Made by a program: the position numbers and the translations under genes. DNA of 43,341 bases. Origin: a virus. Below, piece by piece: positions 1-43,341 of the stretch. The notes under the pieces were generated by a model. The model was not told the origin of the DNA and ran no database searches. It saw only the letters and a list, made by a program, of their open reading frames with translations. Numbering within the stretch: the stretch's first letter is position 1; each line of letters starts with the position of its first letter. The stretch spans positions 1 to 43,341 of IMG/VR virus record IMGVR_UViG_3300022918_000020, one strand, 5' to 3'.

Positions 1-2
1 AT

Positions 3-1334
3 GCCGCAATTGGTCAAAATGAAGTTTACATCGTTGAAGGGGAATTTGATGTATTGGCTCTTTACGAAATTGGAATTAAGAACGCTATATCAGTTCCGAA
101 TGGCGCAAACGATAATGACGCGTATTGGATCAACTCAGAAAAGTATTTGCATGATGTTAAAAAATTTTATATCGCAGTTGACAATGACGAAAAGGGAAAT
201 GACCTTGCCGAAAAGATTGCGCAGCGCTTAGGGCGTTGGAAATGCGAACGTGTAAACTTCAGCGGTAAGGATGCAAACGACGATTTAATTTCAGGTTGCC
301 TTGAAGAAACAGCTTACAAAACAACAAAGTACCCAGTCGCCGGCACGCATAAAGTTTTTGATTTGTATGATGAAATATTGGCTTTACATGACAATGGTAT
401 GCCGGAAACCATTTCGCCAAAGCACCGATCATTTGGGAAGTTAAAAGAAGTGTTTTCAGTTATGCGCGGGCATTTAATTACCGGAACCGGAATACCGTCA
501 CACGGAAAGTCAAACTTTACGGAATGGTATGTTTTGAATTTGGTCAATGACTACAATATGAAAGCCAGTTTTTTCAGTCCTGAACACCATCCTTTCGCGC
601 TTCATCAGACCACGTTCATTGAAAAAACATTTGGTAAGAATTTCTTTTATGAAAATCCCGGCTTACCGCGAATAGATAAAACAGAAATTGCCAGATATGC
701 GGAATGGGCAAACGAAAAGATTTATTTAACTGGAACCGAAAATGGAGAGTTTCCAACATGGGGATGGTTGTTTGAAAAATTCAAAGAGCAGCTTTTTAGC
801 TACGGTATTGATATATTTGTAATAGATGCTTTTAATAAACTATCATTCGACGGAAAAGGCAATAAGCTAGATCAGATAAACGAAGTGCTGACAAAACTAA
901 CGATGTTTGCCCAGATGAATAACGTGATTATATTTCTGGTTGCGCACCCGACAAAGATGCAAAAGGAGCAAAGCGGTTTATATGCTTCCCCAACGCTCTA
1001 TGATGTTTCCGGAAGTTCAGATTTTAGAAACCAAACGCATGACGGGTTTTCGATTTACAGGCATTTCGGCAGCGATGAGGACGATCCGAAAACCGTATTT
1101 ACAAATCTGAAAACTAAAATGAAGTTTCAGGGAACGATCAACGGCAGCGTTGAGTATGATTATCACATACCTTCCGGTAGATACTTTGAACTTGGCACAC
1201 AGTACGAAAACTATTCTTTGCTTCAATCGAAAGAACAAGAAAAGGAAATACAGGAAACAAAAGAATTGCCAAAAATGATGCCTACCGATGAGATATTCGG
1301 AGATCCAAACAACGAAGAATTAATACCATTTTAA
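3..1334 (+). CDS. Primase-helicase, C-terminal part (TOPRIM plus DnaB-like helicase), 5' partial
   Basis: This is the 3' part of a T7 gp4-like bifunctional primase-helicase, which unwinds the replication fork and primes lagging-strand synthesis. The frame is open from the window edge. A TOPRIM core motif EGEFD is encoded at about 36-50, with a second acidic TOPRIM motif (VDND) near 175-190. The RecA-like helicase P-loop GIPSHGKS falls at about 486-512, and a Walker B-like strand IFVIDAF near 815-835. The tail is acidic (NNEELIPF). The missing N-terminal half is at the other end of the window (42882-43341), and the two join in frame. An ATG at 54 is only an internal methionine. Family assignment is strong; the missing start is a window-edge effect. 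Confidence 0.92.
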   Translation, partial: AAIGQNEVYIVEGEFDVLALYEIGIKNAISVPNGANDNDAYWINSEKYLHDVKKFYIAVDNDEKGNDLAEKIAQRLGRWKCERVNFSGKDANDDLISGCLEETAYKTTKYPVAGTHKVFDLYDEILALHDNGMPETISPKHRSFGKLKEVFSVMRGHLITGTGIPSHGKSNFTEWYVLNLVNDYNMKASFFSPEHHPFALHQTTFIEKTFGKNFFYENPGLPRIDKTEIARYAEWANEKIYLTGTENGEFPTWGWLFEKFKEQLFSYGIDIFVIDAFNKLSFDGKGNKLDQINEVLTKLTMFAQMNNVIIFLVAHPTKMQKEQSGLYASPTLYDVSGSSDFRNQTHDGFSIYRHFGSDEDDPKTVFTNLKTKMKFQGTINGSVEYDYHIPSGRYFELGTQYENYSLLQSKEQEKEIQETKELPKMMPTDEIFGDPNNEELIPF

Positions 1335-1335
1335 A

Positions 1336-1623
1336 ATGAAAACACAACAAGACATTTTTGGAGGCTTACCACAGCCAAAGACCAACACGGAAGAAATACT
1401 TCTAACATTAATCAACACCGGATCAGTTTCGATTATCGAGTTTCCGTGGCTTTCTGGATTTAGAACGCGTGTAAGCGAGTTAAACAGGTTAGGATTAAAT
1501 CTAATTTCAGACAGAAGAAAATGTAAAAACAAATTCGGAAACACGTTTTCGTATGTGATACACCGATTGCCTATTGAAGAAGTCGGAAAAGCAAAGGAAT
1601 TGTATTTAAAACTACCTTTTTAA
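1336..1623 (+). CDS. Small winged-helix-like DNA-binding protein
   Basis: A 95-residue protein starting one base after the helicase stop, so probably translated with it. The middle (about residues 20-65) reads as a helix-turn-helix: a predicted helix ending in NTGSVSI, then FRTRVSELNRLGL, followed by a basic hairpin (SDRRKCKNKFGN). This pattern is typical of small phage proteins that resemble the wHTH of replication or repressor factors. No catalytic motif is visible. The role is unknown; DNA binding within the replication operon is an inference. Confidence 0.7.
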   Translation: MKTQQDIFGGLPQPKTNTEEILLTLINTGSVSIIEFPWLSGFRTRVSELNRLGLNLISDRRKCKNKFGNTFSYVIHRLPIEEVGKAKELYLKLPF

Positions 1624-1635
1624 AAAATAGAAATT

Positions 1636-2076
1636 ATGAAATTATTATCAATGACAGATTTTGTTTTAGAGCAAAAAGAAACGCCCACTTTAGGAATGGA
1701 GCAATATGATTGGTGTATGAGTGAAATGGGATTACTTAACAATATTCGTAATTACGCCAAATTCATATCTCAGCCGATAACACTTTCAATGTTTGTTCCG
1801 GTGGATGAAATCGGGAGTATTTTGTATCAGCCCTGCGAGATTATAAATACTGATGAATGCAGGCATTGCGCTTGTAGAGAATATTTAAAAGCGAAAGACA
1901 AAGTTTTGTTTGAGGGCTTCTCAATTTGTAACAGGCTCGAATCAGTAAAATGCGTTGAAAACGGAGATTTACATTTTAGCTATGACAAGGCTATTGAATC
2001 GAACGAAACTGTTGAAACGCTAGTAAAATACAGGTTAGAACTTACAGACACCGCCAAAAAACAAATATTCGGATAA
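1636..2076 (+). CDS. Hypothetical cysteine-containing protein of the replication operon
   Basis: A 146-residue protein 12 nt after the preceding gene, with its TAA overlapping the next ATG (ATAATGA), so translational coupling is likely. A cysteine and histidine cluster (DECRHCACREY, then SICNRLESVKC) in the middle third could bind a metal. There is no signal peptide, membrane segment or recognisable enzyme motif. I do not recognise the family. Its place between the helicase and the DUF1367-like gene suggests an early DNA-metabolism role, but that is context only. Confidence 0.7.
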   Translation: MKLLSMTDFVLEQKETPTLGMEQYDWCMSEMGLLNNIRNYAKFISQPITLSMFVPVDEIGSILYQPCEIINTDECRHCACREYLKAKDKVLFEGFSICNRLESVKCVENGDLHFSYDKAIESNETVETLVKYRLELTDTAKKQIFG

Positions 2077-2492
2077 TGAAAATCCTAGTAGCCAAAACAA
2101 TAAACGGATTCTTAAAACCCGCTTATGATTCCGATCACGAGCAGTTTGGTAAAATGCCGTTAAACGAGGTTTTCGAAATCGAATATAAGAAAGTCCGAAA
2201 CCCTAAATTTCATCGTAAATTCTTTGCTTTATTGAAGTTATGCTTTGAAAATCAGGATAGTTACCGTAACTTAGAAGACTTGCGCCACGATGTTACAATT
2301 GAAGCAGGGTTTTATACCGAAGTCGCGAATGTAATTACAGGCGAGATCAGGAAAAAACCAAACTCAATTTCCTTTTCGACTATGGATGATACCCAATTTG
2401 CAGAAGTTTACACATCCGTTCGTGATGTAATCGTAAGGTTTTTAGGAATTGAATGTGAAACCTTAGAAGAAGAACTACAACAATATTTTTAA
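2076..2492 (+). CDS. DUF1367-like phage protein
   Basis: A 138-residue protein resembling the DUF1367 family (YbcN/NinX-type neighbourhood proteins of phage replication regions). Family-like features are the N-terminal VAKTINGFLKPAYDSD, the central RNPKFHRKFFALLKLCFEN and a C-terminal FAEVYTSVRDVIVRFLG segment. Such genes usually sit beside ninG and helicase genes, as here. The start overlaps the previous stop by one base. The biochemical role is not established; binding of DNA or a recombination partner is inference. Confidence 0.75.
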   Translation: MKILVAKTINGFLKPAYDSDHEQFGKMPLNEVFEIEYKKVRNPKFHRKFFALLKLCFENQDSYRNLEDLRHDVTIEAGFYTEVANVITGEIRKKPNSISFSTMDDTQFAEVYTSVRDVIVRFLGIECETLEEELQQYF

Positions 2493-2494
2493 TT

Positions 2495-2692
2495 ATGAAA
2501 AAAGAAAATAAAATACTTTGCTTAAAATATAAGATAAATGAGATTGAGGCAGATGTTGAGGTTCAGGAAATGATTTTGGAAGATTACAACGATGATTTAA
2601 TTTTTGCAAGTGGTTTAACTACTGAAATAAATAAATCAAAAATCAGGATAAACAAATTAAAAGAAATGTTATTATCATTAGAAAATGATTAA
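2495..2692 (+). CDS. Small coiled-coil protein
   Basis: A 65-residue, highly charged, predicted all-helical protein with heptad-like spacing (KINEIEADVEVQEMILEDY, then INKSKIRINKLKEML). The ATG is 2 nt after the previous stop. There is no membrane segment or metal site. It is probably a small dimeric early protein; I do not recognise a family. Confidence 0.6.
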   Translation: MKKENKILCLKYKINEIEADVEVQEMILEDYNDDLIFASGLTTEINKSKIRINKLKEMLLSLEND

Positions 2693-2771
2693 GAAAAAGA
2701 AATGTTTCGGCCAAGGACTTGCAAAAGGTCACGGCTGCGGAAAGTTAACCAATGTTGAAAATCGTGTTTAG
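2685..2771 (+). pseudogene. Truncated NinG-like N-terminal zinc knuckle (28 aa)
   Basis: An ATG overlapping the previous stop opens a 28-codon frame that ends at TAG 2769-2771. Its pattern KCFGQGLAKGHGCGKLT resembles the start of NinG-type proteins, which usually run C-x-G-x(5)-G-x-GCG and then GLC..C. The intact ninG downstream (3368) carries its own version (PCKGINKAF...GCGTKT...GLCMKC). Here the second cysteine pair is missing, and the promoter of element KL1 begins just after the stop. I read it as a relic cut off by arrival of the KL1/HNH unit; it could instead be a genuine micro-protein. Confidence 0.5.
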
Positions 2772-2782
2772 AATATTTTTTG

Positions 2783-2790
2783 TATATTTG
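2783..2790 (+). promoter_or_regulatory. TAnnTTTG promoter box ahead of KL1
   Basis: TATATTTG matches the Bacteroidetes -7 consensus exactly. Transcription would start near 2795, at the foot of the KL1 5' hairpin. An upstream TTG at 2755-2757 is further away than usual. Confidence 0.7.
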
Positions 2791-2875
2791 TTTTATCGGA
2801 GTCGTCGCCGAGATAAAAAACATTACAAATTCCCACAGGATAAAAGACGACGACCTTTTTGAATGTGGGTTTTTA
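2791..2875 (+). ncRNA. KL1: kissing-loop leader RNA with terminator-like 3' hairpin
   Basis: 5' hairpin: stem TTTATC (2792-2797) with GATAAA (2812-2817), plus GG/CC, closing loop AGTCGTCG (2800-2807). 3' hairpin: CCCACA (2832-2837) with TGTGGG (2864-2869), inner stem AAAAG (2842-2846) with CTTTT (2855-2859), loop ACGACGAC (2847-2854), then a T run. Loop 1 GTCGTCG is perfectly complementary over 7 nt to loop 2 CGACGAC. Unlike KL3-KL6 there is no middle hairpin. The HNH gene starts 6 nt after the T run. Pairing is seen directly; transcription and function are inferred. Confidence 0.7.
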
Positions 2876-2880
2876 CATTT

Positions 2881-3384
2881 ATGAAAAATTTAATTTCTTT
2901 ATCCGAGATTATTGGTAAAACGGGCAACTGGCAAGTATTAGAAGAGTTAGATAAAGTTAGAGTAAACGGCAGACTAATAAGAAAAGTTAGATGTAAATGT
3001 GTTTGCGGTAAAATTAAAGAAGTTCTTTTTACACATTTAAGGTTTGGGAAATCGACTTCTTGCGGATGTATTGTTTTGCATACTAAAACGCATGGACTTA
3101 CGAAACACAAACTATATGGGGTTTGGTCGTCTATGAAGCAAAGATGTTATGATAAGAACAAGCCAAGGTATAAAGATTGGGGCGGAAGAGGTATAATTGT
3201 TAGCGAGAAGTGGAGAAATGACTTTATGGAGTTTTATAATTGGTGTATCGAAAACGGGTATGAAAAAGGACTGCAAATCGATAGAATAAACAATGATGGA
3301 AACTATGGCCCAGAAAATTGCCGTTTCGTTACTGCAAAAGTAAATAGTCAAAACAGAAGAAAAAGAAATGGAAGTAAAAGCTAA
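2881..3384 (+). CDS. HNH/AP2-type homing-endonuclease-like protein
   Basis: A 167-residue basic protein. The C-terminal half has the pattern common in phage HNH/AP2-type mobile endonucleases: HGLTKHKLYGVWSSMKQRCY, then WGGRGI, W-x-F-x-F, and finally LQIDRINNDGNYGPENCRFVT. The N-terminal part has a CKCVCGK...SCGC cysteine cluster that could bind zinc. I chose the ATG at 2881; an in-frame ATG at 2863 lies inside the KL1 terminator stem. The end overlaps ninG by 17 nt. It is flanked by a truncated ninG-like fragment, consistent with a selfish insertion. Confidence 0.8.
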   Translation: MKNLISLSEIIGKTGNWQVLEELDKVRVNGRLIRKVRCKCVCGKIKEVLFTHLRFGKSTSCGCIVLHTKTHGLTKHKLYGVWSSMKQRCYDKNKPRYKDWGGRGIIVSEKWRNDFMEFYNWCIENGYEKGLQIDRINNDGNYGPENCRFVTAKVNSQNRRKRNGSKS

Positions 3385-3955
3385 ACCCTGCAAAGGCATA
3401 AATAAAGCATTTGGAGTTCTAGGATGTGGGACAAAGACACCGTTCAGAAAGCACGGTCTTTGCATGAAGTGTTACGCTGAGTTCATAACCGAAACGGACG
3501 CGGGTAAAATAATAATGCAAAAAGCGATTTTAAAGGTTCAGAAGCCACGAAAAGAACTAGAAGCATACGAACGTGAGCATAAAGATAAAAACGCCCTTAA
3601 GACAGCGCATATTAATACTCGGATGCAAGTTCATACCACCGTAAGGAAAAGGGATATCGGTATGCCGTGCATAAGTTGTGGCGCAAATTGGGATATATCT
3701 TTCCAAGCCGGGCATTTTTACAAATCGGAAACATTCACAACGCTTAAGTATCACTTGGATAATATTCATGGACAATGCCAAAAATGCAATTTATTTATGG
3801 ATGGGAACTTTGACAACTATTCGCTAAGATTGCCAAACCGAATCGGACAGGAAAAATACAACGCACTTGTTGAATTAGCATCGATTGACAAACAGCAACA
3901 GAAAATCTGGACTATAGAAAGCCTAAAAGAAGTAAGAAAAAACCTAAAATCATAA
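3368..3955 (+). CDS. ninG: NinG-like recombination protein (Rap-type nuclease)
   Basis: A 195-residue protein with the NinG (lambda Rap) layout. There is an N-terminal zinc knuckle (PCKG, GCG, GLCMKCY; residues about 8-36), a basic helical linker (about 50-85), and a C-terminal HNH-like nuclease core beginning at CISCGANWD and continuing AGHF, HLDNIHGQCQKCN. In lambda, Rap resolves recombination intermediates such as Holliday and D-loop junctions. The start overlaps the upstream HNH gene by 17 nt, so expression probably depends on that transcript. Family call is confident; exact activity in this phage is inferred. Confidence 0.88.
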   Translation: MEVKAKPCKGINKAFGVLGCGTKTPFRKHGLCMKCYAEFITETDAGKIIMQKAILKVQKPRKELEAYEREHKDKNALKTAHINTRMQVHTTVRKRDIGMPCISCGANWDISFQAGHFYKSETFTTLKYHLDNIHGQCQKCNLFMDGNFDNYSLRLPNRIGQEKYNALVELASIDKQQQKIWTIESLKEVRKNLKS

Positions 3956-3959
3956 CACA

Positions 3960-4247
3960 ATGACAAACCAAGAAAAAGACCTAAAAAACGCACGGGAGTA
4001 TATCACTACACATCCTAATTACGACAAATACGCAGACGACCCTTTGAGGTTTTACGAAACATGGGATTTGGAACTATTTCTTTCTAAATATCCTGAATGG
4101 CTGGAGCAAAAAGGCGTGATACAATTCACATCAAACAGGCACCTTGTTGATGAAAATAACGGATTAGTAAAATGCAAACATTGCGATAGGTTGAATTGCA
4201 AAAATAACGACAGCTGCATTGAGTGTGGCGAACCTGATTACAAATGA
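3960..4247 (+). CDS. Hypothetical protein with C-terminal zinc ribbon
   Basis: A 95-residue protein 4 nt after ninG, overlapping the methyltransferase start by 4 nt (ATGA). The last third contains CKHCDRLNCKNNDSCIECG, several CxxC pairs that would form a zinc ribbon. The first two thirds are acidic and aromatic, without known motifs. It is probably translated with ninG and the methyltransferase. I do not recognise the family. Confidence 0.65.
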   Translation: MTNQEKDLKNAREYITTHPNYDKYADDPLRFYETWDLELFLSKYPEWLEQKGVIQFTSNRHLVDENNGLVKCKHCDRLNCKNNDSCIECGEPDYK

Positions 4248-4912
4248 ATATAACAGATAAACTTACGATTACCAACGAGGACAACATGGCTCTTATGGCT
4301 CGTTATCCAGATAATTTCTATGACCTTGCGATTTGTGATCCGCCGTATGGGATTGGGGAAAGTTCAAATGAAAATAAAAGCCGGAGCAAATTAGGAAAAT
4401 CAAAAGATTATGGTAATAAAAAATGGGATGATAATTCACCAAGTATAGAATATTTCATTGAATTAAAAAGAGTTTCCAAAAATCAGATTATTTGGGGCGC
4501 TAATCATTTTATACAAAAAATACCCAATGCAAATAGTTCTTGTTGGATTGTTTGGGACAAAGAAAATGGAAAAAATGATTTTGCAGATTGTGAGTTAGCC
4601 TACACATCTTTTAAAACTGCAGTTCGTATATTTAAATTTAGATGGCACGGAATGCTGCAGGGGGACATGAAGAATAAGCAAATCAGAATACACCCAACTG
4701 AAAAGCCTTATCAATTATATAAATTCTGTCTTGAAAAATATGCTGCTGCAGGACAAAAGATATTGGATACTCATTTAGGTTCGGGTTCAATCGCAATAGC
4801 TTGCCACGATTACGGATTTGAATTAACTGCATGCGAGTTGGACAAAGATTATTATGATGCAGCAGTTAAAAGAATCACAAACCACGTAGGGCAACAAAAA
4901 CTATTTTTATGA
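4244..4912 (+). CDS. DNA (N6-adenine or N4-cytosine) methyltransferase
   Basis: A 222-residue type II-like methyltransferase of the N6/N4 class. The catalytic motif DPPYGIG is at residues 32-38. The SAM-binding motif (DTHLGSGS) comes late, near residue 175, followed by acidic motif II (ACELDKDYY). This catalytic-before-SAM order is that of beta-class enzymes. A HPTEKP motif precedes the SAM site, as usual. No restriction partner is adjacent, so it is probably an orphan methylase protecting phage DNA from host restriction; specificity cannot be read. The stop overlaps the ATG of the next small gene. Confidence 0.92.
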   Translation: MNITDKLTITNEDNMALMARYPDNFYDLAICDPPYGIGESSNENKSRSKLGKSKDYGNKKWDDNSPSIEYFIELKRVSKNQIIWGANHFIQKIPNANSSCWIVWDKENGKNDFADCELAYTSFKTAVRIFKFRWHGMLQGDMKNKQIRIHPTEKPYQLYKFCLEKYAAAGQKILDTHLGSGSIAIACHDYGFELTACELDKDYYDAAVKRITNHVGQQKLFL

Positions 4913-5073
4913 AAGACAGAGCCGGATCAACCAACCAAATACCATCCAACGAAACGCCTTTCGAATACAACGGCAAACAAGTATACATTTCCGGCAGAGA
5001 TCAAACGCATTGGATTTTAAGAGTAATCGGAAGTGATGAATTTTTAAGGGTAGTTAATTTGGAAAGAAAATAA
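4909..5073 (+). CDS. Small hypothetical protein (54 aa)
   Basis: A 54-residue frame whose ATG overlaps the methyltransferase stop (ATGA), ending at TAA 5071-5073 just before the terminase promoter. It has a beta-rich look (FEYNGKQVYISGRDQTHWILRVIG) typical of small phage proteins. Coupling to the methyltransferase supports its reality. Function unknown. Confidence 0.6.
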   Translation: MKDRAGSTNQIPSNETPFEYNGKQVYISGRDQTHWILRVIGSDEFLRVVNLERK

Positions 5074-5076
5074 TTG

Positions 5077-5084
5077 TATATTTG
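5077..5084 (+). promoter_or_regulatory. TAnnTTTG promoter, leaderless type, for terminase genes
   Basis: TATATTTG lies 4 nt before the ATG at 5089. With the usual Bacteroidetes spacing the transcript would begin at or within a few bases of the start codon, giving an essentially leaderless mRNA. This also decides the start of the downstream gene. Confidence 0.65.
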
Positions 5085-5088
5085 CGGT

Positions 5089-5472
5089 ATGGCCTACGAT
5101 AAAGAAAAAATATTCTCAGACGCAAAGCAATTAATCGAAGATGAAAACTTATATTTCATCGAAGATATTGTTTCACTATTGCCACTAACAAAGCCTACAT
5201 TCTACGAATTTTTCCAGGTTGATTCTAACGAACTTAACGAACTAAAAGGAATGTTAGATAAAAACCGTGTTTCTGCCAAATCTCAAATGCGTAAGAAGTG
5301 GAAAGATGCTGAAGCTCCAGCACTGCAAATTGCCTTAATGAAACTTATTTGCACCGATGAAGAAGCGCACAGGTTGAACGGATCTAAAACCGTAAACGAA
5401 AACATAAACCAAAATGTACCTGTTCTAAACAACGATCCGTTATCAGATGCAGACAACGACAGCACTACGTAA
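5089..5472 (+). CDS. Terminase small subunit (probable)
   Basis: A 127-residue protein directly before and overlapping the large terminase, the standard position of TerS. The N-terminal half looks like a helix-turn-helix (VSLLPLTKPTFYEFF) suited to recognising packaging-site DNA. The middle is helical and basic (KSQMRKKWKDA), followed by a disordered Asn/Asp-rich tail. The ATG at 5089 was chosen over a TTG at 5074, which lies inside the promoter box. Sequence alone is weak evidence for TerS; position is the main support. Confidence 0.75.
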   Translation: MAYDKEKIFSDAKQLIEDENLYFIEDIVSLLPLTKPTFYEFFQVDSNELNELKGMLDKNRVSAKSQMRKKWKDAEAPALQIALMKLICTDEEAHRLNGSKTVNENINQNVPVLNNDPLSDADNDSTT

Positions 5473-6673
5473 GATATCGGCGTTAAGAAAGCGGATTTGG
5501 GGCATACAGGGCGGACAGGGGGCAGGGAAAACAATTTCCATTTTAATAATCCTGATAAATCATGCTTCAGGGAATCCAAACAAAGAAATATACATAGCTT
5601 CTGACGAATTGTCAAAGATGCGGATTACCGTAATTAAAGACTTTGTTAAGGTAATGCAGTCATTTAACTTATTCAAGAAAGAATATTTTACTGACGGTAC
5701 TCTTTACAGATTCCCTAACGGTAGTTTTATTAAGTTCCTAGGACTTGATAAAGTCGATATTGGTAAGGGATTGCGTTCGGACATTATGTTTGTGAATGAG
5801 GCAAATAAATCAAAATTCGACACTTATCGTGAACTAACTTCAAGAGCGAAAAGGGTAATTATTGACTTCAACCCGAACAAAAAGTTCTGGTTTCATACTG
5901 AAGTTGAAACACGAAACGATTGCGACTTTATTAAGTTAACCTACCTAGACAACGAATTTCTTTCAGATGAAGAGCGTGGAGAAATACTGCGTTACAAAGA
6001 AAAAGGTTTTGACGCAAACGGAGTTGTAATAAATCAGTATTGGGCGAACATGTGGAGGGTTTACGGTCTAGGGGAAGTTGGACAGGTAGAAGGGCGGATT
6101 TACAATTGGAAGCCTATACCTTACGATGAATATTTGAAAATTGACAAAACCAAATACTATGGTTCGGATTGGGGAATGGTTGACCCTTGGGCGGTAGGAG
6201 AAATAAAATACCATGACGGAAATCTTTATGTCCATGAATTGAATTATGCAAGCGAAAATGAAATCAGGCGTAACTTATCCCCTGCCGAATTGCATCAAAT
6301 TAACGGAATTGATGAAGACGGTTTAGTCCCTTGGAAATTCAACAGATTAGGCGTTAGTAAAAACGCAGTTGTGGTTTGCGACAACAATAGGCCGAATAAA
6401 ATTAAAGCATTAAGAAAGGCTGGATGGGAGTACGCTGTAGCTGTTGGTGGAAAAAGCAAGCTGTTAGACCGGATCGGAACACTGCAAGGAATGAATATAT
6501 TTTACACCGATTGTAGTAAAAATATAGAGTACGAACAGGAAAACTTCTGTTACGCTAAAGACAAATTTGGAGTTATCCAAGAAGAGCCCGTAGACCAGGA
6601 CAATCACCATATTGACGAAATTGCCTATGTTGTACAAAAATTATTCGATTTAGGCGTAATTAAAAATATTTGA
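5447..6673 (+). CDS. terL: Terminase large subunit
   Basis: A 408-residue packaging ATPase and nuclease that drives DNA into the prohead. The Walker A motif GGQGAGKT is at residues 22-29; a Walker B-like strand (DIMFVNEA) follows near 100-110. The C-terminal RNase H-like nuclease is marked by YYGSDWGM, VVCDNN and an NHHIDEIAYV ending that supply acidic residues. Length fits TerL of Bacteroidetes siphophages. The start overlaps terS by 26 nt. Element KL2 follows directly and separates the terminase unit from the portal. Confidence 0.93.
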   Translation: MQTTTALRKISALRKRIWGIQGGQGAGKTISILIILINHASGNPNKEIYIASDELSKMRITVIKDFVKVMQSFNLFKKEYFTDGTLYRFPNGSFIKFLGLDKVDIGKGLRSDIMFVNEANKSKFDTYRELTSRAKRVIIDFNPNKKFWFHTEVETRNDCDFIKLTYLDNEFLSDEERGEILRYKEKGFDANGVVINQYWANMWRVYGLGEVGQVEGRIYNWKPIPYDEYLKIDKTKYYGSDWGMVDPWAVGEIKYHDGNLYVHELNYASENEIRRNLSPAELHQINGIDEDGLVPWKFNRLGVSKNAVVVCDNNRPNKIKALRKAGWEYAVAVGGKSKLLDRIGTLQGMNIFYTDCSKNIEYEQENFCYAKDKFGVIQEEPVDQDNHHIDEIAYVVQKLFDLGVIKNI

Positions 6674-6674
6674 T

Positions 6675-6682
6675 TATATTTG
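6675..6682 (+). promoter_or_regulatory. TAnnTTTG promoter box ahead of KL2
   Basis: TATATTTG, overlapping the end of terL by position only, would start RNA near 6687 and produce the KL2 leader before the portal gene. No well-placed upstream TTG is seen. Confidence 0.65.
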
Positions 6683-6686
6683 CCAT

Positions 6687-6780
6687 TAACTGATGTGAAG
6701 ATGCATCATCCCGAATGTATGAGAGATCAATTCAATATTAATTTACCGCTCCCGGCTTCATTGTCGGCAGCGGTTTTTTA
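6687..6780 (+). ncRNA. KL2: kissing-loop leader RNA before the virion operon
   Basis: 5' hairpin TGATG (6691-6695) with CATCA (6704-6708), loop TGAAGATG. 3' hairpin ACCGCT (6745-6750) with AGCGGT (6769-6774), one C-C mismatch, inner CCGGC with GTCGG (one G-U), loop TTCATT (6757-6762), then six T. The loops share TGAA/TTCA, extendable to GTGAAG/CTTCAT with a G-U pair and one opened closing pair on each side. This is the weakest loop match of the six, but the architecture is the same. The portal ATG is 13 nt downstream. Confidence 0.6.
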
Positions 6781-6792
6781 CTTTGGTAAATA

Positions 6793-8064
6793 ATGAATTG
6801 GTTTCAGAACACAATCGCCAGGACGTTCGGAATCCCTACGCTCGACGAGGTTGTGATGTACGTAAACGACCAGATTAACGGAAGCACTAATTTTCAAAGC
6901 GCAACCGATGATAAAAATAAGTTGGAACGCATATTTAGCAATCCGGCTTTATTGAAGGTGTTCTGTTTACAATGCGATATGTTCAGCTTAGGTAAAGTTT
7001 ACGTTTACCAAAACGGTAAAGCCTTAAAAACAGATCCGTTCCTTGACATGATTAAGCAGCCAAACCCGTTCCAAAGGGAAGCTCAATTTAAATGGGATTT
7101 TATGTTTTGGAACATGATCGGCAATACCTACGTATATGCTGATTCTTATATCCCGGCAGTCGATAACAAGCTGTACATTTTGGAGAATCATAAAATGAAG
7201 TTCCCAACGGAAATGTTGACTTATCAGGATAAGATTGTGCTTTCTAAGTCAACAGAGGATGCGATAAACAATTTTGACATTGAATATCGCTATGCTGACG
7301 GAACGGCAACCAATTTGAATTGGAGGTACATTATCCACAACCCAGATTTAAGTAACGGGACGGGTAATTGGTTTGGCGGACAAAGCCGGATTGATGCGCT
7401 TTACAAAATCGTAAGCAACTCAGAAAGGGCAATTGAGGCAAAGAACGTCAATTTGCAATACTCCGCTAAGTTTTTAGTAGCAGGACAGGCAGACCCGGGG
7501 AATATCGATCAGCTTCCAATGGGCGAACAGGAAAAGCGGGACATTGAAACAAAAATGAATGGACGTAAGCGTGTTTATGCTATCAAAAGCATGATTGACA
7601 TACAAAGGTTCGTTTCTGATATTGGAGCGTTGAAATTGGATGACAGTTACCTGGCAGACTATTTTACAATCGGATCGATGTACGGCATTCCAAAGGACGT
7701 TTTAGAAGCGTTTAACAGCGGAACGTATGAGAACCAAGAAAAGGCAAGAGGAGCGTTTGTTTCGTACTGTTTACAGCCAAAAGGCAACGGATGGTTTGAA
7801 AGCCTTGCTAGTTTCTTCGGGTACACCGATAAAACTGTTTTAATCGATTGGGAACATTTGCCGTTTATGCAGGTTTTCGCCAAAGAACGAGCCGAAACGG
7901 ATAAAATAAAATCTGAAACGCTGCTTAATTACATGAAGGCTGGGGTTACAATGGATCAGATTAATGAAATGTTGGATTTGGAATTAAGAGAATTGAATTA
8001 TGAAACAGCAAACAGAGTCGCAAGCACCCAACAGCAAAACACACAAGAAAGTCAAAAAGTCTGA
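6793..8064 (+). CDS. Portal protein (HK97-type)
   Basis: A 423-residue protein at the portal position, directly before a protease and capsid. It has portal-like features: an N-terminal clamp region, the FLDMIKQPNPFQ segment corresponding to the P-N-P motif common in HK97 portals, and a helical C-terminus rich in Gln/Asn. The portal forms the dodecameric ring through which DNA enters and leaves the head and binds the terminase. The start follows KL2 and is the only good ATG. The family call is supported by sequence flavour and strict gene order. Confidence 0.88.
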   Translation: MNWFQNTIARTFGIPTLDEVVMYVNDQINGSTNFQSATDDKNKLERIFSNPALLKVFCLQCDMFSLGKVYVYQNGKALKTDPFLDMIKQPNPFQREAQFKWDFMFWNMIGNTYVYADSYIPAVDNKLYILENHKMKFPTEMLTYQDKIVLSKSTEDAINNFDIEYRYADGTATNLNWRYIIHNPDLSNGTGNWFGGQSRIDALYKIVSNSERAIEAKNVNLQYSAKFLVAGQADPGNIDQLPMGEQEKRDIETKMNGRKRVYAIKSMIDIQRFVSDIGALKLDDSYLADYFTIGSMYGIPKDVLEAFNSGTYENQEKARGAFVSYCLQPKGNGWFESLASFFGYTDKTVLIDWEHLPFMQVFAKERAETDKIKSETLLNYMKAGVTMDQINEMLDLELRELNYETANRVASTQQQNTQESQKV

Positions 8065-8090
8065 AAAGACCGTATTTATACCTAAAGAAG

Positions 8091-8765
8091 ATGAACAAGA
8101 TAACAAAAAGCCTCAAAACAACCGTTAACGACGTAAACGAAAAAGGAATCGTTGTTATCGGAATTACCCAGTTTGACCAATATGACAGCGACAATGACCG
8201 TTTACTTACGGGTTCTTTATCAAAGACATGGACTGAAAGCAAACAGGTACACCTTATCGATCATCAAAAAGGTATGAGTACTTTTGTCGGCCTGCCGATT
8301 GCTAAAGATCCAAAGACCGGAATTGTGGAAAGTCAGTTGAATTTGAATAAACAAGTAGGTATTGACTTGTTGGCCGATTACAAGTTTAGCCAGGAACACG
8401 GTAGATCGTTACAGCACTCACACGGTTTTATGGCGGTATCTGGAAAGTACACAAAAAACGACAAAGGCGGCAGGGATTTTGCCGAGATCAAACAGTTTGA
8501 GTACAGCACATTATTGTTTGGGGCGGTAAGTAACACTCCGCTTCACGGTATAAAATCAGATACAGACGTAAACGAGTTAATCGAAACTCTGACACTGAAA
8601 TTGTCTTTCGGAAACTATACCGAAGAATATGGCAAACTGTTGGAAACAAAATTACAAGAATTAAAATCAATGATATTAGAGCCGCAACAGCACTCTGAAG
8701 AAACAAAAGAGCCGCAGGAAAGCACTCAACAACTTAAAACTTTTTATTCACTATTAACATCTTAA
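8091..8765 (+). CDS. Prohead protease (HK97/S78-like)
   Basis: A 224-residue protein between portal and capsid. The core carries HLIDH (about residue 55-60) and QHSHGFMAVSG, candidates for the catalytic histidine, then FEYSTLLFGAVSNTP with a serine in the place where S78 proteases have E-x-S-x-V. A charged Gln/Glu-rich tail (EPQQHSEETKEPQ) may act as scaffold or be trimmed. The protease would mature the capsid by removing the delta domain of the next gene. Catalytic residue assignment is tentative. Confidence 0.8.
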   Translation: MNKITKSLKTTVNDVNEKGIVVIGITQFDQYDSDNDRLLTGSLSKTWTESKQVHLIDHQKGMSTFVGLPIAKDPKTGIVESQLNLNKQVGIDLLADYKFSQEHGRSLQHSHGFMAVSGKYTKNDKGGRDFAEIKQFEYSTLLFGAVSNTPLHGIKSDTDVNELIETLTLKLSFGNYTEEYGKLLETKLQELKSMILEPQQHSEETKEPQESTQQLKTFYSLLTS

Positions 8766-8770
8766 AAAAA

Positions 8771-10027
8771 ATGGATGAAGTAACAAAAGCGGCAGAGGAA
8801 TTGAAAGGTCAGATCGAAGGATTCAAAAACGAACTTACCAAAGCAGCTACCAAAGAAGAATTTCAATCTTTAGAAGCAAAGATTGAAGAATTCGTAAAAT
8901 CAAACAAGCCGGACGAAACATTGGCGGCTACTGTAAAAGAGCTAAAAGAACAGTTGGCTATTGTGAAAGAAAACACGCACACGTTTGAGGCGAAAGGTTT
9001 TGATTTGATGGAAACCATCGAAAAAGGACTGAAAGACTTTTTACCAAAAGTAAAAGAACACGCGAAAAACAATCCAGGTGAAAAAGCATGGGAGTTGGAG
9101 CTTGAAATTAAAGCACCAATCAATATGGCTACGACCGCGATCACAAACAACACGGCTACTCCGGTAAACTATGTTTATCAGCAAGTGACCGATTACATGG
9201 CAGACCCGAGAGCGCGTCAGTACATTTTGCCGTACCTTTCAAACGGTAACACAAACAAAGCGTCACTTCCTTACATGGACAAAATTCCAACTGAAGGAAC
9301 AATGGCGATCACAGCAGAAGGCGCATTAAAACCGCTTATTTCTGTATCGTTTGTTTTGCGTTATTCTACCGCGAAGAAAATGGCCGGACGTACCAAAATA
9401 TCCGAAGAAGCATTGGACGATTTACCGAATATCATGTCTATTATCCGTAACGAATTGGTTTACCAACACGATATTGCGGTACAGGCTGACGTATTTGTTT
9501 TCGCGTCTGCTTTTGCTCCGGCTTTTGTTGCAGGGGATTTAGCAGCTTCTACAGAGGCTCCAAATAACTACGATGTTATCCGTGCCGCTGCTTATGCAAT
9601 TAAAATTGCCTCAAAAGGCATGTTCATTCCTAACGCTGCGGTTGTGCCAAGTGCTGACGTTTATGAAATGGGAGCCACGAAAGACCTTAACGGGAATTAC
9701 GTACTGCCTCCTTTCGTATTGCCTGACGGTACACGTGTTGAAGGAATGGCAATCATCGAAGATCCTTACGGGGTTGTAGCTGCCGGAAACTTCATTGTTG
9801 GGGATTGGAAACAAATTCACCGTGACGTTTATAAATCGTTTACAGTTCGTATTGGACAGGGTATTGTTGGAAACGCAACAGCAGCCAACATTGTTTCTGA
9901 TTTTGAATCGAACATGTACACGATCATCGGGGAAAGCCGTTACCACTTGTGGGGTTACGAAAATGCAAAAGTAGCATTTGTTGAAGGAACATTCGCTGCT
10001 GTTAAAACGGCAATCGAAGCGGCTTAA
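8771..10027 (+). CDS. Major capsid protein (HK97 fold)
   Basis: A 418-residue capsid protein. The first roughly 110 residues are a charged coiled coil (KAAEELKGQIEGFKNEL...) equal to the HK97 delta or scaffolding domain. The capsid proper begins around TTAITNNTATPVNY, followed by the usual RQYILPYLSNGNTNKASLPYMD region and an EEALDDLPNI stretch resembling the HK97 spine helix. The gene follows the protease by 5 nt, so cleavage near residue 115 is likely. The region is GC-richer and codon-smooth, as expected for a highly expressed gene. Confidence 0.92.
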   Translation: MDEVTKAAEELKGQIEGFKNELTKAATKEEFQSLEAKIEEFVKSNKPDETLAATVKELKEQLAIVKENTHTFEAKGFDLMETIEKGLKDFLPKVKEHAKNNPGEKAWELELEIKAPINMATTAITNNTATPVNYVYQQVTDYMADPRARQYILPYLSNGNTNKASLPYMDKIPTEGTMAITAEGALKPLISVSFVLRYSTAKKMAGRTKISEEALDDLPNIMSIIRNELVYQHDIAVQADVFVFASAFAPAFVAGDLAASTEAPNNYDVIRAAAYAIKIASKGMFIPNAAVVPSADVYEMGATKDLNGNYVLPPFVLPDGTRVEGMAIIEDPYGVVAAGNFIVGDWKQIHRDVYKSFTVRIGQGIVGNATAANIVSDFESNMYTIIGESRYHLWGYENAKVAFVEGTFAAVKTAIEAA

Positions 10028-10052
10028 TTTATTAATCTAAAAACCATATATC

Positions 10053-10352
10053 ATGGCAGACGAAAAAGCAGTAACTACCAAAAGTGTAGTTTTGACAGAC
10101 GATCAGAAAGAGGAAACAAACTCGGCTACTAAGAAAGCGCAAGCTGCTTACGAAGGTGATCATCACATGGATAAAGTCGAAGTGACTATTAACCAGAAAA
10201 CCAAGTACTACAAAAAAGGGCAGAAAGACACGGTACATCCTACCGTTGCCTTGATTATGCAGGAAAAAGGGATTATCGACAAAGGGTGGGAGAAAAATGT
10301 AAAGAAATATAACGCTCCCAAAGTAGTAGACGGACAACTCGCAACTAACTAA
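10053..10352 (+). CDS. Small capsid-associated hypothetical protein
   Basis: A 99-residue charged protein directly after the capsid gene. The middle reads KVEVTINQKTKYYKKGQKDTVHPTVALIMQEKGII, a pattern also found in small proteins after capsid genes in related phages. It might be a head decoration or head-completion factor, but nothing in the sequence proves this. The ATG is 25 nt after the capsid stop. Confidence 0.65.
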   Translation: MADEKAVTTKSVVLTDDQKEETNSATKKAQAAYEGDHHMDKVEVTINQKTKYYKKGQKDTVHPTVALIMQEKGIIDKGWEKNVKKYNAPKVVDGQLATN

Positions 10353-10354
10353 AA

Positions 10355-11032
10355 ATGCCATACTTAATAGACGACACTTTTTTTATTGGGAGTATTGAAG
10401 TTTCCAATCTCGATGAAGCAAATTCAAAGTCTTTAACGGCGTTGAATAGAATCATCGATGAAAAGTGTCGTTTGTTATTGTTGTCGGCTTTAAGTCTTGT
10501 AAACTTCCAGGAAATGGATAGTTTTCTGGTTAACGGAAAATTACCTGATGTTCCTGAATCGCCTGAAGTAGATCCGGTTCCTTTAAAGTGGCGTAATTTA
10601 ATCACTGGTTGTAATTATACGGTGGACGGTGTTACAAAGCGATGGAAGGGATTGTATTTTACCGAAGGCACTTACAAAGGTTCTGTATTGGCGAATTACT
10701 GTTTTACTTTTTACCTGGAAGAAAACGTTTCTTATCAAAGTGGCGTTGGGGAAGTGAAAGCCGAGGCGAAAAACGCAAGAGGCGTGAACTCAACTCAGAA
10801 GTACACAACGGTTTGGAATGAGTTTTTAGAAATGTATCAGGGTTCGGACTGTTATCGAATGGTAGGCAATATCTACCACGTTGGGATTCCGCAGTATGAC
10901 GGCTATTATTTAGGCTATTTCGGAAATAACAACAACGATGTTTCTTTGCTTCAATTCTTATCCGAAAACGCTACTGATTATCCGGACTGCGAATTGTGCG
11001 TTTACGACGTAAAAAATCAGTTAGGATTATGA
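10355..11032 (+). CDS. Head-tail connector-like protein
   Basis: A 225-residue protein placed where Bacteroidetes siphophages encode the head-tail adaptor. The N-terminal part is helical (VSNLDEANSKSLTALNRIIDEKCRLLLL), followed by an aromatic, beta-rich middle with KWRNLITGC and YKGSVLANYCFTFYL. It overlaps the next gene by 4 nt (ATGA), supporting one connector cluster. I recognise the general type but not a numbered family with certainty. Confidence 0.65.
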   Translation: MPYLIDDTFFIGSIEVSNLDEANSKSLTALNRIIDEKCRLLLLSALSLVNFQEMDSFLVNGKLPDVPESPEVDPVPLKWRNLITGCNYTVDGVTKRWKGLYFTEGTYKGSVLANYCFTFYLEENVSYQSGVGEVKAEAKNARGVNSTQKYTTVWNEFLEMYQGSDCYRMVGNIYHVGIPQYDGYYLGYFGNNNNDVSLLQFLSENATDYPDCELCVYDVKNQLGL

Positions 11033-11568
11033 TAGTAGTTGAAACGCTTTTAAGGGAAATATTCAGCCAGATTCCAGATGTTGTTTATACGGATGTGAAT
11101 CGGGGGGAAAACTCTTTAAAGGTTAATTTCAGCTGGGGAAGTGAAAAGGATTTGATTCTTTACTTAAAATCATTACAGGGGAATAAATACCCTTTGATTT
11201 GGCTAGTAAAAGGAAATCGTCAATCTGATTCATTATACACCGGGAAAACGAGCAAACGGATAAAGCTGATTATTGCCAAGAATTCAGAACACAAAACAAA
11301 CATCAATCCCACGGTTTGGGACACGGAGTTTGTAGAAATGCTTAACCCTCTATATGATAAAGTGCTTAAATGCTTCGAGAGAAGCGGAGTAACTAAAATC
11401 GTAGACGGGTTATATGATACGGATCGTCGTGCTAACTATACTGAAGAAGCGCTGGAGGATAAAACTTACACAATCGATATTTGGAATGTGATCGTTTTTG
11501 AGGCAAATGTCAACTTCTACGAAAAGGCAAACGGCGAGCCTATGTGCATTCACACAATTAAATTCTAA
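11029..11568 (+). CDS. Tail completion/connector-like protein
   Basis: A 179-residue protein with an ATG overlapping the previous stop (ATGA), preferred over an upstream in-frame start at 10996. It lies between the adaptor and the probable tube gene, the usual site of head-closure and tail-terminator proteins. It has a mixed alpha/beta look with YPLIWLVKGNRQ and an IDIWNVIVFEANVNFY strand pair near the C-terminus, which fits tail-terminator folds. Exact role is inference from order. Confidence 0.65.
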   Translation: MIVVETLLREIFSQIPDVVYTDVNRGENSLKVNFSWGSEKDLILYLKSLQGNKYPLIWLVKGNRQSDSLYTGKTSKRIKLIIAKNSEHKTNINPTVWDTEFVEMLNPLYDKVLKCFERSGVTKIVDGLYDTDRRANYTEEALEDKTYTIDIWNVIVFEANVNFYEKANGEPMCIHTIKF

Positions 11569-11572
11569 TCAA

Positions 11573-11764
11573 ATGGAAAAAAATACACCGACTGCAAAAG
11601 AGCAGCCACAAGAAACACAGACCGAGGCAGCGCCAAAGGGACGTAATTTCAAAGTAACAAAAGAAATCTTAGTTGACGGCAAAAACTATCTGCCAGGTCA
11701 TACTATTGCTTTGAATGAACAAAAACGAATTGATAGTTTAAAACAATCTAAACACATCAAGTAA
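11573..11764 (+). CDS. Small hypothetical protein (63 aa)
   Basis: A 63-residue protein starting at ATG 11573 and overlapping the next ATG by one base. The first third is disordered (Gln/Glu/Thr-rich); the rest (FKVTKEILVDGKNYLPGHTIAL) looks like a small beta-barrel fragment, similar in style to the C-terminus of the 10053 protein. It may be a tail or capsid accessory protein. Function unknown. Confidence 0.6.
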   Translation: MEKNTPTAKEQPQETQTEAAPKGRNFKVTKEILVDGKNYLPGHTIALNEQKRIDSLKQSKHIK

Positions 11765-12708
11765 TGGACGAATTACAAGAATTATTGGACAGCTTAAATG
11801 TTGTTAATTGCGATGGCGGGGATATCTTCGGAACGGGCCAGGCAGGTTGTAAATTCGATTGGAGCCGAATTAAGACTTTGGAATTTTCAAAGATCGGCTT
11901 CAAGTACGAAGGGAAGTCGTTGGCTTATATTCAGGAGCAACAACAAAAAGGGAATTTAATCATTGCGCAAAATGTTGTTTCTTTCGTTGACGCTACTGCG
12001 GATCCGAATATCATCACTCGTGAAGGATCAGGATTAAAAGTTGTGGCCGGAGAAAACCCATACGAATACAACATCACCTTTGACAACGGCGTTAACTTCT
12101 GGAAAGCACTTCGCTCAATGAACAGCAACGGACAGTACGCTTTGGCTTTATATGATACTGAAGGGAACAAAATCTTCACTCAAACGAAATCAGGAGTTGT
12201 GCGCGGGTTTAACCTTGCGATGATGCAAACGGGTAAATACGTTGGAAAAGACGGTGTTAACGCTTCTGGTCAGGTTTTGACCTTGCAAATTGCTGACTTC
12301 AAGGACATGGATCGCCAAACGTGGATTACTGCCGATGAACTCGATTACTCGCCAAGTGATTTGGATGGTGTAAATGATGTTGAAATCACCTTAAATCCTG
12401 TTGTTGCCGGAGCCACTACATTGGTGTTTACGCCGCTATTGAAAGACAGAACGCATTTAGTCGAAGGCCTATTGCTTGCTGACTTTTTAGTTCAGAAAAC
12501 AACTGCCGGAGTAACCACAACCGTAACACCAACCGGAACCGCCGTTTACAACAACGCCGACAAAACCGTGACGCTTACAATTGCCGCCGCAGTTGCTGGA
12601 AGCATTTACACTGTAAAATTGTGGGATGCCGCTTTGGGTGTGCCGATTATCGTAACTCCGAACTTCGGACTTGCGAAATCAAACGAAGCAAGCGCATTGG
12701 CTGCATAA
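11764..12708 (+). CDS. Probable major tail tube protein with Ig-like C-terminus
   Basis: A 314-residue protein in the tail-tube slot. Residues about 1-195 form a beta-rich domain with a conserved-looking NCDGGDIFGTGQAGCKFDW opening and a GKDGVNASGQVLTLQIADFKDMDRQTWIT close. The last 110 residues are a Thr/Ala/Val-rich segment (VTPTGTAVYNNADKTVTLT) like the Ig-like domains often fused to tail tube proteins. A strong terminator follows, ending the head-connector-tube transcript. Tube assignment relies on size, order and terminator placement. Confidence 0.7.
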   Translation: MDELQELLDSLNVVNCDGGDIFGTGQAGCKFDWSRIKTLEFSKIGFKYEGKSLAYIQEQQQKGNLIIAQNVVSFVDATADPNIITREGSGLKVVAGENPYEYNITFDNGVNFWKALRSMNSNGQYALALYDTEGNKIFTQTKSGVVRGFNLAMMQTGKYVGKDGVNASGQVLTLQIADFKDMDRQTWITADELDYSPSDLDGVNDVEITLNPVVAGATTLVFTPLLKDRTHLVEGLLLADFLVQKTTAGVTTTVTPTGTAVYNNADKTVTLTIAAAVAGSIYTVKLWDAALGVPIIVTPNFGLAKSNEASALAA

Positions 12709-12729
12709 AAAGAATTGGGTTAGTTTATC

Positions 12730-12759
12730 AAAGCCGCTGCATTTTGTGGCGGCTTTTTT
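12730..12759 (+). terminator. Intrinsic terminator after tube gene
   Basis: AAAGCCGC (12730-12737) pairs with GCGGCTTT (12749-12756), followed by a T run. It is GC-rich and well placed, 20 nt after the tube stop codon. Confidence 0.85.
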
Positions 12760-12761
12760 AA

Positions 12762-12769
12762 TATCTTTG
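12762..12769 (+). promoter_or_regulatory. TAnnTTTG promoter, leaderless type, before tail genes
   Basis: TATCTTTG sits 4 nt before the ATG at 12774, directly after the terminator. The same 4-nt spacing is seen at 5077, 21047 and 26543, supporting a real leaderless start. Confidence 0.55.
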
Positions 12770-12773
12770 AATT

Positions 12774-13211
12774 ATGGGAACGATTCGGGATTTATTGGAT
12801 AAAGCGAGGTTTGTTAGGGAAGGAATACCCGGAGAAGTTGCCGCTATTATCGACCGGAACAAAGACAAGATTCTGGATATTAACCGGGAAATGCAGTTGT
12901 TTGAAAAAGGAATAAATTCTGACGGTGAAATGCTAAAACCGTACGCTGCGAAAACCATAAAAATAAAACGCTCAAAGGGCGAAGTTTACAATAGGCGCAC
13001 GTTGTTGGATACAGGGGATTTTTACAGGGGATTTGATTTACTAAACCGGAACAACACAATAACAATATTCTCCAGGGATTCAAAAAGCAGCGAATTGCAG
13101 GACGATAACGGGAGTAATATCTTCGGTATCACAAAAGAGAATCAGCCTTACTATAACTACGAAATAATCAAACCTGAATTGCAGGATTTCATAAATAAAC
13201 ACATCGGATAA
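12774..13211 (+). CDS. Tail completion-like protein (gp10-type)
   Basis: A 145-residue basic protein at the start of the second tail transcript. It opens with a helical segment (IRDLLDKARFVREGIPGEVAAIIDRNK), then contains RSKGEVYNRRTLLDTGDFYRGF, the kind of 'LLDTGxFxxG' motif seen in HK97 gp10-type tail-completion proteins. The end (YYNYEIIKPELQDFINKHIG) is helical. The next gene begins immediately after the stop codon. Confidence 0.7.
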   Translation: MGTIRDLLDKARFVREGIPGEVAAIIDRNKDKILDINREMQLFEKGINSDGEMLKPYAAKTIKIKRSKGEVYNRRTLLDTGDFYRGFDLLNRNNTITIFSRDSKSSELQDDNGSNIFGITKENQPYYNYEIIKPELQDFINKHIG

Positions 13212-13874
13212 ATGGAGTACACAGGTAGAAAACCACAGCCGAAATTAAGTATAGAAGACGTATTTTTATCGATCGATGATATGATTTTGTACAATTTTGA
13301 TATGTACAGGAAAACCAATGACAATAATTGGTTTTTGAAAACGTACACCGGAAAAGAAAAGAAATTGGATCATCATTTAATAAAACCGTTCGAGGAAAAA
13401 ATTAATGATGAATATTACAAAGCAACCAACGACCAGGCTTTTCAAACATTTATCCAACGCCTTGCCAAAATCGACAATCTACAAACAAAATATACCGTTG
13501 TATCAGCTTTGGTTGAGCGTATGCGTTTAGGATTTGGTGCTTCTGTCGATCAGCAGCGAATTCGTTATATGATGGTGCAGCAGATTAAAGATTGGAAGTA
13601 CAAAATGCCTTATCATAATTTTGCTACTCCCGCAGAGGATTTTGAACAGTTGAATAACGTAGCGGCTCAATTGCCTGGAATCAAAACCGCCATTGCGTTA
13701 ATCAATGACGAACTTCAAAAAGAAGGCTCAAAACAAACATTGTCATTGTACAAACAATTGGTGATTATTTCGTCTGCTTTGCAGTTAGGATATGAAATAG
13801 ACTCCAGGAAAATAACCGTGCGTAAATGGCTAGATTTAGGTGAGTTAATGCGTGAAAAAGCTAAAAAAAACTAA
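13212..13874 (+). CDS. Probable tail assembly chaperone
   Basis: A 220-residue mostly helical protein directly before the tape measure, the usual place for tail assembly chaperones that coat tape measure protein before tube polymerisation. No signature motif is visible. The gene ends in an A8 run followed by TAA; the tape measure gene lies in the same frame 3 nt later, so a programmed frameshift would not fuse them. Assignment is from position. Confidence 0.6.
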   Translation: MEYTGRKPQPKLSIEDVFLSIDDMILYNFDMYRKTNDNNWFLKTYTGKEKKLDHHLIKPFEEKINDEYYKATNDQAFQTFIQRLAKIDNLQTKYTVVSALVERMRLGFGASVDQQRIRYMMVQQIKDWKYKMPYHNFATPAEDFEQLNNVAAQLPGIKTAIALINDELQKEGSKQTLSLYKQLVIISSALQLGYEIDSRKITVRKWLDLGELMREKAKKN

Positions 13875-13877
13875 GCA

Positions 13878-16418
13878 ATGGCAAATACAGTAGATACAAC
13901 CATTGAAAAGAAAGCCTTAGACCAGGTTGACCAATTAATTACCAAATTAACAGCAGCGGACGAGGCTTTATTAAAAGTTTCTGCTTCTGCATTGGCGGCA
14001 AGTCGGAACATTACGAATATTAAAACGCCTGGTGATTTAAAAAGTAATGCGGTCAGTAATGCAAGCGTGGTTACCGAAACCAACAAACAGTCCGCTGCAA
14101 TATCGACTCTAAACACCAAATTAGTTGCTCACGCAGCGCAACAGCGTCAAGTCATTAACAATGACAGGGATCAGTCTATTGCAAAACAGATATTAAGAGC
14201 TGAAACCGATCGTAATTTTAGGGCAAATACATTGTTGGGCGGTGCTTATGCAAAGGCATCGGCTCAGTTGTTAGTTTTGAAGAAAAATATCAAAGATACA
14301 GCTATTGCGTTTGGCGAAGAAAGCGTACAGGTCAAACGACTGGAAGCCGAATTTGCAGGATTGGACGGGCGTATCAGGGCGGCTGATAAAGTTGCAGGAG
14401 ATTTTCAGAGAAATGTAGGTAATTATTCAAGCGGTATCGCAAAAGGTTTCGGAACTATATTTTCGAGCGTTAAACAATTAGCGTATATTTTGCCAGGCTT
14501 GGGTGTTGCTGGAATTATTGGATTTGCAATCGAGCCGATTATCGAATACATTTCTAAATTAGATTTGTTCAAAAAGACTTTAAACGGGGTTGCTGAGGCA
14601 CAAAAAGCGTATAAAGATGCAGCTATCGAAGCGCAAAAATCAACTGTTGAAGAACTGAACTCTTTAAAAGCAAATTTAGAAATTGCCCGTGACGTAAATT
14701 TATCTTACAAAGAAAGGAATATCGCAGTCGATAATCTAATACAGCAATATCCGTTCTACTTTGAGAACCTAACCAGGGAGCAAATACTCGCAGGAGAAAC
14801 GGCGGCAGCTGAAAAAGAACTTACCTTGGCGATTTTGGCCAGAGCCAGAGCAAACGCAATTGTGGCAAAAATAACCGAAAACGAAGCTAAGGTTATTGAC
14901 TTGCAAACCGAAAAGATAAAACTTGAAAGAGAATTACAAGCTGCAATTATAAGCCGAAACGCAGCAACAGCCAACGCAAATAAAGCAGATTTACAAAGAG
15001 GTGAAGGAAATGCTTTTCGGGCAGTACAAGCTATTGGAAGTGTTGAGGAATTGCAGAAAAAAGTACTTAAGAACCAAAAAGAAATAAACCAGGCGAATGC
15101 TTTTAGCGAGCAGTTGACCAAACGCGCTTTAGTGGATCAAAAGGAAGCTATTGGATTGGATTATAAAGCCGAGAAAGCCAAAAAAGAAAAGTCCGAAAGA
15201 GCCAAACGTGATGATGTTCAGTTGGTGAATACATTGGAGCAAAACAAGTCCTTTTTGCAAGTATTGGAAGATCAAGTAAGAATATTTACAGAGGCGCAAA
15301 AGGAAGTTTCGGACACTTCACAAGAATATAAAAATTTCCAAAACGTTATTGACGGGTTAAGGCAATCTATAAGTTTAATAACAGATCCTGGTAAAGTTAT
15401 AAAAGCAGACGTTTCCGGTTTGGCAAAAAGCCAAAAAGAGATTGAAGCTACAAACAAAAGTCTGGAGAAAATGAAAGAGATATTAAACTCTTTCACGGAT
15501 CAGTTTTCAGAAGGTTTTTTCTCACAGGCAGGACTTCCAACCTTATTTAAAATATTGCGTGACGAAATAAAAGGTTTCGGTATTGATGCAGCTACAACGG
15601 CATTGGCTACAACCGAAGCGTTTCAGGAAATGTTTAATTTAATAAATTCGGCAAGCCAACAAAATTTCGATGCTGAATACCAAAGGTTAGAAAGCCAAAA
15701 AACTATCGCAATTGAATTCGCAGGCGAAAGTGATGCTGCAAAAGCACAGGTTGAAAGGGATGCTGAGCAAAGAAAAATTGCAATTCAGAAAAGAGAGTTA
15801 AAAGCGCAAAAAGAAATTGCCAAATTCAATATCATAATCGATACGGCACAGGCTGTAATATCCGCATTTGCTAATCCTGGCGGTGTTGCGGGTATTGCCT
15901 TAGCTGCTTTAGCAGTAGTAACCGGAGCCATACAATTAGCGGCGGTTAATGCTCAACAAATCCCTCAGTATTGGGAAGGTGGAATTCATACAGGTGGTAA
16001 AATGATGGTAAATGATGATCCTCACGGAAGAAAAGGCTCTAATTTCAGAGAGGTTGTAAGAACGCCTGACGGTAAAGTTTTTAAGCCACAAGGTAAAAAC
16101 GTAATTATGAACGCTCCGGCAGGGACTGAGATTTTTCCTAATTATCAGAGTTGGGAAAATAATCTAAACTCAATGCTTTACGGTAACGGAATTGAGCCAT
16201 TACAAGGTGTAATTTCTTACGAAAACAAAAAACAAGCGTCAATGGATACGGATCGTATTTTGTCCGGTTTGGGATATGTAGCGGAATCGATAAACAACAA
16301 ACCCGTAGGCGGTATGGAAATTTCAGACGGTGAAATGAAATCTTACATTATCGTAAACAATAAAAAATTGTACAAAGCCAATTGCGCCGCAAGAAATATC
16401 AGACAAGTATTCAAATGA
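13878..16418 (+). CDS. Tail tape measure protein
   Basis: An 846-residue protein that sets tail length and is ejected with DNA. It is long, Ala/Lys/Glu/Gln-rich and mostly coiled coil. There is a hydrophobic segment near residues 205-228 (LPGLGVAGIIGFAIEPII) and another near 675-695 (GIALAALAVVTGAIQLAAV), both usual for tape measure proteins. The C-terminal part contains a glycine-rich GGIHTGGKMMVNDDPHG segment commonly seen at the end of tape measure proteins. It overlaps the next ATG (ATGA). Confidence 0.9.
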   Translation: MANTVDTTIEKKALDQVDQLITKLTAADEALLKVSASALAASRNITNIKTPGDLKSNAVSNASVVTETNKQSAAISTLNTKLVAHAAQQRQVINNDRDQSIAKQILRAETDRNFRANTLLGGAYAKASAQLLVLKKNIKDTAIAFGEESVQVKRLEAEFAGLDGRIRAADKVAGDFQRNVGNYSSGIAKGFGTIFSSVKQLAYILPGLGVAGIIGFAIEPIIEYISKLDLFKKTLNGVAEAQKAYKDAAIEAQKSTVEELNSLKANLEIARDVNLSYKERNIAVDNLIQQYPFYFENLTREQILAGETAAAEKELTLAILARARANAIVAKITENEAKVIDLQTEKIKLERELQAAIISRNAATANANKADLQRGEGNAFRAVQAIGSVEELQKKVLKNQKEINQANAFSEQLTKRALVDQKEAIGLDYKAEKAKKEKSERAKRDDVQLVNTLEQNKSFLQVLEDQVRIFTEAQKEVSDTSQEYKNFQNVIDGLRQSISLITDPGKVIKADVSGLAKSQKEIEATNKSLEKMKEILNSFTDQFSEGFFSQAGLPTLFKILRDEIKGFGIDAATTALATTEAFQEMFNLINSASQQNFDAEYQRLESQKTIAIEFAGESDAAKAQVERDAEQRKIAIQKRELKAQKEIAKFNIIIDTAQAVISAFANPGGVAGIALAALAVVTGAIQLAAVNAQQIPQYWEGGIHTGGKMMVNDDPHGRKGSNFREVVRTPDGKVFKPQGKNVIMNAPAGTEIFPNYQSWENNLNSMLYGNGIEPLQGVISYENKKQASMDTDRILSGLGYVAESINNKPVGGMEISDGEMKSYIIVNNKKLYKANCAARNIRQVFK

Positions 16419-19153
16419 AAATATTCCACTTAAATTTTAAGAATGAAGAGCAACCAGGACGCATAAGGATCACCGAGCCGATGCAAGCCGATGCTGGAAT
16501 GGTAATCACAAACGAGCGTGATGGTTACGGAATGAATATTTCATTTGCAAGCGAAACAACTGACATTAAATTTATTAGGGGGTTTTTCGATCCCGCAGAA
16601 CAGGAACAGGTTTTGCCTGACGGTACTGTTGTTATGGAAATGACAATGGGTTTTGAATGGTTGGAATTGTATAGCAAGAAATACGGTTGGAACGCAGATA
16701 TTGAGTTTGAAGTTGAGGAAGGTTCGACTTTTAAAACGGTTGGAGCGTTGGATTTTATAGGTGCTGAAATCAGCAAAGATGCTATTAAATGCAAAGTGGT
16801 GCAGAATACCGAAAGAGCAAAAATAAAACGCCGGGAAACAACACAAATAGATGTTTATTCGAATAAGGACATTTCCGGAAAGCCAATTGATCCGTTGCAA
16901 CCGATTAAAATGCTTTTGAAAGCAAAACCCGTTACAGGCGTTAGTGTTTGGGAGCAAAGACAAAGTTATTTGTTATTGGCCGGGGGCAGTATTTATTTCA
17001 ATTTGGCAACTTATTTAACGACAGTCGGCATTGAGGACTCACTAGTTCCTTTTGAGGCGTTGGGCGGCTTTGGTGACGCGCAAGCTGCTGGCCGACAATT
17101 CAAATATATTCGGGCGCAAACCAACCTAACAAATGTAAAAATACATTTCGATTTAGATATTGATTTCTTTTACAGGGTTTCTTTTCCTGCTTCAACGGAT
17201 CAATCAGAGTGCTTTATCAGGGTATATGCCCTTTGCTCTTTAGATCCTTATGAACTTACGCCAGACAGCGCAATTTGGAACCAGGAAATATACAAAAAGT
17301 CATTGTACGGGCGCACAAACCAGAATTTCCACTTACCTGAAACTTTGGACGCTGATTTACCGGATTGTCCAAAGGATTATTGCATTTCGATTATTTGGGC
17401 GTTATCATGGGATACTGAGCATTTAGGGGAGACAGATAGCAGCGGTTACAATTTCGGAGAGTTCCTAACTGTGCTTTTAAGCAGCGGCGTTTCGGTAATA
17501 TTTCAGGACGTTTCAAACGGTACTACATTAAACACCCGCACGAGTTGGTCAGTTCAAAAGTCTACATTCCAAATCACAGCAACACAAACCGCATTTGACA
17601 GCGTTATTTCAGGCGTTCGATATGGCGACTTGTTCAAACAGGCGGTTAAATCAATAAATGGTCAAACCGTTTCGATTCCTGAATTTGAACCAGGAGGTAG
17701 ATATTACGACCAAATTGCCTTCAATGGTTACGGGATTCGTCAATTCACGGATAAACCTTTTTTGATTGACTTCAAAAAGATTTATGATGATTTGAAAGAG
17801 GTTAATTTCTGGTATCAATTGGCGAATTCAGGCGTAAAAATTCAGCATTACGATGATTTTTTCAGGAGTTACGATATGGGCGGATTTCTGCAAGCATATC
17901 CGGTCGATTTTACCGAAATTAAGGATGATGAATATGCGGTAAACACCTTCGAGTTTGGATATTCCACTTATGAGCAAGGCGACAATGAAAGGAATACAAC
18001 CGATGCGATACATACCGACCAACAAAAGTCATTACCGAGCGACAAGGTACCGAATACAAAGCAGATTGAGTTAAATATAATTCGCGATCCGTTTGCCGGA
18101 GAAAAAGCACGTCGGGACGGAGTTAATACCAAAAACACCACTTCATTAGAAAATGATACTAAGATATTCGTTTATGACATTGTGCCTTTACCCCCAGGTA
18201 CATACAGAAAGTACGGACTTAATTTATTAGCCAGAAAAAGCAACGGACGCCTGGAACTGCTTAACACATCAACTGATTCAAACAGCACATCTTTCGGATG
18301 GGATACAATAGGCGTAACGGTTGGGGGTAATTTTGAAATATTCTCAAATGCGGCGAATGGAGGGTTGTTTCAAATTATTTCAATTACACCTACTACGTTG
18401 GTTTTGCAGCCGACAAGTCCCGTTTCAATAGTTGATTATGAAGGATATGTAGTTTTCGGATTCACCATTACCGGAGTTTCATTCATGAACAGAACCGACG
18501 AAGAAATGATAGTTGAGAATATCCAAAACGGGGATAACTTCGGAAACTTGCTTCATTCGCCACGCAGAAATATCATAGAGTGGGAAAGTTGGTTAGCTGC
18601 TGCCGCAATGTACGATCCGACCGGAATCATTCGCACGACATCATTTAAAAACAACGGACTTGCAAGGACTAAATTCAGGAACGAACGTTTTTATCAGGAA
18701 AATGAAGAAATCCCTGTTTCATCATTGAAAACAGCCGTTTTAAGACCTGAATTAATAAATACTACGGTATCGGCTACTTTACAAGAGGTTGTCGAGTTGG
18801 AACGCTTACAAGAAACCGAATTCGGGTTTATCCGGGTTCAAACACTAAACGGAACTGAGAAAATATTTATTAAGAAGTCCGAGTACAATATACGGGGCGG
18901 TTTCTTAAAAATAACAGGTTGGCGTAAAAATGAACCTGATTTTATTGCTATTGAAAGATCTGGTGAATTTGTGTTGATTAACGGAACGCCTTACGGTGAA
19001 TTTAGATTTAATGTATCAGAATACGGATTAGTTTCGTTATTCGATGTAAAAAATATCTTACTTAATAAGCCACAACCCTACCAAAAAGTAACAATAAACG
19101 GAAACACCTATACAAATGTTGTTGATTTTGTTGCGGCATTGGAAAATGTTTAG
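16415..19153 (+). CDS. Distal tail/baseplate hub-like protein
   Basis: A 912-residue protein starting at the ATG that overlaps the tape measure stop; an upstream in-frame start at 16382 is less likely. It is beta-rich, with a long middle carrying typical tail-protein features and no coiled coil. Gene order after the tape measure makes a distal tail or hub protein likely. No enzymatic motif was seen. Transcription appears to stop or be regulated after it, at element KL3. Confidence 0.7.
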   Translation: MKIFHLNFKNEEQPGRIRITEPMQADAGMVITNERDGYGMNISFASETTDIKFIRGFFDPAEQEQVLPDGTVVMEMTMGFEWLELYSKKYGWNADIEFEVEEGSTFKTVGALDFIGAEISKDAIKCKVVQNTERAKIKRRETTQIDVYSNKDISGKPIDPLQPIKMLLKAKPVTGVSVWEQRQSYLLLAGGSIYFNLATYLTTVGIEDSLVPFEALGGFGDAQAAGRQFKYIRAQTNLTNVKIHFDLDIDFFYRVSFPASTDQSECFIRVYALCSLDPYELTPDSAIWNQEIYKKSLYGRTNQNFHLPETLDADLPDCPKDYCISIIWALSWDTEHLGETDSSGYNFGEFLTVLLSSGVSVIFQDVSNGTTLNTRTSWSVQKSTFQITATQTAFDSVISGVRYGDLFKQAVKSINGQTVSIPEFEPGGRYYDQIAFNGYGIRQFTDKPFLIDFKKIYDDLKEVNFWYQLANSGVKIQHYDDFFRSYDMGGFLQAYPVDFTEIKDDEYAVNTFEFGYSTYEQGDNERNTTDAIHTDQQKSLPSDKVPNTKQIELNIIRDPFAGEKARRDGVNTKNTTSLENDTKIFVYDIVPLPPGTYRKYGLNLLARKSNGRLELLNTSTDSNSTSFGWDTIGVTVGGNFEIFSNAANGGLFQIISITPTTLVLQPTSPVSIVDYEGYVVFGFTITGVSFMNRTDEEMIVENIQNGDNFGNLLHSPRRNIIEWESWLAAAAMYDPTGIIRTTSFKNNGLARTKFRNERFYQENEEIPVSSLKTAVLRPELINTTVSATLQEVVELERLQETEFGFIRVQTLNGTEKIFIKKSEYNIRGGFLKITGWRKNEPDFIAIERSGEFVLINGTPYGEFRFNVSEYGLVSLFDVKNILLNKPQPYQKVTINGNTYTNVVDFVAALENV

Positions 19154-19161
19154 TAATATTG
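19154..19161 (+). promoter_or_regulatory. Imperfect promoter box ahead of KL3
   Basis: TAATATTG differs by one base from TAnnTTTG. A TTG at 19131-19133 stands 20 nt upstream, within the usual Bacteroidetes spacing. RNA would begin near 19166. Confidence 0.5.
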
Positions 19162-19162
19162 T

Positions 19163-19281
19163 CTACTGAAATATAACAAGCGGAATATTAGAGGGATTCC
19201 AATTGTACGATATACAGAGTTGAATTAATAGTTTAACTTCTGAAACCGTGACCCGACGAACCTCTAATTTGTCGGGTTTTC
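19163..19281 (+). ncRNA. KL3: kissing-loop leader RNA after the tail operon
   Basis: 5' hairpin GGAAT (19182-19186) with ATTCC (19196-19200), loop ATTAGAGGG. Middle hairpin GTTGAAT (19219-19225) with GTTTAAC (19231-19237), using wobble pairs. 3' hairpin ACCCGACGAA (19251-19260) with TTTGTCGGGT (19268-19277), loop CCTCTAA (19261-19267), then T-rich DNA. Loop 1 TTAGAGG (19188-19194) is perfectly complementary over 7 nt to the whole 7-nt loop 2. The next ATG is 24 nt after the T run. Confidence 0.7.
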
Positions 19282-19304
19282 GCGTTTTATAAATAATTAG
19301 GATT

Positions 19305-19541
19305 ATGGAAAACACAGTTACAATTTCTTTAAAAGAATACAACTTACTATTAGAAGAAAACAAAGCGTTAAAAAATGGGTTTTTAATTCATGTAAATATA
19401 CGCAATGGTTTTTGTGAGTATTTCAAAAAAGAACAAGCAATAGGTATTTTATCAGATGAAATATCTGTATTAAAAACTAAATTAAAAGAAGCAACTAAGC
19501 CTAATTTATTGCAAAGGATTTTTAATTCTATAGGATATTAA
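19305..19541 (+). CDS. Small coiled-coil protein
   Basis: A 78-residue protein, first gene behind KL3. It begins with a helical leucine-rich stretch (ISLKEYNLLLEENKALKNG) and ends with LLQRIFNSIGY. Heptad-like spacing suggests a dimer. There is no membrane or metal-binding motif. The function is unknown; this type is common in phage accessory regions. Confidence 0.65.
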   Translation: MENTVTISLKEYNLLLEENKALKNGFLIHVNIRNGFCEYFKKEQAIGILSDEISVLKTKLKEATKPNLLQRIFNSIGY

Positions 19542-19561
19542 AAACTAAAAAAAATAACATT

Positions 19562-20689
19562 ATGAAACACATTTTCAAAATCGGTGATGGAATGACCATC
19601 GAAAACAGTACGGCAGAGGAAAGGAAAGAGATTATGAAACTAATATTCGAAAAAGGATATCCAACAATTCGAAACGAATTTGATTATATTGATTTCGAGT
19701 TTAGTGACTGTGTTCTTTTTATGGAAAACGGCTTTGGAACGTCAAAAAAAGTCACCACCCCACTAACCTACGCACAAATGAAAGCGTTAATCCTCGGTGA
19801 GAAATGGAACTTCAAATACGTTGTTGCCGCCGTTCGTGACGGGTCGCATCAAATTGAAAAGGATTGTTGTAATCCTGTACTTATAAACGAAATATATTCT
19901 GATATTTTAGGCAGAAACCCCAATAGTGAGGTTTTACGTTTTTCTAAAATGGAAGGAATATCGCTTCATTCAAGAGTATGGAATTTCGAAAACCTCCCAA
20001 TCATCAAACTATCCGAGATAATGCCTAAAGAGGAATCAGACATTCCAACCGATGAACGTTTAGATAAACTTCATAAATTGTTTTGCGATACATTGAAGCT
20101 AAGCGACAAAATAGCTAAAAACATCGATCAGTCAAACAAATTGAAGTCAAAGCAGCAGGAGTTAATCGAGCGTCAAAAAGAATTGATTTCGCAAAGGGAT
20201 TGTATTGGGCGGGATATTCCGGTTGAAGAAAAGCCTGTTGAGTTGGAGGTTGAAAGATGGTATAAGGGATCAGGACAATTTGAAAAAATGCTGATTTATG
20301 TCAGACAAAAAATAGCTTACTGTAATGAAACTAATCATTACGCTTATGGATTCAACGGATTGGGAGAATGGATGAATGAAATGAGCCAACTTTGGAGCAT
20401 CGAGCAATATGGATTTAAACCAGCCACAACCTCAGAGATTACCGAAGCCTTAAAAAACGAGGCGATTAAAAAAGGTTACAAAAAAGGCGTTACTATAAAA
20501 TACGATGGTCATTTAGGCGAAATTAAAGGCGATATTTATTACGCTGAAGGAGTAAATTGTTTAGCGGTAGAAACTTATGAAAACACAAGGAATAATGAAT
20601 TCTTTCCTTTGTTGGAAAAGGGCGTATGGACTGAAATTATCCCAACCCTAACCCGAAAAAAAAGAAGCCGAAGAAAAATTAGGATTTAA
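19562..20689 (+). CDS. Hypothetical protein with probable C-terminal frameshift
   Basis: A 375-residue protein with a central helical, coiled-coil region (residues about 185-225) and a C-terminal part rich in phage small-protein motifs (PATTSEITEALKNEAIKKGYKKG). Translation as read ends in an unnatural basic run (RKKRSRRKIRI). The other frames continue sensibly up to 20766, two bases before the next ATG, so the true protein is probably about 25 residues longer (see the feature at 20656). I do not recognise a function. Confidence 0.7.
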   Translation: MKHIFKIGDGMTIENSTAEERKEIMKLIFEKGYPTIRNEFDYIDFEFSDCVLFMENGFGTSKKVTTPLTYAQMKALILGEKWNFKYVVAAVRDGSHQIEKDCCNPVLINEIYSDILGRNPNSEVLRFSKMEGISLHSRVWNFENLPIIKLSEIMPKEESDIPTDERLDKLHKLFCDTLKLSDKIAKNIDQSNKLKSKQQELIERQKELISQRDCIGRDIPVEEKPVELEVERWYKGSGQFEKMLIYVRQKIAYCNETNHYAYGFNGLGEWMNEMSQLWSIEQYGFKPATTSEITEALKNEAIKKGYKKGVTIKYDGHLGEIKGDIYYAEGVNCLAVETYENTRNNEFFPLLEKGVWTEIIPTLTRKKRSRRKIRI

Positions 20690-20766
20690 AGTTCTTGATT
20701 TCGGAACAAAAAACAATCAGCGTTCAGGATGCTGAGAAAATGTTAAACATAAAAATTGTAGATTGA
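20656..20766 (+). other. Frameshifted C-terminal extension of the 19562 gene
   Basis: After the A8 run at 20656-20663 a second frame reads EKKEAEEKLGFKVLDFGT. After the A6 run at 20708-20713 a third frame reads ISVQDAEKMLNIKIVD and stops at 20764-20766, one base before ATG 20768. Both pieces look like a normal acidic C-terminus; the frame as annotated does not. Two single-base changes in homopolymers explain it, either as sequencing errors or as true degeneration. Confidence 0.6.
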
Positions 20767-20767
20767 T

Positions 20768-20989
20768 ATGGAAAAGTTAACAATTATTGAACTTATTATT
20801 GTTTTTGCTTTAGGAAAATTGTTGAGTCAATTTATGATATTTTTATTTCATGGATTCCTTACGCTTATTCAAATGAGTATAGATCCGAAAACAAAAATGA
20901 AAGACTTGCGTTACAAACACACACCTCCGGCACCTGAAAGAAAAGCTAAGCCTCAAATAGACACTTCGACATACATAGAACGTTTTTGA
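20768..20989 (+). CDS. Small membrane protein
   Basis: A 73-residue protein with an N-terminal hydrophobic stretch (IIELIIVFALGKLLSQFMIFLFHGFL, about residues 5-32) that should span the membrane once or lie as a helical hairpin, then a basic, proline-rich cytoplasmic tail. It could be a minor holin-like or superinfection-related membrane protein; nothing decides between these. A terminator follows. Confidence 0.6.
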   Translation: MEKLTIIELIIVFALGKLLSQFMIFLFHGFLTLIQMSIDPKTKMKDLRYKHTPPAPERKAKPQIDTSTYIERF

Positions 20990-21013
20990 GAATACATTTT
21001 TAATACCACTTTT

Positions 21014-21043
21014 AAATCCTTGCTGTAATGGTAAGGATTTTTT
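21014..21043 (+). terminator. Intrinsic terminator
   Basis: AAATCCTT (21014-21021) pairs with AAGGATTT (21033-21040), followed by T residues. It separates the KL3 unit from the tail-tip operon. The loop has no complementary partner upstream, so it is not a KL element. Confidence 0.75.
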
Positions 21044-21046
21044 ATT

Positions 21047-21054
21047 TATATTTG
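21047..21054 (+). promoter_or_regulatory. TAnnTTTG promoter, leaderless type, for tail-tip genes
   Basis: TATATTTG ends 4 nt before the ATG at 21059. It follows the terminator directly and would give a leaderless mRNA for the tail-tip/receptor-binding operon. Confidence 0.7.
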
Positions 21055-21058
21055 CCTT

Positions 21059-22240
21059 ATGACAATTGACAACGCACTTTTACGCTTTAAACCAACACTT
21101 GAAGAGGCTAAAAAATTAGGCGATAGTAAAGTTGCCAACGTGTTTGATTGGTCATTTTTATGTGTTTCCCCCGTTGAGGAATACTTGCAAATATCAAACT
21201 TCAATACCGATGTTAATTTCGGTGGGGATTACAAAGCCGAATTAGTCGATTGCTGCGACCGTGTTTTAAAAGACATCACGAATAACGTTTTTATTTATCA
21301 GGGATCAAACTCGGAATCAGGATATAAGAATATAGCTGTTGAACTTGCTTACATTGGCGACTTTTACCCGCATTGGGGGCGTAAATGCTATTTAAAAATA
21401 TCACATTGGGCGGGTGGTTTCCCTGTTAGCGACTTGGTTATTTACAGCAATCCGTTTCACGTTGCTTATGACCTGAAACAAGTATTGCGCATGGATTACC
21501 GAGGTTATGGAATGAACAACGGTATTGATTACACGAACTTCAATTTTATGCAGTCGTTTGGACTTAAAGGCTGGTTTAATAAATTTACAGATGAAACAGA
21601 AACCGAAAAGTATTTACAAGAGTCCGGCAATACAGTTTCCAGCAACGCAACGGTATCGTTGTTGGCGGAATATAGTTTTGAACACGTTTCAGCGCACGCC
21701 CAAAAAGCACTTGCCAGGTGGATCAGATCGCCAAGATTCTATTTAAACGGCGTTCGTCACACGGCCAACCAATTATCACTTGGCGAACGTGAAGGAAACA
21801 GCAACTTTTACGAAGGTAAGTTTTCAGGTTATTCCAACGAATCGGACATTTACACGCCAACACTACAAATCGCGCCGCTTTTATCATTCACGCCTATTTA
21901 TCCGGTCGGGGTTTATACATTAGCCGGACTGCTGCCACAAATTCAGGGACAATTCAATTACCCAATTACTTTGGGTTTTGGTAATTTGTACGTTAGAAAA
22001 GTTTCTGACGATTCAATTGTAAACACTTTCACGCAAGCCGATATTGTTGTAACAGACAATTCCTTTGAAATAAATCAAGCTGCTGCCGATGAAAATGGCG
22101 AATATTATATTACTTTTGATGAAAGTTTGTTTTTATTTCCATTCGGGCAAAGCGAATATGTTGTTGATTGGAAGTTTAAAATAAGCGCAGGAGATTGGTT
22201 AAATACAGATTGGAATAACAGCGATTTCTTTACAAATTAA
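21059..22240 (+). CDS. Tail-tip/baseplate-like protein
   Basis: A 393-residue beta-rich protein opening the receptor-binding operon. The C-terminal half (IQGQFNYPITLGFGNLYVRKVSDDSIVNTFTQADIVVTDNSF) looks like a surface Ig-like or jelly-roll domain seen in Bacteroidetes tail proteins. It shows no signal peptide, unlike the later 24171 and 25874 proteins. A baseplate or adsorption role is inferred from domain style and neighbours. Confidence 0.6.
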   Translation: MTIDNALLRFKPTLEEAKKLGDSKVANVFDWSFLCVSPVEEYLQISNFNTDVNFGGDYKAELVDCCDRVLKDITNNVFIYQGSNSESGYKNIAVELAYIGDFYPHWGRKCYLKISHWAGGFPVSDLVIYSNPFHVAYDLKQVLRMDYRGYGMNNGIDYTNFNFMQSFGLKGWFNKFTDETETEKYLQESGNTVSSNATVSLLAEYSFEHVSAHAQKALARWIRSPRFYLNGVRHTANQLSLGEREGNSNFYEGKFSGYSNESDIYTPTLQIAPLLSFTPIYPVGVYTLAGLLPQIQGQFNYPITLGFGNLYVRKVSDDSIVNTFTQADIVVTDNSFEINQAAADENGEYYITFDESLFLFPFGQSEYVVDWKFKISAGDWLNTDWNNSDFFTN

Positions 22241-22243
22241 GAT

Positions 22244-22762
22244 ATGGGAAAAAAAGCAACATTAGTTACAAAAATAGCCGGACTTACTGATGGCGGTTTA
22301 AATACCGCTGCCGAAGTTCGGGCATTACTTACGGAATTTTTAGATGATGTTTTTACGACACCTGTTTTTGACAACCTTACAACACAAACAAATATTGTGA
22401 CCACGGCATTGCCTGGAGGTACTTCGGGAACTCTAACGGCAAACATTTGCTTCAGACAAATTGGGGGACAAATACGGATTGACCTTATCATAAATAACGC
22501 AACCAGTTCGGCTCTTAATGGATTCAATTTGTTTTCATTCAAACCGGATGCGGGCGGCTACATAAACAACTTTATGCCTAGCGATATTGAAGATCCTGCA
22601 ACGGGACTTCCTAAAATCAGCACGCAAAGAGGATTCAACGGAACTTCGACAATAGCACAATTCGCAATTGGATGGATTTCAGGCACACCTGTTTTGAAAT
22701 GCTACGGACAATTACCTTTTGGAATCACAACCCTAGACATGATTTACGACCAAAAACAATAA
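22244..22762 (+). CDS. Tail-associated hypothetical protein
   Basis: A 172-residue protein 3 nt after the preceding gene. It starts with a short helix (KATLVTKIAGLTDGGLNTAAEVRALLTEFLDDVF), a pattern used by trimeric tail proteins for attachment, then becomes beta-rich and Gly/Thr-rich. It is probably a structural tail-tip component. No enzymatic motif was seen. Confidence 0.6.
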   Translation: MGKKATLVTKIAGLTDGGLNTAAEVRALLTEFLDDVFTTPVFDNLTTQTNIVTTALPGGTSGTLTANICFRQIGGQIRIDLIINNATSSALNGFNLFSFKPDAGGYINNFMPSDIEDPATGLPKISTQRGFNGTSTIAQFAIGWISGTPVLKCYGQLPFGITTLDMIYDQKQ

Positions 22763-22763
22763 A

Positions 22764-23597
22764 ATGATAAATTACATTATGGCAATTATACTAGCTACTT
22801 TCAATCCTACAATACGCCCTGATTTCAGCAGGAATTTGCTTCCCTATGCTTCGACTTTCAACGAAACGCAAGCTTGGAATGTTTCAGGCGTTGGTGTAAC
22901 TCCGGGAACAGTTGTAAATGATGCAACACATCACAGATACGGAACAAAGGCTTTGCGTATTAACAGCACGGCAGACACGACTTTGTATTTTGATTTGGCA
23001 GATGCTTTAAACTTTACCGCTGAGCAAACAGGAATGTATGTTGTTTCATTTGAAACGTATCACGAGGATTTGTTAGGCGATGACCCGAATTTAACCGCCG
23101 AGTTCTACATTAACGGCATTAATCCTGTTCAAATACAAGCAGATTTAATACAAGGATCGGAAAGTGAGAATGTATGGCAGCGTTTTTCTCAGGTAATTAA
23201 TTTAACCGCTGGGGATGTCATTTCGTTTAAAGGCACATTCACGAGTGGGTCGGCAGATAGCACATTTTGGCTAGACGGCTTAAAAGTCGAGGCAGATCCG
23301 AATAAAACAGGATTTCCAAGTGTATATGCTGAACCTGAATTGTTAGGAAAATTGGTGGCACTAACTTTTGGAACGGTAGCGGCCGGAGCAAGCACAACGC
23401 AAGTTGTAGCAATGCCTGAAGCACAGGACGGAAACATTGTTCATTACGGTGTTAGAAATGCAATTATGATATTGGGCGGTCATTGGGGCAAGGCTTGGGT
23501 AAATACAGCCGGATTTGTAACAATTCCGTTTAAAAACGATACGGGTTCATCAATTAACCTAACGCCAGCTAACTTTTTGATTAAAATAGAGAAGTAA
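22764..23597 (+). CDS. Receptor-binding candidate with carbohydrate-binding-like domain
   Basis: A 277-residue protein. Residues about 20-180 look like a carbohydrate-binding module (LLPYASTFNETQAWNVSG, then TLYFDLADALNFT, FWLDGLKVEAD), the beta-sandwich type that often binds cell-surface glycans. A second, smaller beta domain follows. An internal ATG at 22779 is an alternative start. Its place among tail-tip genes suggests a role in host recognition; this is inference. Confidence 0.6.
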   Translation: MINYIMAIILATFNPTIRPDFSRNLLPYASTFNETQAWNVSGVGVTPGTVVNDATHHRYGTKALRINSTADTTLYFDLADALNFTAEQTGMYVVSFETYHEDLLGDDPNLTAEFYINGINPVQIQADLIQGSESENVWQRFSQVINLTAGDVISFKGTFTSGSADSTFWLDGLKVEADPNKTGFPSVYAEPELLGKLVALTFGTVAAGASTTQVVAMPEAQDGNIVHYGVRNAIMILGGHWGKAWVNTAGFVTIPFKNDTGSSINLTPANFLIKIEK

Positions 23598-24169
23598 TGG
23601 CAAGATTCGTAAGGATAGAGGAAAGTTTACCGGGAATTTGGAATTTCTTCGATGCAGATATTCCCTTACCTTACCATATATCTAAGTTTTTCTTTGATTT
23701 AGATATGGGGTTGTTTCAAGCAAAAGAGGGTAGAGGAGGCTCAGGAGCAAAACGACCTCAATATCCTTGGCAAAACATTTCAGTAAAACTTTACGGACAA
23801 CCTTTAGTTTCTAGTTTCGCCAACGCAGACGCTTTGAAGTATTATTTAAAGCAAAATAACTTCCCTGGTTATTTTGATGAAATAAGCGGAGTTCCAGAAG
23901 CGCCTAAAGACGGAAAACTATACGGCAGAAAAAACGGCGAATGGATTGAAGTTACAGGCGGCGGCGGTTCGTCAACTGCGTGGTATTACGAAGAAGTTTA
24001 TCCAGGCGGTACAATAACGGTTCCTGATGGATTAAAAATTATGAGTTGCTACATTGAACAGGGTTCACATATTTATCCGTCACAACGCTCAATAGTAGGC
24101 ACAACGCTAACAATAACCGGATCTGATTTAGAAGTGGATATGAAACTAACAATTGAAGGATTTTATTAA
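23597..24169 (+). CDS. Tail-tip hypothetical protein
   Basis: A 190-residue protein whose ATG overlaps the previous stop by one base. It has a proline-rich hinge (SGVPEAPKDGKLYGRKNGEWIEV), a pattern frequent where phage fibres carry a short glycine-containing repeat before a C-terminal beta domain. The end (GTTLTITGSDLEVDMKLTIEGFY) is beta-rich. Likely part of the adsorption apparatus. Confidence 0.6.
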   Translation: MARFVRIEESLPGIWNFFDADIPLPYHISKFFFDLDMGLFQAKEGRGGSGAKRPQYPWQNISVKLYGQPLVSSFANADALKYYLKQNNFPGYFDEISGVPEAPKDGKLYGRKNGEWIEVTGGGGSSTAWYYEEVYPGGTITVPDGLKIMSCYIEQGSHIYPSQRSIVGTTLTITGSDLEVDMKLTIEGFY

Positions 24170-24170
24170 G

Positions 24171-25847
24171 ATGAAAAAATATTTATTGCTATTATTGGCT
24201 GTTTCGGGATTTGCTCAAACACCATTTTCAGGCGGGATTAAAACGAGTAGGATTGACGGTTATGTGAATCAGGACATTTCCATAAATTCCACAACAGGCG
24301 GTTTGCTTATTCCGAGAATGACAACCACTCAAAAGAATGCGATTGTAAGTCCGACAATGTTTACGCAAGTGATTGATGTTACATTGGGTAAACATCAGTA
24401 TTACAATGGCTCTGTTTGGGTAGATAGCTTTGGTGGCGGTTCTCAAAACATCAAGCAAACCCTAGACAACGGCAACACAGCTTTAGGTGTTGGAATGGAA
24501 CTTATTGAAGACGGTACTGATCCTTTTAATCCGATTGGTGGGTATATTAAACTTACCGATCAATTTGGGAATTATACTAACATTCAAGGCGGAGGTATTG
24601 GAACCCAGGAGTTAGGTACTTTTAAAAACACCGCATATTCATTTAACGGGATTACACATACTGAAGAATTTGGAGCAACAAATATTTTATTTGAAACGCC
24701 TACCGATTACACAGGAACTTGGGTTTTTCCAAATTTGGCTGCGGGTACTGACAGGGTTGCGGGTGAACAATGGGTAATTGACCAGGGATATTCAACAGGC
24801 GGTGGTGCAACAAACTTATCATACACTCCAAGTCCAACTGATGGAACCGTAAACTCAGACACGGGAACAGATGCAACAATTCCATTAACGGACGGCACTA
24901 ATGCGGGGTTGTTTTCTCCGGCAGAAAAAACCAAGCTAAGTAATCAATCCGGAACCAACACAGGCGACAATACGCCAAATTCAACATCGCAACCGCTTGA
25001 TTCGGATTTAACGGCTATCGCAGCACTTACAACCGATTCATTTGGGCGTGGCGTATTAACTCAAACGAGTGCGGCTAACGTACGAACTTATATTGGAGCC
25101 GGAACAGGCAATGGAACGGTTACAAATGTCACAGGTGTATCAGGAGAAACAACCGTGGCAAGTGGAACTACAACACCTGTAATCGGAATTGCATCGGCTT
25201 ACACGACTGCGAGGGATGCGGTGGCTAATGGAAAAGTAACCCAGACAATTACAAATGGAGTAACCGCAACGGCTCCAAGTGAAGATGCTGTATTTGATGC
25301 ATTGGCTTTAAAAGCGAATTTAGCATCACCAACATTTACAGGAACCGTTACTATACCAAGTGCCGGACTTTCTATTACAGGAAGTTCAGGAAATACTTAT
25401 TTCTTAAGGGCAGACGGAACTCAGTCGGGATTGCCAATAAGTAATACTATACAAGGGAATGCTATCGGTACAGATAACGGTGTAAATGCGATCATTACTA
25501 ACGTGATGTCTAACAGACAGGGGTTTTGGAATTTGCAGAAGCAAGTTTCATTCCTGCAAATGCTAAACGTTGTTCAATCGGTTTCAACATACGCATTACC
25601 TGTTACAAATAACCAGGTTTACGTAACCCATACAGGGACAACTGCTACTTACACATTCCCAACACTAGCAAACGGAACGGCAATTCAGTACACTATAATA
25701 AATATGGGTTCGGGTAGCGTAACATTAAATTCTAACGCCGGAGGTTCAGATATTTATGATAGCGGAACATCGTCGGCAAGCGTTACCGTATTGGCGGGGC
25801 AAACCGCTGTAATTTACGGTAACGGAACCAAATTTGTTATTTTGTAA
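24171..25847 (+). CDS. Exported tail-fibre-like protein with signal peptide
   Basis: A 558-residue protein starting at ATG 24171, just after the previous stop. Residues 1-16 are a typical Flavobacterium signal peptide (MKKYLLLLLAVSGFAQ). The rest has fibre features: a long Thr/Gly/Asn/Ser-rich beta region, repeats of TGDN/TDG type, and a C-terminal SVTVLAGQTAVIYGNGTKFVIL like fibre tips. A Sec signal on a fibre-like protein is unusual, because virion parts normally assemble in the cytoplasm. It could be a displayed or released decoy, or a captured host surface protein. Confidence 0.7.
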   Translation: MKKYLLLLLAVSGFAQTPFSGGIKTSRIDGYVNQDISINSTTGGLLIPRMTTTQKNAIVSPTMFTQVIDVTLGKHQYYNGSVWVDSFGGGSQNIKQTLDNGNTALGVGMELIEDGTDPFNPIGGYIKLTDQFGNYTNIQGGGIGTQELGTFKNTAYSFNGITHTEEFGATNILFETPTDYTGTWVFPNLAAGTDRVAGEQWVIDQGYSTGGGATNLSYTPSPTDGTVNSDTGTDATIPLTDGTNAGLFSPAEKTKLSNQSGTNTGDNTPNSTSQPLDSDLTAIAALTTDSFGRGVLTQTSAANVRTYIGAGTGNGTVTNVTGVSGETTVASGTTTPVIGIASAYTTARDAVANGKVTQTITNGVTATAPSEDAVFDALALKANLASPTFTGTVTIPSAGLSITGSSGNTYFLRADGTQSGLPISNTIQGNAIGTDNGVNAIITNVMSNRQGFWNLQKQVSFLQMLNVVQSVSTYALPVTNNQVYVTHTGTTATYTFPTLANGTAIQYTIINMGSGSVTLNSNAGGSDIYDSGTSSASVTVLAGQTAVIYGNGTKFVIL

Positions 25848-25862
25848 TTATTAACCTTTAAA

Positions 25863-25870
25863 TATTTTTG
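25863..25870 (+). promoter_or_regulatory. TAnnTTTG-like box before the 25874 gene
   Basis: TATTTTTG stands 3 nt before ATG 25874, the same close placement as the other leaderless promoters. T-richness of the area makes chance occurrence possible. Confidence 0.4.
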
Positions 25871-25873
25871 CGC

Positions 25874-26533
25874 ATGATTAAAAAACTACTCTTTATTTTT
25901 ATCGGCTTTACATTACAGGCTCAGACCTCTACAAAGCCCTTGCCCTCTTTGGCAATTCCACAATCTGTAAGTCCTAATAATTTTGTCTTTGTTGATGGAA
26001 ACAATGGGGGATTATGGGGAACTGCACTACCTGGATCTATCGCTTGGTTACCTAGTAACATTACAGGATTCGATACCGCTGCCAGAAATGCAATCACACT
26101 AACCACAACCGGATCAGGTGTTGCAACCTATGTTGGCGGGGTTTTGAATGTTCCAACGCCTTTAGCTTCGTTTGCAAAAGGATTTTCAAACAATGTGTCC
26201 AGATCATTGAATTCAAACTTTACCGTTTCTACAACAAGGGACGCTCAACTTACTTATTCTGTAAATTTGAGTTGTACAAACCCTTTATTAGCCGGAAGTT
26301 CTTCTGCAAATGCTTTTTTGGAATATTCCACAGATTCGGGGACTACATGGATAACGGTTTCTGATGTTTCAAACGCTTCTAGCGTGGCTTTGGCTGTAAC
26401 TATTGCGCTTACCCAACCAAGCAAGTATATTTTGTCGGGATTGATCCCTGCAAATGCACTAGTCAGGATCAGAAGCACTACAACAGGGACGGCAACTGTA
26501 ACTTATGGCAGAGGTCAAGAGGTTTTGCTTTAG
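25874..26533 (+). CDS. Exported tail-fibre-like protein, second copy type
   Basis: A 219-residue protein with an N-terminal signal peptide (MIKKLLFIFIGFTLQAQ) and a Ser/Thr/Val-rich beta body ending in VTYGRGQEVLL. I chose ATG 25874 over the TTG at 25868, which lies within the promoter-like box. The body resembles fibre C-terminal domains and matches the style of the 24171 protein, suggesting a pair. Exported, and probably surface-located or released on lysis. Confidence 0.65.
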   Translation: MIKKLLFIFIGFTLQAQTSTKPLPSLAIPQSVSPNNFVFVDGNNGGLWGTALPGSIAWLPSNITGFDTAARNAITLTTTGSGVATYVGGVLNVPTPLASFAKGFSNNVSRSLNSNFTVSTTRDAQLTYSVNLSCTNPLLAGSSSANAFLEYSTDSGTTWITVSDVSNASSVALAVTIALTQPSKYILSGLIPANALVRIRSTTTGTATVTYGRGQEVLL

Positions 26534-26542
26534 AAAAATACT

Positions 26543-26550
26543 TATATTTG
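26543..26550 (+). promoter_or_regulatory. TAnnTTTG promoter, leaderless type
   Basis: TATATTTG precedes the GTG start at 26555 by 4 nt, matching the spacing at 5077, 12762 and 21047. Confidence 0.6.
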
Positions 26551-26554
26551 TCAA

Positions 26555-26827
26555 GTGAGAAAAAAGATACTTGTTTTCGTTGCCTTGTTTGGATTCCTAT
26601 TGATTGCTAAAGGCGCAATGGGATTGTCTTCTGTTGAGGAAATCGTAATGAAATCTGACGCACAAGGCAACATATATATTAAGTATCAAACGGTTTCTTA
26701 TCCCATACCTGATGTAAAGGCGTATGACGGCAAAGACAGCGTTAAAATAATCCATAATGACCGAACGGGATGCCTGATCAAAGGCAAGCCAAATTCACAA
26801 TTTAAAATCAGATTTATAACCAATTAA
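26555..26827 (+). CDS. Small exported or membrane-anchored protein, GTG start
   Basis: A 90-residue protein with a hydrophobic N-terminus (KKILVFVALFGFLLIAKGAMG) that is a signal peptide or anchor, then a small beta domain (SVEEIVMKSDAQGNIYIKY). The GTG start follows the promoter box by 4 nt. It could be an exported accessory or superinfection factor. Function unknown. Confidence 0.6.
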   Translation: MRKKILVFVALFGFLLIAKGAMGLSSVEEIVMKSDAQGNIYIKYQTVSYPIPDVKAYDGKDSVKIIHNDRTGCLIKGKPNSQFKIRFITN

Positions 26828-26840
26828 TTTTTATATACAA

Positions 26841-27002
26841 ATGGACATAGTTATCATCAGGACGAAAGCACCTAAATCACCAGCAGAAGCACAGGAGTTA
26901 TTAGATATGGTTTTGGCAGAAGAAGCAGCCGGAAATCTGGTGCAGACCGTTGATTGGGCAAGAGCCGGAATCCATCCAAGACCAACAAGACCGACATCTT
27001 AA
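26841..27002 (+). CDS. Small hypothetical protein (53 aa)
   Basis: A 53-residue frame from ATG 26841 to TAA 27000-27002, overlapping the next ATG, in a coupled chain with the genes on both sides. It contains an acidic helical middle (SPAEAQELLDMVLAEEAAGN) and a proline-rich end. No domain recognised; coupling is the main support. Confidence 0.55.
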   Translation: MDIVIIRTKAPKSPAEAQELLDMVLAEEAAGNLVQTVDWARAGIHPRPTRPTS

Positions 27003-27410
27003 ATGAGCGTTTTGCACAAACATATTATAGCCATATTCCTTTGGATTGTGGCTATTTTGTATTTAGATCACTTTGGGTATTACTATTACTTTTCAGGTCT
27101 TGTTTACGGGGTAGAATGGCTTTATTTGCTTGCGTGGATTGCTGTTAAGTATGACGGTCAAAAAAAGAATGTAATTGTTTCGGCTGCCCTTGGATCGTTA
27201 TTCGCATTTAATGTGTTTTCAATCTCACAGGCTGTATTTTGCAGCGTGATTTATATGCAAAGATTGGGTTATTGCCTTTACGGTACTGAAAATATAATCG
27301 ACCAAACACAAGCGGAATGGCTTTGCTTTCATTACTTTATATCGGGGTTGTTTGCAATGTTCGTATTTTTTTATTTTATAATTAATTGGGAAAAGTGGTT
27401 AGAAGTGTGA
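27003..27410 (+). CDS. Polytopic membrane protein
   Basis: A 135-residue protein with about four hydrophobic segments (HIIAIFLWIVAILYLD, YFSGLVYGVEWLYLLAWIAV, IVSAALGSLFAFNVF, and a C-terminal YFISGLFAMFVFFYFII). It is coupled to the previous gene. There are no transport signatures. It might be a superinfection-exclusion or membrane-remodelling accessory. Its hydrophobicity is certain; the role is not. Confidence 0.65.
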   Translation: MSVLHKHIIAIFLWIVAILYLDHFGYYYYFSGLVYGVEWLYLLAWIAVKYDGQKKNVIVSAALGSLFAFNVFSISQAVFCSVIYMQRLGYCLYGTENIIDQTQAEWLCFHYFISGLFAMFVFFYFIINWEKWLEV

Positions 27411-27419
27411 AATAATGTT

Positions 27420-27427
27420 TATGTTTG
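27420..27427 (+). promoter_or_regulatory. TAnnTTTG promoter box ahead of KL4
   Basis: TATGTTTG matches the -7 consensus; RNA would begin near 27431 at the base of the KL4 5' hairpin. Confidence 0.65.
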
Positions 27428-27525
27428 CGTACTGTTTTATCGGCTCGAAACGTCTAACAGTCAATTATCAAACTATTTAATTTGATAGGGAAAACCCGTA
27501 GCATTCGAGTGTTGCGGGTTTTTTC
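27428..27525 (+). ncRNA. KL4: kissing-loop leader RNA before GIY-YIG gene
   Basis: 5' hairpin ACTGTT (27431-27436) with AACAGT (27456-27461), inner CG/CG pairs closing loop GCTCGAAA (27443-27450). Middle hairpin TATCAAA (27466-27472) with TTTGATA (27481-27487). 3' hairpin AAAACCCGTAGCA (27491-27503) with TGTTGCGGGTTTT (27510-27522), 13 bp including wobbles, loop TTCGAG (27504-27509), then T run. Loop 1 CTCGAA pairs with the entire loop 2 TTCGAG (6 bp). The next ATG is 21 nt after the T run. Confidence 0.72.
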
Positions 27526-27545
27526 GGTTTAATACTTTCCCTGAA

Positions 27546-28355
27546 ATGGAAAATAACAAAAAACTATTCAAAGCAATGATACGTGTTGTAAAATCTATTG
27601 CTTCAAAAGATGAATATTATGCTGGAGGATTTGATACTGTTGAAATTATTAGGGAGCCACTTATTGAAGCCAAAGATAATGCAGAAGTAAAATCTATTTT
27701 GCTTGAGCGTTACCCACAGTTTTTTCCGAACGGTAAAGTGTATTCAAAGGAAACAAAAGATCAAGCACAATTCTTTTATGTACTTGTGTATCCTCTTTAT
27801 GATTACGAAAAGCAACAAATTGATAAAGGGGAATGGAAATGTGCCTCGTGTGGTCACGTCCACGCTAACACCTACGTAAACCGTCCGAGATTTAACGAAA
27901 GAATGTTTGGTCTGGATGTATTGTTTTGCAAAAGCGATGATGACTATTGTATGAAGGAATTTATAAAGTCAAAAAATGACGGTATAGAAATTCCAGACGA
28001 CATGAATTACGTAAAAACTGATTCTCCAAATTACATTTACAAATGCACAGAAAAATCAACAAACAAATGCTATATTGGTAAAACCCGAAACGCACCTTTC
28101 TTTCGGTGGTGGAATCATTTACAGCATTCCGTAAGTCCATTCGGAATTTATTTACGACAAACAAAATTAAGCGATTGGTCTTTTGAGGTATTGGATGTTT
28201 TACCGAGCAACATCCCAGATTCAGAAGTTTTTAAAATCGAATCAACATATATTCAAAAGTTTAACAGTATCAATGACGGTTTTAACTCATTAATAAGTAA
28301 TAAATCTGTAAAAGAAGAAAGCGTAAATTTATTTTCTGACATAATCCCGTCCTAA
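27546..28355 (+). CDS. GIY-YIG endonuclease-like protein with zinc-binding segment
   Basis: A 269-residue protein. The C-terminal half holds a GIY-YIG nuclease core: YIY at residues 163-165, YIG at 176-178, then KTRNAPFFRWWNH with the usual arginine, and an EST-type metal-binding glutamate (KIESTYI). The N-terminal half contains WKCASCGHVHANTY and a later FCKSDDDYC, possibly a zinc site that binds the target DNA. Such free-standing genes are usually selfish homing endonucleases. KL4 precedes it, and a terminator overlaps its stop codon, so it forms a compact cassette. Confidence 0.82.
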   Translation: MENNKKLFKAMIRVVKSIASKDEYYAGGFDTVEIIREPLIEAKDNAEVKSILLERYPQFFPNGKVYSKETKDQAQFFYVLVYPLYDYEKQQIDKGEWKCASCGHVHANTYVNRPRFNERMFGLDVLFCKSDDDYCMKEFIKSKNDGIEIPDDMNYVKTDSPNYIYKCTEKSTNKCYIGKTRNAPFFRWWNHLQHSVSPFGIYLRQTKLSDWSFEVLDVLPSNIPDSEVFKIESTYIQKFNSINDGFNSLISNKSVKEESVNLFSDIIPS

Positions 28356-28370
28356 CAGTCGGGATTTTTT
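28343..28370 (+). terminator. Intrinsic terminator overlapping the GIY-YIG stop
   Basis: AATCCCG (28343-28349) pairs with CGGGATT (28360-28366), followed by T residues. The 5' arm lies inside the last codons of the gene, the compact design seen in mobile cassettes. Confidence 0.75.
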
Positions 28371-28373
28371 ATT

Positions 28374-28381
28374 TACATTTG
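28374..28381 (+). promoter_or_regulatory. TAnnTTTG promoter for the HAD gene
   Basis: TACATTTG directly follows the terminator. Leader length before ATG 28406 is about 20 nt, longer than in the leaderless group and without KL structure. Confidence 0.6.
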
Positions 28382-28405
28382 ATGATTAATTAAATACTTG
28401 GAAAT

Positions 28406-28894
28406 ATGAAGGTTATATTTTTGGACATTGACGGCGTTTTAAATGTACCCTCTAAAAACCGTGACGAATTTGGTCAAATATTTACAGAAAGATTTGTAAA
28501 TAACCTAAGCTTTATAATTGCTTGTACTAAGGCTAAAATTGTAATCAGCAGTACTTGGAGATATAGAGGCGACCAGTTTTTAATAGACTTATGGAAAAAC
28601 AGGGGACTACCTGGAGAAATAATAGGCAGAACAATTGGTTATTTTAATCCTGAATATTATGAATTATTCGGAGAAAAAGAAGTCGTTAGAGGTGAAGAAA
28701 TTAAACATTGGTTAGAGAATAACTCTAATATAGAATCATATGTTATTTTAGATGATGATTCAGATATGTTGCCAGAGCAAAAGTATAATTTTGTCCAAAC
28801 ATCAAACAATATAAATCATAATGATTGCGCTGATATAGGCTACGGACTTACTAAGATATGCGCGGAAAAAGCAATACGAATATTAAATAAATAA
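28406..28894 (+). CDS. HAD-superfamily phosphatase, nucleic-acid-repair type
   Basis: A 162-residue protein with HAD motifs: FLDIDGVLN (catalytic D7 and D9), SSTWRY near residue 50 (motif II), and VILDDDSDM near residue 115 (motif IV). The small size and motif context match the HAD group that removes phosphate from nucleic acid ends, as in phage RNA-repair enzymes. No ligase is adjacent. A role in repairing tRNA or other RNA cut by host defence is inference. Confidence 0.78.
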   Translation: MKVIFLDIDGVLNVPSKNRDEFGQIFTERFVNNLSFIIACTKAKIVISSTWRYRGDQFLIDLWKNRGLPGEIIGRTIGYFNPEYYELFGEKEVVRGEEIKHWLENNSNIESYVILDDDSDMLPEQKYNFVQTSNNINHNDCADIGYGLTKICAEKAIRILNK

Positions 28895-28901
28895 TTAACC
28901 A

Positions 28902-30719
28902 ATGAAAAAACTAATTATCCTCCTACTTTTCCCAATCCTTACTTTCGCCCAATGGACAAAACAACAATCCAAAGCAGGCGAACCGAGTTACGGACTTAAT
29001 ATACCAGCGTTCACAAAACAACTGAACGCTAAAAAAGCAACCGTTCCCGACGCATCCGGAAATTTATCGCAGTACGCACTTATTGAAGACTTCAACTTTG
29101 CTGATGATAAGATTGCAAAGAAATACGGACTTCGGAGTTTTCACGGATTTGACAAAGACGGGCGTTCGATTAGCATTGCAGTTTCAAAAGAAGGCGTTGA
29201 GGCAACAATTACGGATTCCCTACAAACGTTTGTACAGCCAACAGGCAATGGTTATAAGATAGGGCGGGTTGAAAGCAAAAGGCAGTTTTCCTGCGATGTT
29301 GAGGAAAGGCGGGTTATATCTGATTTAACTGATCGGGCAAATAATCGGTTTACAGATTGGGATCCGAATAACTTTAAGGAAAACATGAGTAAAGTTGCAG
29401 CTGTTAGAGGTGATATAACCGTTGTCAGAATGGCAATCGCTATCAATTTTGAAGGCATGAAGCAAATCGGCTTAACACAGGCGAAAGGACTTGCGTATTT
29501 AAATACATTAATGACCGTCGTAAACAAGCAATTAAGAGCCAATAACGGTGTAATTGGTCAATTGGTAGTCGGAAATGAAAAGCTGCTTTGTATGAACTCT
29601 GACGACCCGTTTACAACACAAGACAAATGGATAGGACAAAGCCAGGTATTTATTGACAAAGTGATCGGTTCTGGAAACTATGACCTCGGACACGTTTTGA
29701 CTATTGGAGTTGGCGGCAATGCTGGCGGTATCGGAACGGTTACAAATCCAACTTTGAAGGGTTCCGCTTATTCTGCAACACCAAATATGAACGACCCATA
29801 TTTCTTTACCGATGTTGTTGTTCATGAAATTGGTCACCAATTGGGCGCAACCCACACTTTCAGTTACAAAGGTGTTGGCGTGGCAAATATGGAATCTGGC
29901 AGCGGATGCACGGCTATGAGTTACGCAGGAATTGCCGGAGCAAATTATAATTTACAGGCACATTCCTATCCGTTTTTTCACGGTCGATCGATTGACCAAA
30001 TTGCCCAGACTTTAGCATCAAAAACATCTTTAGGCAGCATCAATACAGGTAATCGCAACCCGATTATCACAAGCTCTATTGATAGAGTCGTTGAATTCGA
30101 TACGCCATTTTCATTGTCGGCAATCGCTACTGATCCGGATGGTGACGAATTATATTACCAATGGGACGAAATAGATCCAACGGTAATAGCTAATACAATC
30201 CCGAAGTCTACAAACTTTTCCGGATCAATGTTCGCAAGCGTGTTGCCTTCAAAACTGAATTACCGGAACTTTTATTTGCGTGACAAATGGAACGTTTACC
30301 CAACAATTTCACGGGTCTGTAATTTCATGCTTACAGTAACGGACGGCAAAGGCGGTAGGGCGCAACAAAAAGTAAAAGTTACATTTGTGCCGCCAATTCC
30401 AAAAGTAAGCAATGCACCGATTTTATCATACGTTCCCGGTTCTCTTACAAAAACATCAGTTAAATTACAATGGAGCATCCCCGTTAATTTTTCAACGATC
30501 GGATATAGTTTGTACAAAAATCCTGATGTTGACGATAACTCACTCAAAGGCAATGAAAAAGAAAACTATCAGGCGAGTACTACAAACACATTCATAACCG
30601 TAACATTCAATGCGGCCGATAAACTCAAAGGCAGCGCTATATACGTTGTGAAAGGCAAAAATTCAGACGGTTGGCGAACTGAAAAAAGTAATAGTTTGTT
30701 GGTTGAGATTCCGAAATAA
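28902..30719 (+). CDS. Secreted zinc metalloprotease (reprolysin-like) with C-terminal FN3-like domain
   Basis: A 605-residue protein. Residues 1-16 are a signal peptide (MKKLIILLLFPILTFAQ). A central metzincin domain has the zinc motif HEIGHQLGATH at residues 308-318 and a later Met-turn candidate CTAMSY. The third quarter contains an Ig-like segment, and the end (SNAPILSYVPGSLTKTSVKLQWSIPVNFS...) is an FN3-like domain. Flavobacteria secrete proteases of this architecture. In a phage genome it is unexpected: it could be lysogenic-style cargo, help digest surface layers or capsule, or release progeny. It has no Bacteroidetes T9SS C-terminal domain that I can see. Confidence 0.85.
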   Translation: MKKLIILLLFPILTFAQWTKQQSKAGEPSYGLNIPAFTKQLNAKKATVPDASGNLSQYALIEDFNFADDKIAKKYGLRSFHGFDKDGRSISIAVSKEGVEATITDSLQTFVQPTGNGYKIGRVESKRQFSCDVEERRVISDLTDRANNRFTDWDPNNFKENMSKVAAVRGDITVVRMAIAINFEGMKQIGLTQAKGLAYLNTLMTVVNKQLRANNGVIGQLVVGNEKLLCMNSDDPFTTQDKWIGQSQVFIDKVIGSGNYDLGHVLTIGVGGNAGGIGTVTNPTLKGSAYSATPNMNDPYFFTDVVVHEIGHQLGATHTFSYKGVGVANMESGSGCTAMSYAGIAGANYNLQAHSYPFFHGRSIDQIAQTLASKTSLGSINTGNRNPIITSSIDRVVEFDTPFSLSAIATDPDGDELYYQWDEIDPTVIANTIPKSTNFSGSMFASVLPSKLNYRNFYLRDKWNVYPTISRVCNFMLTVTDGKGGRAQQKVKVTFVPPIPKVSNAPILSYVPGSLTKTSVKLQWSIPVNFSTIGYSLYKNPDVDDNSLKGNEKENYQASTTNTFITVTFNAADKLKGSAIYVVKGKNSDGWRTEKSNSLLVEIPK

Positions 30720-30731
30720 GTTGTATGTTTG
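30703..30731 (+). promoter_or_regulatory. Complete TTG / TAnnTTTG promoter ahead of KL5
   Basis: TTG (30703-30705) and TATGTTTG (30724-30731) are separated by 18 nt, the expected Bacteroidetes spacing. RNA would begin near 30736. Confidence 0.7.
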
Positions 30732-30826
30732 CGATACGTTAAAGACGGCTACCTTAAACGTAAAAATTAAACTAACAATTTAATTGGATAAAAGTCCCTT
30801 CATGTAGCCGTGTTGGGACTTTTTCT
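30732..30826 (+). ncRNA. KL5: kissing-loop leader RNA
   Basis: 5' hairpin TACGTTAAAG (30735-30744) with CTTAAACGTA (30753-30762), one mismatch, loop ACGGCTAC (30745-30752). Middle hairpin AATTAAA (30765-30771) with TTTAATT (30779-30785). 3' hairpin AAAGTCCC (30791-30798) with GGGACTTT (30815-30822), inner CA/TG pairs, loop TGTAGCCG (30803-30810), then T run. Loop 1 CGGCTAC pairs with loop 2 GTAGCCG over 7 bp. The gene start follows within 15 nt. Confidence 0.75.
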
Positions 30827-30840
30827 ATTTAATGAATATT

Positions 30841-31314
30841 ATGGAAAATAATTTAGAAAACAAGGCAAGGTTTTTTGCGCAGTATTTTGGACAAGAAATA
30901 AGAGTTTGGAAAGAACTTCCTGAAAATTTATGCAATGTAGGTTATGCGTCTTTAAGCGAAGAGGCTGTAAAAGATTCTAAACTTATATTAAAAAGCTTAA
31001 CAGACACTTCTAATGAACACGCTATTGAAGTAGCTAAAATGGTATTCCCTGGTTTAAAATGGGAGCCTGTTAAAGATAAGAACTATAAATTAGAAAACAA
31101 AAAAGAGGGTAGAGTTTTATATTTAGGTACCGATGACAGTCCGGTAAGATTTGGAAGAATAGATGCGGGTTGGTTTTGTAACAACGAAATTTCTGTTCAC
31201 TTAATGCATTTTAAAATCGTGGACTTCCTACGCTCAAAAGGCTACTTACTTCCATTCAATGGACTGTCAACAGAAGAAATTATTGAACGAGGATGGGCAA
31301 AAATTAAATCTTAA
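30841..31314 (+). CDS. Hypothetical protein behind KL5
   Basis: A 157-residue cytoplasmic protein. An in-frame ATG at 30832 would add three residues but sits too near the KL5 T run. The N-terminus (ENKARFFAQYFGQEIRVWKE) and the C-terminus (HFKIVDFLRSKGYLLPFNGL, then IIERGWAKIKS) have the form of small phage proteins common in Bacteroidetes phages. No catalytic motif; function unknown. Confidence 0.65.
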   Translation: MENNLENKARFFAQYFGQEIRVWKELPENLCNVGYASLSEEAVKDSKLILKSLTDTSNEHAIEVAKMVFPGLKWEPVKDKNYKLENKKEGRVLYLGTDDSPVRFGRIDAGWFCNNEISVHLMHFKIVDFLRSKGYLLPFNGLSTEEIIERGWAKIKS

Positions 31315-31328
31315 AATAAAAAAATATT

Positions 31329-31670
31329 ATGCCGATCGACTACAAAAAATATCCACCAAACTGGAAAACTGAAATCCGGCCAAGAATCTTGGAGCGTGCA
31401 AAAAATAGATGTGAGTGCTGCGGACTGAAAAATTACTCAGTTGTAAATTCATTCAAGAGAAACGGAATAACCTTATGGAAAGATTCAACATTTTCAGATT
31501 GGATAAAAACTGATTCGCCTAAACAGGTTAGAGTGATTATCACAATTGCGCACTTAGATCACGACGAAACAAATCAAGACGTTTCAGACGATCGACTTAA
31601 AGCAATGTGTCAACTATGTCATTTGCGTTATGATGCAAAAGAAAAAGAAAAACGCAGGACTCTTAAATAA
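31329..31670 (+). CDS. HNH endonuclease
   Basis: A 113-residue protein with a classical HNH layout: CECCGLKN (first CxxC), then IAHLDHDETNQDVSDDRLKAMCQLCH (catalytic histidines, asparagine and the second CxxC). Small HNH proteins near phage lysis and packaging genes can be homing nucleases or packaging cofactors. This one is remote from the terminase and sits in the accessory block, so a homing role is more likely. It starts 14 nt after the previous gene. Confidence 0.8.
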   Translation: MPIDYKKYPPNWKTEIRPRILERAKNRCECCGLKNYSVVNSFKRNGITLWKDSTFSDWIKTDSPKQVRVIITIAHLDHDETNQDVSDDRLKAMCQLCHLRYDAKEKEKRRTLK

Positions 31671-31677
31671 TTTTCCC

Positions 31678-31685
31678 TACATTTA
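31678..31685 (+). promoter_or_regulatory. Weak TAnnTTTA promoter-like box
   Basis: TACATTTA lies 30 nt before the terminator at 31708 and differs by one base from consensus. If active, it would make only a very short RNA. Confidence 0.3.
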
Positions 31686-31707
31686 CACTTTCATAATAAA
31701 TATTTTT

Positions 31708-31738
31708 AACCTCGCTGTAAAAAGTGAGGTTTTTTTTC
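31708..31738 (+). terminator. Intrinsic terminator
   Basis: AACCTCGC (31708-31715) pairs with GTGAGGTT (31724-31731), followed by a long T run. It ends the HNH transcript. Confidence 0.8.
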
Positions 31739-31739
31739 T

Positions 31740-31747
31740 TATGTTTG
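31740..31747 (+). promoter_or_regulatory. TAnnTTTG promoter for the 31779 small gene
   Basis: TATGTTTG follows the terminator directly; the leader to ATG 31779 is about 30 nt. Confidence 0.55.
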
Positions 31748-31778
31748 GTATCTAAACGTTTAACTAAATTTAAATACA

Positions 31779-31910
31779 ATGAAAAAATTACTATTTGCAT
31801 TCTCGCTATTACTTGCAATGTCCTTTTCGGTAAGCACCGCTTTCACGGAAAAATCAATTGCGACTTACAACGGTTCGGAATTACACGCCCAGTCGAGTAA
31901 CGCACCCTAA
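31779..31910 (+). CDS. Small exported peptide (43 aa)
   Basis: A 43-residue frame with a clear signal peptide (MKKLLFAFSLLLAMSFSVSTAF) and a short polar mature part ending in HAQSSNAP. It has its own promoter and starts at the first ATG. The 3' half overlaps a second frame (31858-32040), and an inverted repeat spans its end. It might be an exported inhibitor or signal, or the upstream piece of a frameshifted gene. Confidence 0.5.
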   Translation: MKKLLFAFSLLLAMSFSVSTAFTEKSIATYNGSELHAQSSNAP

Positions 31911-31948
31911 GGCTATACTTCGTGATCATTCTTTTTCCGTGACGAAAG
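31840..31948 (+). repeat. Long-range inverted repeat within the 31779/31858 unit
   Basis: TCACGGAAAAA (31843-31853) is perfectly complementary to TTTTTCCGTGA (31932-31942). The arms extend with CTTTC (31840-31844) against GAAAG (31944-31948). The transcript could fold back, hiding the end of the small exported ORF and the start of the overlapping one. Confidence 0.55.
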
Positions 31949-32040
31949 TCCTTGAAAAAAACGAAACGGAATTAAAAACAACTAACCCTTACAAATGCGG
32001 GTTGGTTACTCAAAAACGATTGCCTTTGGTTGGTCTTTAA
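31858..32040 (+). CDS. Overlapping hypothetical ORF (60 aa)
   Basis: A 60-codon frame overlapping the signal-peptide ORF. The second half (KVLEKNETELKTTNPYKCG) looks like a possible real protein, whereas the first half (RNYTPSRVTHPKAILRDH) has an unusual composition. No promoter or RBS is specific to it. It could be translated by frameshifting from 31779, be a separate gene, or be chance. Low confidence. Confidence 0.3.
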   Translation: MRLTTVRNYTPSRVTHPKAILRDHSFSVTKVLEKNETELKTTNPYKCGLVTQKRLPLVGL

Positions 32041-32063
32041 AACTTATCGGGGCAGATATATTC

Positions 32064-32098
32064 AAAAATCCTTACTTTTAACCGAGTAAGGATTTTTT
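32064..32098 (+). terminator. Intrinsic terminator
   Basis: AAAAATCCTTACT (32064-32076) pairs with AGTAAGGATTTTT (32085-32097). A near-identical core (AATCCTT/AAGGATT) is used by the terminator at 21014. Confidence 0.85.
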
Positions 32099-32101
32099 CA
32101 T

Positions 32102-32109
32102 TACATTTA
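32102..32109 (+). promoter_or_regulatory. TAnnTTTA promoter-like box before lysis region
   Basis: TACATTTA, one base off consensus, follows the terminator and precedes ATG 32129 by 19 nt. It could start the transcript that leads into the lysis genes. Confidence 0.45.
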
Positions 32110-32128
32110 CAATCTAAACACTTTACTT

Positions 32129-32389
32129 ATGAAAACAATTTTTAAATATCCACTTACAGGCGCTTTCAAACAAACCATTAAAATGCCAGAGGGAGCAGAA
32201 ATTTTGTGTGCTCAGTTGCAAAATGGAGTTCCGACACTTTGGGCAAAAGTCAATGATTCAAACGAACTAAAAGACCGTGTTATTGAGGTTTACGGAACGG
32301 GCGTTGAAGTAAACGAATACGATTTGGTTTATATCGGAACTGTTCAGGATTTTGCAGGGTTGGTTTGGCACGTATTTGAAAACAAATAG
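32129..32389 (+). CDS. Small beta-rich phage protein
   Basis: An 86-residue protein with an alternating beta pattern (FKYPLTGAFKQTIKMPEGAEIL, then GVPTLWAKVND...YDLVYIGTVQDFAGLVWHVFE). This matches a widespread type of small phage protein of unknown role. It lies first in the lysis-region transcript. No membrane segment or active site was seen. Confidence 0.7.
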   Translation: MKTIFKYPLTGAFKQTIKMPEGAEILCAQLQNGVPTLWAKVNDSNELKDRVIEVYGTGVEVNEYDLVYIGTVQDFAGLVWHVFENK

Positions 32390-32390
32390 G

Positions 32391-32774
32391 ATGAAAAAGT
32401 TCATAAACGCCTTTTTCAGTACGACAGATTTAATGCACTTGGTAAAGCCTGGTGGATTAGCCGCTTGGATTCACGACAATAAACACTTACACTTTCTACT
32501 TACCGCCGCTATTTGCGCCATTGTAACGTATTTCTTTATTGATTGGCAGGATTTCTATAATCTGTTTTGGTTCGACTACGTTTGCATTGTATTTGCCGTT
32601 TCTTTTGTCTGCGGTTGGTTTCCAAATGCGGCCCGGGAAGAGTATTGGGATGTGAAAACATTCAGGGAACAGCACTATCACGTTTTCGATTGGTCGGATA
32701 TTCGTTGGGGATTTTATGGCGGGGTGTTGGGAAGTTTTATATCTTTGATGTTAACTTTAAAATTTGGCGTATGA
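32391..32774 (+). CDS. Membrane protein of the lysis region
   Basis: A 127-residue protein beginning at ATG 32391, one base after the previous stop. It has about three hydrophobic segments (LHFLLTAAICAIVTYFFI, YVCIVFAVSFVCGWF, GGVLGSFISLMLTLKFGV). It overlaps the holin-like gene by 4 nt (ATGA). The multi-span topology and position suggest a holin or holin partner. Confidence 0.65.
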   Translation: MKKFINAFFSTTDLMHLVKPGGLAAWIHDNKHLHFLLTAAICAIVTYFFIDWQDFYNLFWFDYVCIVFAVSFVCGWFPNAAREEYWDVKTFREQHYHVFDWSDIRWGFYGGVLGSFISLMLTLKFGV

Positions 32775-33007
32775 ATACCCTTAAAGACGTTATAAAACCC
32801 TTGCTTGCGCTCTTGGTAGTTGTACTATCATTTGCGTATTTTTTTTACTGTTTGATTGCGCTGTACAAGCCTGATCCGCAGATTATAATCGCCATTGTAG
32901 CGGCAATGCAAATTCCGTTAAGCTACTACTTTGGAAACAGCCAGGGCGCAGCGACAAAAGACCAGATTATTTCAGAACAGATTACACAACAAAATAAAAA
33001 TAATTGA
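32771..33007 (+). CDS. Holin-like protein
   Basis: A 78-residue protein with two hydrophobic helices (PLLALLVVVLSFAYFFYCLIAL and IIIAIVAAMQIPLSYYFG) and a charged, Gln/Asn-rich cytoplasmic tail (GNSQGAATKDQIISEQ). This is the usual format of class II holins and of Bacteroidetes phage holins. It would make inner-membrane lesions that let the endolysin out. Overlap with the preceding gene suggests joint control. Confidence 0.7.
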   Translation: MNTLKDVIKPLLALLVVVLSFAYFFYCLIALYKPDPQIIIAIVAAMQIPLSYYFGNSQGAATKDQIISEQITQQNKNN

Positions 33008-33008
33008 T

Positions 33009-33065
33009 ATGAAAGACGACATTATATTTGGCGATATCATTAAATTCGACATCGATGAACTCTAA
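33009..33065 (+). CDS. Tiny ORF (18 aa)
   Basis: ATG one base after the holin-like stop opens 18 codons, and its end overlaps the next tiny ORF by 11 nt. Close packing in a chain of coupled genes is the only support; it may be leader-peptide-like or chance. Confidence 0.25.
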   Translation: MKDDIIFGDIIKFDIDEL

Positions 33066-33129
33066 CGAATACCACCCAACGCCAACCGAACAATCCCAAA
33101 TCAACAACATCGAAGTGGAAATCGTGTAA
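33055..33129 (+). CDS. Tiny ORF (24 aa)
   Basis: A 24-codon frame overlapping the preceding tiny ORF, ending at TAA 33127-33129. It is Asn/Pro/Gln-rich with no motif. Reported because the space between lysis genes is otherwise unexplained; low confidence. Confidence 0.25.
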   Translation: MNSNEYHPTPTEQSQINNIEVEIV

Positions 33130-33151
33130 CATTTCTATTTGACAATTAACA

Positions 33152-33159
33152 TACCTTTG
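33152..33159 (+). promoter_or_regulatory. TAnnTTTG promoter, near-leaderless, for spanin-like gene
   Basis: TACCTTTG stands 5 nt before ATG 33165, the same class of close promoter seen at 5077 and 21047. Confidence 0.55.
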
Positions 33160-33164
33160 AATAT

Positions 33165-33491
33165 ATGGATCCAAACGAAGCTGGCGCATTTGCTTTAAGT
33201 TGGGCTAAGCTACGAGATTCAGAAAAGACAATGGTCGTTCTTCTTTGCGTAATGGCTTTATTTGGCTTTATGTATTTCTACGATAGAAACAGCCTTATAC
33301 AATCATTACAAGCGCAAGTTACGGACGCACATAAAGAAAATAAAGATTTGAAAAAAGCACTAAAAACTAAAGACTGCGTTGTTGTTGTGGTGACAACAAA
33401 ACTTATAAACTTTGCGGAAAGTTCCACTAAGCATAGCGACAGCAGCCGGGCGAGTTTTGAAAAATCTATTCAAAGGCGAAATGAAAAATAA
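33165..33491 (+). CDS. Inner-membrane spanin-like protein
   Basis: A 108-residue protein with an N-terminal anchor (MVVLLCVMALFGFMYFY, about residues 24-40) followed by a coiled coil (SLIQSLQAQVTDAHKENKDLKKALKTK), the layout of an i-spanin (Rz type). It overlaps the following exported protein by 11 nt, as overlapping Rz/Rz1 pairs do. It should link inner and outer membranes in the last lysis step. The coiled coil is short, so the call is from architecture and place. Confidence 0.6.
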   Translation: MDPNEAGAFALSWAKLRDSEKTMVVLLCVMALFGFMYFYDRNSLIQSLQAQVTDAHKENKDLKKALKTKDCVVVVVTTKLINFAESSTKHSDSSRASFEKSIQRRNEK

Positions 33492-33708
33492 AATATCATT
33501 ATTCATTTGTATGTTTTTACTTTTATCCAGCAATAAGAGCTTGGAGAATAACGTCAAGTTACCGCCTAAAAAAACTACATACGACAACACAATAAGTCAA
33601 AGCCAGAAATCTACAAATGAATGTTTATTGGCTATAAATAAAGCTTTAAACGAATACTCTAAAAGCGTACAGGCGACAGAAGTGAAAAGAATGGAGGCTA
33701 TTAAATGA
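33481..33708 (+). CDS. Outer spanin-like exported protein
   Basis: A 75-residue protein starting at ATG 33481, overlapping the spanin-like gene. It has an N-terminal export segment (KNKISLFICMFLLLSSNKS) and then a polar helical body (SQSQKSTNECLLAINKALNEY). No classical lipobox cysteine directly follows the hydrophobic core, so lipoprotein status is uncertain. Overlap and partner position suggest an o-spanin. An upstream in-frame start at 33412 would lie within the previous gene. Confidence 0.5.
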   Translation: MKNKISLFICMFLLLSSNKSLENNVKLPPKKTTYDNTISQSQKSTNECLLAINKALNEYSKSVQATEVKRMEAIK

Positions 33709-33839
33709 TCCAAATCACACTATCATATTTCATCCCAATTTGTATATTTGCATTAATCGGCTTCGTGGTTTTTATATTTATAGCCGTTGGTGTAATTCAG
33801 GATTTTATTAGAAAAAGGAAATATGGTAGACAGGGTTAG
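33705..33839 (+). CDS. Small membrane protein (44 aa) before endolysin
   Basis: A 44-residue frame with ATG overlapping the previous stop (ATGA) and end overlapping the endolysin start by 17 nt. Residues about 5-33 are a strong transmembrane helix (ITLSYFIPICIFALIGFV and on), then a basic tail (RKRKYGRQG). Overlap on both sides strongly supports translation. It could be an additional holin, antiholin or pinholin-type component. Confidence 0.65.
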   Translation: MIQITLSYFIPICIFALIGFVVFIFIAVGVIQDFIRKRKYGRQG

Positions 33840-34440
33840 ATTTTACACCATTTTTAAAACCAAATTCGGAAGGTTTACCACAAACCAATACAAAGGCTTT
33901 GAGGTTATTTTTGACGAATGGGATAGGCAAGCGATACACGATGTACGTTACCTTGGCTACATGCTTGCGACCGCTTGGCACGAAACAGCAAAAACTATGC
34001 AGCCGATTAGAGAATACGGTCGTGGAAAAGGCAAACCTTACGGATCCAAAATAAAACACTCCGGTGTTAAGTATTTACTTCCAAACTTTTTGTACTACGG
34101 TCGTGGACTTGTTCAATTGACTTGGTTTGAAAATTACGCCCTTATGGGTCGTTTATTAGGCATTGACTTGCTGCATAACCCGGAATTGGCTTGCGATCCT
34201 AAAATATCCGTTAAAATAATGTTTGAGGGCATGTTGATGGGTTCAAGTTCGTTTGGTGATTTTACAGGCAAATGCTTAGAAATGTACTTTAATAAAAAAA
34301 CAAATTTGCCAATATCAGCACGAAAAATAATTAACGGAACCGACAAAGCCGTATTGATAGCTGAACATCATTACAAATTCATGGATTCCCTAACAGGAAA
34401 TGACAATTTAAAATATAATCAGTTGAAATACGCTGCATAA
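33823..34440 (+). CDS. Endolysin, GH19 (chitinase-like lysozyme) type
   Basis: A 205-residue lytic enzyme that cuts peptidoglycan. GH19-like features are AWHETAKTMQPIREYG, with candidate catalytic glutamates E54 and E64, the YYGRGLVQLTWFENY motif at about residues 91-105, and a C-terminal NGTDKA segment. There is no signal peptide, so release depends on the holin-like proteins upstream. It ends just before a terminator. Confidence 0.88.
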   Translation: MVDRVRFYTIFKTKFGRFTTNQYKGFEVIFDEWDRQAIHDVRYLGYMLATAWHETAKTMQPIREYGRGKGKPYGSKIKHSGVKYLLPNFLYYGRGLVQLTWFENYALMGRLLGIDLLHNPELACDPKISVKIMFEGMLMGSSSFGDFTGKCLEMYFNKKTNLPISARKIINGTDKAVLIAEHHYKFMDSLTGNDNLKYNQLKYAA

Positions 34441-34462
34441 ACACCACACTACTATTCTTACA

Positions 34463-34488
34463 AACGCTCCTTAATCGGGGCGTTTTTT
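34463..34488 (+). terminator. Intrinsic terminator after endolysin
   Basis: AACGCTCC (34463-34470) pairs with GGGGCGTT (34477-34484), with one wobble, then a T run. It closes the late transcript. Confidence 0.85.
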
Positions 34489-34530
34489 GTTTGAATGTGT
34501 TAAAGTTTGAAATAAATGTATGTAAATGCA

Positions 34531-34558
34531 TTGCAATAGAAATAAAGGTGTATATTTG
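34531..34558 (+). promoter_or_regulatory. Canonical TTG / TAnnTTTG promoter for the early region
   Basis: TTG at 34531-34533 and TATATTTG at 34551-34558 with 17-nt spacing form a textbook Bacteroidetes promoter. A near-palindrome around ATGCAT just upstream could be an operator. The leader to ATG 34591 is about 28 nt and ends in AATAGGAATT, a sequence reused before several early genes. Confidence 0.8.
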
Positions 34559-34590
34559 TAGAAGAAATAACAATCTAAATAATAGGAATT

Positions 34591-34809
34591 ATGACTACTC
34601 AATTATCAAACCAACCAAGAAAAGGAGAAGTATTAAGCAGAATTTGCGTTTATAAAAACGGAATTTTTGTAGGGAATTACAACGAGGGTTCTATTCGTAA
34701 AGGTAAGCCAGCATATTACGATCAGTCTGGTTTAGATTTCTATTTACCTTATGTTAATGAGTTAGAGTTAACGGGTTGCGTTATCGAAGTCAAACAAAAA
34801 ATATCTTAA
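34591..34809 (+). CDS. Early small hypothetical protein
   Basis: A 72-residue beta-rich protein (ICVYKNGIFVGNYNEGSIRKGK, then FYLPYVNELELTGCVIEV), the first gene behind the strong early promoter. Its stop overlaps the next ATG. No known domain. As a first early gene it may target a host process, but nothing in the sequence shows this. Confidence 0.6.
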   Translation: MTTQLSNQPRKGEVLSRICVYKNGIFVGNYNEGSIRKGKPAYYDQSGLDFYLPYVNELELTGCVIEVKQKIS

Positions 34810-35009
34810 TGATGAATTTATCGAAACTATGTCCGGTCATAAATAGCGAAACCGGATTGAATATAACAAATTTGGATAATCTAAATTTAGCAAAATACAA
34901 ATGCTATGAGCTTTGGCAAAAGTCCGGTATTAAATTTAATACCAACTCAGGCAGCAAAGTTATTTCTTTCGAAGCAATAAAGGAGTTTGTAAAAAAGACA
35001 ACAAATTAA
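34809..35009 (+). CDS. Small hypothetical protein
   Basis: A 66-residue protein starting at ATG 34809 (a second ATG follows at once). The body is helical and basic (NLAKYKCYELWQKSGIKFN) with KVISFEAIKEFVKKT at the end, resembling the tail of small DNA-binding proteins. It overlaps the previous gene by one base. Family unknown. Confidence 0.55.
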   Translation: MMNLSKLCPVINSETGLNITNLDNLNLAKYKCYELWQKSGIKFNTNSGSKVISFEAIKEFVKKTTN

Positions 35010-35021
35010 ATAACAGGAATT

Positions 35022-35126
35022 ATGAAAGCAGAAACAATAAATAAAATTCATGCTGATTTAATGAACAATTCAGAGTTCAATGATTTAGTTATTGACAACA
35101 TAAAAAAAATCAAACAATGCCATTAG
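35022..35126 (+). CDS. Tiny hypothetical protein (34 aa)
   Basis: A 34-residue helical frame (AETINKIHADLMNNSEFNDL) preceded by AACAGGAATT, the same pre-start sequence used by neighbouring genes, and overlapping the next gene by 10 nt. These two features support it. Confidence 0.45.
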   Translation: MKAETINKIHADLMNNSEFNDLVIDNIKKIKQCH

Positions 35127-35314
35127 TAGAGCATAAGTGTTATACCGCAAATTGTGACGGTTGCAGGGTGGAATTTTTTACAGAGATTCAAGGAATAGAA
35201 ACGTATTACTTTTTAAGTAAAATAGAGCTAGAAGACGCTTTTTTCGATAAAGATTGGAAAAATATAGATGAAAAATATTATTGCGATAAGTGTTTAATAA
35301 ATAAAGAGAACTAG
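35117..35314 (+). CDS. Small zinc-ribbon-like protein
   Basis: A 65-residue protein with two cysteine pairs (CDGC near residue 13 and CDKC near the C-terminus), consistent with one zinc site, and an acidic, aromatic middle. It begins inside the previous ORF. The hairpin operator at 35312 begins at its stop codon. Confidence 0.6.
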   Translation: MPLVEHKCYTANCDGCRVEFFTEIQGIETYYFLSKIELEDAFFDKDWKNIDEKYYCDKCLINKEN

Positions 35315-35350
35315 CAATCAAATCAGGGGTGCGGCTGTAACGCATAATAC
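35312..35350 (+). promoter_or_regulatory. Intercistronic hairpin, copy 1 (loop GCTGTAA)
   Basis: Stem GTGCG (35329-35333) with CGCAT (35341-35345), one G-U pair, closing a 7-nt loop GCTGTAA. The surrounding bases (TAGCAA, TCAGGG, CGCATA) are shared with copy 2 at 39319. It lies between the stop of one gene and the start of the next, 8 nt before ATG 35354. Candidate protein-binding translational operator. Confidence 0.6.
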
Positions 35351-35353
35351 AAA

Positions 35354-35515
35354 ATGGCAGCACCAAAAAAAGACGCTAAAGAAAAAAAAACGGACAGAAT
35401 AGCTATTCAATGTTCGCAAGCAGATTACGAAAGACACGGAAAAGGAAATCCGGAATTAGGCAAAAAAGTTCTTACTGAGAAGTATTTGGAACTCCGGGAT
35501 AAACAACTTAAATAA
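35354..35515 (+). CDS. Small basic protein (53 aa)
   Basis: A 53-residue, lysine-rich frame (APKKDAKEKKTDR, then ADYERHGKGNPELGKKVLTEKYLELRDKQ) directly after the hairpin at 35312. It is intrinsically disordered at the start and helical at the end. Composition fits a nucleic-acid-binding accessory. Its start codon is the one the hairpin would control. Confidence 0.6.
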   Translation: MAAPKKDAKEKKTDRIAIQCSQADYERHGKGNPELGKKVLTEKYLELRDKQLK

Positions 35516-35522
35516 AGGGATT

Positions 35523-35708
35523 ATGGAAAAATCTAAAAATAATGCAGTGCAAATTGAGTTAAAACTTACCGGAGAGGGTCATAATAGCACATCAATTGCA
35601 ATTGTACCAGAAGAAGTGGCTAGTGCTTTTTTTCAAAGATTGCATAGTTGGACTCAAGAATGGTATGCTAACACGGATAGTCATTTTCATTTTCAGAAAT
35701 CAAAATAA
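35523..35708 (+). CDS. Small hypothetical protein
   Basis: A 61-residue protein 7 nt after the preceding gene. It starts with a beta strand region (AVQIELKLTGEGHNSTSIAIVP) and ends in an aromatic helix (FFQRLHSWTQEWYANTD). No known family. Likely co-transcribed with the early genes. Confidence 0.55.
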   Translation: MEKSKNNAVQIELKLTGEGHNSTSIAIVPEEVASAFFQRLHSWTQEWYANTDSHFHFQKSK

Positions 35709-35764
35709 CAATTGGAAGAGAAGCTAAAAACCGATGCTTTGGCATCACAAAAATAATAGGGGAT

Positions 35765-35818
35765 ATGGAAGTAAGCAAGGAAATAAAAGAACAAGCAAGC
35801 ATTGCCGGAAACGACTGA
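35765..35818 (+). CDS. Tiny ORF (17 aa)
   Basis: A 17-codon frame (MEVSKEIKEQASIAGND) ending just before ATG 35829. It may be a leader peptide coupling translation of the next gene. Weak evidence. Confidence 0.2.
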   Translation: MEVSKEIKEQASIAGND

Positions 35819-35828
35819 AATTATTCAA

Positions 35829-36068
35829 ATGATTGAAAGGACAAATTTACTTTGCCGGGAATCAAACTCAAAAGTTCATCATTATTTGATTGAAGTTGAA
35901 ACCCGCTTAACCCAATTCGAAGAAATGAAAACGGCTTTTATTCTTTTGCTTATTGAGACGTCATACTGTTATTTCATCAGAAATGATTTAAACAAATCAG
36001 AGTTAGAAAACTATAAAAAAATTAAGAATTTTCTCGCCTCACTATCAGAAACCAATGAAAAACCTTAA
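35829..36068 (+). CDS. Small helical hypothetical protein
   Basis: A 79-residue protein, mostly alpha-helical (KVHHYLIEVETRLTQFEEMKT), with a hydrophobic stretch FILLLIETSYCYFI near the middle that could be a buried helix or a weak membrane segment. I use the ATG at 35829; an in-frame TTG at 35802 is possible. Function unknown. Confidence 0.55.
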   Translation: MIERTNLLCRESNSKVHHYLIEVETRLTQFEEMKTAFILLLIETSYCYFIRNDLNKSELENYKKIKNFLASLSETNEKP

Positions 36069-36071
36069 GCA

Positions 36072-36320
36072 ATGAACACACAAGAAGAAAACACCGATGA
36101 AAAACCAAAACTTGTAAAGTGTAGTTTTGAGTTTTCTCAGGAACCAAATTGTAATGATTATGAAAACGACATTGAGATAATTGAAATTGAGTTTAATAGC
36201 TCTTTAGGAATTGATAACGACGGTGACGGATATTTTGTTTTAAAAACAACGTCATGGAGTGTTGATGGAGAAAACCAAATAAAAGAGTTGTTTGACAGAA
36301 TTAGAAAAATGAAGCAATGA
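36072..36320 (+). CDS. Small acidic hypothetical protein
   Basis: An 82-residue acidic protein (beta-rich core DIEIIEIEFNSSLGIDNDGDGYFVL, with a DNDGDG sequence resembling a calcium loop). It overlaps the next gene by 4 nt (ATGA). Acidic small early proteins can mimic DNA or bind host enzymes, but this is speculation. Confidence 0.55.
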   Translation: MNTQEENTDEKPKLVKCSFEFSQEPNCNDYENDIEIIEIEFNSSLGIDNDGDGYFVLKTTSWSVDGENQIKELFDRIRKMKQ

Positions 36321-36793
36321 AACAATCAAAAACGGTATTACACCACTATTTAGGAACGGGATTGAAAATGATGTATGAAAAGTCAGGCAGAATCATTACC
36401 CTTGAAGGACTTCATTATGAAAAAGATGATAAATTAATTATAAGAGCAAGGGAAGGATATTACGATTCTGAAATTTGGAATTTCAAACCCGCGCTTCACA
36501 GCATGAACCGCTTAACTATGCCGCTTGAAAACGGGGAGATTCCTTTGATTGAATTGGCGAAGATAAATGATCCAGATTTAGATTGGTTTTTGAGCAAAGA
36601 AAATAAATGTGTATCTGGCGGTTGGTTCTTTTATTATGACCCTCAAAAGAAAGAATTTAAATTAAAATTTCAAAATCACTTTGCTTGGACTTCAAACACT
36701 ATGCAGATATTCCAATATCTAATCAATAACCACTTCAACATTTTTAACCTCCCAGAATCGGAGTACATAGAAAAATCAACTTTAAAATTGTAG
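36317..36793 (+). CDS. Hypothetical early protein
   Basis: A 158-residue protein coupled to the preceding gene. It has beta-rich N- and C-terminal parts with a charged middle (GYYDSEIWNFKPALHSMNRLTMP) and many aromatic residues. The composition is normal for a folded cytoplasmic protein. No domain recognised. Confidence 0.6.
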   Translation: MKQSKTVLHHYLGTGLKMMYEKSGRIITLEGLHYEKDDKLIIRAREGYYDSEIWNFKPALHSMNRLTMPLENGEIPLIELAKINDPDLDWFLSKENKCVSGGWFFYYDPQKKEFKLKFQNHFAWTSNTMQIFQYLINNHFNIFNLPESEYIEKSTLKL

Positions 36794-36795
36794 TT

Positions 36796-37083
36796 ATGGA
36801 AATGCATGCGCTTGAAAAAATAGACAAGATATTAGATTATCAAAAAAAACTTGATAATTGGAACAAATACGCTGAATATATGAGGGCGTTGATAAAAGAC
36901 GAAGAAAGGCAAAAGAAAAACTATCGATCTGTTTTGTATTTAATTAGAAATTTTTTAGGACTGCCTTTAAAAGATCAATTCGAATTATCGGTTTTAAATA
37001 ATGAAGTCGGATTACTGAAAGTGAATCTTGATTATGCTAACGAAGAAATATTTAAACTAGAACAGGCAATTATGGAACTTTAA
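36796..37083 (+). CDS. Coiled-coil hypothetical protein
   Basis: A 95-residue, almost wholly helical protein (KIDKILDYQKKLDNWNKYAEYM, then ELSVLNNEVGLLKVNLDYANEEIFKLEQ) with heptad spacing. It starts 2 nt after the previous stop. Probably an oligomeric accessory; not a known family. Confidence 0.6.
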   Translation: MEMHALEKIDKILDYQKKLDNWNKYAEYMRALIKDEERQKKNYRSVLYLIRNFLGLPLKDQFELSVLNNEVGLLKVNLDYANEEIFKLEQAIMEL

Positions 37084-37116
37084 GGAACATTACACGATAA
37101 ACTAAATTTAAAGATT

Positions 37117-37398
37117 ATGAAGACAGGAATTGAATTAATTTCAGAAGAAAGAGAAAAACAAATCTTAAAACACGGATTTACAGGACAACATCATGCTTTG
37201 CATCCAGAATTATACGCCGAAAACCAATTGATCGAAGCGTCTGTAAAAATAGGCGCTCCTGTTCCGTATAATCAAGCGCCAAAGGGATGGGACGTTAAAT
37301 GGTTTGCAAATCTATGTGAAAGACCTTATAAAGAAAGATTGGTGATTGCAGGAGCATTAATTGCTGCTGAGCTTGACAGGAGAAATTCAGACAACTAA
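37117..37398 (+). CDS. Conserved-type phage protein (ISEER...KHG)
   Basis: A 93-residue protein with the N-terminal pattern ELISEEREKQILKHGFTGQHH, seen in many phages of different hosts, and a C-terminal RLVIAGALIAAELDR helix. The family is recurrent but of unknown function. It lies alone before the long hairpin at 37407. No catalytic residues can be assigned. Confidence 0.72.
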   Translation: MKTGIELISEEREKQILKHGFTGQHHALHPELYAENQLIEASVKIGAPVPYNQAPKGWDVKWFANLCERPYKERLVIAGALIAAELDRRNSDN

Positions 37399-37406
37399 AC
37401 CAAAAC

Positions 37407-37473
37407 ACCCCGTCCACGATTTAACCTTAATAACGGTCGAAATGTGGTAATTTCAAGAGTTGATGGACGGGGT
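37407..37473 (+). promoter_or_regulatory. Long stem-loop leader before the ASCH gene
   Basis: A perfect 10-bp GC-rich stem, ACCCCGTCCA (37407-37416) with TGGACGGGGT (37464-37473), encloses 47 nt containing an inner hairpin GAAAT (37439-37443) with ATTTC (37450-37454). There is no T run, so it is not a simple terminator. It lies 15 nt before ATG 37489 and may control translation of that gene. Confidence 0.6.
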
Positions 37474-37488
37474 TAATTTATAAAAAAT

Positions 37489-37827
37489 ATGAAGACATTA
37501 AATCTGACTTTAAAAAAGAAGTGGTTCGATATGATTTTGTCAGGGGAAAAGACTGAGGAATATCGGGAAGTTAAAAGATATTGGATTCATCGACTTTGTA
37601 ACGAGGTTGAGTACGAAACAAATTGGGGGGATTGGAACGCTATATTTAATAAGTTCGACACAATCACATTCAAAAACGGATATCAAAAGAACGCTCCAGA
37701 AATGGTAGTCGAATTCAAAGGCATCGATATTGGCGAAGCAAAACCCGAATGGTCGGACAATTGGCAAGGCGATGTTTTCAGAATTAAACTCGGAGCAATT
37801 TTATCAACCAAAAATATTAAAAAATGA
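37489..37827 (+). CDS. ASCH-domain protein
   Basis: A 112-residue protein with the ASCH fold pattern: LNLTLKKKWFDMILSGEKTEEYREVKRYW at the start, then FDTITFKNGYQKNAPEMVVEFKGIDIGEAKPEW. ASCH proteins bind RNA or modified nucleobases. Its leader has a long stem-loop, so autoregulation through that RNA is a natural, untested idea. It overlaps the next gene by 4 nt. Confidence 0.75.
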   Translation: MKTLNLTLKKKWFDMILSGEKTEEYREVKRYWIHRLCNEVEYETNWGDWNAIFNKFDTITFKNGYQKNAPEMVVEFKGIDIGEAKPEWSDNWQGDVFRIKLGAILSTKNIKK

Positions 37828-38168
37828 TACAAACAACATACAAATTACCAAGATGGTGGATATGGCTTATTTTAGGCGTAGCGGCAATTGCTGTGATTGC
37901 TTACTTCTTAAATCGCCATTATTCCGAAAAGTACGCCAGGATGGAAGCAATCCAAACCAAAGAAGCCGAAATACAAATCGTAAAGGAAACAATAGGCAAA
38001 ACAGCAGCCGATAACCTAACCAAAAACACATCGGCTATACAAAGCAGCGAATCGGATGTGAAAGTCGTTAAAAAGGTCGTTAAAGCGGCCAAGATTAAAC
38101 CTGTGATCGAAGTTTCAGATTCGGTTATTTATAGTGAGGATTTTCAACGTTGGTTAAAAGAAGAGTAG
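37824..38168 (+). CDS. Inner-membrane-anchored coiled-coil protein (spanin-like)
   Basis: A 114-residue protein with a transmembrane helix (WIWLILGVAAIAVIAYFL, about residues 12-29) and then a charged helical body (YARMEAIQTKEAEIQIVKE) ending in a basic linker. The layout resembles an i-spanin, like the one at 33165, but it lies in the early/accessory region next to the exported 38521 protein. A second envelope-spanning pair is therefore possible. Confidence 0.55.
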   Translation: MIQTTYKLPRWWIWLILGVAAIAVIAYFLNRHYSEKYARMEAIQTKEAEIQIVKETIGKTAADNLTKNTSAIQSSESDVKVVKKVVKAAKIKPVIEVSDSVIYSEDFQRWLKEE

Positions 38169-38170
38169 TT

Positions 38171-38524
38171 ATGGAAAGAGAAATTAAATTCAGAGCATTT
38201 AACGGGGAACAAATGATTTCTCCTGATTACGTAGACAGAAATGGGATTGCCTGGTGGAAAGAAAACTCAATTCCTACTTATAGCAATGAAGCTATGCAAT
38301 TCACAGGATTAAAAGACAAAAACGGCAAAGACATTTACGAGGGCGATATTTTAGACTGCCAAGACAGAGTAGTTAAAGTTGTTTGGCATCCGCATGCCGC
38401 TCAATTCGACACGGACTTTATTAGATATCAATTTGATTTATGCAGCAACGGTATTGCCAATCAGGAATGGAAATACAGGGCAGTAGTTATCGGTAACATT
38501 CACGAAAACCCAGAATTATTATGA
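38171..38524 (+). CDS. YopX-family protein
   Basis: A 117-residue protein of the YopX type: it opens EREIKFRAF, has MQFTGLKDKNGKDIYEGDIL in the middle and ends with VIGNIHENPELL, all family hallmarks. YopX-like proteins are widespread in phages; function is unknown. I use ATG 38171 rather than an upstream start at 38150 inside the previous gene. It overlaps the next gene by 4 nt. Confidence 0.88.
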   Translation: MEREIKFRAFNGEQMISPDYVDRNGIAWWKENSIPTYSNEAMQFTGLKDKNGKDIYEGDILDCQDRVVKVVWHPHAAQFDTDFIRYQFDLCSNGIANQEWKYRAVVIGNIHENPELL

Positions 38525-38880
38525 AAAAACTACTCCTACTCCTATTCACAATCCCGGCGCTATCACAAGTCCAACCGCCAACTACACAGCGATTGATTGA
38601 AATGTACTACACCGACAAATCCCAAAAGCAGCAAATATCCAATTTAATAAAAGCCGCTGACAGTTGCGTTGTAATTGTTGAGAACCAGGATAAGCGATTG
38701 AAAGACGTGATTGCCGACAACGAGAAAACCGCTTCTGAATTACGTGGACTTTATGACGAACTTGGAAAATTGCAGGTTGACAATACCGTGTTGAAAGAAA
38801 AGAAGCCTACTCCCTGGTACAAACATCCGATATTTTACGGACTGATCGGAATTATCGGCGGCGTGATAGCTGCCAAATAA
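38521..38880 (+). CDS. Exported coiled-coil protein with C-terminal membrane helix
   Basis: A 119-residue protein with a signal peptide (MKKLLLLLFTIPALSQ), a coiled coil (about residues 35-95, with VENQDKRLKDVIADNEKTASELR), and a C-terminal hydrophobic helix (HPIFYGLIGIIGGVIAA). A signal peptide plus C-terminal anchor with a coiled coil between is the arrangement of a unimolecular spanin or its outer partner. It ends at a terminator. The lysis role is inferred. Confidence 0.55.
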   Translation: MKKLLLLLFTIPALSQVQPPTTQRLIEMYYTDKSQKQQISNLIKAADSCVVIVENQDKRLKDVIADNEKTASELRGLYDELGKLQVDNTVLKEKKPTPWYKHPIFYGLIGIIGGVIAAK

Positions 38881-38881
38881 C

Positions 38882-38909
38882 AAAAATCCACTTTAATCGG
38901 TGGATTTTC
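38882..38909 (+). terminator. Intrinsic terminator
   Basis: AAAAATCCAC (38882-38891) pairs with GTGGATTTT (38900-38908), then T-rich DNA. It separates the two early transcripts. Confidence 0.8.
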
Positions 38910-38960
38910 TTACTTAATAATACATTGTGACGTATAAATGTGTAGTTCGTCGATTATATT

Positions 38961-38981
38961 ATTACATGACAGATTTGTAAT
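38961..38981 (+). promoter_or_regulatory. Inverted repeat overlapping the promoter, candidate operator
   Basis: ATTACA (38961-38966) and TGTAAT (38976-38981) form a 6-bp inverted repeat ending at the -7 box. A bound regulator would block RNA polymerase. The helix-turn-helix-like gene at 39359 is a possible partner. Confidence 0.35.
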
Positions 38982-38982
38982 G

Positions 38983-38990
38983 TATATTTG
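38983..38990 (+). promoter_or_regulatory. TAnnTTTG promoter for the 39-42 kb unit
   Basis: TATATTTG followed by a leader of about 30 nt ending in AATAGGAATT before ATG 39028, the same pre-start sequence as at 34591. No upstream TTG at ideal spacing. Confidence 0.65.
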
Positions 38991-39027
38991 AACTCAGATA
39001 ACAATAACAATTAAAAAAATAGGAATT

Positions 39028-39321
39028 ATGCAAACCTCAAACCCACTAATAAATCAATTTATTATCAATACCGTTTTAATCGATCCTATTCAGGATATTT
39101 TAAGTAAAATAAAAGAAGGCAGTTTTAGAGATTGCGATATCAAATGGTTGGATTCTAAATTTGAAGCTTTTATTAAATTTGCCGCAGAAACTTTGGGTAT
39201 TACAGGAATTATGCCAAGCGAAGTACTTGCTTCTAAAAGCTTTAAGCATTTAAACAATTATTCTAAAGATGTTTATTCAAAAAGATTTCAAACATTATTA
39301 GATTATTTCAAAAGTCTTTAG
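39028..39321 (+). CDS. Hypothetical protein
   Basis: A 97-residue, helical protein (INTVLIDPIQDILSKIKEG, then FIKFAAETLGITGIMPSEV). The centre may form a helix-turn-helix-like unit but has no strong signature. It is first behind its own promoter; the hairpin operator at 39319 starts at its stop codon. Confidence 0.55.
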   Translation: MQTSNPLINQFIINTVLIDPIQDILSKIKEGSFRDCDIKWLDSKFEAFIKFAAETLGITGIMPSEVLASKSFKHLNNYSKDVYSKRFQTLLDYFKSL

Positions 39322-39352
39322 CAACTTAATCAGGGATGCGGCTGTAACGCAT
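39319..39352 (+). promoter_or_regulatory. Intercistronic hairpin, copy 2 (loop GCTGTAA)
   Basis: Stem ATGCG (39336-39340) with CGCAT (39348-39352), loop GCTGTAA (39341-39347). Compared with copy 1 at 35312, a G-U closing pair is replaced by A-U, so the structure is kept while the base changes. It starts at the TAG of the previous gene and ends 6 nt before ATG 39359. Confidence 0.6.
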
Positions 39353-39358
39353 ATTTAA

Positions 39359-39607
39359 ATGAACTACAAAGATCACATTATCCAATTAATTACCGACTCT
39401 AAAATATCCGATCAAGATGCTGCAAAGGCAATGTTTATTTCTTACGGAACATTTAGAAACTGCAAAGCTGATATTGCCCGAAACAACTTCACAGAAAAGA
39501 ACTACAACGACCTGAAAGCGTTTTTAGTGGAGCACGGGAATAAGCTAATCAAAAACATTCAACAAACCAATCTAACCGCTTGCGAAAAGGAAGCATTAAA
39601 AAAATAG
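39359..39607 (+). CDS. Helix-turn-helix-like protein
   Basis: An 82-residue protein whose middle (ISDQDAAKAMFISYGTFRNC) reads as a helix-turn-helix, flanked by basic helices. The start codon is directly under the hairpin at 39319. It could be a regulator of the neighbouring promoter or of the hairpin-bearing transcripts. No repressor-type C-terminal domain is present. Confidence 0.6.
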   Translation: MNYKDHIIQLITDSKISDQDAAKAMFISYGTFRNCKADIARNNFTEKNYNDLKAFLVEHGNKLIKNIQQTNLTACEKEALKK

Positions 39608-39611
39608 AGTT

Positions 39612-39860
39612 ATGGAAAATCAAGAACCAGCATTTCCGGAAAAAAGACAAAATTCAGCAGGAATAGATTATGATATTCCAGGAATGACATTAAGAGATTA
39701 TTTCGCAGCAAAAGCAATGCAAACAATCTTAGAATACCGACTAAATAAAGGTATGCATAATGTGAAAGGAGCTTATGATTCTTACATATCGCCAGAAGCT
39801 TATTCGATTGCCGATTCAATGTTAACCGAAAGAGAAAAACCATGCCAGACCCAACCCTAA
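39612..39860 (+). CDS. Conserved-type phage protein (GMTLRDYFAAKAMQ)
   Basis: An 82-residue protein with the pattern IDYDIPGMTLRDYFAAKAMQ and AYSIADSMLTER, a widely distributed small phage protein of unknown function. It starts 4 nt after the preceding gene and overlaps the next by 19 nt. Confidence 0.72.
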   Translation: MENQEPAFPEKRQNSAGIDYDIPGMTLRDYFAAKAMQTILEYRLNKGMHNVKGAYDSYISPEAYSIADSMLTEREKPCQTQP

Positions 39861-40081
39861 CACCAGACCCGGAGCAATTCAAAGCCGCCAATCTATTCGA
39901 AGCGTGGGATAATCTTAAAGAGGATAACCAGCGAATTGAAAGTGAAGAAATGGAGTGGTATTTAGAAGAGTTGTATGCCAATTTAGAGAACCGACGAAAG
40001 TTATTGAACAACCTGATCGATTTATTCGACACGATGGACAATGCTTATGTAAAAAACCAATTAAGACTTTTGAAATTATGA
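39842..40081 (+). CDS. Small acidic helical protein
   Basis: A 79-residue acidic protein (FEAWDNLKEDNQRIESEEMEWYL, then LIDLFDTMDNAYVKNQ), fully helical by composition. It overlaps both neighbours (19 nt and 4 nt), so translation is probably coupled. Not a known family. Confidence 0.6.
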   Translation: MPDPTLTPDPEQFKAANLFEAWDNLKEDNQRIESEEMEWYLEELYANLENRRKLLNNLIDLFDTMDNAYVKNQLRLLKL

Positions 40082-40326
40082 TAAAAGTAAGAATATTAAA
40101 ACAAGCCAAATCCTGCGCTCAGGTGATTCAGGATAAAGTATTTTCGGCTCAGATGGATAAATTAAAAGGTTATCCGAAAATTGCCGCAGAAGCACCGGAA
40201 AAGCATATTGTACACTCGGATGTATTTTATTATCCTTTGGTTTGCTTAAACGGTCACGAATTCAAAACAACCAATAACGGCGTATTAGTTTGCAAGAATT
40301 GCCACACGCCTCAATATTCAATTTAA
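40078..40326 (+). CDS. Small zinc-ribbon protein
   Basis: An 82-residue protein starting at ATG 40078, overlapping the preceding stop. The C-terminus contains CLNGHEF and CKNCHTP, giving a likely single zinc ribbon. The N-terminal half is basic and helical. Located before the SSB-like replication genes, it may take part in DNA metabolism; inferred. Confidence 0.6.
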   Translation: MIKVRILKQAKSCAQVIQDKVFSAQMDKLKGYPKIAAEAPEKHIVHSDVFYYPLVCLNGHEFKTTNNGVLVCKNCHTPQYSI

Positions 40327-40338
40327 AAATCAATTATT

Positions 40339-40812
40339 ATGAGTAAAAGCAGCGAATTGCATATACAAATGCAAGACTATCTATTGAACGTACACAACCA
40401 GGTAGAAGATGGGGAACTATCCAATCTTGATGGCTTAATCGAAATGAGAGAAAACAAGGAACAATTAGAAAAATCTCTTGAAATCATTAAAGAATTTGAA
40501 AACAGCAGAATCGACAACATCACAACTGAGGCGGCAGACTACCCCAAAGGCTACAAAGGTTATTTAATAACCCAGACATCCGGAAGAAAAACATTCGACT
40601 TTAAATCAATCCCTCAGTTTAAGGAAATTGAATCGACACGCAAAAACCTAGAAGATAAATTCAAAGGTGCTTTTGAGGGGTTTCAAAAGGGCGTAGTTCA
40701 AACAACAGAAGAGGATGGTGTAAGATATTGGATTGACGAAAACTCAGAATTACAGCCATTCCCGGAAGTTAATTTCGGAAAATCATTTTTAACAATTCGT
40801 AAAACAAAATAA
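40339..40812 (+). CDS. Gam/nuclease-inhibitor-like or replication accessory protein
   Basis: A 157-residue protein with an N-terminal helical pair (NKEQLEKSLEIIKEFENSR) and a middle DYPKGYKGYLITQTSGRKTFDFKSIPQF followed by another long helix and a beta ending (VNFGKSFLTIRK). Proteins of this look are found directly before single-strand-binding or annealing genes in Bacteroidetes phages. A Gam-like or annealing-partner role is possible; I cannot decide. Confidence 0.6.
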   Translation: MSKSSELHIQMQDYLLNVHNQVEDGELSNLDGLIEMRENKEQLEKSLEIIKEFENSRIDNITTEAADYPKGYKGYLITQTSGRKTFDFKSIPQFKEIESTRKNLEDKFKGAFEGFQKGVVQTTEEDGVRYWIDENSELQPFPEVNFGKSFLTIRKTK

Positions 40813-40828
40813 TCAAAAACAATTCATT

Positions 40829-41452
40829 ATGGCAATTATCGCAACAAACACAGGCGGCGCAAGTTTCGAACCAATAGCAACAGGTAACTATCCTGCAAGA
40901 TGTTATTCAATGGTTCACATCGGTACAATCGAGGAAAACATTTTAGGCACTTTAAAAACGCTAAATAAAGTTCGGGTTACCTGGGAGCTACCAACAGAAC
41001 TAAAGGTTTTCAAAGAGGAAAACGGAGAACAGCCGCAAGTTATTTCAAAAGAATTTACACTTTCGCTACATGAGAAAGCAACATTACGCGGGTTCCTTAA
41101 AAACTGGAGAGGCAAAGATTTCACGGACGAAGAAGCAAAATCGTTTGACATTGAGAAACTTGTTGGCGCGCCGTGCATGCTTAACATCACGCACAAGACG
41201 AAAAAAGATGGTAGCGGAATTTATGCTGAAATTGGATCCGTGTCTACAATGCCAAAAGGTTTTGTTTGCCCGGATGCAATCAACGAGCCTTTTGTTTGGA
41301 CTTACGAAAATTTCGACCAGGAAAAATTCAACTCTTTGCCGGAGTACCTCAGGAATAAAATGATTAATTCGGCCGAGTACAAAGACGCGCTTTCAGGAGG
41401 TCAACACATCGAAAGCAACGACGAAGTTGAAGACGATGGACTTCCGTTCTAA
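40829..41452 (+). CDS. Single-strand DNA-binding-like replication protein
   Basis: A 207-residue protein with an OB-fold-like beta body (FEPIATGNYPARCYSMVHIGTIEEN, then KVRVTWELPTEL) and an acidic C-terminal tip ending DDGLPF, closely resembling the tail by which SSB proteins recruit partners. Placement ahead of the initiator-like and primase genes fits. It is the type named DUF669 or phage SSB in other genomes; which family is uncertain. It overlaps the next ATG by one base. Confidence 0.7.
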   Translation: MAIIATNTGGASFEPIATGNYPARCYSMVHIGTIEENILGTLKTLNKVRVTWELPTELKVFKEENGEQPQVISKEFTLSLHEKATLRGFLKNWRGKDFTDEEAKSFDIEKLVGAPCMLNITHKTKKDGSGIYAEIGSVSTMPKGFVCPDAINEPFVWTYENFDQEKFNSLPEYLRNKMINSAEYKDALSGGQHIESNDEVEDDGLPF

Positions 41453-41796
41453 TGCTAATCCCTTCTAAAATAAACAGCCTGTCCTACGTTGAAATCGAAT
41501 CAGATAACGGAATACAGGCTTTAATAAACGAGTTGGAGCGCATTAAAAACAATCCGCACAAACAGCACGTTATTGCCGTAAGAAATTGCGCCGAACACAT
41601 CGCTAAATATCAGGTAGTTTCACGATTTGAAAAACTGAAAGGTATTTACTACAATTACGTTAAAAAGATGTGGTACGCCGAGAAAATGATTAAAGGAAAA
41701 CTGCGTGTTATTAAATACGGAGTTGATCGAAATGAAGTTATTTTGGCGTACAAAGAATATTTAAGAAAAAATATCCCTACCTTTCCAACTTCATAA
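41452..41796 (+). CDS. Replication-region hypothetical protein
   Basis: A 114-residue basic protein following the SSB-like gene with a one-base overlap. It is alpha/beta in look (GIQALINELERIKNNPHKQHVIAVR, then YYNYVKKMWYAEKMIKGKLRVIKYG). The basic middle would suit nucleic acid binding. It ends before a strong terminator that closes the transcript ahead of KL6. Confidence 0.6.
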   Translation: MLIPSKINSLSYVEIESDNGIQALINELERIKNNPHKQHVIAVRNCAEHIAKYQVVSRFEKLKGIYYNYVKKMWYAEKMIKGKLRVIKYGVDRNEVILAYKEYLRKNIPTFPTS

Positions 41797-41813
41797 TTGA
41801 TTTTGGTTTGGTG

Positions 41814-41851
41814 AAAGCCGGAGTTTTGTAGAAATTTCTCCGGCTTTTTTT
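41814..41851 (+). terminator. Intrinsic terminator before KL6
   Basis: AAAGCCGGAG (41814-41823) pairs with CTCCGGCTTT (41838-41847), followed by a T run. It is the strongest stem in the window (10 bp, GC-rich) and insulates KL6 and the replication operon. Confidence 0.88.
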
Positions 41852-41879
41852 GTGGAATTGAAAAGAATTGTTATATTTG
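41850..41879 (+). promoter_or_regulatory. Complete TTG / TAnnTTTG promoter ahead of KL6
   Basis: TTG (41850-41852), N19, TATATTTG (41872-41879) fits the Bacteroidetes promoter consensus. RNA would begin near 41884. Confidence 0.7.
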
Positions 41880-41985
41880 TATTCGAGATCATCTACCTCA
41901 TTTAAGACTTTAGGTTAACCACCATTAACCAAGAACAACCCTTAAAAACCGAGTAGATGCGGCGATTAAGGGTTTTGTTTTTTTA
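41880..41985 (+). ncRNA. KL6: kissing-loop leader RNA before the replication operon
   Basis: 5' hairpin GAG (41885-41887) with CTC (41897-41899), loop ATCATCTAC (41888-41896); this stem is short. Middle hairpin GGTTAA (41913-41918) with TTAACC (41925-41930). 3' hairpin AACCCTTAA (41937-41945) with TTAAGGGTT (41966-41974), inner CCG/CGG, loop AGTAGATG (41952-41959), then a T-rich tract. Loop 1 CATCTAC pairs perfectly with loop 2 GTAGATG (7 bp). The operon's first ATG is 33 nt further on. Confidence 0.73.
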
Positions 41986-42017
41986 ATAGTTTACTGGAAC
42001 TTAAAACCTTTATAATT

Positions 42018-42239
42018 ATGGCAAAGTTTGAGTTACGTTTTAAGTGTTTGCTTCAGCCCAAAGATCATATTAAATGCGAATTCTCGTCAGAGTCAGAAGA
42101 ACCACTGATAGTTGTTTCTGGAGTTAATTCAGAAGAAGAATTTTCTATCTTTCTAGACAAATCTACCGCGATAAAATTCGCTAAAACACTTCGTACTGAA
42201 ATTAATAAAATTACAGAAAGCGAGGTTGATAATGTCTAA
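42018..42239 (+). CDS. Small hypothetical protein, first gene behind KL6
   Basis: A 73-residue protein with alternating beta strands (KFELRFKCLLQPKDHIKCEF, then EEPLIVVSGVNSEEEFSIFL) and a C-terminal helix. It overlaps the initiator-like gene by 8 nt. Family unknown. As the first gene of the replication operon it probably has an early role. Confidence 0.6.
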   Translation: MAKFELRFKCLLQPKDHIKCEFSSESEEPLIVVSGVNSEEEFSIFLDKSTAIKFAKTLRTEINKITESEVDNV

Positions 42240-42882
42240 ACTTGGCTATACATGGTATCCTAAAGATTGGGGTAACTCAGAAGCAGTTTTCGAAATGACT
42301 TTAAAAGAACGCGGTTTATATCGCGAGCTTATCGATTTGGCTATGCTTAACGATAATAAAACAGAAGTCAAAACAGATGTTTGGTGTAGGAAATTTGCAA
42401 TTACTCAATCTGAATTAAAAACGATTTTAGATCGATTAATAGAACTATGTGTTATTCAAATAGAATCTAACCTTTTATTTATTCCAAGCTGTGAAAGTAG
42501 GCTAAATTTAGCGCGCGGAGGAGCAAAAGGCGGAAAAGCTGGTAAGCCTACCCCTAAGCCTAAGTTAAAGCCTATTGAAAGCCTTGAAGAAAAAAATGTA
42601 AAGCCTACCCCTAAGCAAATAGAAAGTAAACTAAATATAAAAGAAAATGAAAATGAAAATAAAGAAAAAAATAATATTCCTGCTTTTTCTGAATTTTTAG
42701 CATACGCTAAGGAAAAAGAAAAAACCGTTAACCTTTCGGCTTTAAAAAACAAATACGATGCGTGGGTAGAAAACGATTGGAAAGACGGTAATAATTCCAA
42801 AATCACAAATTGGAAAATGAAATTATTGAATACTATGCCTTATCTGAAAAAAGATGAATCAAAACCTAAATTCTCAGGATAA
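42232..42882 (+). CDS. Replication initiator-like winged-helix protein
   Basis: A 216-residue protein. Residues 1-85 form a DUF1376-like/DnaD-style winged-helix domain (GYTWYPKDWGNSEAVFEMTLKER, then RKFAITQSELKTILDRL). A basic, proline- and lysine-rich linker follows (residues about 95-150, with repeated KPTPK), then a helical end (FSEFLAYAKEKEKTVNL) similar to C-terminal parts of replisome-loading proteins. It directly precedes the primase-helicase, overlapping by one base, so helicase loading at the phage origin is a sensible inference. ATG 42232 was chosen. Confidence 0.72.
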   Translation: MSKLGYTWYPKDWGNSEAVFEMTLKERGLYRELIDLAMLNDNKTEVKTDVWCRKFAITQSELKTILDRLIELCVIQIESNLLFIPSCESRLNLARGGAKGGKAGKPTPKPKLKPIESLEEKNVKPTPKQIESKLNIKENENENKEKNNIPAFSEFLAYAKEKEKTVNLSALKNKYDAWVENDWKDGNNSKITNWKMKLLNTMPYLKKDESKPKFSG

Positions 42883-43341
42883 TGGCACACATATTCGATT
42901 GGTCAAAAATAGAAACAAACAAGACTTCCGGCATCACAAAAGTTAAGTGTCCTGAATGTACTCCAACGCGTAAAAACAAATCAGACCGTAGTTTGTATGT
43001 TAGCTTTGGTTCTGGTGTTGCAAAATGCTTTAATTGCGAGGCTTTAAGTTTTCGGGATAGCGTTGAAAAGGAAACTTTGAAAAAAGATTATAAAATACCA
43101 GAGCAAACGTGGCGTAATTATACAAACGTTTCAGATGTATTTATTCAGGCATTAGAGAAACGGAAAATACGTCAAAGCACGATTATTCATTTTGCGGTTA
43201 CTGAAGAAGAATATTATCAACCCGCATTGCAGCGTAAGTGCCAAAATCTGGTCTTTAATTTCTTTGAGGGGGAAATGGTAGTAAATAAAAAATATCGTGG
43301 CGCAAACAAGTCATTTACGCAAAGCAAAGATACAAAGTCTA
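42882..43341 (+). CDS. Primase-helicase, N-terminal part (zinc finger plus primase), 3' partial
   Basis: The first 153 residues of the primase-helicase, running off the window end. A T7 gp4-like zinc motif is visible: C23-x2-C26 and C49-x2-C52, followed by the primase N-lobe (YKIPEQTWRNYTN, then LQRKCQNLVFNFFEGE). The ATG overlaps the preceding stop (TAATG). The frame continues into position 3 of the window across the ends with no shift, producing a protein of about 597 residues, in the family's usual range. Confidence 0.9.
   Translation, partial: MAHIFDWSKIETNKTSGITKVKCPECTPTRKNKSDRSLYVSFGSGVAKCFNCEALSFRDSVEKETLKKDYKIPEQTWRNYTNVSDVFIQALEKRKIRQSTIIHFAVTEEEYYQPALQRKCQNLVFNFFEGEMVVNKKYRGANKSFTQSKDTKS

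Follow-up and report, generated by a model that had tools for sequence, protein, structure and literature searches.

The DNA analysed here, referred to as the window, is a virus record of 43,341 bases whose ends join in frame inside the open reading frame of a primase-helicase, and hence it is probably a phage genome that is circularly permuted and near-complete. The leader studied, KL6, lies between the terminator of an upstream operon and genes for a 73-residue protein (predicted fold of low confidence, pLDDT 70), an initiator-like protein (open reading frame from 42226, first ATG at 42232) matching PHROG 270, and the primase-helicase (Table 1). KL6 therefore heads the replication operon, as a sequence-only reading of the same DNA had proposed. 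The upstream terminator, taken in that reading as the strongest in the window, is among the strongest, but the H3 hairpins of two other leaders, KL2 and KL4, are slightly better.

Table 1. Features of the replication operon, of its leader KL6 and of the other KL leaders in the window.
Feature	Position	Strand	Description
Upstream operon's terminator	41812-41852	+	11-bp stem, -16.8 kcal/mol
KL6 promoter -7 element, TATATTTG	41872-41879	+	consensus from PMC7366714
KL6 H1 hairpin, GAG-at-CATCTAC-CTC	41885-41899	+	3-bp stem GAG/CTC
KL6 loop a, CATCTAC	41890-41896	+	presented by H1
KL6 H2 hairpin, GGTTAA/TTAACC, linker	41913-41930	+	fold
KL6 H3 terminator-like hairpin and U tract	41937-41986	+	fold, terminator scan
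KL6 loop b, GTAGATG	41953-41959	+	apical loop of H3
First replication-operon gene, 73 aa	42018-42239	+	family recurs behind KL leaders
Initiator-like protein	42226-42882	+	PHROG 270, E 1.7e-4
Primase-helicase, N-terminal part	42882-43341	+	ORF continues in frame at 1-1334
KL1 leader, GTCGTCG/CGACGAC	2783-2864	+	before HNH endonuclease gene
KL2 leader, GTGAAG/CTTCAT	6675-6780	+	before portal gene; tentative
KL3 leader, ATTAGAGG/CCTCTAAT	~19154-19285	+	-7 box degenerate
KL4 leader, CTCGAA/TTCGAG	27420-27521	+	before GIY-YIG endonuclease-like gene
KL5 leader, ACGGCTAC/GTAGCCGT	30724-30828	+	relative in G002

The promoter-like element of KL6, with a -33 element TTTTTTTG placed 5′ of TATATTTG across a 19-nt spacer, matches in sequence comparison the flavobacterial-type form known in Bacteroidota (-7 TAnnTTTG, -33 TTTG; PMC7366714), and its -33 TTTG (41849-41852) is part of the T tract of the upstream terminator. 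H1 follows, then H2, which is not conserved in most relatives, and then H3, whose sequence over 41937-41974 is AACCCTTAA-aaa-CCG-a-GTAGATG-CGG-cga-TTAAGGGTT, followed by TTGTTTTTTT. The outer stem of H3 pairs 41937-41945 with 41966-41974, the inner stem is CCG/CGG, and the U tract runs to 41984. The leader extends to ~41986, at most a base or so from the end given by the sequence-only reading. Loops a and b are exact complements, with all seven of seven pairs Watson–Crick, a match reached in 2/200 shuffles of the leader, and the fold has a z-score of -2.73. KL6 is hence confirmed as a real element comprising promoter, H1, kiss and terminator-like hairpin. No alignable homologue of KL6 was found, so that covariation is not shown for this copy itself (one relative, L011, is 93% identical just 3′ of the leader but has a different KL as its leader); we place KL6 in the family described below because it has the family architecture and because of the shuffle result.

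Six KL leaders, KL1 to KL6, were recovered in the window independently of the sequence-only reading, and the loop pair differs in each. The kiss of KL2 has six pairs including one G–U and, taken alone, is not significant relative to shuffles. The relative of KL5 in G002 has a compensated kiss (CGCTAC/GTAGCG), and kiss and stems differ between the two while the linker is kept. Kiss sequences within one genome show a weak, not established, trend toward orthogonality resembling that of plasmid incompatibility.

For the search in related phages, we collected viral contigs that encode a relative of the initiator (80) or of the terminase (28), and scanned 1.28 Mb for promoter, H1, kiss and terminator. 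With redundant contigs included, 60 elements scored at least 36, compared to 4-7 in shuffled sequence, and 38 scored at least 40, compared to 0-2; the distinct elements at a score of at least 36 numbered 45. Chance origin is thereby rejected for the family, though not for KL2 alone. A TTG lies 17-23 nt 5′ of the -7 box in 25/39 elements (background, 14%). Upstream of the initiator, a KL scoring at least 35 was present in 22 of 40 distinct regions, counted after removal of near-duplicates, compared to 1/800 shuffles, and the minus strand of these regions had none at that score. In roughly half of these distinct regions the automatic scan registered no KL, and some of them hold variants; the KL design with other spacing could be read by eye in L029, L048, L051, L066 and L079. 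Cultured phages have the element too: KLs precede a small ORF, the initiator region and primase genes in Flavobacterium phages morran9-1 (GTGAGAAG/CTTCTCAC) and lillamy9-1 (GTGAGACG/CGTCTCAC), and a small ORF and a helicase gene in Flavobacterium phage mumin9-1 (GTGGAACG/CGTTCCAC), and they occupy the equivalent site in Cellulophaga phi19:1 (GTACGAC/GTCGTAC) and elemoA_7-3A (TGAGAGC/GCTCTCA). In three more remote phages whose terminases are related (FPSV-S2, TCUEAP1, BS162P3), no KL rose above the shuffled level, and a genome scan of host chromosomes yielded two distant relatives of the initiator, both without a KL.

Some leaders of other design were also seen. In Nekkels_1 (L172), the leader at ~840-1000 appears to kiss a single large terminator loop twice, by TTGGAA/TTCCAA and by GTCTAAC/GTTAGAC. 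Upstream of the initiator in L069 and L071 there is no KL; one terminator arm is formed by the 5′ end of the transcript, and a segment of the terminator loop (CGTAGT or AAGTAGTT) complements a stretch just 3′ of the U tract, a pattern that we read as a different pseudoknot leader.

Behind KLs, the first gene may belong to the ~75-residue family and have the initiator gene next to it, or may itself encode an initiator; other first genes encode HNH endonucleases, small proteins, DEAD-type helicases, ERF-like (annealing) proteins and VirE/primase-like proteins, the helicase, ERF-like and primase-like names being read by eye from translations rather than from profiles. Two close relatives, G001 (L112) and G002 (L111), carry a helicase module in place of the replication module; the breakpoint is the terminator upstream of the KL6 site, and the exchanged module brings its own KL (TCTGACG/CGTCAGA). 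A device specific to the replication operon is rejected, since KLs also head HNH and GIY-YIG endonuclease, helicase, ERF-like and primase-like genes and, weakly, the portal gene. Judged by the genes that it precedes, KL is a general phage leader RNA without replication specificity.

The kissing sequence differs almost everywhere yet remains complementary. An element's own loops were complementary over at least 7 nt in 23/31 elements, compared to 2.3% of swapped pairs, the 31 having been chosen for their kiss. Covariation was counted in two alignable sets with the pseudoknot written out. In the KL1-type set (A2: the window, L109, L105, G005 and mumin9-1), 99% of cells were paired and nine pairs, three of the seven kiss pairs among them, had changed on both sides, a result that 0/500 shuffles reached, and pairing fell to 26-51% when partners were slid. 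In the cultured-phage set (A5: morran, lillamy, mumin and L056), four of the eight kiss pairs had changed on both sides, all of them paired. In alignable homologues, compensatory changes affect the kiss as well as the stems of H1 and of the terminator, and such covariation is direct evidence of loop–loop pairing in the RNA. The family thus has the complementary, covarying hairpin loops of a kissing interaction, and the kiss proposed in the sequence-only reading is real by this family-wide measure.

One recurring form has a loop of 8 nt in which a single unpaired base precedes the seven kissing bases; in H3 this loop is closed by an inner stem of 3-5 bp, which an internal loop separates from the outer terminator stem. 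No fixed loop sequence was found across the 45 distinct elements, in which the start of loop a shows only a preference (G or C, then T), and in these loops the conserved pocket nucleotides expected of a riboswitch are lacking. A pair of DNA operators, that is, inverted repeats bound by one protein, is rejected, as the sequences differ, lie inside covarying hairpins and occur on one strand only.

A U tract was not required in the search, and at least five T in eight are found 3′ of H3 in 32/37 elements (background, 24%), with some U tracts interrupted; a stable stem directly followed by a U tract is what characterises an intrinsic terminator, which H3 matches in sequence form only. The gap between H3 and the first ATG is at most 25 nt in 26/46 elements (range 4-52 nt), which leaves no room for a second promoter, and given this short gap and the position of H3, any transcript into the gene, whether from this promoter or from upstream, crosses H3. 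In this respect KL is arranged like an attenuator, with a terminator-like hairpin that lies after the promoter and that every transcript meets before the first gene. For KL6, the sequence-only reading held that its terminator-like hairpin must be crossed to express the operon, and promoter and position bear this out; a separate promoter downstream, which it had named as evidence against itself, is not present in the sequence, the nearest plus-strand TAnnTTTG 3′ of 41872 being at 43001, within a gene.

We consider it slightly better than an even chance that KL6 is a conditional intrinsic terminator (attenuator), one of the promoter-proximal leader RNAs that form a family in Flavobacteriaceae phages. 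RNA polymerase would start just 5′ of H1, which would fold first, and the H3 loop, on emerging, would pair with that of H1. H3 would then terminate transcription, with the kiss leaving both stems intact and aiding both the nucleation and the stability of the terminator instead of breaking it up. In favour of this reading, the inner H3 stems are marginal (0 to -1.8 kcal/mol), whereas the a:b pairing is worth -7 to -12 kcal/mol as a duplex energy, not a true kissing energy. Read-through would increase once some trans factor or condition occupies or removes H1; this factor or condition would read KL architecture because KL sequence is not conserved, and several operons would be gated in common. 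The most economical reading of these sequences is a terminator that the 5′ hairpin assists and that gives way to read-through when H1 cannot take part. The structure and the KL family are well supported; termination at H3, its control and any role in early timing are inferred, so that the switch put forward in the sequence-only reading is only partly supported. The H1 stem of KL6, of only 3 bp, counts against attenuation. No conserved alternative (antiterminator) pairing was found in the covarying KL sets, and hence a switch is not visible in sequence.

Loops without sequence conservation also imply that a shared regulator would need to recognise geometry. We entertain, as a possibility to which we give rather less than even weight, that KL is a new RNA class defined by architecture alone, a 5′ hairpin that kisses the loop of the terminator in the same RNA, whose kissing geometry is read by a factor from phage or host, making it a genome-wide termination switch with several copies per genome in Flavobacteriaceae phages. 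If so, the switch would span replication, recombination and other operons.

The kiss could instead act as an antiterminator, the H1 loop capturing the emerging H3 loop and delaying or preventing zipping of the terminator, so that read-through would be the default and loss of the kiss would lead to termination. Loop b leaves the polymerase ahead of the 3′ arm of H3, and the kiss, by the energies given above, outweighs the inner stem by a wide margin and so could act first. However, inner and outer H3 stems covary with the kiss, and therefore the one structural state that is conserved is kiss and terminator together; in known kissing complexes a kiss and a closed terminator are sterically compatible. 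We regard this antiterminator as unlikely.

Somewhat less likely still is a small RNA acting in trans, with transcription ending at H3 to yield a stable, compact, kiss-closed RNA of ~100 nt and with downstream genes expressed by leakage. A stable RNA could well be built in this way, with a hairpin at the extreme 5′ end, a 3′ terminator and a tertiary contact that locks the molecule internally, and kiss sequences vary strongly between phages, but both loops are engaged within the molecule, the elements travel with their operons and lie 9-52 nt ahead of the start codon of the first gene, and a conserved target-like single-stranded sequence is absent. We also doubt strongly that KL works like put of phage HK022, as a folded leader, H3 included, that would bind RNA polymerase and let it pass terminators further along the operon. 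The location directly 3′ of phage promoters and the two-hairpin anatomy are those of put, but put is ~70 nt long, lacks a terminator and exists as two copies sharing sequence (PMC9378689), whereas KL ends in a terminator-like hairpin with a U tract and has no shared sequence. A stabiliser of the mRNA 5′ end or a ribosome-positioning element unrelated to termination is very improbable, since, although the distance from H3 to the start codon is short and in many cases fixed, spacing to the ATG varies (4-52 nt) and the conserved U tract and the A-tract/U-tract terminator form would be left unexplained.

KL leaders have partial parallels in known systems. In lambda, phage operons are likewise gated by terminators 3′ of promoters, but antitermination by nut/N and Q depends on known proteins and on boxA/boxB elements or DNA sites that are conserved, none of which was recognised in KL. 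RNAI and RNAII of ColE1 form a 7-bp loop–loop kiss, as does KL6, and Rop reads the geometry of that kiss more than its sequence; the ColE1 kiss is intermolecular and controls the replication primer, whereas that of KL is intramolecular. The pT181 attenuator (plasmid repC leader with its antisense RNA; PMC3753616) resembles KL6 in leading a replication gene, and KL in general in that hairpin-loop pairing decides, or in KL would decide, terminator formation and that the loop or hairpin sequence can vary, changing specificity. In pT181 the loop pairs with an antisense RNA that is a molecule of its own, whereas in KL the terminator loop finds its partner in a hairpin of the same transcript, and KL, unlike pT181, recurs within a genome and also heads operons that do not serve replication. 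HK022 put, also a short two-hairpin RNA near phage early promoters, suppresses downstream pausing and termination and has no terminator of its own (PMC9378689), in contrast to KL, in which H3 is terminator-like and carries a U tract and which lacks a sequence consensus. The crcB and pfl motifs are riboswitch-type leaders with conserved nucleotides that overlap a terminator (PMC2864571); the KL 5′ UTR structure likewise overlaps an intrinsic terminator-like hairpin but conserves architecture with almost no fixed sequence.

Rfam gave no matches in the whole window, a single tRNA in 15 loci, most with KL elements, and, for the KL6 region at a permissive E-value, only matches far below the gathering score, and we found no description of a KL-type leader in the open-access literature. 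KL looks like an unrecognised variant of attenuator or leader RNA, and a new class is a real possibility. KL is a recurrent, unannotated and putatively regulatory RNA in a group of phages that matters ecologically but whose gene regulation is little understood; being present in cultured phage–host pairs, it can be tested directly. The family also amounts to a natural library of terminator-like hairpins that kiss within one molecule through varied loop sequences, with which the effect of tertiary contacts in nascent RNA on transcription termination can be studied.

Other features of the genome deserve mention. Between H3 and the ATG of the gene for the ~75-residue protein lies a conserved segment (41987-42017), conserved at the same site in L002, L036, L056, L072, L164 and L170. 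In several relatives it forms a small hairpin with a loop of about wATCTTAAA and varying stems (CGGT/ACCG, TGGT/ACCA, CCGT/ACGG, AGGT/ACCT, TGAT/ATCA), and it may be an operator of that gene. Promoter-like sites without a KL, at 34551 and 38983, share a leader repeat, D2 (...AATAGGAATTATG), and are followed by blocks of small genes, possibly KL-free early operons. A 35-nt repeat of 89% identity (35312-35346 and 39319-39353) contains a hairpin, ATGCG-GCTGTAA-CGCAT, directly 3′ of the stop codons of two genes, and an intergenic inverted repeat, CACCCCGTCCAC...GATGGACGGGGTT, is found at 37410-37474.
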